This document shows, piece after piece, positions 1 to 58,722 of a stretch of DNA of 58,722 bases; the first letter of the stretch is position 1; the number at the start of each line of letters is the position of its first letter. Under the pieces are notes generated by a model. It worked only from the letters and a program-made list of their open reading frames with translations, did not search any database and was not told the origin of the DNA. The DNA comes from Candidatus Altimarinota bacterium (GTDB lineage: Bacteria; Patescibacteriota; Gracilibacteria; BD1-5; UBA6164): contig JAQVGG010000006.1 of assembly GCA_028696815.1 (NCBI GenBank), forward strand, positions 1-58,722, in the 5' to 3' direction. A program made the position numbers and the translations under genes.

Positions 1-57
1 AACTATGTTGAACAACAATGACAAGAGGAACACTATACCGAAGAAATAGAACTTTAA
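1..57 (+). CDS. C-terminal tail of an unknown protein (partial)
   Basis: The first 18 codons are open (one TGA read as Gly) and end in TAA at 55-57. The visible tail is hydrophilic and Glu/Gln-rich (for example VEQQGQEEHYTEEIEL). Nothing can be said about function; the gene begins outside the window. It is followed by a GC-rich hairpin. Confidence 0.5.
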
Positions 58-73
58 ATTCCAGTAAAAACAA

Positions 74-100
74 AAAGCCCCATCCCTTTAGGGTGGGGTT
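74..100. terminator. GC-rich hairpin, possible terminator or short palindromic repeat
   Basis: CCCCATCCC and GGGTGGGG pair around a short TTTA loop with one bulged base. On the + strand no T-run follows. On the - strand the hairpin is followed by CTTTTTGTTTTT, so as an intrinsic terminator it would work best leftwards. Its base composition resembles the palindromic repeats found elsewhere in the window. Confidence 0.4.
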
Positions 101-140
101 GAAGAAAAGTTAAAACTTATTTACTTAATAATAAATAATT

Positions 141-452
141 ATGAGTGATTTTTGTTTAGATGATAAAGAGAGTATAGATTTTTTAAAAGAAGCATTTAAT
201 ATTTTATCTGAACCAAATAGGATAAAAATATTTTGTTTGCTTTGAGAAAAAAAAGCTATGTGTGTTTGTGAAATCGTAAGTGCACTATGATTGAAACAAA
301 ATTTGGTTTCTCATCATTTATCTATGTTTAAAAGAATATGACTTGTAACATCAAATAGATGTTGTACTAATATTTATTATTCTATAAATCAAGATGTTTA
401 TAAAAAACTAAAAACTTTAGTTTGAAATATTTTTATCCTAAAGGATACTTAA
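141..452 (+). CDS. arsR: ArsR/SmtB-family metalloregulator
   Basis: A 103-residue winged-helix repressor and first gene of the arsenic operon. Residues 18-35 match the start of the ArsR fold (AFNILSEPNRIKIFCLL). The MCVCEI segment carries the CxC metal-binding pair (C41, C43) typical of arsenite or heavy-metal sensors. The recognition helix is about residues 53-63 (QNLVSHHLSMF), and a CC pair (74-75) in the wing might be a further ligand. ArsR proteins leave DNA when As(III) or other thiophilic metals bind. The gene lies 22 bp before arsM, so autogenous control of the operon is likely. TGA is read as Gly at several places. The metal specificity is inferred from the neighbours. Confidence 0.85.
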
Positions 453-474
453 AATAATTTTTAAATTTATAATT

Positions 475-1239
475 ATGGAACAAAATTCTAATAAAGATTT
501 TATTAAACAATTTTATGGTAAAATTGCTAAAAATGAACAAAGTTCATGTGGATGTAATAGTTGTGGATGTTGAACGAATATGTCAAATGAAGATATAGCT
601 CAAAGTATTTGATACTGAGAAAATGAGATACAAAATCTTTGAGATGCTAATTTATGACTTTGATGTGGAAATCCAACTTGAATGTGAAATATTCAAAAAT
701 GAGATACTGTTTTAGATTTAGGTTCTTGAGCTTGATTTGACTGTTTTCTTGCTGTTAAACAAACTTGAAAGTCAGGAAAAGTTATATGAGTAGATATGAC
801 TCCTGAAATGATTGCAAAAGCAAAAGAAAATGCAAAAAAATTAAATTATAATAATGTAGAATTTTTATTATGAGATATAGAAGAATTACCTATAGAAGAT
901 AACTCTATTGATGTAGTAATAAGTAATTGTGTAATCAATTTAGCTACAAATAAAACAAAAGTGTTTGAAGAAATTTTTAGAGTATTAAAAAAATGATGAA
1001 AGTCATATATTTCAGATATTGTTTTATTAAAAGATTTATCTAAGGAAGAAAAAGAAAATAAAGAATTAATTGCTGGATGTGTTTGATGAGCTATATTAAA
1101 AGATGAATATTTAGAAATTATAAAAAAAATATGATTTGAAGTAAATATTTTATGAGAAGACAAAGATATTAGTGAAAGACAATATAATTGAGTAGCTCTT
1201 GAAAGTCTAAAATTGGAATTGATTAAATCAATAAAATAA
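475..1239 (+). CDS. arsM: Arsenite S-adenosylmethionine methyltransferase
   Basis: A 254-residue class I SAM methyltransferase expected to methylate As(III) in the cytosol. Motif I is DLGSGAGFDC (81-90), followed by GVDMTPEM (105-112). The GLGCGNP segment (61-67) and cysteines C152 (SNCVIN) and C202 (AGCVGG) match the As-binding cysteines of ArsM; the 50-residue spacing of the last two is the same as in characterised algal ArsM. The N-terminus adds a cluster [10 protein letters not shown] (C25, C27, C30, C32) that is repeated at the C-terminus of the next protein. It sits between arsR and a thioredoxin-like gene, so detoxification is the likely role. About twenty TGA codons are read as Gly, including in motif I. 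Confidence 0.9.
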
Positions 1240-1273
1240 ATTTATTTTATATTAATAATTAACTTTTAAACTT

Positions 1274-1552
1274 ATGAAAACTATTAAAGTTCTTTGAACG
1301 GGTTGTCCAAATTGTATTAGACTTGAAAATAATGTAAAACTTGCTTTGGAAAAAGCTGGAATTGAAGCTAGTATTGAAAAAGTTACAGATATAGCTGAAA
1401 TTATGACTTATAATATTATGTCTACTCCTTGACTTGTAATTGATGAAAAACTTGTAAGTTATTGAAAAGTTACTGAAATTGATGAAATAATAAGCTTACT
1501 TAATTGAGAAGAAAATAGTCAAAAAAGTTGCTGATGCAATAGTTGTTGTTAA
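1274..1552 (+). CDS. Small thioredoxin-like redox protein with Cys-rich tail
   Basis: A 92-residue protein of the redox-active disulfide protein 2 (TM0996/MTH895) type. The N-terminus has the strand-CxxC pattern GTGCPNC (C11, C14), and a conserved-looking cis-Pro region follows (MSTPGLVID). The tail adds SCGCNSCC (85-92), not part of the core fold and nearly the same as the Cys cluster of the neighbouring ArsM. Members of this family are often next to ArsP/YraQ-type permeases, as here. It may deliver electrons or a bound metalloid to ArsM or the permease; that is inference. Confidence 0.75.
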
Positions 1553-1571
1553 TTTATAAATATTTAAAATT

Positions 1572-2543
1572 ATGGATATATTCTACCCAATTCAACTTTT
1601 TGCTGATTTAATAGTTTACGATTTATTTAATTTAGCAAAAGAAAATCATATTACATGAGCATTGCATTTTTTTATTTATGATACTATAAAAATAGTAATT
1701 TTGCTTTTACTTATAACACAAGTGATGAGTTTTATAAATGTTATTTTTCCAATTGAAAAAATAAGAAAATTTTTGCACACAAAAAAGTTATATTGATTTG
1801 AATATTTTCTTGCTTCTGTTTTTGGTGCGATTACTCCATTTTGTAGTTGTAGTTCTATTCCGCTTTTTGTAGGGTTTTTAAAATGATGAATTCCTCTTTG
1901 AATTACATTTTCTTTTCTTATCACCTCCCCACTTGTAAATGAAGTTGCTATTGCAATGTTTCTTGGTATTTTTTGAGTAAAAATTACTCTTATTTACATA
2001 TTTTCTTGAATAGTTTTATGAATGCTTTGAGGTTTTATTTTATGAAAAATGAAACTTGAAAAACATGTAGAAGATTTTGTTTGGAATATAAAAAGAAATA
2101 ACAAAGAGTTGCAAGAAACAAAGAAAACTTGGAAACAGATTTGGTCTGAAAGTTCAAAAGAGTGAATTGCAATTACAAAAAAAATTCTACCTTATGTGAT
2201 ACTTTGAGTGTGAGTATGAGCTATAATTCACTGATTTGTTCCAGCTTGATTTTTTGAAAAATACATTGCAAAAGACAATATTTTTGCTGTTCCTATGGCT
2301 GTTTTAAGTTGAATTCCAATGTATGCAAATGCTGCTTGAGTACTTCCAATTATAAATAGTTTGATTGCAAAATGAGTTCCACTTGGAACAGGACTTGCTT
2401 TTATGATGGCTGTTGTAGGACTGAGTTTACCAGAATTTTTGATTCTAAAAAAAGTTATGAAACTAAAACTACTTTTAATATTTTTTGGGTTAGTTTGATT
2501 TTTTATAATTTTACTTGGGTATTTTTATAATGCTGTGTTGTAA
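1572..2543 (+). CDS. ArsP/YraQ-type permease (DUF318)
   Basis: A 323-residue integral membrane protein with about eight hydrophobic segments in two halves separated by a charged loop near residues 165-205. The motif [14 protein letters not shown] in the first half is the signature of the DUF318 permease family, whose ArsP members export trivalent organoarsenicals. The second half has the matching [12 protein letters not shown] segment. Its place at the end of an arsR-arsM-redox operon suggests export of methylated arsenic or a related metalloid. Start at ATG 1572, 19 bp after the previous stop; the leader is A/T only. Confidence 0.8.
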
Positions 2544-2593
2544 AAGATAAAAATTAGTAAAAACAACAAAACTCTAGACTAAAAAGCCTAAGT

Positions 2594-2760
2594 TATTCTC
2601 TTAAATAAACTCAAACTTAAGTGGGTAAAAAGTTCAGTCGTTAATGTATGTACCTCCATTTTGAAATATATTAAACAAAAAGAAAATAAAAAATCTTTTG
2701 ACTAAAATAATTATTGATATATACTTGAGTAGTCAAATATATATCAATAATTATTTTTTT
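2594..2760 (+). ncRNA. Candidate small RNA or leader element, copy 1
   Basis: The stretch near 2609-2660 shares a block with copy 2 near 3300-3350: AAACTTAAG, then GTAAAAAGTT, about 22 variable bases, then CCTCCAT. It is followed by a long intrinsic hairpin: 19-bp perfect arms (2705-2723 and 2738-2756), a smaller TTGA/TCAA repeat in the loop, then seven T. Element plus terminator looks like an independent small RNA or a regulated leader. The marR ATG directly follows the T-tract, so the inverted repeat could also be the MarR operator. Confidence 0.4.
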
Positions 2761-3186
2761 ATGATACAAAATATAGAGTTTTTTATAAATATAGCAAAAT
2801 TTTATTCTATACTTTCCAAAAGTCTTGAATGAAAACTGGGGTGAATATGATTTACTGATTTTATAGTTTTATATTATCTAAATAATGCACCTGAAAACAA
2901 ATTGAAAAGAATAGAACTTGCTGAAAAGGTTTGATTGACTGCATCAGGTGTTACAAGACTTTTATTACCAATGGAAAAGATATGACTTGTATCTAAAGAG
3001 TCAAATCCAAATGATGCAAGAGTCAGTTTTGTAATACTTACACCAGGGGGAAAAAATAAGTTAGAAGAAGCTTTAGAGAGAATTGAAATATACGGTAATG
3101 AAATATTTTCTAGTGATTCAAACAATGAAATAAAAGATATAAATAAATTTTTAACTGAAATAGGTTGAAAAATTATGTGGAAGTAA
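2761..3186 (+). CDS. MarR-family transcriptional regulator
   Basis: A 141-residue winged-helix protein. Residues about 30-75 carry the MarR pattern (FTDFIVLYYLNNAPENKLKR, then ELAEKVGLTASGVTRLLLPMEKIGLV), and NPNDARVSFVILTPGGK (98-114) is the wing with the conserved D-x-R. The N- and C-terminal helices would form the dimer interface. The ligand is unknown. The ATG comes directly after the poly-T of a 19-bp inverted repeat, leaving almost no room for a leader. Either the mRNA is nearly leaderless or the repeat is an operator. The gene stands alone between two related candidate RNAs. Confidence 0.85.
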
Positions 3187-3497
3187 TTAAGTTTTATAAA
3201 TTAGGTTCATTTAAAAAATATTTTATTTTTACTTGGATAATAATCTAAGTAATCATTTTCTTAAAAACTTAAATTTAGAATTTTTCTTTTAACTAAGCCT
3301 AAACTTAAGGATGTAAAAAGTTTAGATGATAAAGTAGTTGCCTCCATAAACTTAAAAAAATACCCTCAAGTTAACAAGAGGGTATTTTTGATTTTCTTAT
3401 TTTTCACTTGATTTCTAATTTTTATTTTACAAAGTAATATTTGTATTTTTTCATTTATAATTAAAATAATATTTATAAAAATATATAAATAAATAAT
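3187..3497 (+). ncRNA. Candidate small RNA or leader element, copy 2, with terminator
   Basis: This 311-bp gap has no gene. Copy 2 of the repeated element lies at about 3290-3350 (CTAAACTTAAGG, GTAAAAAGTTTAG, GCCTCCAT); CTAAACT and AGTTTAG can form a 7-bp stem. An intrinsic terminator follows at 3354-3391: TACCCTC pairs with GAGGGTA inside an A-run/T-run. The remaining 100 bp before the response regulator are plain A/T and probably hold its promoter. Confidence 0.4.
3354..3391 (+). terminator. Intrinsic terminator
   Basis: Stem TACCCTC/GAGGGTA (3361-3367 and 3378-3384), extended by A/T pairs, 10-nt loop, then TTTTT. It ends the transcript of the candidate RNA copy 2. Confidence 0.75.
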
Positions 3498-4157
3498 ATG
3501 TTAAAAGTACTAATCGTAGAAGACAACGAAATCCTTTCAAATAATGTAGCAAAATATTTGGAGCTTGAATCCATATGATCAAAACAACTTTTTTCTTGAG
3601 AAAAAGTTACTTTTGAGCTTGTTTCAAACGATTATGATTTAGTATTACTTGATTTGGGATTGTGAGATATTGATGGAATAGATGTAATAGAAAAAATTAG
3701 AAGCATGTGAAAAGATATACCGATTTTGGTACTGACTTCTAGAAATACAATCAGTGATAAAAAAATGTGATTTAAGATGTGAGCTGATGATTATTTAACT
3801 AAACCATTTGATTATGAGGAGTTGGTTTTGAGGATAAAAGCTTTGGTTAGGAGAAATTTTACAGTTAAGTCAGAAATTATAAATTTAAATAATATAGAAA
3901 TAGATTCGGAAAATAAAAAAGTTTTTGTTTCCTGAGATGAAGTTCATTTAAGTAAACTAGAATTTGAACTACTTTTATATTTGGTGCATAGTAAAACAAA
4001 AGTAATTTCAAAAAAACAACTACTTGAAAAAGTTTGGTGAGAGAATGATGATTTTTCTATGACGAGAATAGTAGATGTTTATGTGTGATATTTAAGGAAA
4101 AAACTAGGTAAAGATATCATAGAAACTATTAGGGGAGAGTGATATGTTATTAATTAA
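3498..4157 (+). CDS. OmpR-family response regulator
   Basis: A 219-residue two-component regulator. The receiver domain covers about 1-118: acidic pair E8-D9, phospho-acceptor D52 (LVLLDLGLGD), switch Thr in LVLTSRN and the KPF lysine near 103. The C-terminal winged helix (about 128-219) has LSKLEFELLLYLVHSK and the recognition helix MTRIVDVYVGYLRKKLG, ending in IETIRGEGYVIN as usual for the OmpR family. The kinase gene follows after 8 bp, so the two form one operon. The signal is unknown; nearby envelope genes suggest an envelope-related output. Confidence 0.92.
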
Positions 4158-4165
4158 AATTTTCT

Positions 4166-5401
4166 ATGGAAAATAACTATATATTACTTGAAAGATATAG
4201 AAAAAAATTAAGTATATATTTTGCATTGTTTATACTTTTTTCAGTGTGGTTAACTTATGGAGTATTTCTTTTTTGATGATTTTATATAGGTAATTTAAAC
4301 CTAGAAGTAAATCTAGAGAGAAAGTTTAGTTGAGTAGAAAATATAATAAATAATTATGATGATTATTTACAGAGAGTTAGCAATAATGATACTACACTAG
4401 AAAAAATAATTGAAAGGAGTCTGGAAAATGTAGTTATTTTTAAATGATGTGAGTGATGAGTTTGTACTAATAAGATCGTAGATAATATAGTAGAATTAGA
4501 AAGTTTTATAATATACTCTGATGAAAATTTTATAAATTACTGAAGTTATAAATATTTAAATAATGACACTACTTATAAATGAAGTCAGTACAAAGTAATA
4601 ATTAAAACTCTAAATGATTATGCATTTAGTATTTTTATCAAAAAATATTTAAATTTTATCTTATTTACACTTCCTTTTTCTGTATTGTTTTTCTTTTTAG
4701 GGCATTTTTTCGTTTGAAAAAATCTTAGACCTATAAAAGAAACTATTTCTTGACTTGAAGATTTTACTGCAAATATAAATCATGAGATAAAGACTCCATT
4801 GGCTGAGATCATATCATCTCTATCACTTGCAAAAAAGCTAAAAAATTTTGATGAAGCGATAGATCAAAGTATAGATTCATCAAAAAAGATAACAAAGATA
4901 CTTGATTCTATGCTGTGAATTGTAAATTTAGTTGATTCAAGTTATAAAAAAGAGAGGTTAAATCTGGTTAAAGAAGTAAAAAGTATTATAAAAAAATACT
5001 CAAAATCTATAGAAGAAAAAAACTTAACTATAAAAACAAATTTTAATAAAAATATTCATCTTATAAAGGCTAGTAGAGAACATATAGATATATGTGTTTG
5101 AAATATTTTACAAAATGCTATAAAATATTCATATAAAAAATGAATAATAGAAATTAATTTTAATGATTGAAAACTTGAGATAAGAGATTACTGAGTAGGA
5201 ATAAAAAAAGAAAACCTTAAAAATATTTTTCATAGATATTTTAGAGAAAACTATACAAAAGAACAGTGATATGGGATTTGACTTGCTCTTGTAAAAAAAA
5301 TAGTTGACTTAAACGCTTGGAGGATTAATATTGAAAGTAGTAAAAGAGATAATTTGGATAGAAAAAAATGAACAAAGGTTATAATCTCATTTTCAAAATA
5401 A
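4166..5401 (+). CDS. Membrane sensor histidine kinase
   Basis: A 411-residue kinase. Two transmembrane segments (about 17-40 and 165-188) enclose an external sensor region of about 125 residues without a known fold. The DHp helix has the phospho-acceptor motif NHEIKTPLAEI with H206. The ATPase part shows the N box (NILQNAIKYS), the G1 box (DYGVGI) and the G2 box (GYGIGLALVKKI). Several of these glycines are TGA, which supports the recoding. It should phosphorylate the adjacent OmpR-type regulator. The extracellular region has a CTN near its middle but no sign of the ligand. Confidence 0.92.
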
Positions 5402-5427
5402 AACATTTATTTTTTAATTTTTTACTT

Positions 5428-5712
5428 ATGAAAAAATTACTAGTATTATTATTTGTATCTATTTTTTTAGTATCATGTTGAGGAACTGATAATGAAGTAG
5501 TTGATGATACTTTAAATCAAGAAGTGCAAGATACTGTTATAAATGAAGAAGTACAAACTGGTGATGTTAATACTGAAAGTGATTCGGATTTAGCTGAAGA
5601 AGATGTTTTATTAGATGCTTTATTGGAGTCATATGAAAGTGAATCTAGTAATCAGACTGAGGAAGAAAATTTAGATGAATTAATAGATATCTTATTTGAT
5701 ACAACTTATTAA
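5428..5712 (+). CDS. Small acidic lipoprotein
   Basis: A 94-residue protein with a short signal peptide ending in the lipobox LVSCGG (Cys at 17), so lipid anchoring is likely. The mature part is strongly acidic (many Glu/Asp) and low in complexity, without recognisable domains. It starts 26 bp after the kinase gene, so it may be the last gene of that operon. Function unknown. Confidence 0.75.
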
Positions 5713-5806
5713 AATCACTATTTTCTTACAATTTTCTTACATTTGTGTACTATAATCATTTTGACTTTTAACTACAAAAGTTCATTTATATCTTAATTTT
5801 TTGATT

Positions 5807-6622
5807 ATGAAAAAAATTATAGCATTACTTGTTATTGCAATACTTGCAAGTTTCTCTACTGTATCAGCTGATGATACTAATACATGATCTACAAGTACAA
5901 GTACTTGAGAAGTAGTTGATGATTCAGAAAATGATTCTGATGAAGATGAAGATGAAGATGAAAACGAAGATGAGAACGAAGATGAGAATGAAGACGAAAA
6001 TGAAGATGAAGATGAAAACGAAGATGAGAATGAAGATGAAGATGAGACTAGTACAGATGTAGATTCTACTGTAAGAGAATTACAAAAGGAATTTGTTGCC
6101 GAATTTAATGAATTAAAAGCTGAATATGAAGATAGAATGTCAGATGAGGAATCAAGAAATGAATTTTTAGCAAAGAAAAAAGAACTACTTGAAGAGTACA
6201 AAGCTAAATTAGCTGAAATTACTAGTAGAGCAAATCAAAAAGCCATTGATGCTAGACAAAATGCAGTGAATAAACAAGCAGAAGTAAAAGCAAAAGCAAC
6301 TGAAAAAAAAGCAGAAGTTAAGGCAAAAGTTGTAGAAAAGAAAGGTGATATACAAGCAAAAATTGCAGAAAGAAATGAAAGATTTAAAGAAAAAAGAGCT
6401 GAATTACAAAATAAGTATAGAGAAGCATTTGAAAAGAAACTTGAAAAAAGATTAGAAAAAATAAATGATAATGTTTTAGAAAAGTTAGTTGCTTTAATTG
6501 ATGCAAGAATAGAAAAAGTTGAATTAAATGAAACTTTATCAGATGATAGAATAAATACACTTGTATCTCAATACAATGCATTAAAAGATCTAATTAATTC
6601 TGAGTTAGAAAGTGCAGAGTAA
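5807..6622 (+). CDS. Secreted protein with Asp/Glu/Asn repeat and coiled coil
   Basis: A 271-residue protein. A signal peptide (MKKIIALLVIAILASFSTVSA) is followed by a Thr/Ser-rich linker and a tract of about 45 residues made of D-E, N-E and E-D repeats (DNA 5925-6045, built of near-identical GATGAA/AACGAA units). The rest (about 90-271) is a charged helix rich in Lys/Glu/Ala, with heptad-like VKAKATEKKAEVKAKV, that predicts a long coiled coil. The acidic tract could bind calcium or be a flexible spacer; the repeat DNA could vary in length by slippage. No family was recognised. A strong terminator follows. Confidence 0.75.
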
Positions 6623-6643
6623 ATATTATATAAATTTAAAAAT

Positions 6644-6690
6644 AAAAATCTAATTCTAATTATATAGAATTAGATTTTTATTTTTTTTGT
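6644..6690 (+). terminator. Intrinsic terminator
   Basis: AAAAATCTAATTCTA pairs with TAGAATTAGATTTTT around a short A/T loop, followed by a T-rich run (TTATTTTTTTT). Confidence 0.8.
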
Positions 6691-6748
6691 CACCAAATTT
6701 AAATATAATCGTTATAATAGGTGTAGCTACTTTTATAAATAAAAATAT

Positions 6749-7312
6749 ATGGATGAACTAAAAATAATAGAGTCATTTAAGTCGTGAAACAAACAAGCTT
6801 TCTGACTTATATATGATATGTATATAGATAAAGTTTATGAATTTATATATTATAAAACTTATGATAGAGAGATCGCTCAAGATATAACAAGTGATACTTT
6901 TTTCAAAGCTATAAAAGCTTTAGATAAGTTTGATACTACAAAAGAAAATGCAAGTTTAAAAGCCTGGCTTTTTAAAATAGCTTATAACAATGTAATTGAT
7001 TTTTATAAAAAGAAAAAAGAAGAAGTATGACTTGATGATATTTTAGAGATATGAACTGAAAATAATTTTTCTTTAGATATTGATAATAAAGAAAAATTAA
7101 AAGAAGTTTTAGATTATCTAAAAACTATTAAACAAGAACATAGAGAGATACTTATAATGAGGATTTGGGATAATCTCTCTTATGAACAAATAGCAAGTAT
7201 TACAGGTAAATCAGAAGATAACTGTAAAAAGATAGTTTCTAGAACTCTAGTAAAAATAAATTCAAATATAACTTTAGCTATATTAGTGCTACTAAACAAT
7301 AATATTTTTTAA
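6749..7312 (+). CDS. ECF-type RNA polymerase sigma factor
   Basis: A 187-residue sigma-70 family protein of group 4 size. Region 2 spans about 10-90 (GLIYDMYIDKVYEFIYYKTY, then ITSDTFFKAIKAL and WLFKIAYNNVIDFYKKKK). Region 4 covers about 125-175, with helix-turn-helix LSYEQIASITGKSEDNCKKI. Region 3 and a long N-terminus are missing, as expected for ECF factors. It is followed after 10 bp by a membrane protein that may be its anti-sigma partner. Start at ATG 6749; the overlapping ATG at 6753 is out of frame. Confidence 0.88.
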
Positions 7313-7322
7313 TAATACTTTT

Positions 7323-8783
7323 ATGAAAAGAGAAGTAAATGAGATACTACAAGAGTTATATGAACTAGATCCAAATCTAGTTGAAAAAGAAGCTGAACTT
7401 ACAAAAATTATCTCAAAGATGATAAAAGTTAAGCCAGAAGTAACTCTTGATAAACAATTTAGAACAGAATTAAAACAACAGATTCTCTCTGAGCTTGAGA
7501 AACAAGAATCAGGTTTTTCAATAAAAAACTTACTTTGATATGTATGAATATTTGCATCTTGAGCTATTGCTTTAGCCTTGATAATAAATATTTTCCCAAA
7601 TATAATAAGTAAACCAGTAGATACAATTATTGATAAGCAAACATGAAACTTAAATCTAGCTTTTAACACAAGTATAGAAAAACTAGACTCAAAGAGAGCA
7701 TTTTGAGATTTAAATATTGGCGAATTAGAAGAGGGAATCGCTTGAGTTTGAGGAGGATGAGTTATGTGAATGTGATGAGATGTTATGTTTGAATGATCTA
7801 GTAAAATGACAGTTTTACCTGACCCAGATTATAAACCAAAGATTTATGTTTATAATTATAAAGAAGTAGGGGAGTTGCCAGAAATATCAGAAAATATGTA
7901 TGTGTATAAAAAAGACAATAAACCATTAAAAATAAGTGATTCTGATATAAAAAAGATATTTAATACTGATATAATAGATTTAGATAAATTTAAAAATTTA
8001 TGAATTTCAAATTTAAATCTTTATGAAGATGCTAAAAATTGATACAATATTAATTTAGATTTACAAGTTTGAACACTAAATGTATATAGAAACTATAACA
8101 TGTGGCCACAAAGAGATTATATGCAAGAAAAAAGATTATCTATTTCAGATGTACCAAGTGATGAAAAAATCATATCTATAGCTAAAAGTTTTATAGAAAA
8201 ATACTCTATTAATCTTGACATCTATTGAAACTTAGTAGTTGATGATATTTGGAGAAAACAATATGAAAACTCTGATAATAAAGATGATTATTACATCCCA
8301 ACTATAATAAATGTAATTAGTCAACTTGTGTTAGATGATATTTGAGTTTATGAAACATATGGAAATCCGTATTGATTAAATACTACAGTAGATATAAATG
8401 ATATGCAAGTAAATTCTATCTGATCTATTGAAAAAATAAATCTTGTATGAAGCGAGTATCCACTTATAACTGATAAAGATGAGATATTAAACCAAGCAAA
8501 GAAAGGAACATATTTTCAAAATCCTAGAATTTATTGAGAAACTAAAGAAAATTTTGAAGAAATACAAGTTGAAATCTGAAATCCAAAACTTGTTTACTTA
8601 AGAAAATACACTTACAAAGAATGAAAATCAGAAGAATATTTTGTTCCATGACTTATGTTTGAAGTTTTAACTCCTAGTAATAATGAAAAATGAATATATC
8701 CAGGAGAATATGTAACAGTACCTTTAGTTAAAGATTTTATAGAAAGTGAAAATTCTTTTATATCTGAACCATATATTTATTAA
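7323..8783 (+). CDS. Membrane-anchored protein, possible anti-sigma factor
   Basis: A 486-residue protein. The first ~70 residues are soluble and helical (EILQELYELDPNLVEKEAEL and a second helix), followed by one transmembrane segment (about 75-95) and a large outer part of about 390 residues. Residues about 135-160 are a glycine run encoded mostly by TGA (IAGVGGGGVMGMGG). No known domain was seen in the outer part. Position directly after an ECF sigma gene and a soluble N-terminus plus one membrane span fit an anti-sigma factor, but no zinc-binding HxxxCxxC motif is visible, so this is inference. Confidence 0.7.
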
Positions 8784-8814
8784 TTAACAATTTTATAATT
8801 TAATTTTTATACTT

Positions 8815-9537
8815 ATGAAAAAAATAATTTATCTAATTTGAATTGCATTACTTATCTTAACTGCTTCTGTTAGTGCAGAGTATATAGTTTATAATAATAC
8901 TCTAGATTTTGAAAAAGCTAAATGAGATATATGTGAACAAGCTACTGATGGATGTAATACATATTCAGTTATTGACTGAAAAGTTACACATTGAACAAAA
9001 ATGTATTGTGAAAATCATACTCCTGAATGGACTTGTACTAAAGTAAAAGATGAAGTTATGACTACTATGAGTCTTCCAACAACTACAAGTAATGAAGATG
9101 ATGAGAGAATGTGTACTATGGATTATAATCCAGTATGTGCTAAAGTTCAAATCCAATGTATAACAACTCCATGTAACCCTATACTTGAAACATTTTCAAA
9201 TGCTTGTATGGCTTGAGATAATGAAATAGTTTATGCTTGAGAGTGTAATACAAAGCTTTCAGAAAAGGAAGTAACATTATACAATACAATTAAAAGCTCA
9301 AAACTAGATGATAAATATCAAGAAAAAGTTTATAAAGTACTTGATAAATATAAAAAAATTATATCAAAACACAATGAAAGAAAACAAAATCTTTATAATC
9401 AACTGATGTTAGAAAAAATAGATGAATATTTAAATCAAATACTTTTAGATTATCCACAAGATACTGGACTACCTAAAACTGTAGCTATAAAATACCTGAT
9501 GTTTAAACTACTTAGATTTGAAATACAGATGTTGTAA
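8815..9537 (+). CDS. Secreted protein with Kazal-type domain
   Basis: A 240-residue secreted protein. A signal peptide (about 1-21) is followed by a Cys-rich region. Residues about 98-140 match a Kazal-like domain of the bacterial kind: CTMDYNPVCAKVQIQCITT, then PCNPILETFSNACMA and a final GEC. The C-terminal ~95 residues are a Lys-rich helix. Kazal domains usually inhibit serine proteases; for a cell that lives on another cell this could protect against host proteases, which is inference. It lies downstream of the sigma/anti-sigma pair with only A/T spacing and may belong to that operon. Confidence 0.75.
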
Positions 9538-9572
9538 AAAAGGACTAGCTATTAATTAGCTAGTCTTTTTAA
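9537..9572 (+). terminator. Intrinsic terminator
   Basis: GACTAGCT and AGCTAGTC (9543-9550 and 9558-9565), flanked by A-run and T-run, 7-nt A/T loop. Confidence 0.8.
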
Positions 9573-9675
9573 TTTATAAATTTTTTTTTTGGAGAAAAAA
9601 AATTAATGAGTAAAATAAGTAGTTAATTTTTACATTTAAAATAAATTAATTAGTTTATTTTCTTATCTATAAACT

Positions 9676-10263
9676 ATGTTAAAAAAAATATTGAACAATA
9701 AATTTATACAACTATTTAGTATTTCTTTAATCTTTTTAGTTTTGTGAACTATTATTATGATGATGATTTATACTTGAAATATATTTATTGGTAAAAAATT
9801 TTATATATTTTTCCATATATTTTCTTTATTTATTTTTTTGTATATTGTAATTAAATTAATTAAAGACAAATTAAGCCATAATAATAGATTTTATTTGAAA
9901 AATATAATTCTAAAATTGAGTGTTATTAGTTTAATTTGAGTTTTATTATATTATTTATTTAGATTAAATATAGCTAATTATTTGTTTATACTATTTATTG
10001 TTTCTTCTTTAGTTTTTTCTTTTGATTCTAAAATTAGTTTTTCAATTGCTTTTATTTTACTTTTTTATGTTATTTTTTATACAGTTTTATGAGACGAAAA
10101 AAAAGCTGAAATTATTAGTGTTTATACGTATTATTTTTTACTTTTGTGATTTATTTCAGAAGTAGTTTATATATTCTTTAAAATGGATGACAATGATTTA
10201 CTTAGAAAGAATAATAAAGAAAAGATATTATTATCAAGTAATAATAAAAAATGAATAATATAA
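9676..10263 (+). CDS. Hypothetical membrane protein
   Basis: A 195-residue, very hydrophobic protein with about six transmembrane segments (residues roughly 12-35, 42-60, 75-95, 98-112, 118-140 and 150-168) and a short charged tail (MDDDNDLLRKNNKEK). No family was recognised. It is alone between two terminators or long gaps. The codon use matches its neighbours. The 185 bp after it (10264-10448) hold no gene I can support. Confidence 0.65.
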
Positions 10264-10448
10264 TCAAATCATTACAAAAATAATTAATAATGTTTTGTAG
10301 TACTATAAAATACTATATACAATAAATGTAAGCTATATTAATTTGAGTAATTATCTATAGTTGAAACTATTTTTTCTAAGTATAAAGTAGAGCTAAAATA
10401 AAAATTGTATGTTTAAAAAAATATAAATTTAACTCTTAATTCAAAATT

Positions 10449-11456
10449 ATGAAAAAATATATAATTTTGGTCACCTTACTATTTTTAGCGGTATCATGTG
10501 ACACTAACTTACAAGACAATTATAATTTTTGAGAACTAGATTCTCAGTCTACTTGAAGTTTACAAAACTGACGAGAAAATGGTAAAAATATACCAGATAC
10601 AAATACATGAAATATAAATAATTGAAATACAAATTCATGATTAATAGATAATCCTGAAGTACAGCAGATTGATACTTTAAGTGAATTATATAATAATGTT
10701 GAGATAAAATATGATGTTGCTTTTTATTCACAATTTCCTCTTAGTTGAACGGGGAAATATGCGGAGCCTTATCAAAACTTTTGTGAAGAGGCAAGTTTAC
10801 TAAACGTATACTATTATTATATGTGAGAAACCCCCTCAAAAGATGCTTATATAGAGGATTTGATGAAGATAAAAAACATAGAAGATAAATTATTTTGAGA
10901 AAATTGATATAGAGACACAGCTCTTACTGAGTCTCTTGTAAGTTTATTATTTTTTCAAAATGAAGAGTATTTAGATGATTTTTTAAATGCTGAAAGTGAG
11001 CAAGTTAAAGAAGAAATTTTAGAGAATATACTTATAATAAATGCTCAAAATTGATGAGTCTCTTGAATTATTGAAAATTTTCCTAGGAATAATTTAAGCC
11101 AAGAAGAATTAAATCAAAGAATATATGATATGATTTTATGATCACTTGTAGATTGAAATTTGGTTATTGTTCCTGTTTATGGTAAATGATTAGAAAATCC
11201 ATATTTTTCGGCTTGATGACCTGTTTATCATAATTTTGTAATTACGTGAGTTACTTGAAGAGAGATTTATGAATGAGAGTTTATAACTCAAGAGGTGTGA
11301 ATAAGTTTATGAGCTGACTTTAAGTATAATAAGGAAGTAGTTTTAGAAAATATTTATGATTTTGATAGAACTCTGTATCCGGATAGTTTTACTGATTGAG
11401 AACAAAGGATACTTATATTGTTTAAAACTGATACAATAAGAGATATGAGAAAATAA
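10449..11456 (+). CDS. Lipoprotein with C39-like peptidase domain
   Basis: A 335-residue lipoprotein with lipobox LAVSCD (Cys 17). A Thr/Asn/Gly-rich linker (about 25-75) leads to a domain starting near residue 90. YQNFCEEASLLNVYYYYMG has the catalytic-Cys helix of C39-like papain-fold peptidases, and YHNFVITGV further on carries the expected His. This is the CEEA variant of the peptidase C39_2 pattern. It may be a surface protease or an inactive binding relative; the family call rests on two motifs. A perfect palindromic terminator follows. Confidence 0.65.
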
Positions 11457-11460
11457 AATT

Positions 11461-11508
11461 AAACAATAAAAAAATCTAGGTTTTAAACCTAGATTTTTTT
11501 ATTGTTTA
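11461..11508. terminator. Bidirectional terminator
   Basis: A nearly perfect 47-bp palindrome centred on AGGTTTTAAACCT, with A-run on one side and T-run on the other. It serves both the lipoprotein gene (+) and the RRM gene (-), which converge here. Confidence 0.9.
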
Positions 11509-11509
11509 A

Positions 11510-11770
11510 TTATGCTTCTCTTCTATCTTCAGCAAAATCAACTTTTAAAGCTCTTCCGTCAATTTCTTTTCCATCCATAGCTTCTTTTGCTTTAGCAGCT
11601 TCATCAGCTGTAGCAAACTCAACGAAACCAAAACCTTTTGATCTTCCAGTTTCTCTGTCAGTTATAATTCTAACAAAACTTACTTCACCAAATTCTCAAA
11701 ATAGTTCTTTTAATTGTTGCCAATTTAATGACCAAGAAATATTTCAAACGAACAATTTATTACTTTCCAT
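11510..11770 (-). CDS. RRM-domain RNA-binding protein
   Basis: An 86-residue protein that is a single RNA recognition motif. RNP2 is KLFVGNIS near residue 5 and RNP1 is KGFGFVEF near residue 45; the fold ends in ALKVDFAEDR. Bacterial RRM proteins of this size resemble the cyanobacterial Rbp cold-response proteins and probably act as RNA chaperones; the target is unknown. A TGA glycine is present in the loop before RNP1 (LFGEFGEV). Upstream 11771-11916 is A/T-rich, without another gene. Confidence 0.9.
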
Positions 11771-11916
11771 AATATAACATAAAAATATAAAAATATGAGA
11801 AAATGATATTAACAATATAACCTTTGAAAAAGTTGAAAAATGATAATATTAACATAATCTCTGCATATATTATCGCTTTTTTATTATAAAAAGCAAATAA
11901 TTTTTTATTTTTTTCT

Positions 11917-12198
11917 CTAAGCCTTCTTAAAAAACTCAGTTTTAAGTACCATTTTTCCAGATTCTATAAGCTCGCTATCATCAGTAAGTCTGATTTTTGT
12001 GAACTTATCTCATCTTTTTATATCTGGAGCACCTTTTACTTTTAAGTCTTTTATAGCAACTACAGTATCTCAGTTCTGCAAGATATTTCAGTTAGCATCT
12101 TTTACAATTATTTCATCATCTTTTGAAGTTCACGTACCATCATCATTTGGATTATATTCCCAGTTATCCCAATCCATATCTTGAAAATCTTTTCACAT
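11917..12198 (-). CDS. PhnA/YjdM-like protein without the zinc ribbon
   Basis: A 93-residue protein whose C-terminal two-thirds match the PhnA (YjdM) domain: VKDANGNILQNGDTVVAIKD, then LKVKGAPDIKRGDK and a final VLKTEFFKKA. The N-terminal zinc ribbon of full PhnA (two CxxC pairs) is replaced by a short acidic stretch without cysteines. The role of PhnA is not settled despite its old name. It is divergent from lexA, sharing a 126-bp intergenic region. Confidence 0.8.
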
Positions 12199-12264
12199 AT
12201 GTTTTATTGTTATTAAAATAAATTTTGTTTAATATATTTTATTTTTTTATTTTTTCAAATAAAT

Positions 12265-12292
12265 TTGACTTTTATTTGTATAGATATATACT
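12265..12292 (+). promoter_or_regulatory. Putative lexA promoter
   Basis: TTGACT (12265-12270), 16-bp spacer, TATACT (12287-12292). The -10 box lies inside the palindrome described in the next entry. A start site near 12299 would give a leader of about 26 nt. Both boxes are close to the sigma-70 consensus, which is notable even in A/T-rich DNA. Confidence 0.5.
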
Positions 12293-12301
12293 GAGTATAT
12301 A
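12285..12301. promoter_or_regulatory. Putative LexA operator (SOS-box-like palindrome)
   Basis: TATATAC TGA GTATATA: 7-bp perfect arms with a 3-bp centre, overlapping the likely -10 box and 24 bp before the lexA start. The sequence is unlike the E. coli (CTGT-N8-ACAG) or Bacillus boxes, but the place fits autorepression. Confidence 0.45.
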
Positions 12302-12324
12302 CATTATATTTTAAGTATAAATTT

Positions 12325-12954
12325 ATGCTTACAGAAAAACAACAGTATGTTCTTGATACAATCACAAATTTTATATCAAGATATGGAAAATCACCAACTA
12401 TTGATGAGTTAGCTGAGCTTTTAGAACAAAAGTCTAAAAGATGAGTTGTTCAGTATCTTGAAGCTCTAGAGAAAAAATGATTTTTAACTAGATGAAGAGG
12501 GTATAGATCTATAAGTTTATGAAATGGAGTAGGTTTTCAAACTACTTTAAACATACCAATTCTTGGTTACGCAAATGCATGAATACCTTTAGTTGAGGCT
12601 ACAGAATCTGACTATGGAACTCTACCTATATCAAAAAAGATTATTAGTTGAGATGAAAAAAATTACTTTGTATTGAAAGTAGAAGGAACATCTATGAATA
12701 ACTATGATTTATGAGGTAAGGTTATAGATAATGGTAGTTATGTTCTAATAAAAAAAGATGAAGTAAATACAAACTCTCGCGACGCTTTTTTATTTATTGT
12801 AAACTGAGCTGCAACTCTTAAAAGATTTAAAAAAGATGGTTCTACTGTTTATTTACTACCAGAAAGTAAAGATGAATTTCACAAACCTATTATATTATCA
12901 GAAGATGATAATATAATGGTGAACGGTAAAGTAGTTGATGTATTTAATTTCTAA
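12325..12954 (+). CDS. lexA: LexA repressor
   Basis: A 209-residue SOS repressor of normal length. The N-terminal winged helix (about 1-65) has ISRYGKSPTIDELAELL and the recognition helix SKRGVVQYLEALEKKGFL. The self-cleavage bond is A85-G86 in GYANAGIP, with the glycine encoded by TGA. The catalytic dyad is S123 (VEGTSMNN) and K166 (ATLKRF), so RecA-stimulated autocleavage should work. The start at 12325 gives the usual N-terminus (MLTEKQQYVL). The operator-like palindrome upstream suggests autoregulation. Confidence 0.93.
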
Positions 12955-13065
12955 AAAAATAAAACCTTTTTCCTGAATCCTTATCCACGCTTTAGCTGGA
13001 TAAGGGGTTACTTTTGGGTAGCCTCTTTCCCCTTGTAAGGGGAGAGAATTCAAGTGAGAGGTTTT
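12955..13065. repeat. Composite palindromic element between convergent lexA and ppk2
   Basis: Two GC-rich hairpins in an A/T background: CCTTATCCA/TGGATAAGG (about 12979-13005) and CTCTTTCCCCTT/AAGGGGAGAG (about 13023-13047). The outer parts AAAACC and GGTTTT also pair. It resembles the other palindromic repeats of this window in composition, and its position suggests use as a bidirectional terminator. Confidence 0.65.
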
Positions 13066-14226
13066 TTATTCAAATAAATCTTTTTTAATATCTATTTCTT
13101 TTTTTAATTTTTCTGCTTTTGCTTTTCAGTCCATTACTATCTTATCATCAATTATTAGTTTTTTCTCATCTATTTTATCTGGATAATTAAACTGATTTAA
13201 TACATATTTTATAGCATTTATTCTAGCCTTTTTCTTATCATCACTATTTATAATAATCCACGGAGCATCCTTGTGATGAGTTTTTGAAAAATTGTGATAC
13301 TCAGCTAGAGAATATTTTTCCCATAGTTTTTGAGAAAATTGATCAATAGGTGATAGTTTATATTGTTTTAGTGGATTAAGTTTTCTATCCTCAAACCTTT
13401 GAGCTTGTTCTTCTTTAGAAACTGAAAAATAAAATTTTATTACTTTTGTGTCAGATTTAACAAGCATCTTTTCAAACTCAGGAACATCATGTAAAAATCT
13501 CTCATATGATTTTTTTGATACAAATCACATAACAGGTTCTACTCACGCTCTGTTATACCAACTTCTATCAAAAAATACCATTTCTCATCCACTAGGTAGG
13601 TGATTAATGTATCTTTGAAAATACCATTGAGTTCTTTCTACTTCATTTGGTTTTTCTAGAGCTACAACTCTTGCTCATCTTGGGTTTAAATATTCTCTAA
13701 ATCTTTTTATGGTACCTCATTTTCAAGCGGCATCTCTACCTTCAAATATGATAAGAAGTTTTTCTCAGTTTTCTTTTATATGTTTTTGAAGCTTTAATAG
13801 TTCAAGTTGTAGAGTTATTAGATCTTTTTCATAGTCTATTTTTGATTTTTTTATACAAAAACTCTTGTATTTATCCTTATTTTCTTCTTTTATATTACTA
13901 CAATTTTTATATTGTTTTTCTACCTCTTTTACTACATCTATTAATTCAGGTTTTTTTTCTTCTTTTTCTTTTGTTTCTATGTATTCATTTATATGCTCAA
14001 GTAAATCGTCAATCAATTTGTATTCTCTTCTACCTTCTTTACTTAATTTTTTTGGTTTTTTTTCAAGTAAATGCTCAATTTTATTTTTTAAAACCCTTAG
14101 ATTATCTATATCTCTGTCTTGTTGAAATTGTATAAATAAAACCTCAACTTCTTTTAAGAAATCTTTTATAACTTTTTCAGATAATTTTATCTTTTTATTA
14201 AATATTTCATAAAATAAACTTGGCAT
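13066..14226 (-). CDS. ppk2: Polyphosphate kinase 2 family protein
   Basis: A 386-residue protein. The PPK2 kinase core (about 150-375) has the Walker A motif FEGRDAAGKGGTIKRF, the lid segment LNPRGARVVALEKP and the Walker B motif FFDRSWYNRAGVEPVMGF. PPK2 transfers phosphate between polyphosphate and nucleotides (ADP/GDP or AMP). About 150 residues of N-terminal helical, Lys/Glu-rich extension precede the core; that is longer than usual and of unknown role. For a cell with limited metabolism, regenerating NTPs from polyphosphate would be useful (inference). It stands alone on the - strand. Confidence 0.9.
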
Positions 14227-14362
14227 TTTGTTTTTGTCTTAAAAAAGTAATATTTCTGGAAAAATTGATATTTTCTCCTTTTGATAATATATATTTTACT
14301 ACATATTTTTTTTTAGGTCAAAAAATTAAATATTAATCTTGCATTTTAAAAAATAAAAATAT

Positions 14363-14590
14363 AATGGTGTCAAAGCGTTTGAGTCTAGCTAACACTGGAT
14401 AAGCACGAGGAAGAACGTTCCATTTGGGATTACTAGAACCTCGCGAAGTTGAAATACTTCGTAAAAAAACTAAAATTGAGAAATAAGCTATTCGGTGGCA
14501 CCTTTCTGCTAAAGCGGAACCGAAAGTATACAGATAAAGATTTTCGAAAATTATATTTGAAGATTTAATTTGTATGCTTTTTTTAATTTT
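14363..14590 (+). ncRNA. Structured leader RNA before aspS, T-box-like
   Basis: A GC-richer region in A/T-rich surroundings. Visible stems are CGAGG/CCTCG (14406-14410 and 14439-14443), CGAAGT/ACTTCG (14444-14449 and 14456-14461) and TTCGG/CCGAA (14491-14495 and 14520-14524). The last stem encloses TGGCACC (14496-14502), which matches the T-box bulge TGGNACC; its variable base C would pair with the G73 discriminator of tRNA-Asp. An intrinsic terminator (14523-14584) follows, sharing two bases with this stem. I cannot identify the specifier loop, so an unrelated small RNA remains possible. Confidence 0.4.
14523..14587 (+). terminator. Terminator upstream of aspS
   Basis: AAAGTATACA (14523-14532) pairs with TGTATGCTTT (14571-14580), one G-T pair, with a smaller inner hairpin (ATTTTCGAAAAT), followed by seven T. 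As aspS starts 30 bp later, this may be a conditional attenuator. Confidence 0.6.
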
Positions 14591-14615
14591 TATTTTATAT
14601 CTTTGAATTTTATTT

Positions 14616-16442
14616 ATGCATAGAACACATACATGTAATGAACTTACAAAAGAAAATATCTGAGAAAAAGTTACTCTATCAGGTTGGGTAAGTAACAGAA
14701 GAGATCATGGTTGAATCATATTTATAGATTTAAGAGATAGATACTGATTAACTCAAATAGTTTTTGATCCAGCAGATAATAAAGAATCTTGGGAAACTGC
14801 TGACAAGTTTAGAAGTGAATATGTTATAAAAGCAACTTGAACAGTTAGATCAAGACCAGAATGACAAGATAATCCAAATATGACTACTTGAGAAATAGAA
14901 GTGATTATAAACTCAAGCGTAGAGTTATTATCAAGTGCAAAGACTACTCCTTTTGAGCTAGATGAACACTCTAAAGAGACAAACGAAGAATTGAGACTAA
15001 AATACAGATATCTTGATATGAGAAGAAAAAAGATTCTTGATTATATGAAATTTAGATCAAGTCTTACAACCTATACAAGAAATTGGTTTACTGTAAGAGA
15101 CTTTATAGATGTGCAAACTCCTATATTAGCTAACTCTTCTCCAGAATGAGCAAGAGATTTTCTAGTGCCATCAAGACTTCATCCAGGAACATTTTATGCA
15201 TTACCTCAAGCACCTCAACAATTTAAACAACTACTTATGGTATGAGGAGTTGATAAATATTTTCAAATAGCACCTTGTTTTAGAGATGAAGATCCAAGAG
15301 CTGATAGACATGCTTGAGATTTCTATCAAATAGATTGTGAGATGAGCTTTGTTGAACAAGATGATGTTTTTAAAGTTGTTGAAGACTTTCTAGTTGATAT
15401 TACTTCTGAACTAACAGATAAAAAGATATTAACTGAGACTGCTTGAAAAGATAACATAAGAGAAACAGGTAAGTTTTTTAAGCTTACGCATGAGCAAGCT
15501 ATGGAAAAATACGGTAGCGATAAACCAGATTTAAGATATGGTTTAGAGATGGTTGATGTAATAGATATATTTGAAAAATCTACAAATGAGATATTTTCAA
15601 GTATAGCTTCTGACAAAGTCAATAATAGAATCAAAGCATTAAGAGTACCAAATGGAGACAATATATTTTCTAAAACTCAGATGAAAGGTTTTGAAGACTA
15701 TGTAAGGAAATTTGGTGCAAAAGGTTTATGATACTTCCAAATGAAGGAAGACGGATTAAAATGACCTCTTAATAAATTTTTCACTGAAGCTGATTTAACT
15801 GAGCTTGTTGAAGTAACTAAACTTGAAGTATGAGATGTAGTATTTTTTGGAGCTTGAGAGAAAAAGTTAGTGCAAACATATATGTGAAAATTTAGAAATT
15901 ATTTAGCTGAGATGATGCAGTTAGCTAATCCAAAAGAAATAGCATTTTGTTGGATAGTTGACTTCCCAATCTTTGAAGAAGATGAAGTAACAGGAAAAAT
16001 AGATTTTGAACACAATCCATTTTCTATGCCTCAAGGATGAGCTGCTGACTTTGATAAAGAAGGTACTGACTTATTAAGTGTAAAATGATTTCAATATGAC
16101 CTTGCTTGTAATGGTTATGAAATACTTTCATGAGCTATAAGAAACCATGATGTAAATTCTCTTGTAAAAGCTTTTGAAAAAGTAGGTAGAACTAAGCAAG
16201 AAGTGATGGATAAATTTTGAGCTATGTATGAAGCGTTTCAATACTGAGTTCCTCCTCATGGATGATTTGCAATCGGATTTGATAGACTTATGATGATTTA
16301 TTTAAATGAACATAACATAAGGGATATATATGCTTTTCCAAAATCATGAAATGCTATGGATCTTATGATGAACTCACCAACAAAAGTAGATAATGAGCAA
16401 CTAGCTGAGTTAAATATAGAAGTGGTTGAAGATGTACAGTAG
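14616..16442 (+). CDS. aspS: Aspartyl-tRNA synthetase
   Basis: A 608-residue bacterial-type AspRS. The N-terminal OB fold (about 1-105) binds the anticodon ([23 protein letters not shown]). Class II motifs are clear: motif 2 [20 protein letters not shown] and motif 3 [15 protein letters not shown] near the C-terminus, with the bacterial GAD insertion between (about 300-400). The usual PEGARDF segment is intact, with TGA for its Gly. It charges tRNA-Asp in the cytosol; whether it is discriminating or Asn-tolerant cannot be read here, but the nearby gatB suggests that transamidation is used. A T-box-like leader precedes it. Confidence 0.96.
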
Positions 16443-16452
16443 AAATTATTAC

Positions 16453-16488
16453 AAAAAAACACTAAAACTTGCTTTTAGTGTTTTTTTA
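16453..16488 (+). terminator. Intrinsic terminator of aspS
   Basis: A-run, CACTAAAA, loop CTTGC, TTTTAGTG, T-run. Nearly the same hairpin recurs after corA. Confidence 0.85.
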
Positions 16489-16534
16489 GTACAATAAATC
16501 CTATGTAAATTCTATAATTTCAAATTTCAAAACT

Positions 16535-17446
16535 ATGCTTAGAAAATTAAATGTTTGATGAATAAGATGGATTGATTGAGTTAATCTGAAAGATGAAGAG
16601 ATAATAAAAGTTTTATCAAGCTTTGATTTTCATGAGCTTGATATAGAAGCATGTTTAGAAGAAAATCAAAGAGCCAGAATAGATAGTTATGAAGATTATC
16701 TTTTTATGGTACTTCATTTTCCAAAGTACAACAAAAGAAATAAAGTCTATGAATTAAATGAGTTTAATGTGTTTTTAGGGAGAGATTATTTGATTACATT
16801 TAGAAGAAAAACTTGATGATATGTTGATAAAGTTTTTGATATGTATTCTGATAAAAAACTGAAAAAAGATGAGGAATTTAAGCTTTCTTCGGCATTTGTA
16901 TTGTATGAGATATTACAGTCTATGTTAGAAAAAATGTTTAAAATGACAGAAAATATAACTAGAGATTTAAAGCTTATAGAAGATAGAGTGTTTGATAAAA
17001 CAAGTTATTCACTTGTAAAAGAAATCATGATAAAAAAGAGAAATATAATAGTTTTAAAAAACATGTTTGTACCTCAAGTTTCAGTTATGAAGCTTATGGA
17101 GTTCAAGGTAAATAAGCTTTTTTCTTGAGAAGTGCTTGAGTATTTTGAAGACTTAGAAGATAAAATTACTCATGTAGTTAGTGATACAAAGATAATTGAA
17201 GAATATGTAAATAGCATAGAAGATGCTTTTATCTCTATAACGAATATAAATACAAATAGGGTAATGTCATTTTTAGCTTTCTTTTCTGCTTTTATGTTAC
17301 CTCTAACTTTTATAACAAGTTTTTATGGTATGAATATAGACCTTCCTTTTCAAAATAATTCAAATATAATATATTTATTTCTTTTTTATACTTCAATTAT
17401 AATGGTCTTAATTTTTGTTTATTTTAAGAAAAAGAGGAATATTTAA
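16535..17446 (+). CDS. corA: CorA-type magnesium/metal transporter
   Basis: A 303-residue protein of the CorA family, slightly shorter than the E. coli protein. The N-terminal cytoplasmic alpha/beta domain (about 1-150) includes LFMVLHFPKYN, then a long stalk helix. Two C-terminal transmembrane segments (about 240-262 and 277-297) enclose the signature YGMN (F-Y-G-M-N). It should form a pentameric Mg2+ (or Co2+/Ni2+) channel. It is a single gene between two intrinsic terminators. Confidence 0.92.
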
Positions 17447-17447
17447 C

Positions 17448-17483
17448 AAAAAACCACTAAAACTTGCTTTTAGTGGTTTTTAT
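17448..17483 (+). terminator. Intrinsic terminator of corA
   Basis: AAAACCACTAAAA, loop CTTGC, TTTTAGTGGTTTT. The core ACTAAAACTTGCTTTTAGT is shared with the aspS terminator, so the two hairpins seem related. Confidence 0.85.
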
Positions 17484-17520
17484 ATATAATTAAGCTCTAA
17501 TAAAAAATTATATAAAAAAT

Positions 17521-18894
17521 ATGTTAGGAAAAATCACAATAATTTGAAGACCAAATGTAGGTAAATCAAGTTTTTTTAATATGTATACTGGGCATAAGAT
17601 AGCGATAGTAGATGATACAGCTTGAACTACTAGAGATATAAGCGAGTATGAGTTTGATGATGTGGAACATGAGTTAACTTATATACTTGCTGACTCTGGA
17701 TGACTAGATTTTGGTAGTAAAGATGACTCAGTTGCAGAGGATATTATAGATAGAACTGATAGAGCTATTGATGAATCTGATTTATTAATATGGCTTATTG
17801 AGTATGATAATTTTACTGATCTTGATGAGAAAATACTTAAATTATTAAAGAAAAAAAATTATAATAATTATTTATTGGTAGCAAATAAAGCTGATAATGA
17901 AACTAAAGTTATGGAATCATACTCTCTTGCTTGAAAATGAGAGTTAGAATTTTTTCCAGTATCGGTTTCTCATAATAAATGAATAAGCGATATTAAAAAA
18001 TATGTAGCAAAATACTTAAAATGAAAATGACTTAATTATAAGCAAGAAGATTTTGATGATAGTTTTGTAAAACTTGCAATGATAGGTAGACCAAATGTAG
18101 GTAAATCTAGTATGATAAATGCTATAGTAGGAAAAGATAGAGTGATGGTAAAAGATATGCCTTGAACGACAAGAGATAGTATAGATACAAAATTTTCTTT
18201 TGAGTGAACAAATTTTGTATTAATTGATACCGCTTGAATCAGAAGACTTAGTAAAGTTTGAACAAGAAATGTGGAAAATTGGTCAGTTATGAGATCAGAG
18301 AGAGCTTTAAAAAGAGCTGATATAGTTGCTGTTGTTATAGATGGTTATGAATGAATAGTTCAGCAAGATTTAAGTATAATAAACACTGCTCTAGAAGAAA
18401 AAAAATGACTTATAATAGTTGTAAATAAATGGGATAAAGTACTAGCTAAACCAGGAGTAGATAAAGAGCATATGATGAACAGATATATAGCTTATCTTCA
18501 AGAAAAGATGGATTTCTTGCCTTGGGTGTCAGTTATATTTACTTCAGCACTTGATAAAAAAAGAGTTAATGAGATTTTAGAGAGAGCAAAAGAGATAAAA
18601 GAAGAAAGATATAAAAGAGTTAAAACAAGTATATTAAATAACTTCTTAGAACAAGCTATTTATAAACATCCACCAACAGGTAATAAAAAATCACATACTC
18701 CAAAGATTTATTACTGAACGCAAGCTGATACAAATCCTCCAAAATTTGTATTTACAGTTAGTAATCCTGATCATTTTCACTTTTCATATAAAAGATACCT
18801 AGAAAATAGAATCAGAGATAACTTCTGATTTGAAGGTACTCCAATAATTATAGAGTACAGATGAAGAGGGAAAAATGCAGGTAAGGTGAAATAG
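17521..18894 (+). CDS. der: Ribosome assembly GTPase Der (EngA)
   Basis: A 457-residue GTPase with two tandem G domains and a C-terminal KH-like domain. The first P-loop is [12 protein letters not shown] near residue 9 with its first Gly as TGA; the second is [12 protein letters not shown] near residue 188. G3 motifs are DSGG and DTAG; G4 motifs are NKAD and NKWD. The KH part (about 360-457) ends in IIIEYRGRGKNAGK, typical of Der. It acts in 50S subunit maturation. A terminator hairpin follows that overlaps the start region of pbpC. Confidence 0.95.
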
Positions 18895-18906
18895 TTTTTA
18901 CTAAAT

Positions 18907-18948
18907 AAAAAAAAGGATTATAATTTGAGAAAATTATAATCCTTTTTT
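18907..18948 (+). terminator. Intrinsic terminator touching the pbpC start
   Basis: AAGGATTATAATT pairs with AATTATAATCCTT across a TGAGA loop, followed by T6. The pbpC ATG starts at the next base, so, as with marR, the coding start abuts the T-tract. Confidence 0.75.
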
Positions 18949-21096
18949 ATGAAAAAAATAAAGCTTTCATTTTCAGTTTTTTTGTCACTTTTTTTGTTAT
19001 TTTCAGTTTACAGTTTATATCCTGTTTTAACTTATAAAGCAGATATAAAAAATGAACCTGGACGTATTTATATAACTGATAGATTTTGAGAAGTAATCAC
19101 TGATAAACAAAAATCTTCTTGATATTATAAAAGTATACAAATTAATCTAGATTCTCTGTTTGTTAAATCTTTGCTTAGTATAGAAGATAAAGACTTTTAC
19201 ACTCATTTTTGAATTGACATAAAATCAAAACTTAGAGCTTTTTTAAGTAATTTAAAAGCAAGTCAAGTTGTGTCATGATGATCAACTATAACAGAACAGT
19301 ACATAAAAAATAAGTATTTTATGGAGCAAAATAGAACTTACATGCAAAAAGCAAGAGAAGCTTATTTATCTTTTTTCTTTACGATCTCCCTTTTCCAAAG
19401 GGAGTACCCGAAGAATGAGGGGGGGGGATTATGGAAATCAAATAAAAATCAAATTTTAATAAACTACCTTGATTCAGCTTATTTTTGAAACCAGATTTAT
19501 TGAATAGGTTGAGCACTTGAGGTTTATTTCTGAAAAGATGATTTAAATGATTTAACTGAAGAAGAAATAGTAATACTTATTAGTTTACTCCATAATCCAA
19601 GTGTAAAATCATTAAATGAAAAATATTTTTCAGAGTATTTTGATAGAGTAAAAAGCAGGCTTTGATATGATTTTGAAAGAACTATTACTAAGCTTAATAA
19701 AAAGGAAAATATAGATAAATTTCCTTTTGTTACTTCTAGAGTCATGGAGCACTTAAAAGATAAAAAAGAGACAGTTTCTAAATCTACTATTGATGCTAAC
19801 TTACAAGAGTTTTCAAAATCTATGTTAAATGAAACTCTGGACTCTATAAAATGAAAAAATGTTACTAATTGAGCATTTGTTTTGTATAATCCCAAAACTT
19901 TTGAGGTATTAGCTTATGAAGGTAGTAGAGATTTTTATTCAGAAGACGTTGACTGAGAAGTTGATGTTATAAGATCTGCAAGACAGATGTGAAGTACTCT
20001 AAAACCATTTTTGTATTTACAAGCATTAAATTCTTGAGTAAATCCAGATGATTTCGTAGTAGATTTAGAGAATAAGTATAATAGTTTTAAAGAGTGAAAA
20101 GTATATATTTCTGAAAACTATTCACTAAAAGAGTACTGATTAGTTAGATTTAAAAAAGCTATCTGAAATAGTTTAAATAATGCATCTGTTAGACTTGCTC
20201 AAGAAATAGGACTGGAAAAAGTTTGGTGATTTTTTAAAGATTATTGACTTGATTTAAACTATCCACCTGAACATTATGGTTACTCTATGGTACTTTGAAA
20301 TCCAAGTATTAGTTTAGAAAATCTAGTTTTAAGTTATAGAAATCTACTACCTAAGTATGAGGTGGATAATGATAGGGAGTTAAGGTTTTTAATTATACCA
20401 AATAATTTTCAAAGCCCTCACCCTAACCCTCTCCCAAAGGGAGAGGGGATTGAAGGAGAACAAAATGATAATCCTTTTGTAGCTACCTCTCTCCCTTTGG
20501 GACAAGTGAAAGAAGGAGTGTTTGCACGACTATCTTGAAGTTGAAGCGAAGTAGAGATTGAGTGAGGGCAAAATATATTAGAGAGGGGAACTACTGATCC
20601 CGACAAATACCTTCTATATGATATCCTCTCAAATCCAGATAATAGAGATATAAGTTTTTGAGTTAACTCTATACTCAATACTTCTATTCCTCAAGCAGTA
20701 AAAACAGGAACAAGTAGTGAGTTTAGAGATAATGTAATTGTATCATATCATCCTGACTTAATTGTTTGAATCTGGATATGAAACAATGATAACTCTTCTA
20801 TGATATGAGTATCTTGAATAACATGAGCTTGATACTTGTGGCATCAAATAGTTGAAAAAGCAATTAATATGGGTATAATAGGTAACTTTGATTATGACAA
20901 GCCAAAAAGTATAGAAAAAGCAACTTATTGTTTAGATATAAATTGTCTTAGACAAGAGATAATTTATAAAAAGATTTGAAAAGAGTATAAAAGCGCTATA
21001 ATTGATAATAAGTATTTTGCACAAGACATTTTTGAAAAATTAAGTATTGAAGAGAAAAAAAGATTAAAGGATTTAAAATTTAATATTATTAACTAA
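18949..21096 (+). CDS. pbpC: Penicillin-binding protein 1C-type (class A PBP)
   Basis: A 715-residue bifunctional peptidoglycan synthase anchored by one N-terminal membrane helix (about 7-25). The GT51 domain (about 70-250) has EDKDFYTHFGID with the catalytic Glu and GGSTITEQYIKN. The transpeptidase domain (about 290-640) has SxxK S349-TLK, SLN and KTGTSS. The C-terminal PBP1C domain seems short. Two palindromic repeats interrupt the gene in frame: one at 19385-19430 inside the GT domain (ISLFQREYPKNEGGG) and one at 20413-20569 in the TP domain (from S489, SPHPNPLPKGEG). The reading frame stays open through both. It is followed after 9 bp by the alpha-2-macroglobulin gene, the same pairing as E. 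coli pbpC-yfhM. Confidence 0.9.
19385..19430 (+). repeat. Family B palindromic repeat inside pbpC (partial copy)
   Basis: CTCCCTTTTCCAAAGGGAG, then TACCCGAAGAATGAGGGG and GGATT. It matches the right half of the hemW copy (40440-40489) and the rpoB-rpoC copy (32508-32541). It is translated in frame, but in a different frame from the hemW copy. Confidence 0.85.
20413..20569 (+). repeat. Family A palindromic repeat inside pbpC
   Basis: Outer arms GCCCTCAC and GTGAGGGC. Inside is CCCTCTCCC/GGGAGAGGG around AAA, then a link with GATAATCCTTTTGTAGCTAC, then CTCTCCCTTTGGG. The whole layout is shared with the murL copy (55311-55414), including the translated frame. This copy carries about 50 extra bases near its end. 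Confidence 0.9.
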
Positions 21097-21105
21097 TATA
21101 ATTTT

Positions 21106-24100
21106 ATGTACTCAATTAAAAATATGTTTAACTCAAAATTAAAAATCTTAATTTGAGTTTTAGTTTTTCTTGTGATAGTTTTATTATGAGTTATTGTATC
21201 TACATCTTTAGATAGAAAAGCTCAGAAACAAGCATATGATATAAACTATATTATAGGTAGTAGTGATTATCAATCTTGTGAAAAATTATTTTTAGAGAAT
21301 CAAAAATCCTTACAAAAAAACAAGTATATAAATCAAGCTTCTTTGCAAAAGTTTACAACTGAATGTAGAAATAGTTATGATATAAAAAATATAGAAATAA
21401 ATAGAGAAAATTGTTATAGAATTATATCTTCAAACGATACCTCTGATTTAGCTTGAGCTTATATAATCTTGGATGCTTACCAGGAGATAAAAAATAAGTG
21501 TAGTTTAGAGTTTCAAAAGATCACTTTTTCAACTTGAATATTTTTTGATGTAGACAATGACTTTAAATCAACTATTTATATGGATTTTTCTATTCCATTT
21601 TTTAGTGATTCTTGAGAAACAGATAGTGAAGAATATATACAAAATAGAGTTGATGCGAAGAAAAGACTTCTTGAAATCCTAGAGTTTTCTCCGAGTATAG
21701 ACTTAGGTGTTGATGATGTAGTTTTATATCCCAACAGAGCAGTTTTGTATGCAAAACTAGAGCCTACAACTAGCTATGAGATAAAAGTAAAAAATGCTAA
21801 AATAAGATGAGATGAGATAATAAATCTTACTCCAGAAAATACAGAAAATGATGAGTTAAAACTTTGAGAGGAAAAAACTTATGAAGAAATAGATTCTTTT
21901 GTTTTTACTACTCCTGAAAATAAATACCTAGGTATAAAAATCAAAAATCCAGTTTCTCTTTACACAGACTCTATGCCTCCAGAGTTTGAAATAGTAGATT
22001 ATGACTCTTGAAAACAAAGTGTATTTGTAAAACTTTGTAGGATTGATGAAGAACTTTATTCAAAGATAGATATTTTAAAATGAAATCCGCTAAGTGCTGA
22101 ATCAAGAGAGTTTTTTATAAATGGTATAGATGGTATAAAAACTGTTTTTTGTGAAGAAAAAGAGATTACTTTAAGAGATGAAATAGATAATACTAAACTT
22201 ATTAGAAAGTCATTTGATTTTGATAATGATTTATGAAAAAGAGCTCAAAATGGTCTTTATTACATAAGTTTTTCAAATTATATAGATAGAGAGTTTAATC
22301 ATAGAGTACAAAAACCAATACTTTTTGGTATTGTATGATCTCATATAACTATGAAATTATCAAGAAACTGAGAAGCTTTTTTTCTTGTAAATGATTTTGA
22401 GTGAAATCCTTTATCATGACAAAATATAAGAGCATATATAAATGATTTTCAAACTAAATCTAGAGAATGGGATAATGATAAATGAGAATATATAGAAACT
22501 ATTTATTCACCTTTGGATTCTACAGTGCTTAGCAAGGAAATAATTCTATGACAAACTAAAGCAGATTGAATTTTACAAGTAAACATCAAAGATAAAATAC
22601 CTGACTTATTTGAAAGAACATTTAATAATGATTGGGAATATGATTGGACCTGAATTTATAATTCCTTGTTTATTAAAGCAAGTTCAAATGATTACATAAG
22701 TTATAATTCTAGTAAATGGAATGCATGAATTGCTCCATGGAATTTTGGGTATAAGGTATGATCAACTTGGTGACAAACGTGAGATGATGTAATACTTGAT
22801 AGATGGGGACAAATAGAGCCAGTATTTTATACACATACTTATACAGATAGGATTTTATATTTACCATCTGAACAAGTAAATTTTAAAACTATTGTAAGAA
22901 ATAGTAGTGATTTAAGTATTCCTGAAAACAAGAGTTTTACAGTTTCTATTATGGATTCAAATTGAAAAGAGGTATATAATAAACAGTTAAAAATAAATGA
23001 ATACTGAAGTATCTTTGATAGTCTTACTTTAAGTCAAGATGCTCCATTATGATACTATTCTATAATTATAAAAGATTCTGAAAATCAAATCTGATATTCA
23101 ACTTTTTCTGTTGAAGTATTTAAAAATCCTACATTTACAACAGATATAAATCTGCAAGCTTTGTGACTTGAAGCTTGAGCAGTAAAAATAGATGAGGTAT
23201 CAGAGACAGGTGATTATTATGGGGAAGAGTACAGTTGAAAATTTGTTCTAAAAGCAAATATATCATCACAATATTATAATTGAGCAAATTTATGAAATGC
23301 AAATTATACTTACAAAGTTTACAGACAAGTATATTATGATAATGCATGGTGGTGAGATTGTTTTTATTGATGTTATTGGCAGCCACAAAAAGAGTTTTAT
23401 ACATCATGAGAATGACAATTAGACGAAAATTGAACAGCAACAATAAATGTTTGAGTTGATTTTACATCTACTTATGATGATTATAAATACATACTTGAAG
23501 TAACAATTACAGATATAGCTTGAGATACTATTTCTTCTTCAAACTCACTGGTTGTTAATCTTCCTGATGAGTACAAGAGGTGGAATAATAATTTTTCATT
23601 GAGTTTAATTACTTCAAAGAAGTTTTACAAGACTTGAGAAGATTTTGAAATTAGCTGAGAACTTGATTGATGAAAATGGACAAAGTATTATGATAATAAA
23701 TATTTACTTATCATAAAGAAAAAAGACTATATTACTGAGTCTGTAGATGATGTAAGATGATATACTAGACCTGTCACAAAAGTAGATGAGAAACTTGAAA
23801 AGATTATGTTTATAAACTCAGACGATTTTAAAGTACAAGATGATGGAACTATAAAGATGAGTTATAAATTAAGTGAGTCTTGAGAATATATTTTTGAGTA
23901 CGGACAAGTCAATGATTATTTATGACTTACTGAAAAGCAATTAGCAAATGTAATTGATGATTTTAATAAAAATAAAAAAGATAAGTTAGAGGTTCAAGTT
24001 GAAAAAGAAGTGAAGATTTCAAAGTATTTTGCTGATAGATGATTTGATCCATGTGAATGAAAACAAAATTGTAATTATGAAGTAGAGTATTATGCTTATA

Positions 24101-27036
24101 GTTGTGCATACTCAAGTGATACTGATTGTGAAAATGTAACTAAAACTATAAAGGTTAATCAAAAAGTTACTATAGATAATTTACTTAATTACTCAAAAAA
24201 ATATTTTTCTTTACTTGCTTATTGAGATGATGATGCATCAAATCCAATTGTAAGTGACAATAAACTACAAGTTTTTTCTGAAAAAGTAAGTTATAATTTG
24301 TGAGAAAAAGCTCGTATTTTGGTTAGATTACCATTTAGTAAATGAAAGATACTGTTAACAGTTGAAAAAGCTTGAGTAGTTAGTAAAGAGTACATAGATG
24401 TAAACTCAAATATATTTTTCAAAGAGTTTTTAGTTGATGATACATTTGTACCAAATGCTTATGTTTGAGTTGTAGCTATTGAAGTTGATGGCGCAAAAGT
24501 ACCAGAATACAAAGTATGATATGCTGAAATAGTTGTAGATAAGAGTGATAAAAAAAGTTTTATAAATATAAAATCAAATAAAGAAACATATTCACCAAGA
24601 GAGGAAGTTACTCTTGATTTGACTGTTACTGACAAAGATTGAAAAGCTAAAGCTTCTGAATTGTCAGTTATGGTGGTTGATGATAGTTTGATAAGTCTTA
24701 TGTGAAATGTAGATATAAACCTACTTGAAAAGTTTTTTAAAAAATTACCTTTTCAGATTCAAACAAGTCTTACAAACCTTGCTATGTTAGAAAACTATTA
24801 TTTTGCTAGACCATGAATAGTATGATGAGGTTGAGCTGGTAGTTTCAAGGGTGGGGATAGTGCTGTATCATCAAGAAATATTTTTAAAAATACCGCTTAC
24901 TATAATCCAAGTGTAGTGACTGATAATAGCTGAAAAGCACAAGTTAAGTTTACACTTCCTGATAACTTAACAAACTTTAGAATCATAGTAGTTTCAAATA
25001 GTAAAGATAACTTCTTTGGTGTGAGTGAAGAGTTTATAGAAGTAAGAAAAAGTATTGTAGTAGAGCCAAGAACGTCAATTATTCTTAGGGATAATGATAG
25101 TTTAACTGTTTGAGCAAATGTATTTAACAATACTGAAAAAAGTATGTCATTTAAAGTATTATTTAAATCAGATTACTTAGAAGTTAGTACAAATGAACAG
25201 CTTGTAACTATAGATGCAAATAAATCTACATTTGTTGAGTTCGATGTAAAAAATGTATCTTCTTGATGTCATTCTGAACTTGTTTCAGAATCATTATATT
25301 GTAATATACCTTATACTATTTCTGCTCTTTGAGACAGTATAGAAAACTCAGATAAGTATGAGTGAACAATTGAGTTGAAACAATCACCAGTACTTATTCA
25401 AACTACTGTAAAAAATTGAACTGTTTGAGAAAAAAGTGCGCTAGATTTAGAAATAGCTATTCCGGAAAATATAGATTTAGATAAATCAAAAGTTGAAGTG
25501 GTATTTTCAAACAATAGACTAATCTGAATTGAAGACATAGTTAAATCTCTTGCTACTTATCCTTATTGATGTATAGAACAAACTGTATCAGCTACTCTAC
25601 CAAATGCTATAATAAAAAAGTTTAGTCTTATATTTAAAGATCTTGATTTAACTTGAGTTGATATAAATAAAAATATAAATGATTGAATAGATAGAATAGT
25701 ATCTATGCAAACAAGTGATTGATGATTTAAATACTGGCCTGGATGATCAAGCTCAGATTTACATATAACTCCATATGTTGTTAGAAGCTTGATAGATATG
25801 AAAGATGCTTGAGTAAGCCTACCTACTTGACTACTTGATAGTAGTATATCTTATCTAGAAAGGGAAAAAGATAGTGCAGAAACTCCACTTGAAAAAGCAG
25901 AGATTTTCTGGGCTTTGGCAAAAGCTTGAAGAAGTCCTGATATAAGTGTAGATTTAAAAGATGCAAATAGACATACACTTCTTGCTTATACTTATGGGCT
26001 TGTATTGAGTAAGAAAAATAGTTCACTTATAAATGAAAATATAGAAAAACTGAAAAGTCTGATAGATAAGGAAGAAGAGTGATATTATTACTGGAACAGG
26101 ATAGCAGATAAAGCAATATTTGCTTCACTTCTTATGGATTACAATTACGACAAAAAGTATATAGATGAAATAATTGTTGAGCTTTACGATAGAGATTGGG
26201 TAAGTTACTATTATAGTACACAAGAGAAAAATAATGCATTTATGGCTTTTGCGAAATACCTTGATAAATATTGATCAAACAATAAAAACAATTTCTGATT
26301 TATGCTTGGAAATATAAGAAATAAAGACCAGTATTTCTATATATGACAAACAAGACCAAACATATTGAAAAAAGAATACAGTTTGAGAGATGTGATTATG
26401 AATGATGATAAAACTATATTTTTAAGAGTTGCAAATACTTCTGGAAAAGATATGTATGCAAGTCTAGTTTTAAAACATTATCCAAAAGATATAGAAGCAG
26501 TAAAAGCGTACTCAAACTGAGTACAGGTTGTAAAACAAATATATGAAGTTGTTGATAATAAAAAAATGGATGAGTGTGAAGAGGCTAAAAATAGTTATTA
26601 TAATATAGGAAAAGATGTAAGTAATTTAACTGAATGTAAGTGAGTATATAAATTGAAACAAGATAATATTTTTACAAAAGGTAAGACATATAAATCAGAA
26701 GTAATAATCAAATTTCCTACTAGCGATACAAGAAGAAATGTAGTTTTAGAGGATTATTTGCCAGCATGATTTAGAGCACTAAACAATAAATTTCTAACAA
26801 ATACTATAAGAGCTCAAAATAATCAAGAACAGTCTTGGATTTGGGATCATATAGAGTATAGGCCAGATGTTGTTTTTGCTTCATCTAGTTATACTTGGTG
26901 AGATACTCTAAATTTTGAATACTTCTTTGTACCAGACTTCGAAGGTAAGTTTATAAATCCACCAACAACAGCTTATATGATGTATAATCCACAAATAAGA
27001 GCAAATAGTGAGTTTGAGATGATAGAGATAAGATAG
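21106..27036 (+). CDS. Alpha-2-macroglobulin family protein (YfhM-like)
   Basis: A 1976-residue envelope protein anchored by one N-terminal membrane helix (about 12-32). The C-terminal half shows the family hallmarks: a FTLPDNLTNFRI segment after SVVTDNSGKAQVK, and the thioester motif YPYGCIEQ with C1489 and Q1492, followed by the alpha-helical thioester domain. The first half has repeated beta-domain (MG) patterns. Such proteins trap proteases near the cell surface and pair with PBP1C, as here. A short repeat adds CHSELVSES at residues 1388-1396. It is longer than the roughly 1650-residue enterobacterial forms. Many TGA glycines occur, including in the thioester motif. Confidence 0.9.
25266..25295 (+). 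repeat. Family C repeat (CHSELVSES type) inside the macroglobulin gene
   Basis: GTCATTCTGAACTTGTTTCA and AGAATC form an inverted repeat ATTCTGAA/TTCAGAAT. It is translated as CHSELVSES. A diverged copy lies at 44215-44253 between genes. Confidence 0.8.
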
Positions 27037-27040
27037 TTTA

Positions 27041-27078
27041 AAAAAATAGTAAATCATTAGTGATTTACTATTTTTTTA
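27041..27078. terminator. Bidirectional terminator
   Basis: AAATAGTAAATCA/TGATTTACTATTT with TTAG loop, between the macroglobulin gene and the convergent lipoprotein gene. The lipoprotein stop codon (27076-27078) lies in its T-tract. Confidence 0.85.
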
Positions 27079-27540
27079 TTTTTGAGATAAATATTGCTCA
27101 GATATAAAAGCCATATGTTCAAATCTTTGTATTACACTTCCAAAATTTTCTCATATAATTAAGCTTTTTTCCTCTCAATTTTTAGCATAACTTAAAAGTA
27201 TAAAAGCATTTTGTAAAGCCATTTCATAATCTTCATAAAATTTTCTGTACTCTTCTTGGGAAAATAACATTTCTTTATCTCTTCAAGTAACTAGTTTAGT
27301 ATATCATGATTCGGTTTGTCATTTTTGAATGATATTTGCAAGCCTGTATAAATCTTGAATTACTCATTGATAATATTGAATTTTATTTTGATTAGTAGAT
27401 TTATCATCTGAAGTGGTTATTCTTTCAATTGTTCATTCTAATACTTGATTTATGTTTTCACTATTTTTATTACAAGCAGTTAATACAGTCATTGAAAATA
27501 ATAAAGTAGCAAAAGTTATTGAAGGGCTAGGTTTTAGCAT
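27076..27540 (-). CDS. Small lipoprotein, unknown function
   Basis: A 154-residue protein with a signal peptide and lipobox LTACN (Cys 23). The mature part is helical and polar, with regular hydrophobic spacing (YYQGVIQDLYRLANIIQ and FYEDYEMALQNAFILL), perhaps a helical bundle. No family was recognised. It lies 70 bp downstream of mltG on the same strand and may be co-transcribed. Confidence 0.7.
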
Positions 27541-27609
27541 ATTGTATATTTAATTGTAAGATAAACAATATAATACACATAAAAATATAAAAGTCAATAG
27601 TTTTCTTTT

Positions 27610-28668
27610 TTAATACATAAATTTTTTATTTGATTCATGCTCTGCATTAGTCTCTGCGTAATAGATCTTTCATGTACTTACATTGTGTAAGTAAAACCAG
27701 TATGGTGTTTCTTTATAGTTTAGAGTTGCTTCAATTGTTTCATAACTTGGATTTGATATAGGAGTTTTTGGTAATCAAACCATTGTTCTTGTGTTATAGC
27801 TAGATTTTTCGTTTATATATTTTGAAACAACCATTTTACACTGCTGACTTGTAAGTTCATGTGGATAACATACGGTTATATCAGCTCAGATCATCCATCA
27901 AGTTTCAAGTCTCTTTTTTAGTATACCTGCAACTGTTGCTTTTTCAGAGGAGTTTTTTTCTTCTTTTTCTACTATACTAGCTAGATTTATAAGTTCTTCT
28001 ATAGACTTGTTATCCATATTTTTCAGAAGTTTATTGTATACTTTCTCTTCAAAAGCAGTTAATTGTTTATCAACAACAAGTTTTCTTACCTCAAAATTGT
28101 TTAAACTTATTGCGTAAGTATCAGGATATAAATATCATTCTAAAGTATTAATTCAACCTAAAAAAGGGAAATATTCTGTTAATTTTTCTATTTTTTCACT
28201 ACTTGTAACATAGTTTACGTATTCGTTAGCTTCAATTATACCTAGATCTGCTAAATACTCATCTATATCATATATGTTCCGTCATTCTAATATAGTTACA
28301 TTTATTTCTTGTTCAGGAATAGGTTCTTTAAGTGAATTTATAACATCATTTATGTTTGAATTTTCTTTTATCTCATATCTTCAGACTTGTAACTCATAGT
28401 CTGGGGTATTAAAATTAAGATATAAATCAAACCAAAAACCACTAACTCAGTCTATTTTTTCACTTATAGAGTTAAAAGTATCACCAGATTTTATACTTAT
28501 TATTTGAGTATCTTCTACTAATACATCAGTTTTAAAACTTTGGTATTTGTAGTAAAAAGTTATTACAAAAAATACAACAATAAAAAGTAATATCAAAAAT
28601 ATTTTTAGTCATGATTTTTTATTATTTTCTTCTGTATTTATAGATTTTCTTTCAAAAAGGTTTTGCAT
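27610..28668 (-). CDS. mltG: Endolytic murein transglycosylase MltG-like
   Basis: A 352-residue protein. One N-terminal membrane helix (about 21-40) follows a short cytoplasmic tail. The periplasm-type part includes a LysM-like region (IISIKSGDTFNSISEKI) and the YceG/MltG core: LEGYLYPDTY near 177 and the catalytic Glu E234 in NLASIVEKEE. The C-terminus ends with YWFYLHNVSTGKIYYAETNAEH, the usual F/YLY...G...Y-x-T-x-x-E-H end. It cuts nascent glycan strands and so determines their length. The neighbouring pbpC and macroglobulin genes fit envelope work. Confidence 0.9.
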
Positions 28669-28793
28669 AATTATAGGTTCATTATTTAAGTTGATATATT
28701 TTATTATTTTACTTTAAAAAGACAAGTAAAATTAAGGGATTTTTTCTTTTTTTTATTTGCTTTTTAATCATTTCTCACTATTATCTTTTCATA

Positions 28794-28842
28794 GCACTAC
28801 CTATAGACTGTGTAATAGATTGGGATGGTAGGGCATTTTTTT
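28794..28842 (+). terminator. Hairpin with T-tract upstream of rpoB
   Basis: GCACTACC (28794-28801) pairs with GGTAGGGC (28827-28834) with one mismatch; inside is a 25-nt loop; TTTTTTT follows. There is no + strand gene before it, so it is either an attenuator in the rpoBC leader or the end of an unknown small RNA. The rest of 28669-28943 is A/T-rich and holds the promoters of mltG and rpoB. Confidence 0.45.
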
Positions 28843-28943
28843 GTGTATTTATACATGAAATAAAAAGTGATAAATAACAGAATTGATTGAGTAAATAATT
28901 ATTTTCATTTTTACCTTTTAGTTTTTAATTATAACTTAATTTT

Positions 28944-32399
<3,456 letters not shown>

Positions 32400-32400
32400 C

Positions 32401-32445
32401 CCCCACCTAACCTTCCCCTAGTAAGGGGAGGGATAGAAGGTATAA
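32401..32445 (+). repeat. Palindromic repeat (family A-like, short) after rpoB
   Basis: CTTCCCCT AGT AAGGGGAGGG (about 32412-32432) in the CCCCACCTAACC context. The layout is a shortened relative of the family A units in pbpC and murL. Confidence 0.6.
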
Positions 32446-32456
32446 TAACAAGTAAA

Positions 32457-32541
32457 TAATCCTCCGGCTTTCAGCCACCTCCTTTGGAAAAGGAGGAAAT
32501 TTCTCCCTTTATCAAAGGGAGTACCCGTAGGGGGAGGGATT
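32457..32541 (+). repeat. Family B palindromic repeat between rpoB and rpoC
   Basis: Outer arms AATCCTCC and GGAGGGATT. Inside are CCTCCTTTGG/AAAAGGAGG and CTCCCTTTATCAAAGGGAG with TACCCG. The same order is found in hemW at 40364-40489. It sits in the rpoB-rpoC gap and must be transcribed if the two genes form an operon. Confidence 0.85.
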
Positions 32542-32566
32542 CTTTAAAATTTAACATTTCAATTTT

Positions 32567-36592
<4,026 letters not shown>

Positions 36593-36603
36593 TTGACAAA
36601 TTA

Positions 36604-36636
36604 ATAAAAACACCTATAGTTTAGGTGTTTTTATTT
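36604..36636 (+). terminator. Intrinsic terminator of rpoBC
   Basis: AAAAACACCTA and TAGGTGTTTTT around TAGTT. Confidence 0.85.
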
Positions 36637-36650
36637 GTTAAATTTTTGTT

Positions 36651-37259
36651 TTGAAATTAGATGTGTCAAATATTGTTAGTTTATATGATTTGAGTGAACA
36701 TATAAAATCTCATAAATGAGCTATTTTTAGTACTTCTATTGATTTTAGTAGGCTTGAAACTCTTATGTTAGTAAATGAGTTACTTGATTTACATTGTTTA
36801 TTTTCATTATGAGAGCTTAGTAGAAATGATATAAAGAAGTCATTTAGAAGAGCAATAAAAATTGTTAGAAGTAATTCACTTTATTTAGAAGAATTAAAAG
36901 AAATTTATAGTTTATTGCTTGATTCAAAAGCTAGAGAGATAATATGAGCTAGAATTAAAGAATTAGAAGTTATGAACTCACAATTAATTGTACAGGGTGA
37001 TTTAGATGGAGTTCATATTGAATCTGAAAGTGAGTGACAATCTTTATGATTACATAATTTAAGTGTATGAAATAATGTAGTATTATATTCTGATAAAAAA
37101 TATAAAGCAGTAGTAATAGCTGTTTCAAAGACTATTATAGTATGTAACTATACAGATGATAAATGAGTTTCTAGAAATTTATCATTTGACAAGCAAACTT
37201 GAGAACATTTACTTTCACCATCTTGTGCTTATATTTCAACAAAAAAAACACCTAACTAG
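36651..37259 (+). CDS. Hypothetical protein with J-like helical segment
   Basis: A 202-residue protein. It has no ATG near its 5' end. TTG at 36651 is taken as start because an in-frame TAA stands at 36639 and the open frame is coding-like from there; GTG 36663 is an alternative. Residues about 45-95 (LFSLGELSRNDIKKSFRRAI, then LYLEELKEIYSLLLDSKARE) resemble the helix pattern of a DnaJ domain, but the HPD motif is absent. The C-terminal half is beta-rich. The stop TAG is inside the hairpin of a terminator shared with the convergent gene. Confidence 0.65.
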
Positions 37260-37270
37260 GTGTTTTTTTG
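37241..37270. terminator. Bidirectional terminator
   Basis: ACACCTA AC TAGGTGT between A8 and T7. It contains the TAG stop of the previous gene and touches the stop of the convergent one. Confidence 0.85.
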
Positions 37271-37272
37271 TG

Positions 37273-37647
37273 CTATAAGTCATTTAACATACTTAGTACA
37301 TCATCAGCATCTTCTTTTTTGTCTTTTGCTTCCTGTTTAGCTATCTTTTTCTTTGAGTCTTTCATTTGGAATTCTTGCCATTCAATTAGATGCTTTTCAT
37401 TTAATTGCTTAATTTCATTTTGGTATTTTACTTCTAGTTCTTCGAGTTTTTTTCTTTCAGTTTCAAGTATATTAAAAAGTCTATCAATTTGATTATCTGT
37501 CATAGATGGCATGATATCAAACCAATATTGCCTTTCATCATCATCCATGCTCTCAGTAGCTAAAATTAATTTAATCAACTCACCATATTGAGCTTGGACT
37601 TCATCAGCAATTTGAAAAGTTTTTCCGTTGTTTTTTTGTTCAGCCAT
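37273..37647 (-). CDS. Small charged coiled-coil protein
   Basis: A 124-residue acidic/basic protein without cysteines or membrane segments. Residues about 55-105 form a predicted coiled coil (FNILETERKKLEELEVKYQN, then EIKQLNEKHLIEWQEFQMK), and the C-terminus is Lys/Asp-rich. Proteins of this look are common and uncharacterised in CPR bacteria. No TGA codon is needed in its frame. Function unknown. Confidence 0.75.
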   Translation of the reverse strand: MAEQKNNGKTFQIADEVQAQYGELIKLILATESMDDDERQYWFDIMPSMTDNQIDRLFNILETERKKLEELEVKYQNEIKQLNEKHLIEWQEFQMKDSKKKIAKQEAKDKKEDADDVLSMLNDL

Positions 37648-37654
37648 TTTTTTT

Positions 37655-37748
37655 AATTACGAATTAAAAATTACGAATTAACAATTACATTTAGAATAAC
37701 AAATTGTTTTTATTTATTTATTTGTAATTCGTAATTGTTAATTGAAGA
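37655..37748. repeat. ATTACGAATTA repeat block, intergenic
   Basis: The 283-bp gap 37648-37930 contains ATTACGAATTAAAAATTACG and AATTAACAATTAC, then the inverted GTAATTCGTAATTGTTAATT. Two direct and one or two inverted copies can fold into a long A/T hairpin. No gene was found in the gap. Confidence 0.7.
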
Positions 37749-37889
37749 TTTATATTATTATACCAAACTATTTAAAAATTTGCAAAAAAAAAACTAACAA
37801 ATATAATAAAAATTAGTAAAATGTTGTAAGGTTTATAAGGTTTAAAGTAATTACTTTTTGTTAAAATTAATTATTTTTGTTTTATATAA

Positions 37890-37927
37890 TCTATAACTTT
37901 TAACTTTCAACTTTTAACTTTCAACTA
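37890..37927 (+). repeat. Family D tandem repeat (AACTTTTAACTTTCAA)
   Basis: AACTTTTAACTTTCAACTTT and TAACTTTCAACT: a 16-bp unit repeated about twice, directly before the next start codon. Its complement resembles AGTTAAAAGTGAAAAGTG in hemW at 40627-40660. Confidence 0.6.
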
Positions 37928-37930
37928 CTT

Positions 37931-38215
37931 ATGTTCTGGATTTACTTTTGATTATATACATTGATTATCTCAACTATTTGGGGGTTTTTTATAGTAATTA
38001 ATGTACATGCTATAAAATTTGAAAATTTTCAGAGTAAAATAAGAAGAGTTTTAAAAATTATGTCGTTTACACTAGTTTCTTTAACAGTTTTATGATACTT
38101 AACAATTTATATAATGACAAATGAAGAAAATACTTCAACAATTAAAACTGTAAAAGAAGTAAATAATTCAAATATTGAAGAGTCAAAAAAAGATATAGAT
38201 GTAAATTATTATTAA
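37931..38215 (+). CDS. Small membrane protein
   Basis: A 94-residue protein with two hydrophobic helices (about 2-26 and 44-63) and a polar, Asn/Lys/Glu-rich tail. Two TGA are read as Gly. No family was recognised. It is placed 20 bp before the HIT gene and may be co-transcribed with it. Confidence 0.65.
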
Positions 38216-38235
38216 TATTTAATATTTTTAAAGAT

Positions 38236-38547
38236 ATGACTATTTTTTCAAAAATTATTGCATGAGAAATATCAGCTCCAAGAATCTACGAAGATGAATT
38301 AGTAATAGTTATTAAGGATATAGCACCAGAAAAAAAAACACATCTTCTAATCATTCCTAAAAAAGAGATTCCAACTTTGAATGATATAGATGAAAACGAT
38401 AAAGAACTTATGTCTCATATGTTTTATGTAGCTAAAAAGGTTGCAAAAGATGTTTGAGTTGAAAAGGCTTATAGACTTAGGTTAAATGTAGGAGATTTGC
38501 AAGATGTAATGCATATTCATATGCACTTATTATCTGATTTATGATAA
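38236..38547 (+). CDS. HIT-family hydrolase (Hint/PKCI-like)
   Basis: A 103-residue protein of the histidine triad superfamily. IFSKIIAGEISAPRIYED at the start and the triad HIHMHLLSD near residues 93-101 are typical of the HinT branch, which cleaves adenosine phosphoramidates. The usual GQSV stretch before the triad is changed to GDLQDV. Length is close to the family norm (110-120). Cytosolic; the physiological substrate is unknown. Confidence 0.88.
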
Positions 38548-38583
38548 AATATTTTTTAAGTTTAATTTTTAACTTGTTATATT

Positions 38584-39918
38584 TTGAATAGAAAAAAAAT
38601 AATCTTTATAGTTATTGGTGTAATTTTATTAGTTTTTGTTTTTGTGTTAACACTTAGTTTAAAATCAAAAGATACTAGCGGACAACAAAAATCATGATGA
38701 GACTTTAAAATCTGGATAGTATGAGATGATAAAGAAGATTTTAGTGCCTTTATTACTGATTTTGAAAAATATTATTGAAAAACTATAAACGAAAAAATAG
38801 AGAGTTTTAATAATTGGGATGAATATAATCTAGCATTAGCCTCAGCTATAGTTAGATGAGAGGCACCTGATGTATTTGTTTTAAATAACAATGAAAAATC
38901 ACTATTTTTAGAAAATATTATATGAATTGATCCTCAAGTTATTAACCCAACTGACTTTATAAACAACTATAGAGGCTTTTTGGGAGATGATTTAATTGTG
39001 TCAATTGGGGAGTGAAAAAGTTTACAAAAATTTTTAATATGAGTACCTATTTGATATGAAAGTTTAGGTATCTATTATAATAGAATGAAATGAATCCAAG
39101 CAGATGATGTTAAAAATTGGGCATCTTTAAATGCAGTTATTTCTAAACAGAAAGAAAAATATCCTGATGTTATACCTCTTTGAATTTGAAGATGATCAAC
39201 AGTTAATAGTTCAGAGGATATCATTACTCAATTTTTTATGTTAGAAAATAAAAATAAATTAGAAGATGTTTCTTGAGCTTGATTAAAAACAGCAATAGCT
39301 TTTTATTCTCTTTTTGCAGACAATAATTGAAATAATTCATATGATACAAAGTTTGCAGATATGCTAGCTTCAGATAAAACTAATATAGACTTGTTTTCTA
39401 GAGGTGAAATATCTATGATTTTCTGATATCCAAGATTATTAAATACTATAGATGAAGCTTGATATAGAAAGAGTTCTCTATATGCTAAACCTTTTCCTGA
39501 GCACTTTATATGATGATGAAAAGCTTTGGTAAATTATAATTATTTTGTTGTTAATAAAAATTCTACTAAAACAGACCTTTGATTAAGTCTGTTAAAGTAT
39601 ATGACACTAGAGGAAGGTATAACAAGTTATTTAAATAAATTTCCATATTATTTACCATGACGTATATCTTTAGAAGACGATTTTTTAGAAAAAGAAATAC
39701 TTGATTGATATAATATAGTTTTAAAAGATTTCTTTAATGAAGATTTAGAATTATCGAGTTTTGATAAATGAATAAAATCTATTTATGATAAAGAAGTTGT
39801 TAATATACTTGATAATTCTTCTGATTATACAAATAAGTTTGACTCTTTTAGAAATTATTTAATTTGTCTAAAATCAAAAATCATCAATTTAGAGAATTTA
39901 TCACAGGATTGTAAATAA
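38584..39918 (+). CDS. Extracellular solute-binding protein (family 1-like)
   Basis: A 444-residue protein anchored by an N-terminal hydrophobic helix (about 5-25) with no lipobox. The body shows the two-lobed ABC binding-protein pattern of the sugar-binding family: NWDEYNLALASAIVRGEAPD with VFVLNNNE, then ESLGIYYNRMKG and KTAIAFYSLFADN, and MIFGYPRLLN. No ABC transporter genes are beside it, so the partner is unknown. Start is TTG 38584; there is no ATG near, and the reading frame with its membrane helix supports it. Confidence 0.75.
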
Positions 39919-39919
39919 T

Positions 39920-41158
39920 ATGTTTTGTTATATTCATATTCCTTTTTGTGAAAGTAAGTGTAAATATTGTAGATTTGCTTCAATTTGAAACTTACAAGAG
40001 AAAAGGATAGAAAAATATGTTGGTGAATTAGTTAATGAAATTAAAAGACCGGTCTTATTTACTAAGACCGGTCTTAAGTCAGTTTATTTTTGATGATGAA
40101 CTCCTAGTGTATTAAATTTAGAACAATTAGAAAATATTTTATGAACTTTAAAAAATAAATTTTGATCTCAAAAAAATATTGAAATTACACTTGAATCAAC
40201 ACCAAATAATATTACTAAAGAAAATTTAGTTTGATGGAAAAAGCTTTGAATAAATAGATTAAGTATATGAGTTCAAACTTTAAATGAAAATAGTTTAAAA
40301 GAGATATGAAGGGGGAAAAAGTGAGATGTAATAAAAGCTTTGGATGAAGTAAAAGGGTTTTTAAATAATCCATCCCCTTTCATTACATTTCAGGGACTTC
40401 CTTTGACAAAGGAAGAAATTAAAGATTGAAAAAATAGGTCTCTCCCTTTTTCAAAGGGAGTACCCGAAGAATGAGGGGGAGGGATTATTATTTCTTTAGA
40501 TTTCATTATCTGACTTCCTCATGTAAAACCATGAGAAATAAAAAAAGATATAGAGTATATACTGGGTAATTATGACTTCATAAAGCATATATCTGTTTAT
40601 ATGTTGGAAGAGTATTATGATGAGAGTAAAGTTAAAAGTGAAAAGTGAAAAGTTAGTAATAGTAAGTATGATAATATTTTCTATCCTAAAATTTGGAAAG
40701 AGATAGGTATCAAAGAAGAAGAATATTTATGAGAATATTTAGAAGTAAAAAGATATTTAGAAAGTAGATGATTTATAAAATATGAAATTTCAAATTTTGC
40801 AAAACCTTGATTTGAGTGTAAACATAATAAAGCTTATTGGAATCATGATGAAGTGGTTGCTTTTGGGGTAGCAGCTAGTTGATTTGTAAATTGAGCTAGA
40901 TATACTAATAGTGATAGTTTTGAGTGATATTATGCTTGAGAAAAAACTCTTGATAAATTAGATGAGGAAGATTTATTTTTAGAAAAGTTGATGTTTGGTT
41001 TAAGGACTACTTGAGTCTGAAAAGAGATTTATGAGAAGTTAGATAAAGAGAAAATAGATTATTTTATAAATGAATGATATCTAAAATTTGAAGAATGTTT
41101 TTTAAAATTAGAGGATAAAGGTGTATTAGTACTTGATTATATAATAAGAGAAATTTAA
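39920..41158 (+). CDS. hemW: Radical SAM protein HemW-like
   Basis: A 412-residue radical SAM protein. The cluster motif CESKCKYC (CxxxCxxC) lies at about residues 10-17, followed by VYFGGGTPSVLN and SIGVQTLNENSLKEIGRG. HemW inserts heme into target proteins; true coproporphyrinogen oxidases (HemN) look similar. Three kinds of repeat have entered the gene in frame: a 13-bp inverted repeat (40045-40075), a 126-bp family B unit (40364-40489; residues 149-190, exactly 42 codons) and a short AAAAGTG tandem (40627-40660). The frame stays open and the conserved core is intact, so it is probably functional. Confidence 0.85.
40045..40075 (+). repeat. 13-bp GACCGGTC inverted repeat inside hemW
   Basis: AAGACCGGTCTTA (40045-40057) and TAAGACCGGTCTT (40063-40075) with a 5-base loop. 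Each arm is itself a palindrome. The encoded peptide RPVLFTKTGLKS lies between the first helix and VYFGGG. Confidence 0.8.
40364..40489 (+). repeat. Family B palindromic repeat inside hemW (full copy)
   Basis: Outer arms AATAATCCATCCCC and GGGGAGGGATTATT (one mismatch). Inner hairpins are CTTCCTTTG/CAAAGGAAG and CTCCCTTTTTCAAAGGGAG. It is 126 bp, a multiple of three, so the reading frame is kept. Confidence 0.88.
40627..40660 (+). repeat. Family D AAAAGTG tandem repeat inside hemW
   Basis: AAAGTTAAAAGTGAAAAGTG and AAAAGTTAGTAA, translated as SKVKSEKGKVSNS. It resembles, in complement, the intergenic block at 37890-37927. Confidence 0.55.
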
Positions 41159-41173
41159 AAGGAAGATTTTTTT

Positions 41174-41262
41174 TATGTTCGTTTTGTGACCAAAAGAACC
41201 AAAAGTCTTTAAGGCTTACCGCAGCCTTAAAAATCCGCGAGAGACTCTATCGATCCAAAAAA
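41174..41262 (+). repeat. Intergenic repeat-like element with AAGGCT/AGCCTT hairpin
   Basis: A GC-richer block in the 166-bp gap after hemW: TTTTGTGACCAAAAGAACCA, then AAGGCT TACCGC AGCCTT (41211-41228), then GCGAGAGACTCTATCGATCC. It is unlike the neighbouring A/T spacers. Blocks of this kind are familiar as interspersed repeats in other bacteria; only one copy is in this window. Confidence 0.5.
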
Positions 41263-41324
41263 TATTTAAAAGTTTTTTTAAATAAAAGACTTTTATTTTC
41301 ACAAGTCTTGAATACTATAAAAAT

Positions 41325-42077
41325 ATGAAAACATTACTTTTCACATGCGCATTACCTGTAGAACTTAAAATAGTCAAGGAAAAAATAAAAAGCTTAGATT
41401 TAAAGTGAGTTAAGCTTGATTTTTTGTTGAGTTGAGTGGGGAATTACAATGTTATTTATAATTTAAAAGATTATATAAATAAAAAATGAAATCCTGATTT
41501 TGTTGTTAATTTTTGAGTGTGTTGAAAAAGTGATGAAACAATAAAAGATGATTTTTTTCAAGTTTATAGGATAAAAAATAGTTCAAATAAAAGAGAATCA
41601 TTAGTTCCTATATATTTTCAAGCACTAGATTTAAGGTCTATATTATCAAGTGAAGAGGTAGTAGTAGAAGGTAGTAGTATGTTTTGAGAAATCTATGTTG
41701 ATATGGAGTCCTATTGAGTTGAATATATTTGTAACAAAGAACAAATACCTTGTGTTATTATCAAAAAACCTTTTGATGTAGTTTGAGAAAAATCAAAGAG
41801 TGTGGGTTTAGTAGAGCTAAGACAGAGTCTTGAAAATTTTGATTATGAAAATTTAATAAATTATATAGTTGAATGGCTATCAAAAAATACTAAAAATGAT
41901 ATTTTAGAAAAAATTGACTATTTTAAAAATTACTTTAAGTTTACTTTCTCAGAAACTGAAATTTTCAAGAAAAACTTTAACAAATTTATCGCTTTCACTC
42001 TTGATTTTGAAGATTTTTTTGAAAAAAATAAAACTCTTAATAAAAAAGAGTTTTTGGAAAAAATGACTAACATATAA
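41325..42077 (+). CDS. Nucleoside phosphorylase/nucleosidase superfamily protein
   Basis: A 250-residue protein. The N-terminal ~155 residues match the PNP/UDP phosphorylase fold: LLFTCALPVELKIV at the start, LLSGVGNYNVIYNL, and VDMESYGVEYIC with the ribose-binding Met-Glu pair, as in MTA/SAH nucleosidase or futalosine hydrolase. The usual catalytic Asp would be in KPFDVVGEKS. The C-terminal ~90 residues are a helical, Lys/Asn-rich addition. The substrate cannot be assigned. Confidence 0.75.
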
Positions 42078-42110
42078 AAAAACACTTTGCTTTTGCAAAG
42101 TATTTTTTTA
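42077..42110. terminator. Bidirectional terminator
   Basis: ACTTTGC TTTT GCAAAGT between A-run and T-run, between two convergent genes. Confidence 0.8.
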
Positions 42111-42419
42111 TTACATATCACTTAATTTTTCTTTTAAGTGTTTAAATAGATTGTTTATTAGAGATTCTAAATCATCATAATCTTCTCTTTCAAAAACGAA
42201 TTCATCTCTATCAAGTTCAGCTATAAGTTTACCGTTAAATAAATCTTTTTTATTTTTTTCTAATTTTACATCTATAGTTCAAGTTGCGTCAGCTTTTCAT
42301 TCGTATTTTTTTAGATATCCGCTAACTTTAGAGTTTAAGTTAGTTTCAACTAATCTTTCTACAACTTCTTTATCATGTTGTATTTGGTCATTTAAATGTA
42401 TTTGTACTTGTAATTCCAT
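42111..42419 (-). CDS. HPF/RaiA-like ribosome hibernation factor
   Basis: A 102-residue protein with the alternating beta/alpha layout of the short HPF (YfiA) family: EVVERLVETNLNSKVSGYLK, TGTIDVKLEKNKKDLFNGK and the acidic helix DYDDLESLINNLFKHLKEKL at the end. HPF binds the 30S decoding site in stationary phase. Sequence identity to known HPF is low, so this is a fold-level call. The 208 bp upstream (42420-42627) contain a TCTTGAT/ATCAAGA palindrome near 42514-42532 and otherwise only A/T spacer. Confidence 0.65.
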
Positions 42420-42627
42420 TTTTTCTCACTTAAAATAATAAATATATTTTAAAAAGGTTTTGAGTAAGGTTTTATAACTCAACTTCTTTTTATAACTAGT
42501 TCAGTTTATCATATCTTGATTTAAAATCAAGAGAAATTGTGTATTTTTTTAAAATCTCGCAAATTAGCTTGAAAAAGTAGATGAAAAAGATATATTTAAT
42601 TATATTTTAAATTTAAGATAAAAATAG

Positions 42628-44064
42628 ATGACTAATTATGTAAAAACTATAGGTTTAGAGATACATGTCAGAGTTAAATCTAAAACAAAGATGTTTTGTA
42701 GTTGTAAAAATGCTGTTGCACTTGCCCCAGAACCAAACATAAATGTATGTCCTATATGTATGTGATTTCCTGGTATGCTTCCTGCTCTTAATAAAGAAGT
42801 GGTTAGACTTGGGCTTATAGGAGGTATGATGATGAAGTGTGAAGTAAACAAAAAATCAAGATTTGATAGAAAGACTTACTTTTATCCTGATAATCCAAGT
42901 TCATATCAGATAACTCAGATGTATGAACCAATAGTTTGAAAATGAAGTGTTAAAACTATAGTAAACTGAGAAGTTAGAGAATTTGCTATACATCATATGC
43001 ATCTAGAAAATGATGCTTGAAAACTTATGCATGCTGGTGGGAAAACACTTTGTGATTATAACAGAGCATGAAGTCCGCTGATGGAGATAGTAACAGACCC
43101 TGTTTTTCATGACAAAGAAGAAGTTATGGAGTTTTTAAAAGAACTTCAAAAGATGATGAGAGCTGCATGAGTATCTGATGCTGATATGGAAAAAGGTCAA
43201 CTTAGATGTGATGTAAATATTTCAATAGCTCCAGAATGAGCAAATGAGTGGTGAGTAAGAACTGAAACAAAAAATGTAAATAGTTTCTCTGCTATAGGTA
43301 GAGTTATAGATCATGAATATACTAGGCAGCTAAAGATAATACAATCAGGATGAATTATTGAACAGGAAACTAGATGATGGGATGATGATAAATGAGTTTC
43401 TACATCTCAAAGAAGTAAAGAAGATGCTATGGATTATAGATATTTTCCTGAACCTGATTTACTGCCTCTTGTTCTAGATGATGAGTTTATCGAAGAGTGT
43501 AGAAAAGCGCTTCCTGAACTACCAGTAGAAAAAAGAATTAGATACCTAAATGAATATAAACTTGCTGAGGATGATGCAAGACTTCTTACAACGGATAGAG
43601 ATTTATCGGAGTATTTTGATGAATTAGTAGAATTAACAGGTGATCCTAAAAAATCTTGTTCATATATAACTACTATACTTCTTGCTATGATGAAAGAAAG
43701 AGAAGATATAACTTCAGTAACAGACTTAAAATTTGATATTAAACAGTTAGCAAGAGTTATAGAACTTGTAAACAATGATGAGTTATCTAGTACTAACTCA
43801 AAACAAGTTATAGAAGAATTGTTTAATAATGGTTGAGAAGCTGATATAATAGTTGATGAAAATAATTTAAGACAAAAAAATGATACTTGAGCTTTAGAAG
43901 CTATTGTAGATGAGGTAATTAATACTAATGCAAAACAAGTTGAAGAATACAAAGCTTGAAATATAAATATATTTGGTTTCTTTGTCGGACAATGTATGAA
44001 AGCTTCAAAGTGACAAGGTAATCCAAAGATATTTAATGAATTATTAAAGAAAAAACTAGACTAA
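42628..44064 (+). CDS. gatB: Asp/Glu-tRNA amidotransferase subunit B
   Basis: A 478-residue GatB of normal length. Hallmarks: [19 protein letters not shown], the zinc-site cysteines (FCSCKN, NVCPICMGFPG), [14 protein letters not shown] with the kinase-like site, and the C-terminal YqeY-like tail ([20 protein letters not shown]). With GatA and GatC it converts Glu-tRNA-Gln and/or Asp-tRNA-Asn. gatA and gatC are not adjacent. Many conserved glycines are TGA. A short palindromic repeat and a terminator follow. Confidence 0.96.
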
Positions 44065-44066
44065 TA

Positions 44067-44103
44067 CCTCACCCTAACCCTCTCCTTTGTGAGGAGAGGG
44101 AAT
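44067..44103 (+). repeat. Family A palindromic repeat (short copy) after gatB
   Basis: CCTCACCCTAACCCTCTCCT, then TTGTG and AGGAGAGGG (44092-44100). It is the same start as the family A units in pbpC and murL. Confidence 0.85.
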
Positions 44104-44114
44104 AGAACAGTTTT

Positions 44115-44152
44115 GTAAAAAACTATTCCAATAATAACGGAGTAGTTTTTAT
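44115..44152 (+). terminator. Intrinsic terminator of gatB
   Basis: AAAACTATTCC pairs with GGAGTAGTTTT (one G-T pair). Confidence 0.75.
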
Positions 44153-44214
44153 TATCTCAAATTTTTGCAAGCAATTATAAAATGTGATAATATAGTATAG
44201 AAATAAAAAAACTA

Positions 44215-44253
44215 TGTCATTCTAAACTTGTTTTAAGAATCTCATAAACTTTT
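44215..44253 (+). repeat. Family C repeat, intergenic copy
   Basis: TGTCATTCTAAACTTGTTTT then AAGAATCTC: diverged relative of the CHSELVSES repeat at 25266-25295. It lies 19 bp before the start of the next gene. Confidence 0.65.
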
Positions 44254-44271
44254 AAAAATAAAAACAAAAAA

Positions 44272-46557
44272 ATGAATTTATCTAGATTTACAGATTTTTT
44301 CTTGAATAACAAAAAAGCTATTTTTCTTTTTATAGCTACCTTTTTAGTTTTATCACCAGATTTTGCTTTTGCAGAGGATATATTTTCAGTAGAAAAACTT
44401 TATAATTTTATAGTTGCTATAGGACAATTTTTTATTTTACTTTTCACTACTTTGGCTTGACTTCTTACTATGGTAATATCATGGTTTTTGTCTCCAGAAT
44501 GGTTAACTTGATGATTTTTTGGTATTAACTGATATTTAAAAGAGATATGGATACTTGTTTCAAATGTAGTTTATTTTGTATTTGCTTTTATCCTTATATG
44601 GATAGCTTTTATGAATATACTAGGTAAGTGAGATAAATGGGAATTAAAACAAGCATTACCTAAATTTATAGTTTGAGTATTGATAGTTCCATTTTCATGG
44701 TTTTTTGTTCAATTTATAGTTAGCATTACTTCAATTTTAACTGTATCAGTATTAACTCTTCCAAATGAAACTTTTTCAAGTTATACTCAAAATTTAGAGA
44801 AATCAAATATTTGTTCTAATTATGTTTTAGATCTTGAACAAATTTGAAATGCATTTAAAAAAGATGCTACTAAAGAAGCGAAAGATAAAGCAATTAAAGG
44901 TATATACGAATGTGGGGATCAAAAAAAATTATCAGTTAAAGATTTACTAGAAAATAATGCTTTATGAATAATGAATGTATATACTTATTGAGTTATGAAT
45001 TTGGAAGCTATGGATAATATAAGTCTTGATAACCTCAATAGTTGAATTAGAACTGGAGCAAATTTATTTGGGAAGGCATTATTTGATATAGTTTTTGCAG
45101 TTGTTTATTTCATCTTACTTATTACACTTGCTATTGCACTTCTTGTTAGATGAATTTGGCTTTGGTTATATATGATGTTATCACCTGTTTTTTGACTTCT
45201 TTACTTTTTTGATAAAAATGAATGAGGTGGAGCATTTGATCACTTCAATATAAAAGAGTTCTTTGCTCTAGCTATGGTTCCAGTATATGTAGCTGCTGCT
45301 CTAAGTTTTTGATTATTATTTTTATCTGTTGTGTCTACTGGTATGTGAGATTCTTCTGTTTCAGATAGTAATAGTATAGTATGATTTAATTTTAAATGAG
45401 AAAATGCTACAATGTCAATATGACAAGAACCATCAAAAGTTACATTAACAATAAAATGATGATGACAAAAAGTAACACAAGATTGAGCTGAATTAGTTAA
45501 TTGAGTTTTTTCATCAGGAAAAGGTATGATTTGATCTCTTATATTACAAATATTTTGAATAGTTATACTTTGGATGGCTGTAATGGCAGCGTTTAAATCT
45601 AGTAAAATCACAAATACTGTTACAGAACCAATACAACAATTTGGTAATTCTGTATGACAACTTATGGCAAAAGCTCCAACTTATGCACCAATATTTGGAG
45701 GTATGAGTGCTGAATGATTAAGAAAAATTTGAACAATGCCAGAACAAGCATTACAAACTAGAGTTTCAAATAAAGTATCTCCATTTCAAGATAAATTTAA
45801 TAATGTCTTTTGAGCAAATACAATACCAATTTGAGAGACAACTAAGTTTAGAAATATGCTAAAAGATGATATAAGTAGTGCAACTGAACTAAATGAGCTA
45901 AGAGATATGTATAAATGATGGGTTTCTCAATTCTGAAGAAATAATCCACAAGTAAAAGAATTAGAGAAAGAGTTACTAAATAAAATGAAACAAGCTGATT
46001 GAAAATTTGGATTACATAGATTTAATATTGATTTAGATAATCCAGAAGATCTTCAAAACTTTATGGCTTTATTGTGAGAAAATAATGCAAGTGCTGCAAC
46101 AAGATTAAAGATGTCTTTAAATCCTTGATCAATTTCTAAAGAAGAGTTAGGTTGAGTAAAAGAATGAACTGCTTGATGATTATCTGAAGAAGAGAGAGAT
46201 GATGCTAAATCATGAACAGAAATAGATACAAGTATTTATATGAAAGTTAAGTCAGTAAAAGATAGTAGTAATAAAGAAATATGAAGAGATATTAACATTG
46301 TTATGGAAGATATCTGATATAAAGTAAATTTATCACAAAATTCTATAAGTTCAATTGATTCATCTAATAATACTGCTGATTTAGTTAAATCTAAGTTAAC
46401 AACTGACGATATTACAGATTTAAGAAAAGTTATAACAAAGATGAATTGAGAACAACAATTAAAATTTGTTAAAGCTCTGTTTGTTTGAGTAAAAGACAAT
46501 GATGAAGAAGCTAAAAAACTCTTAAATATTTTGTTATGAAATAAGTCAGATTCTTAA
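44272..46557 (+). CDS. Large polytopic membrane protein, VirB6/TrbL-like
   Basis: A 761-residue protein. A cleavable-looking N-terminal segment (LFIATFLVLSPDFAFA) is followed by about seven membrane helices within residues 40-450 (for example FIVAIGQFFILLFTTLAGLL, IWILVSNVVYFVFAFILIW, ALFDIVFAVVYFILLITLAI), then about 290 hydrophilic residues. The layout with a conserved-looking GIWLWLYMMLSPVFGLLYFF helix is that of the TrbL/VirB6-type proteins many CPR genomes carry, possibly linked to DNA uptake or secretion. No other type IV secretion gene is in the window. The assignment is by topology only. Confidence 0.6.
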
Positions 46558-46572
46558 AAATTATGAATCACT

Positions 46573-46606
46573 CTAAAAAACCCTAGCTTAAGCTAGGGTT
46601 TTTTCT
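46573..46606. terminator. Bidirectional terminator
   Basis: CCCTAGCT TA AGCTAGGG, a perfect palindrome between A6 and T6. The last codons of the - strand ATPase gene, including its TAA, are part of the stem. Confidence 0.9.
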
Positions 46607-47847
46607 ACAAACTCTTCAAAATCTATAATCCTTACATTTTCATATTGTAGTTTCTTTAACTTTAACTCTTTTATATTTTCTACAATTAAGTATTTATATA
46701 CTGTTTCCTCAGTTTCTTTTCAATCTATTTTAGTTGGAACAAATGGGATTTTAAGAAGTTTTCTTACTTCTTTTTTTACCTCTTCGTTTTTGGTCTGCTT
46801 TGATATATGTATAAACACAGTATCAATTTTTATTTTTATATCAGTGTTAGTAGTCTTCTTTGCTATAAAGCTAAATTCAAACTTCCCATTTAATCAACCA
46901 TTTACTTCATATCAAGTTTTCACAAGTTCATTGTAAATTAGATTTTCTTTTAAAGTATATAAGCTTGTATTAAATCAATTTAAACTGTTTCTTATACCTA
47001 AATCACTAAAAAAGTATTTTGCTTTACTTGTGATTTCTTTTTGGAGCTTTAAATCATAAATTTGCATCTTACTTATGATATTAGCCTCTATACTATAATC
47101 AACATACTCAATCATAGTTACAAGTGAAAGTTTGATGTTGTTGTTTATAGATTTATTTAGTTCTCTAAGTGAAGTATAGTCTTTTAATAATGATATATAT
47201 GATAAGGTATACTGATATAAATCATGATTTTTTAATGAATATGAGGTGATAATGTCATTGTAAATTGTATCTGATTTTTGTAACTCTAAATACCTAGTTT
47301 TTAAATAGTTATTTTTTAATAAAAAGATTTCTTCTAAACTACCGAATTTTAATAAATCTGTTAAGTTAAAGTTATCTATTATTAACTCTTTTACCTGTTT
47401 TATGCACGGAGTTGATATAGATATTTTAGGTTTTCATCAAATCTTTATATCATTTCATATTATTATGATTTTATATTTTTTTTCAGAATATTTTTTTGAT
47501 AAAAAATCTTTAAAACCTTTTATATTATGTGTATTTTCAAGTATTATGATACTCGGCTCTTTGTATCTTTTTGTATAACTAGAAAATAACGAATTTAAAT
47601 CTTTTTCTGAATTTATTTCGTTGTTATAATCTAACTGCTTATTAAAATAAAAGTAATTATTTTTATAGTTACTTTTTTGTATAATGTTTCATATAATATT
47701 TGTTTTTGGCGATCCTCTTAGTCACGAAATTACCACAAGTTTTTCTTTGTTAAGCTTAGTTATTATTTCATTTTTTAATGAATCATAATTAAATACTAGA
47801 GGAAGATTTTCTAAGTATTTTTGATGAGAAACGATTAAATCAGCCAT
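46588..47847 (-). CDS. AAA ATPase of the DUF4143 type
   Basis: A 419-residue predicted ATPase. The P-loop region is GLRGSPKTNIIG, where the usual GK is PK, so ATP binding may be weak. A Walker B-like SIIILENTHN follows. The C-terminal half has the DUF4143 pattern: KAKYFFSDLGIRNSLNG, ENLIYNELVKTGYEV and a nuclease-like IDTVFIHISK. Such ATPases are common and uncharacterised. TGA glycines occur throughout. Alone on the - strand, with a long A/T upstream region. Confidence 0.8.
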
Positions 47848-47962
47848 AAATGTAAAAAATGTATAAATAAACTTATATATTTATATAAAGTTTCTGAATT
47901 ATACAAGCAGTTTACTTTTTTTCAAGTTAAGTTTTATTTTTTAGTTAAAATGATTATTATAT

Positions 47963-48052
47963 AGGCGTAAGGATGCTTTACTCCTAGGTGCTAGGATTTA
48001 GGTTTATAAAAATCCTACAACCTGTAATCTATAATCTACAACCTACAACCTA
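47963..48052 (+). repeat. Family G repeat block before argS
   Basis: CTAGGTGCTAGGATTTAGGT, hairpin TAGGATTT/AAATCCTA, then CTACAACCTGTAATCTATAA and CTACAACCTACAACCTA. Imperfect 7-10 bp units in tandem. It lies between the divergent ATPase and argS genes, immediately upstream of the argS start. Confidence 0.65.
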
Positions 48053-48061
48053 ATAAAAAAT

Positions 48062-49822
48062 ATGGAAAAAGAGATAATTAAATTATTAAAACAAAAAATT
48101 AATGAAAACTACTCTATAGAGCTAGATGAAATAAAACTCGAAAATCCTCCAAAAAAAGATCTTTGAGATTTTGCTTTTGGTTGTTTTGTGTTATCTAAAG
48201 ATTTAAAGAAAAGTCCTGCTCAAATATCTCAAGAATTAGCAGGTATTATAAAAAATGAAGATATTATAGAAGAAGCAAGTGCAGCAGGTCCTTATCTAAA
48301 TATAAAAGTGTCAAAATCTATTTTTACTAATAGCTTTTATATGTTATATAATTATTTATATAATGATAAAAATTATTTTACTTGAAACATAGATTTATAT
48401 AAGTGAAAAACTGTAGTTATTGATTACATAGGAGCAAACGTATGAAAACCTCTTCATATAGGTCATATGTGCACTCCAAATCAAGGACAGGCAATTATCA
48501 ATGTATATAGAAAACTGGGTTACAAAGTAATAGCTGATAGTCATATAGGGGATTGGTGAATTATTTTTGGTAAGCTTATAAAAGCTTATAAACTTTGGTG
48601 AAATGAAGAAAAACTCCATGAAAATGCAATTGAGCACTTATTAGAGCTTTATGTTAAAGCTACAGATGAAGCTGAAAAACACTCTCACTTAGATGAAGAT
48701 TATAGAAATGAATTTAAACTATTATCAGAGTGAAATCTTGAATCAGTAGGACTTTGGAGAGAATTTACAAAGTATTCTATTGATGCTGCTCAAGTTCAAC
48801 TTGATAGATTACATATAAAACCAGATTACAATATAGGGGAGAGTTTTTATGAAGGATTGTGACTTCCAAAGATGGAAGACTATCCGGATTTGAAATATGA
48901 TATGCATAGTATAGTTGAAGAGCTTATCAAAAAATGAATTGCAACACAAAATGAAGATGGATCTGTTTGAGTAGTTTTTGATGAAGAGGAAAAAATCCCT
49001 AGCTGTGTATTACAAAAAAGAGATGGTACTCACTGATATCTCGCAAGTGATTTAGCGGCTATAAAGTACAGGATGGAAAATTGGGCTCCAGAAAAGATAG
49101 TTTATTTTGTTGATGTGAGACAACAACTTCATCTTAAACAAGCTTTTACTATAGCAAAAAAAGTAGGGTGGCTTTGAAACACTGAACTTATGCATGCTTA
49201 TAACTGATTCATCAGTCTAAAAGATTGAGCGATGAGTACTAGAAAATGAAGAATTATAAAACTTGATAAACTACTTGATGAAGCTGAAGAAAGAGCTAAA
49301 AAAATATTGCTTGAAAAAAGAGATGATATAACTTGAAGTGAGTTAGAAGAGTTATCAAAAATTATCTGAATTTGAGCTATAAAGTACTGATATTTAAAAA
49401 AATCTAGAGAAACAGATGTAGTTTTTGATTGGGATGAGTTTATGAGTTTTGAAGGAAATAGCTGACCATATATACAATATGCTTATGTAAGAGCAGTTAG
49501 AATACTTGAAAATTATTGAAAATCTCTAAGTGAGGAAAATATCTGAAGTTTAGAATTATCTGAAGAAGTAGAACTTGTAAAAGCTATATGATCATATTTC
49601 TTTATTTTAGAAAAAACAAAAGATACTGCTATGCCTCATCATCTTTGTGCATATGCCTATGATTTAACAAAAACTTTCAATGCTTTTTATAATAATGTAC
49701 CAGTATTGAATGAAACAGATGAATCTAAAAAAATGATTAGATTAAAATTAGTTAAATTGTTTTCTTTAGTTATAAAAGATTGTTTTAATCTTTTATGAAT
49801 TGATATGCCAGAAAAGATGTAG
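48062..49822 (+). CDS. argS: Arginyl-tRNA synthetase
   Basis: A 586-residue class I synthetase. The N-terminal ArgRS domain (about 1-105) is followed by YIGANVGKPLHIGHM with the HIGH motif near residues 136-139, then HIGDWG. The KMSKS-equivalent is MSTRKG near residue 400. The C-terminal helical domain binds the anticodon and ends in NLLGIDMPEKM, a typical C-terminus. Glycines in the HIGH region are GGT/TGA mixed. It charges tRNA-Arg. Confidence 0.95.
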
Positions 49823-49848
49823 TTTAGATTATTTTTTAATCTATATGT

Positions 49849-50532
49849 ATGAAAAATGATAAAAAAGCATGAGTTGATTATGACAAATTTTCAAAAACTT
49901 TTTCTCAAAGTAGAAAAAGTATGAAGTGGGACGAGATAGATTATTTTATAGATAATTATTTCGAGTTTAAACCATGAGTTGCGGTTTTAGATGTGTGAGC
50001 TGGAACTTGAAGACTACTTGAACACTTTTGAAAAAAATACGATATATCAAAGATGAATTATATGTGAATTGATTTATCTGAAAAGATGTTGGAAGAGGCT
50101 AAAAAAGATTTTCCTGATAGAGATTTCTTTGTTTTAAATATGACTCATATAGATGAGGTAAAAGCTGATTGCGAGTTTGATTATATTTTTTTTATAGCAA
50201 GTTTTCATCATTTACAATTTGAGGCTGATAGATTTCTAACTATAAAAAAAGCATATAATTTATTGAAACCAGGCTGAATGATTTTTATGACAAATTGGGC
50301 ATTAAATTCTAAGCTTAATTATGAAAAATACACTGATTCTATAGTCGAAGGATCAGAAAATGAGTATGGAAGTGTTGATTATAATATATATATATGAGAA
50401 TATCCTAGGTATTATCATTGTTTTAATTTAAGTGAACTTCAAGATATATTTCAAGACGAATGATTTGAAATAATAGAAAATAGGGAATTTGAAAATCAAA
50501 AAAACTTAATAAGTATAGTAAGAAAATACTAA
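49849..50532 (+). CDS. SAM-dependent methyltransferase (TRM9-like)
   Basis: A 227-residue class I methyltransferase. Motif I is VLDVGAGTGRLLEHFG near residue 46, followed by MGIDLSEKMLEEA and LLKPGGMIFMTNW. An unusual FHHLQFEADR stretch before motif VI resembles the TRM9/KIAA1456 tRNA-wobble methyltransferase family. The substrate is unknown. It is 26 bp after argS and probably in the same operon. The nearby in-frame ATG at 49845 leads into a quick stop and is rejected. Confidence 0.8.
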
Positions 50533-50565
50533 AAAATGAGACCAAAGGTCTCATTTTTTTAGTAT
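50527..50565. terminator. Bidirectional terminator
   Basis: TACTAAAAAATGAGACC AAA GGTCTCATTTTTTTAGTA; a near-perfect palindrome between convergent genes, containing the end of the methyltransferase gene. Confidence 0.9.
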
Positions 50566-50569
50566 TTTT

Positions 50570-51367
50570 TTACTCTGCAAAATCAGTTACTGCATATGGA
50601 ACCCCATAGTTATCTGTAGATGAATTATTTTTCAAGCTTTGTTCTTCTCAATCATTTAATCCTATTAACGTAGTTGGACAGTTAGCACTATCATCATAAC
50701 ATGAATTTTCATCATAATCTCAAACTATTTTTGTTATATACTTATCACTATTTGTTTCTTTTATAGTATATGCAATATTATATGCATTTCATGATTGATT
50801 ATTTGGCCAGTTAGGACTTTTTTTAAAAGTAGCATAGACATATCTTCAAATTCCATAATCTATCATTTTATTTGATGTTGTTTCAATTTTTAAGTCTCAA
50901 ACTTCAGGATCGTAAAGATCTTTTGTAAGGTATTTTTTTGTTAAATTATTCTGAGATATAGTTCATTTTGCTCAGATTTGAGTTTCACTAGCTGCTCATT
51001 TAGCCCAAGTTCAAGTTCAATATACTATACCTCATCAAGTAGAATCAGCTGTAACTAGAGAATTTATAGCTTCTCAATTATAAATTACTTTTATTTGATT
51101 AGATGGATCAGCATCTTGAAGATTATCATATCACCATAGATTTGTAGTTGCGTCATATATATCTGCTTTAGGATAACTCCCATTATCAACTTTGTATTGT
51201 GAAAGAGAAGTTTCTATAGTAGAAACATCACTTATCTTTCTTCCAGATACTGCTTTATCTACAGCTCCTCAGAAATTTTGGTATGCAACTACTGAAATTA
51301 TTGCTAAGATAGTTATAACAACTAGTAATTCAACCAAAGTAAATGCTTTGTTTTTTAATTTTTTCAT
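50570..51367 (-). CDS. Type IV pilin-like protein
   Basis: A 265-residue protein with a class III signal: MKKLKNKAFTLVELLVVITI, with Phe and Glu+5 (here FTLVE). The hydrophobic helix (about 9-30) is followed by a head with the pseudopilin pattern SQYKVDNGSYP. A Cys pair near the end (SCYDDSANC) may form a disulphide. It resembles PulG/PilE-type major or minor pilins; pili are known in CPR bacteria and may be used for attachment. No assembly genes are near. Confidence 0.85.
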
Positions 51368-51511
51368 GAGAGTTTAAGTTTATAAATAAATTATTTCTAT
51401 AACATAATATGTATTCAAAAAAAAAAGTAAAGAAAAAATATATTGAAAATTGTTGAAACTATGATAAAATATAAAAAATAATAGAATAAATAATTAATTT
51501 TTAATTGATTT

Positions 51512-53710
51512 ATGTACGACTATTCAAAAATTGATAAAAAGGTTGAGAAAATAATAAAGAGTGTTGCAGTATATATGACTTATAGTGACAAAAAAACTAT
51601 AAATGATGAAATATATAAAGCTTATTATTATGCTCGTGATGCTCACGAATGACAGTTTAGACAGAGTTGAGATCCTTATATTATTCATCCAGTAGAGGCA
51701 GTTTGAATTCTTGTTTCTTTGAAACCTGATTTAGATACAATACAGGCTTGTTTTTTGCATGATGTAATTGAAGACACACCAAAAACAAAAGATGATATAG
51801 AAAAAAACTTCTGAAAACAAGTTGCTCTTTTATGTTCTTGAATGGAGAAACTTTCAAAAGTTAAATATAGATGAGAGGATAGAAATGTATGAAGCCTAAG
51901 AAAGATGTTTGTAGCTATGGCAGAAGATTTGAGAGTTATATTTATAAAACTTTCTGATAGATTACATAATATGCAAACTTTAAGGTTTCATCCAAGCCCT
52001 GAAAAAAGAGAGAGAATAGCACTTGAAACTTTAAATATTTATATACCAATCGCTGATAGACTTGGTCTTTTTCAATTAAAAAATGCACTTGAAGAAGAGT
52101 GTTTTAGAAATTTAGAACCTGATGATTATAAAAAGTTAAGTAAAGAATTAAGGGAAATGAGAGAATCTATGGAATCTTTTTCTCATAGTGCTGAAAAAGA
52201 AATCAAAAAAGTACTTGAGGAATGATGAATTAATAAATATGAAGTAGATTATAGAATAAAATCTATTTATTCTATCTATAAAAAGATGCAAAAAAAATGA
52301 CTTGATAGCGCTAAAAGTCTTTATGATTTATTTGGTATTAGAATCATGGTAAAAAATGAAACTCAATGTTATAAAGTACTATGACTTATACATAAAAAAT
52401 GGACTCCATTGCCAAATAGATTCAAAGATTACATAGCATTACCAAAACCAAACTGATATAAGAGTTTACATACAACTGTTATTTGACTTTTAAAAGATTT
52501 TAGAAAACAACCAACTGAAATTCAAATTAAAACATTTAAGATGAAGGAAGCGGCAGATATATGAGTTGCTGCACACTTTGAGTACAAAGAAAGGTGAAGT
52601 AAGGTAGCCGAGGATATTTATTGGGTAAAAGAATTAAAAGAGCTAACTGAAAGTTTAGAAAATAATGATTTTATTGACTCTTTAAAAATAGATGTATTTA
52701 AGGATAGAATCTTTGTTTTTACTCCTAAGTGAGATTTGATTAACTTACCTTCAGGTTCGACACCAATAGATTTTGCATATTATGTGCATAGTGAACTTTG
52801 AGATCATATTTCAGTAGTTAGGATTAATTGAACTGTTCGTACTCTCGATAAAGAATTACATAATGGTGATGTAATAGAGATAGTTACTGATAAAAATAAA
52901 AAACCTAATCCTTTTTGGTTATCATTTGTAAAAACAACAAAAGCAAAAAATAGGATTAGATCATATTTGAAAAAAGATGATAAAGAGTTATTTAGAGAGA
53001 GATGAAAAGATATATTAAATAAGTATTTTGAAAAAGCATCTATGCCTTCAATGGACAAGGAAATGAGTGTTTTGAAAAATATAGATTGAAAAAATTATAC
53101 AATTGAGGAAAGGTGTCAGATTCTTGAGCAGATTTGAAATTTTAGTATAACTCCTGCTTCAGTTTTTAAAAGAATACTTAAGTATCAAAATAAGCTTACA
53201 GTAAATAAGTGAGCAAAAGAGGAATCTGAAGGAATAATAGAAGAAGATATTTGAAGAAGAAAAATAGTAGTAGGCTGAGAAGAAAATTTGGAGTATAAAA
53301 TTTGAAATTGTTGTAAAAGAAAGATCCCAAAAAGAATCGTTGCTCATATAAATGGTAAATGAATTATTACAATTCATAAGAGAGACTGTAAGGTTATTGA
53401 AACGGTAAATAAAGATAGATTATTATCTGCTTACCTACCTTGAGATGAAAATGAATATCTACATGTTGATATAATTTTCACAGTTTTAAATAAAAAATGA
53501 GTTTTAAAAAATCTATCTGATATAATCTATGCTATGGATATCAATATAGATGGAATTAACTTTAACAAAACTTGAAAAATTAAATGAGATTTAGTTTTAA
53601 CCCTTGAAATACCTGATTATGATTATTTAATACTTGATAGATTAGTAGAAAGAGTAAAGAATAATCTATGACACGATCTTGTTTGATATCAAATAAAAAA
53701 TCTAAAATAA
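51512..53710 (+). CDS. rel: Bifunctional (p)ppGpp synthetase/hydrolase
   Basis: A 732-residue Rel/SpoT protein. The HD hydrolase domain (about 30-180) has ARDAHEGQFRQSGDPYIIHP and the HDVIEDT pair. The synthetase domain has RIKSIYSIYKKM and LPNRFKDYIALPKPNGYKSL. Then follow TGS (RIFVFTPKGDLINLPSGSTP), the zinc-finger-like NCCKRKIPKR and a C-terminal ACT domain. Both active sites look intact, so it can make and remove the alarmone. It is between divergent-acting genes with its own terminator. Confidence 0.95.
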
Positions 53711-53744
53711 AAAAAAACCAGATTTCAAATCTGGATTTTTTTTA
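53709..53744. terminator. Bidirectional terminator
   Basis: CCAGATT TC AAATCTGG between A-run and T-run, between rel and rpsO. Confidence 0.85.
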
Positions 53745-54011
53745 TTTTCTTATATTTAATTTTTCTAGTACTTCTTCGTATTTTTTAGGATCTTTTTTCT
53801 TTAAGTAATTTAACATTTTTCTTCTTTTTGCAACCATAAGCATAATACCTCTTCTTGAGTGGTTATCTTTTTTATGTTCTTGTAAGTGGTTTTTTAGTTC
53901 TTCTATTCTTGCAGTTAAAATTGCAACTTGTACTTCAGCAGAACCAGAATTTTTTTCACTTCATCCGAAGTCTTTAATAAGTTTTTTCTTACTATCTTTT
54001 GTAACAGCCAT
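53742..54011 (-). CDS. rpsO: Ribosomal protein S15
   Basis: An 89-residue protein of exactly the normal length. Typical segments: [20 protein letters not shown] and [20 protein letters not shown]. It binds 16S rRNA early in 30S assembly. One TGA Gly is present in DFGGSEKNSGS. The 5' leader (54012-54103) has a small GC-rich hairpin (CCAG/CTGG, 54056-54070) that could be a site for S15 autoregulation, as in other bacteria; this is only suggestive. Confidence 0.96.
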
Positions 54012-54103
54012 TGTTAGTATTTTTAAAAAATAAATATACAAAACCGGAAAATACGCCAGTAATGTTCTGGGGGGATTATATATATAAAGGTTAAAAGTGC
54101 AAA

Positions 54104-54355
54104 TTATTTTTTTAACATTTCTAAATCAACTTCTAAATCTTGAAAACATCCTCTTAATAATTCTTTTGAATCTTCAATTCATCTATTATAGATATCCAGA
54201 GCTATATTTTCTAAAAAGAAGTCTAAAACTTCTTCTGCTGCAAGGATTCATATTTCTTCATCATAATTATTTTCAAAAAAAGTAATTATATCAGGGATAA
54301 AAGATTGTTTTTTCTGAGGATTTAGTAAATCCCACTTTTTTTTAATATTAGTCAT
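54104..54355 (-). CDS. DUF2164 family protein
   Basis: An 83-residue protein with the DUF2164 pattern: YDEEIGILAAEEVLDFFLEN, then IALDIYNRGIEDSK. Function of the family is unknown. No cysteine pair or membrane segment. It is upstream of rpsO on the same strand with a gap of 92 bp. Confidence 0.8.
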
Positions 54356-54469
54356 GATTTTATTATATATTAATTGTTAACATTATTTAAAATTTCCCAA
54401 CTTTCTATCTCTTAATCATTTCACTCAAGCATAATTTAGTTAGTAGTCATTCTCTCAAAATGCCACTAA

Positions 54470-54643
54470 TTATTTTTTTCATGGAATATTTGGTGAATTG
54501 ACTAGAGTATAATAAACTATATTCATTTTTGAACTTACAAAATAAACGTAAAACCAAATTAGGAGAAATATAATTAGGTAAATTATTGGTATAAGCATAT
54601 AAGTTACAGTAGATTTAGTATTGGTTTTTCTTATATTAATCAT
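54470..54643 (-). CDS. Possible small membrane protein
   Basis: A 57-residue open frame with one strong hydrophobic helix (about 15-37, YMLIPIIYLIIFLLIWFYVY) and a short polar tail ending in NSPNIPGKK. The start codon lies inside a 16-bp perfect inverted repeat (54632-54647 and 54655-54670). The region 54356-54950 has no other clear gene, so this is the best candidate there; it may be a remnant. Confidence 0.4.
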
Positions 54644-54835
54644 ATCATTATATTTGATATGATTAATATAACTGGAATCAAAAATATACTAAGTACGATT
54701 AAATAAGTTATTATTATTTCTTCAAATATAGGAGAATTAAATATAAATGCACTAAAAAGTTATAGAAAAAGTAAAAATGGAAGAACTATAACACTAAGTA
54801 CAGAATATATAGTATCAAGATTTTTAAATTTTTAT
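54631..54835 (-). pseudogene. Decayed membrane-protein fragment
   Basis: On the - strand, two hydrophobic stretches are read in one frame (IYSVLSVIVLPFLLFL, then NSPIFEEIIITYLIVLSIFL) separated by TAA, with no usable start codon. Its last stop overlaps the start of the small ORF at 54470-54643. The pattern suggests a former membrane protein broken by mutation. Not all of it needs to have been coding. Confidence 0.35.
54632..54670. repeat. 16-bp perfect inverted repeat
   Basis: TATATTAATCATATCA and TGATATGATTAATATA with a 7-base loop. It covers the start codon of the small - strand ORF and could be an operator or a hairpin that hides the start. Confidence 0.7.
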
Positions 54836-54950
54836 TAGTTATAAAAGTTAATTATAAATTAAATAAGAAAAGCTCTATTTTCTTCTTGATTTATTCTATT
54901 TTTAGAATAAATTTATTATACTTAAAAATTACAAAAGACAAAAACTAAAG

Positions 54951-56303
54951 ATGAAAATATTTACTACATTTTACTTTGAGAGATACAGCTTTGATGATAA
55001 GACTCTAGAAGCAAAGTTTTGCTATAGTTTTGATAAAGATGAGTTTTTTGAAGAGACTATAAGTTTCAAAAGTGATGATTTTAAGGTAAGAGATGACTTA
55101 GATTTAGAGATAATAGATAACTTACTTTTTCATCTTCATATAGCTTTGGGTATAAGTTACTATAAACTTTATCCAACAAAAGATTTAGTTATAGAAACTG
55201 GATTTTTAAATGATGAACAAATAAGTTTTTGGAAAAAGTTTTATACTAACTGACTAGGAGAGTTTTTCATAAAAAATGATATGGATCCAAATTGATTACT
55301 GGGTTTTATAAGCCCTCACCCTAACCCTCTCCCATTGGGAGAGGGGGTAGAAGGTATTAATAATAATCCTTATGTAGCTACTTCTCTCCCATTGGGAGAG
55401 ATTGAGTGAGGGCTTATTGAGTGAGGTAGAAAATCACTACTTATGTGGTGAGGTTGAAAAGACTCTATTGTGTCAAGTATTTTACTTGAGGAGAAGTGAG
55501 AAAATTTTACTCCATATGTTTTTTGAAAAATAGATAGGATAAAGGAAAATACTCTACAGGTTTTAGGTAAAAAAGCTATGCTAGTAAAAAGAAAACTATC
55601 AGAAAATCTTTTTAAATTAAATGAAGCATGATACTATAACTGACATGTTCCTATTACTTGAATTATAGCATTTGTAAGTCTTGTTTCGGCATATCTTTAC
55701 AATTATAAAGATATAGTATTATCAAATGAAAAATCAGCTGATGAAGAAAATACTATTTGGAAATGATTAAAAATTAACCACCAGTACTCAAAAGGCTGAG
55801 AATTTGAAAGAGATTTTAGAGATTATGTGAAAAAAAATATATCATCTGATATAAATTATTATTCACTACTAAGAGATAAATATGAGCTTGAAATAGCTGA
55901 GATTTTTGCTAAAAAAGCATCAAAGTATTTTTCAAGTTTTTCTAGTTGCAATAGAAATTTTAAGATTACTTGAGCCACTCAAAACACAAACTGGTGTTGC
56001 TCTTGTGAGAAATGCGCTTTTGTATACTTGATATTATCACCATTTTTAGAAGATAAAAAATTAATTGAGATATTTTGAGAAAACCTTCTTGATAAAGTAA
56101 GTTTGTTAGAAACTTATAAATGACTTATGTGACTTTCTAAATATAAACCTTTTGAATGCGTATGAACTTACAAGGAATCTCTTGAGTCTGCTTATAATAC
56201 CTTAAAAAACTATAAAAATAAAATAATATCTTGAGAAATAATAAATTTGCCTTATATTTTAAAAGAATTAGAAAGTGATATAGTAAAAAATTATGAGAAA
56301 TAA
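54951..56303 (+). CDS. murL: UDP-MurNAc-L-Ala-L-Glu epimerase MurL-like
   Basis: A 450-residue protein of the MurL family, which epimerises the terminal L-Glu of the UDP-MurNAc dipeptide as an alternative to MurI plus MurD. Visible marks: KSLLMWGGGKDSIVSSILLE (PP-loop-like GGGKDS), NHQYSKGGEFERDF, and the Cys-rich FSSCNRNFKITG plus WCCSCEKCAFVYLIL. A family A repeat (55311-55414) inserts SPHPNPLPLGEGVEGINNNP and more just before the GGGKDS loop, in frame (from residue S121). It overlaps ftsI by 11 bp, which supports a cell-wall role. Assigned from motifs and context, not by search. Confidence 0.65.
55311..55414 (+). repeat. Family A palindromic repeat inside murL
   Basis: Outer arms AGCCCTCAC (55311-55319) and GTGAGGGCT (55406-55414). 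Inner CCCTCTCCCATTGGGAGAGG and CTCTCCCATTGGGAGAG, joined by a link with AATCCTTATGTAGCTAC. The translated frame is the same as in the pbpC copy. Confidence 0.92.
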
Positions 56304-58593
56304 AAACAACTTTTTTGATAATCTAGAAAAAATTATAAATAAATACCCAAGAGAATATATAGTTTTTGGTTTTTTTATAGTATTTTCTTTGATTATAGTT
56401 TCAAAAGTATTTTCATACACTGTTTTAAACTATGATTTTTATAAAGAATTAGCTGATAAACAACAAATTTGAGAGGTGAAAATCCCAGTGACTAGATGAA
56501 ATATATACTCAGCAAAAGATACTATTTTTGCAACATCTGTAAATCTAAATGATATTGCTGTAGATCCTATGATGCCCTGAGATAAATGAAAACTAACAGT
56601 ATTTTTAAGAGATATAGTTTATAAAGAATTGTGTCTAACAAAAACTCAAAAAGAGTGTTATGATTGAATACTTAAGTTTTTAAAAAAACTTGAAATCGAA
56701 GATTTTGCATATGAAGAAGATTACATAAAAAATCTTATATTTGAGTGATTAAAATATAAATTATGACAAACAAAAGTTACTTCTGTTTTACTTGAAACTG
56801 GATTATGAGCCGATGCAGTTATTAGGCTAAAATGATTATCTATGACTTGAATTTATCCAAATGATGATGGAAGCGTATATGCTAATCCAGAAGAGATTTC
56901 TTCTCCTGAGTCAGTTGCATCTGAGTTATCGCAAGTTTTATCTACTCCTGAACCTAGAATAGCATACTTATTAAGAAAAAGAGACAAAAGATATATACCG
57001 ATTATTTCAAAACTATCAATTGATACTTCTGAAGAAATTAATGAGTATTTAAAAGATGAAAGGCAAGCTATACAAAGAGGTATACTTGATAGTGAAAAAT
57101 GAATTTCAAATTTCATAATACTTGAACCATATCCTCAAAGATATTATCCTGAAAAAAATATTGCTTCTCAGGTTACTTGATTTATAGATAATGATTGAGT
57201 TTGACACTATGGGCTTGAATGATATTTCAATGATATATTAAAATGAAATGATGGTTATATCATTAGTAGAAAGGATATACAGGGTAGAACTATAGATCCA
57301 ATAAGTCTTGATTTGTGAGATACTTATTGAGAGTGAGCTCGTATTTATAGTACTATAGATAGAAATATTCAAAAAGAAATTGAGGAGATACTTGAATCTT
57401 GAGTAAAGGAATATAGGGCAAATAAAGGTTCTGTTGTTGTAATGAATCCTAAAACTTGAGCAATTATAGCTATGGCAAATTACCCAAGTTATAACCCAAA
57501 TAATCCATGAAATGTTTATGAACTTGAAAAAGTAAATTATGGAAAATATCCAGATCCCCTTATAGATTTGAAATGATTTCCTGTTTTTGTTGTTGACTCA
57601 AATGAATGAAGAGAGTATTACTATAATTGAAAAAAACTTTTACTTAGAGATGCAACAGAAGATGAATTATGAAATCCTGCAATAGTAAAATACAAGTTTG
57701 CAAATGATTTTTGACCAAGCGTATACCAAAATGATGTAATTTCAGGTATGTATGAACCAGGTTCAATTATGAAATCTGTAACTGTAGCTATATGAATCGA
57801 TACTTGAGAGATAAATGAGTATGATATGTATAATGATAAATGAGAGGTTATAATTGATAAATTTAAAATAACAAATGTTTCATCACAATGTTTATGATAT
57901 AATACTTTTGCTCATGCACTTAATTATAGTTGTAATGTATGAATGGTTAGAATTGCTCAAAAGTATGGTAAAGCACTAGCATATGAATATTTAAATAAAT
58001 TTGGTTTTTGAATACCTACTTGAATTACTTTAGAGTGAGAGATTTATAAAAAAATAGAGAGTTTTGAAAAATGGTCCACAGCAAAACTATTTACTTCTTC
58101 TTACTGACTTGGTATAAGTGTAACTCCATTACAAATGGCTACTGCGTATAGTACGCTTGCTAACTGATGACTTTATGTTAAGCCTCATATAGTTGATTAT
58201 ATACAGTATCCAAATGGAAAGGTACTAAAATATAAAACTGAAGTAGATCATAGGGTTATAAAAGAGTCTACTTCAAGAACAATGGTTAAATTACTAGTAG
58301 ATTCTATAAATAATTGAGTTGCATCATTAGCCAAAGTAGAATGATATAATTTAGCTTGAAAAACTTGAACTTCTCAAATAGCATCTAAGTGATGATATGA
58401 AACATGAATCGCCTCAACATTTGCATCATTTGCCTGATTTGGTCCAGCAGAAGATCCAAAATTTGTTGTAGTTGTTAAACTTGATAGACCAAGATCTAGT
58501 GAGTATGGTTGAAATACTTCAGTAAAATTGTTTCAAAGAGTAGCATCATACTTACTTGATTATTATGAGATACCAAAGAAGAAAACGAAATAA
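56293..58593 (+). CDS. ftsI: Penicillin-binding protein 2/FtsI family transpeptidase
   Basis: A 766-residue class B PBP. One N-terminal membrane helix (about 22-42) is followed by the PBP dimerisation domain with TRGNIYSAKD. The transpeptidase motifs are S491-IMK (GSIMKS), SCN (YSCNVG) and K690-TG (AGKTGTSQIA). Such enzymes cross-link septal or elongation peptidoglycan; the FtsI type is favoured by the RGNIY pattern and neighbours. The start at 56293 overlaps murL by 11 bp, so the two are translationally coupled. It is longer than E. coli FtsI (588) by an inserted region in the N-terminal half. Confidence 0.9.
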
Positions 58594-58680
58594 AATTTGT
58601 TATAATTGCAGCAATTAGGTTTACATTTTCTGATATAATAATTTGGTAACAACTAATTATATCAATAAAAGAAATAATAT

Positions 58681-58722
58681 ATGCCTAATTGCTTTTCTAT
58701 GATAGAATTAAAATGACAACTA
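58681..58722 (+). CDS. Start of an unknown gene (partial)
   Basis: ATG at 58681 opens 14 codons to the window edge (MPNCFSMIELKGQL, one TGA as Gly). The gap of 87 bp after ftsI is A/T-rich. It probably follows ftsI in the same operon. No function can be given from so few residues. Confidence 0.45.

Follow-up and report, generated by a model that had tools for sequence, protein, structure and literature searches.

The aspS leader and its parts

The window, which here means the whole stretch of 58,722 nucleotides that was analysed, comes from a genome of Gracilibacteria type, in which TGA is read as glycine. It contains aspS at 14616..16442, encoding a protein of 608 aa that starts at an ATG, has 22 TGA codons read as Gly and is AspRS by NCBIfam. 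This gene and the parts of its leader described next are on the + strand. The RNA 5' of aspS, at 14372-14583, is very probably a genuine T-box leader.

As read from the sequence, a sigma-70-like promoter at 14339..14365 consists of TTGCAT (14339-14344), 15 nt and TATAAT (14360-14365), and its -10 box ends 6 nt before the first base of the element. A consensus promoter scan made no call for this copy with its 15-nt spacer. The pattern TTGnnn-15..18-TAnnnT, with the -10 ending 0-16 nt before the element, stands directly 5' of 123/180 members of the family described below, and is found in 43/600 control windows. With promoter-like sequence right before the element, a longer Stem I is unlikely.

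The element opens with an ultrashort Stem I, a K-turn-like hairpin at 14372..14405 whose pairs covary in relatives. Its C-stem (G14375-C14404 and C14376-G14403) is followed by a bulge at 14377-14380 and by GA (14381-14382) opposite AA (14401-14402), for which the letters suggest K-turn geometry. The NC stem GUCUAG/CUGGAU (14383-14388/14395-14400) carries the apical loop. An earlier sequence-only reading of this DNA could not find a specifier loop by eye, but the loop exists: it is CUAACA at 14389-14394, 6 nt long, where most relatives have 7. Within it, the Asn codon AAC and the A that follows (14391..14394) are complementary to U33-G34-U35-U36 of tRNA-Asn. The specifier is placed at 14391-14393 because this fixed position of the model gives cognate codons across the family. 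Another candidate, the GAN beside the S-turn of the next stem (AGUAGAN), was rejected; there is no constraint on its third base, and ileS and valS leaders conserve it as well.

Stem II (14406..14443), compared here with that of Nocardia farcinica (PMC7583486), has a CGAGG/CCUCG helix and an apical hairpin GUUCC/GGGAU. Its internal loop, AAGAAC / UACUAGAA, corresponds to the S-turn and 5-purine string (GAA / AxUAGA). Across the family, 173/180 elements have xUAGA on the 3' strand of Stem II, and 172/180 have a GAA-like motif on its 5' strand. Stem IIA/B, at 14444..14471, is a CGAAG/CUUCG hairpin with an F-box-like UUCGUAA (14458-14464) and a possible IIB pairing AGUU/AACU. An F-box-like motif is present in 131/180 elements, and 82 of these 131 have the IIB pairing, against a shuffled mean of 45.8 and maximum of 58; this is a signal of the family, and the pairing is weak in the window copy. 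Stem III is absent here. The purine-rich linker AAAAUUGAGAAAUAA (14472..14486) occupies the site where a helix is visible in other copies (L029, L053, L184 and others). The window copy has diverged more than most: it has GA/AA and not GA/GA in the K-turn, ACUAGA and not AGUAGA in Stem II, and UUCGUAA and not CCGUUA as F-box, besides lacking Stem III.

The antiterminator spans 14487..14527. The sequence-only reading had reported TTCGG-TGGCACC-...-CCGAA, which is indeed present at 14491-14524; GGTGGNACC occurs once in the window, where 0.04 occurrences are expected. The lower stem, A1 (14487-14495/14520-14527), reads GCU-a-UUCGG/CCGAA-AGU and pairs over 8 bp, a single A being bulged out. The 7-nt T-box bulge UGGCACC (14496-14502) separates it from the upper helix A2, which had been described as weak but has 6 bp, UUCUGC/GCGGAA (14504-14509/14514-14519). 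The pairs of A1 and A2 covary. An intrinsic terminator follows at 14522..14583: GAAAGUAUACAGAU...AUUUGUAUGCUUUU and then a T tract, with a hairpin from 14522 to about 14581 of -20.4 kcal/mol. The terminator had been noted correctly, but its overlap with the stem is not two bases: about 6 nt (14522-14527) are common to it and the 3' strand of A1. A simple consensus terminator scan missed this hairpin because it is AT-rich. When the whole leader is folded, the minimum-energy structure also takes in pairings other than these.

A covarying family in the Patescibacteria

The aspS genes of the order's genomes and of GTDB contigs were collected and their leaders aligned. Genes were assigned by NCBIfam for some proteins, and for the remainder by tblastn similarity to those. 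At over 20 distinct Gracilibacteria loci, aspS is preceded by a UGGCACC block flanked by complementary stems. The aligned leaders have a fixed order of parts: promoter, K-turn-like hairpin, a second hairpin with a GAAGAA / AGUAGA internal loop, a third hairpin ending in CCGUUA or UUCGUUA, purine-rich linker, antiterminator and terminator. The block is lacking 5' of aspS in other members of the order, several of which carry the element elsewhere.

Covariation was measured in three alignments. Among 22 aspS leaders, 21/35 pairs changed on both sides, with a score of 0.348 against 0.188 when shuffled. For 86 distinct matches, 93.8% of cells were paired and 33/34 pairs changed on both sides (0.599 vs 0.182 shuffled), and for 40 sequences outside the model training this was 32/32 pairs (0.757 vs 0.201 shuffled); these two alignments were fitted to a covariance model, which inflates their figures, while the first is exempt from this. 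In all three, 0/500 shuffles reached the observed covariation, and sliding the partners abolishes the signal. RNAalifold on a plain MAFFT alignment recovered most stems but also paired GGU with ACC in the bulge, which is spurious. The suspicion of a T-box-like leader 5' of aspS in a CPR genome is thus upheld, since the same element precedes aspS in the distinct relatives counted above and its structure covaries strongly, as the sequence-only reading had proposed to check.

A covariance model made from the 22 aspS leaders, R1, finds the element in 67 of the order's 77 genomes, often as two copies. A second and broader model, R2, was trained on 53 sequences, some from genomes later searched, and it matches in at least 147/380 Patescibacteria genomes (E <= 1e-3). 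This is probably a lower bound, because scoring was limited to 8 candidates per genome. As a negative control, R2 was run against the 35 Campylobacterota genomes behind aspS loci, and found nothing below E 0.28.

The sequence-only reading had also suggested a search with the Rfam model RF00230, and here the outcome is mixed. There is no match in the window and none above noise in its own genome. Divergent CPR copies do match over the full length: in 6/20 CPR loci scanned, matches score 31-52 bits, with E from 1.6e-8 to 0.005, below the curated cut-off of 93. These sub-threshold matches fall at the same places as the element. The gathering score is a threshold, rather than a structural definition of a T-box, and scoring below it means that the element is absent from Rfam-based annotation of these loci. 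PreQ1 and SAM-II matches in the window had E of 2 and 7.4 and were dismissed as chance.

Specifier, downstream gene and tRNA-Asn

The codon at the fixed model position follows the downstream gene: AAC/GAC goes with aspS (AspRS of either type), AUC with ileS/ilvA and GUC with valS. It is cognate in 126/157 elements; permutations averaged 57.5 and never exceeded 76. These leaders are related to one another and related genomes are included, so that the elements counted cannot be treated as independent events. A codon of another gene class (AAC/GAC, AUC or GUC) was not seen at this position in any of the 157. The remaining 31/157 specifiers are off the exact position, most with the cognate codon one base away and a few unreadable automatically; one locus among these, assigned as aspS, is really lysS. 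Single leaders, all reached via R2, extend the list: lysS with AAG, proS with CCG, and thrS with ACC and UGGA.

The variable base of UGGN follows along. It is C in 40/44 scored Asn/Asp elements, and U in 80/85 Ile and 20/22 Val elements. Exceptions include L014 and the ileS leaders L187 and L202, where UGGU is replaced by UGGC or UGGA. In the window's own genome, tRNA-Ile and tRNA-Val have A73, complementary to the U of UGGU, and both tRNA-Glu also have A73.

Although trained on aspS leaders alone, R1 also retrieved ileS and valS leaders. Second copies in the order have AUC for AAC and UGGU for UGGC. The gene behind them is ilvA or ileS, the latter often separated from the element by at least one small gene. 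The window's own genome has one at G000:C39:1572-1793, 5' of ileS with three small ORFs between. The sequence-only reading would have held an element without aspS in relatives against a T-box, but such copies adjoin other amino-acid genes with a matching specifier.

The surroundings of the Ile copies vary. Ile-type T-boxes lie directly 5' of ilvA (threonine ammonia-lyase) at L210, L215, L216 and L221, identified by NCBIfam at L215 and by similarity at the others, and the T-box at L208 precedes a gene resembling the RidA family. This suggests that Ile-linked metabolism is under tRNA-Ile control in some Gracilibacteria. The small genes after the Ile T-box (NUDIX-like, alpha/beta hydrolase, short ORFs) differ between genomes (L209, L220, L231, L235, L171, L246 and others), and in several cases stand ahead of ileS. 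The own-genome ileS (L247:2966-6820 on G000:C39, 1285 aa) carries, between its catalytic and its anticodon-binding domain, an inserted histidine-phosphatase domain (PF00300, residues 744-915).

Which tRNA the aspS leader would sense can be considered from the same matching. The sequence-only reading had paired the C of UGGC with the G73 of tRNA-Asp. That fit stands, but tRNA-Asn also has G73, and the specifier AAC favours tRNA-Asn. In the own genome the anticodon loop is CUGUUAA for tRNA-Asn and CUGUCAC for tRNA-Asp, both with G73; CUGUUAA with G73 was found for tRNA-Asn in 30/30 genomes examined.

AsnRS over the curated cut-off was found in 0/76 genomes of the order, a few of which have weaker class II matches, while GatB is present in 71/76. 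AspRS therefore presumably charges tRNA-Asn, and we infer that it is non-discriminating. With Asn-tRNA likely made by AspRS and GatCAB, it makes sense for uncharged tRNA-Asn, as a measure of AspRS capacity, to call for more of the enzyme. The window itself contains gatB at 42628-44058. A second full-length gatB lies on contig C5 and is possibly contamination (the genome is 6% contaminated). The extra AsnRS-like class II enzymes, at G041:C27, G048:C34, G019:C16, G029:C36 and G040:C65, score 169-211 bits, below the asnS cut-off, and could be another Asp/Asn synthetase.

The window leader should, on its specifier, sense tRNA-Asn and not tRNA-Asp. The leader might instead sense tRNA-Asp, or both tRNAs, through tolerance of a first-base mismatch or through a second specifier. 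The regulated gene is aspS after all, G73 is common to both tRNAs, and GAC does occur in several CPR aspS-like leaders. Among aspS leaders of relatives, L007 carries it, so that at least one relative must have exchanged its ligand for tRNA-Asp. Two-codon T-boxes also occur in Clostridium, including a two-codon gatCAB T-box in C. acetobutylicum. Against this, the window and nearly all Gracilibacteria aspS leaders have AAC, not GAC, and pairing tRNA-Asp here would leave an A-C36 mismatch where other leaders match their cognate tRNA. This makes sensing of tRNA-Asp unlikely, and as main ligand it was set aside on the AAC loop.

Mode of control and known T-box classes

The preferred reading, to which we give a probability of roughly 0.9, is that the leader is a transcription-attenuating T-box of class III architecture that responds to tRNA-Asn and controls aspS. 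From the computed anatomy and covariation, the match of specifier to gene and of UGGN to discriminator base, and the overlap of terminator and antiterminator, we infer tRNA binding, aminoacylation sensing and the direction of regulation. The nascent RNA would fold the K-turn-like hairpin, with the codon AAC-A presented in the apical loop. Uncharged tRNA-Asn, held in a clamp by the S-turn of Stem II, would pair its U33-G34-U35-U36 with AAC-A, and its 3' end G73-C-C-A would pair with the UGGC of the T-box bulge. This pairing would stabilise the antiterminator, letting polymerase read into aspS. The 3' end of charged tRNA-Asn would be unable to pair, so the terminator would form and aspS would be off.

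In class III T-boxes, Stem I is short and lacks the IDTM, the apical loop that holds the specifier has 5-6 nt, and Stem II is required; those known so far are mostly translational (PMC10482949). The same anatomy could therefore act here at translation initiation, as in Actinobacteria, with the terminator incidental. Yet a hairpin plus T-tract at <= -10 kcal/mol follows 144/179 elements, against 43/600 control windows, and overlaps the 3' strand of A1, so that translational control is very improbable. (An earlier count, which considered the first T-tract alone, gave 95/180 and is superseded.) Some other conserved structured leader that resembles a T-box by chance, for example a protein-binding autoregulatory one, would agree with the lack of an Rfam match at the gathering threshold, but is hardly credible when specifier codon and UGGN base change together with the downstream gene and CPR copies match RF00230 significantly over its full length, if below the curated cut-off.

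Transcriptional attenuation by a tRNA-Asn T-box can be set beside the known classes. In N. farcinica, the Stem II purines are A38-A39 and A69-G70-A71, with G67-U68, and the F-box is CCGUCA (PMC7583486); these correspond to GAA / AGUAGA and CCGUUA of the CPR family. Like class III, as in ileS of Nocardia farcinica and Mycobacterium tuberculosis, the CPR elements have a short Stem I without an elbow-binding IDTM, an apical-loop specifier, a Stem II S-turn with 5-purine string (GAA / GUAGA in class III), a UGGNACC bulge and a possible IIA/B pseudoknot with F-box. Unlike class III, which is mostly but not strictly translational, they have intrinsic terminators. They are also not limited to Ile, but cover Asn, Asp, Ile and Val plus single Lys, Pro and Thr cases; they are hosted by Patescibacteria, and Stem III is frequently missing in Gracilibacteria. 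Class III anatomy together with terminators points to a class III form with transcriptional output.

With class I (RF00230, Firmicutes) the element shares the T-box bulge and the antiterminator/terminator switch, but not the long Stem I with IDTM; the window element starts only 6 nt after its -10 box. The Firmicute T-box leaders of Clostridium aspS/gatCAB are long. As with the aspS/gatCAB T-boxes of Clostridium acetobutylicum, there is a tie to the indirect Asn-tRNA pathway; unlike there, an Asn specifier sits on the aspS of a genome without AsnRS over cut-off. In C. acetobutylicum, one of three aspS genes has a T-box (PMC2494555).

Most reported T-boxes are from Firmicutes, and a small number are from Actinobacteria, Chloroflexi, Deinococcus and Proteobacteria (PMC2494555). 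In the open-licence literature, no text was found that links a T-box with CPR, Patescibacteria or Gracilibacteria; earlier mention elsewhere is possible. We consider it likely that the Patescibacteria hold a widespread, unreported class of T-box that terminates transcription, has an ultrashort Stem I and no tRNA-elbow contact, serves at least 7 amino acids and is possibly CPR-ancestral, and that where AsnRS is lacking, tRNA-Asn and not tRNA-Asp controls aspS.

According to PMC7583486, T-boxes that act on transcription generally depend on a long Stem I for their grip on the tRNA elbow. A T-box family over many CPR families, seemingly without a long Stem I, challenges this rule, and its compact members are small natural test objects for kinetics. 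The family also bears on the age of the T-box, and shows why Rfam-based annotation overlooks such elements. For the organisms themselves, it suggests amino-acid-responsive gene control in host-dependent bacteria.
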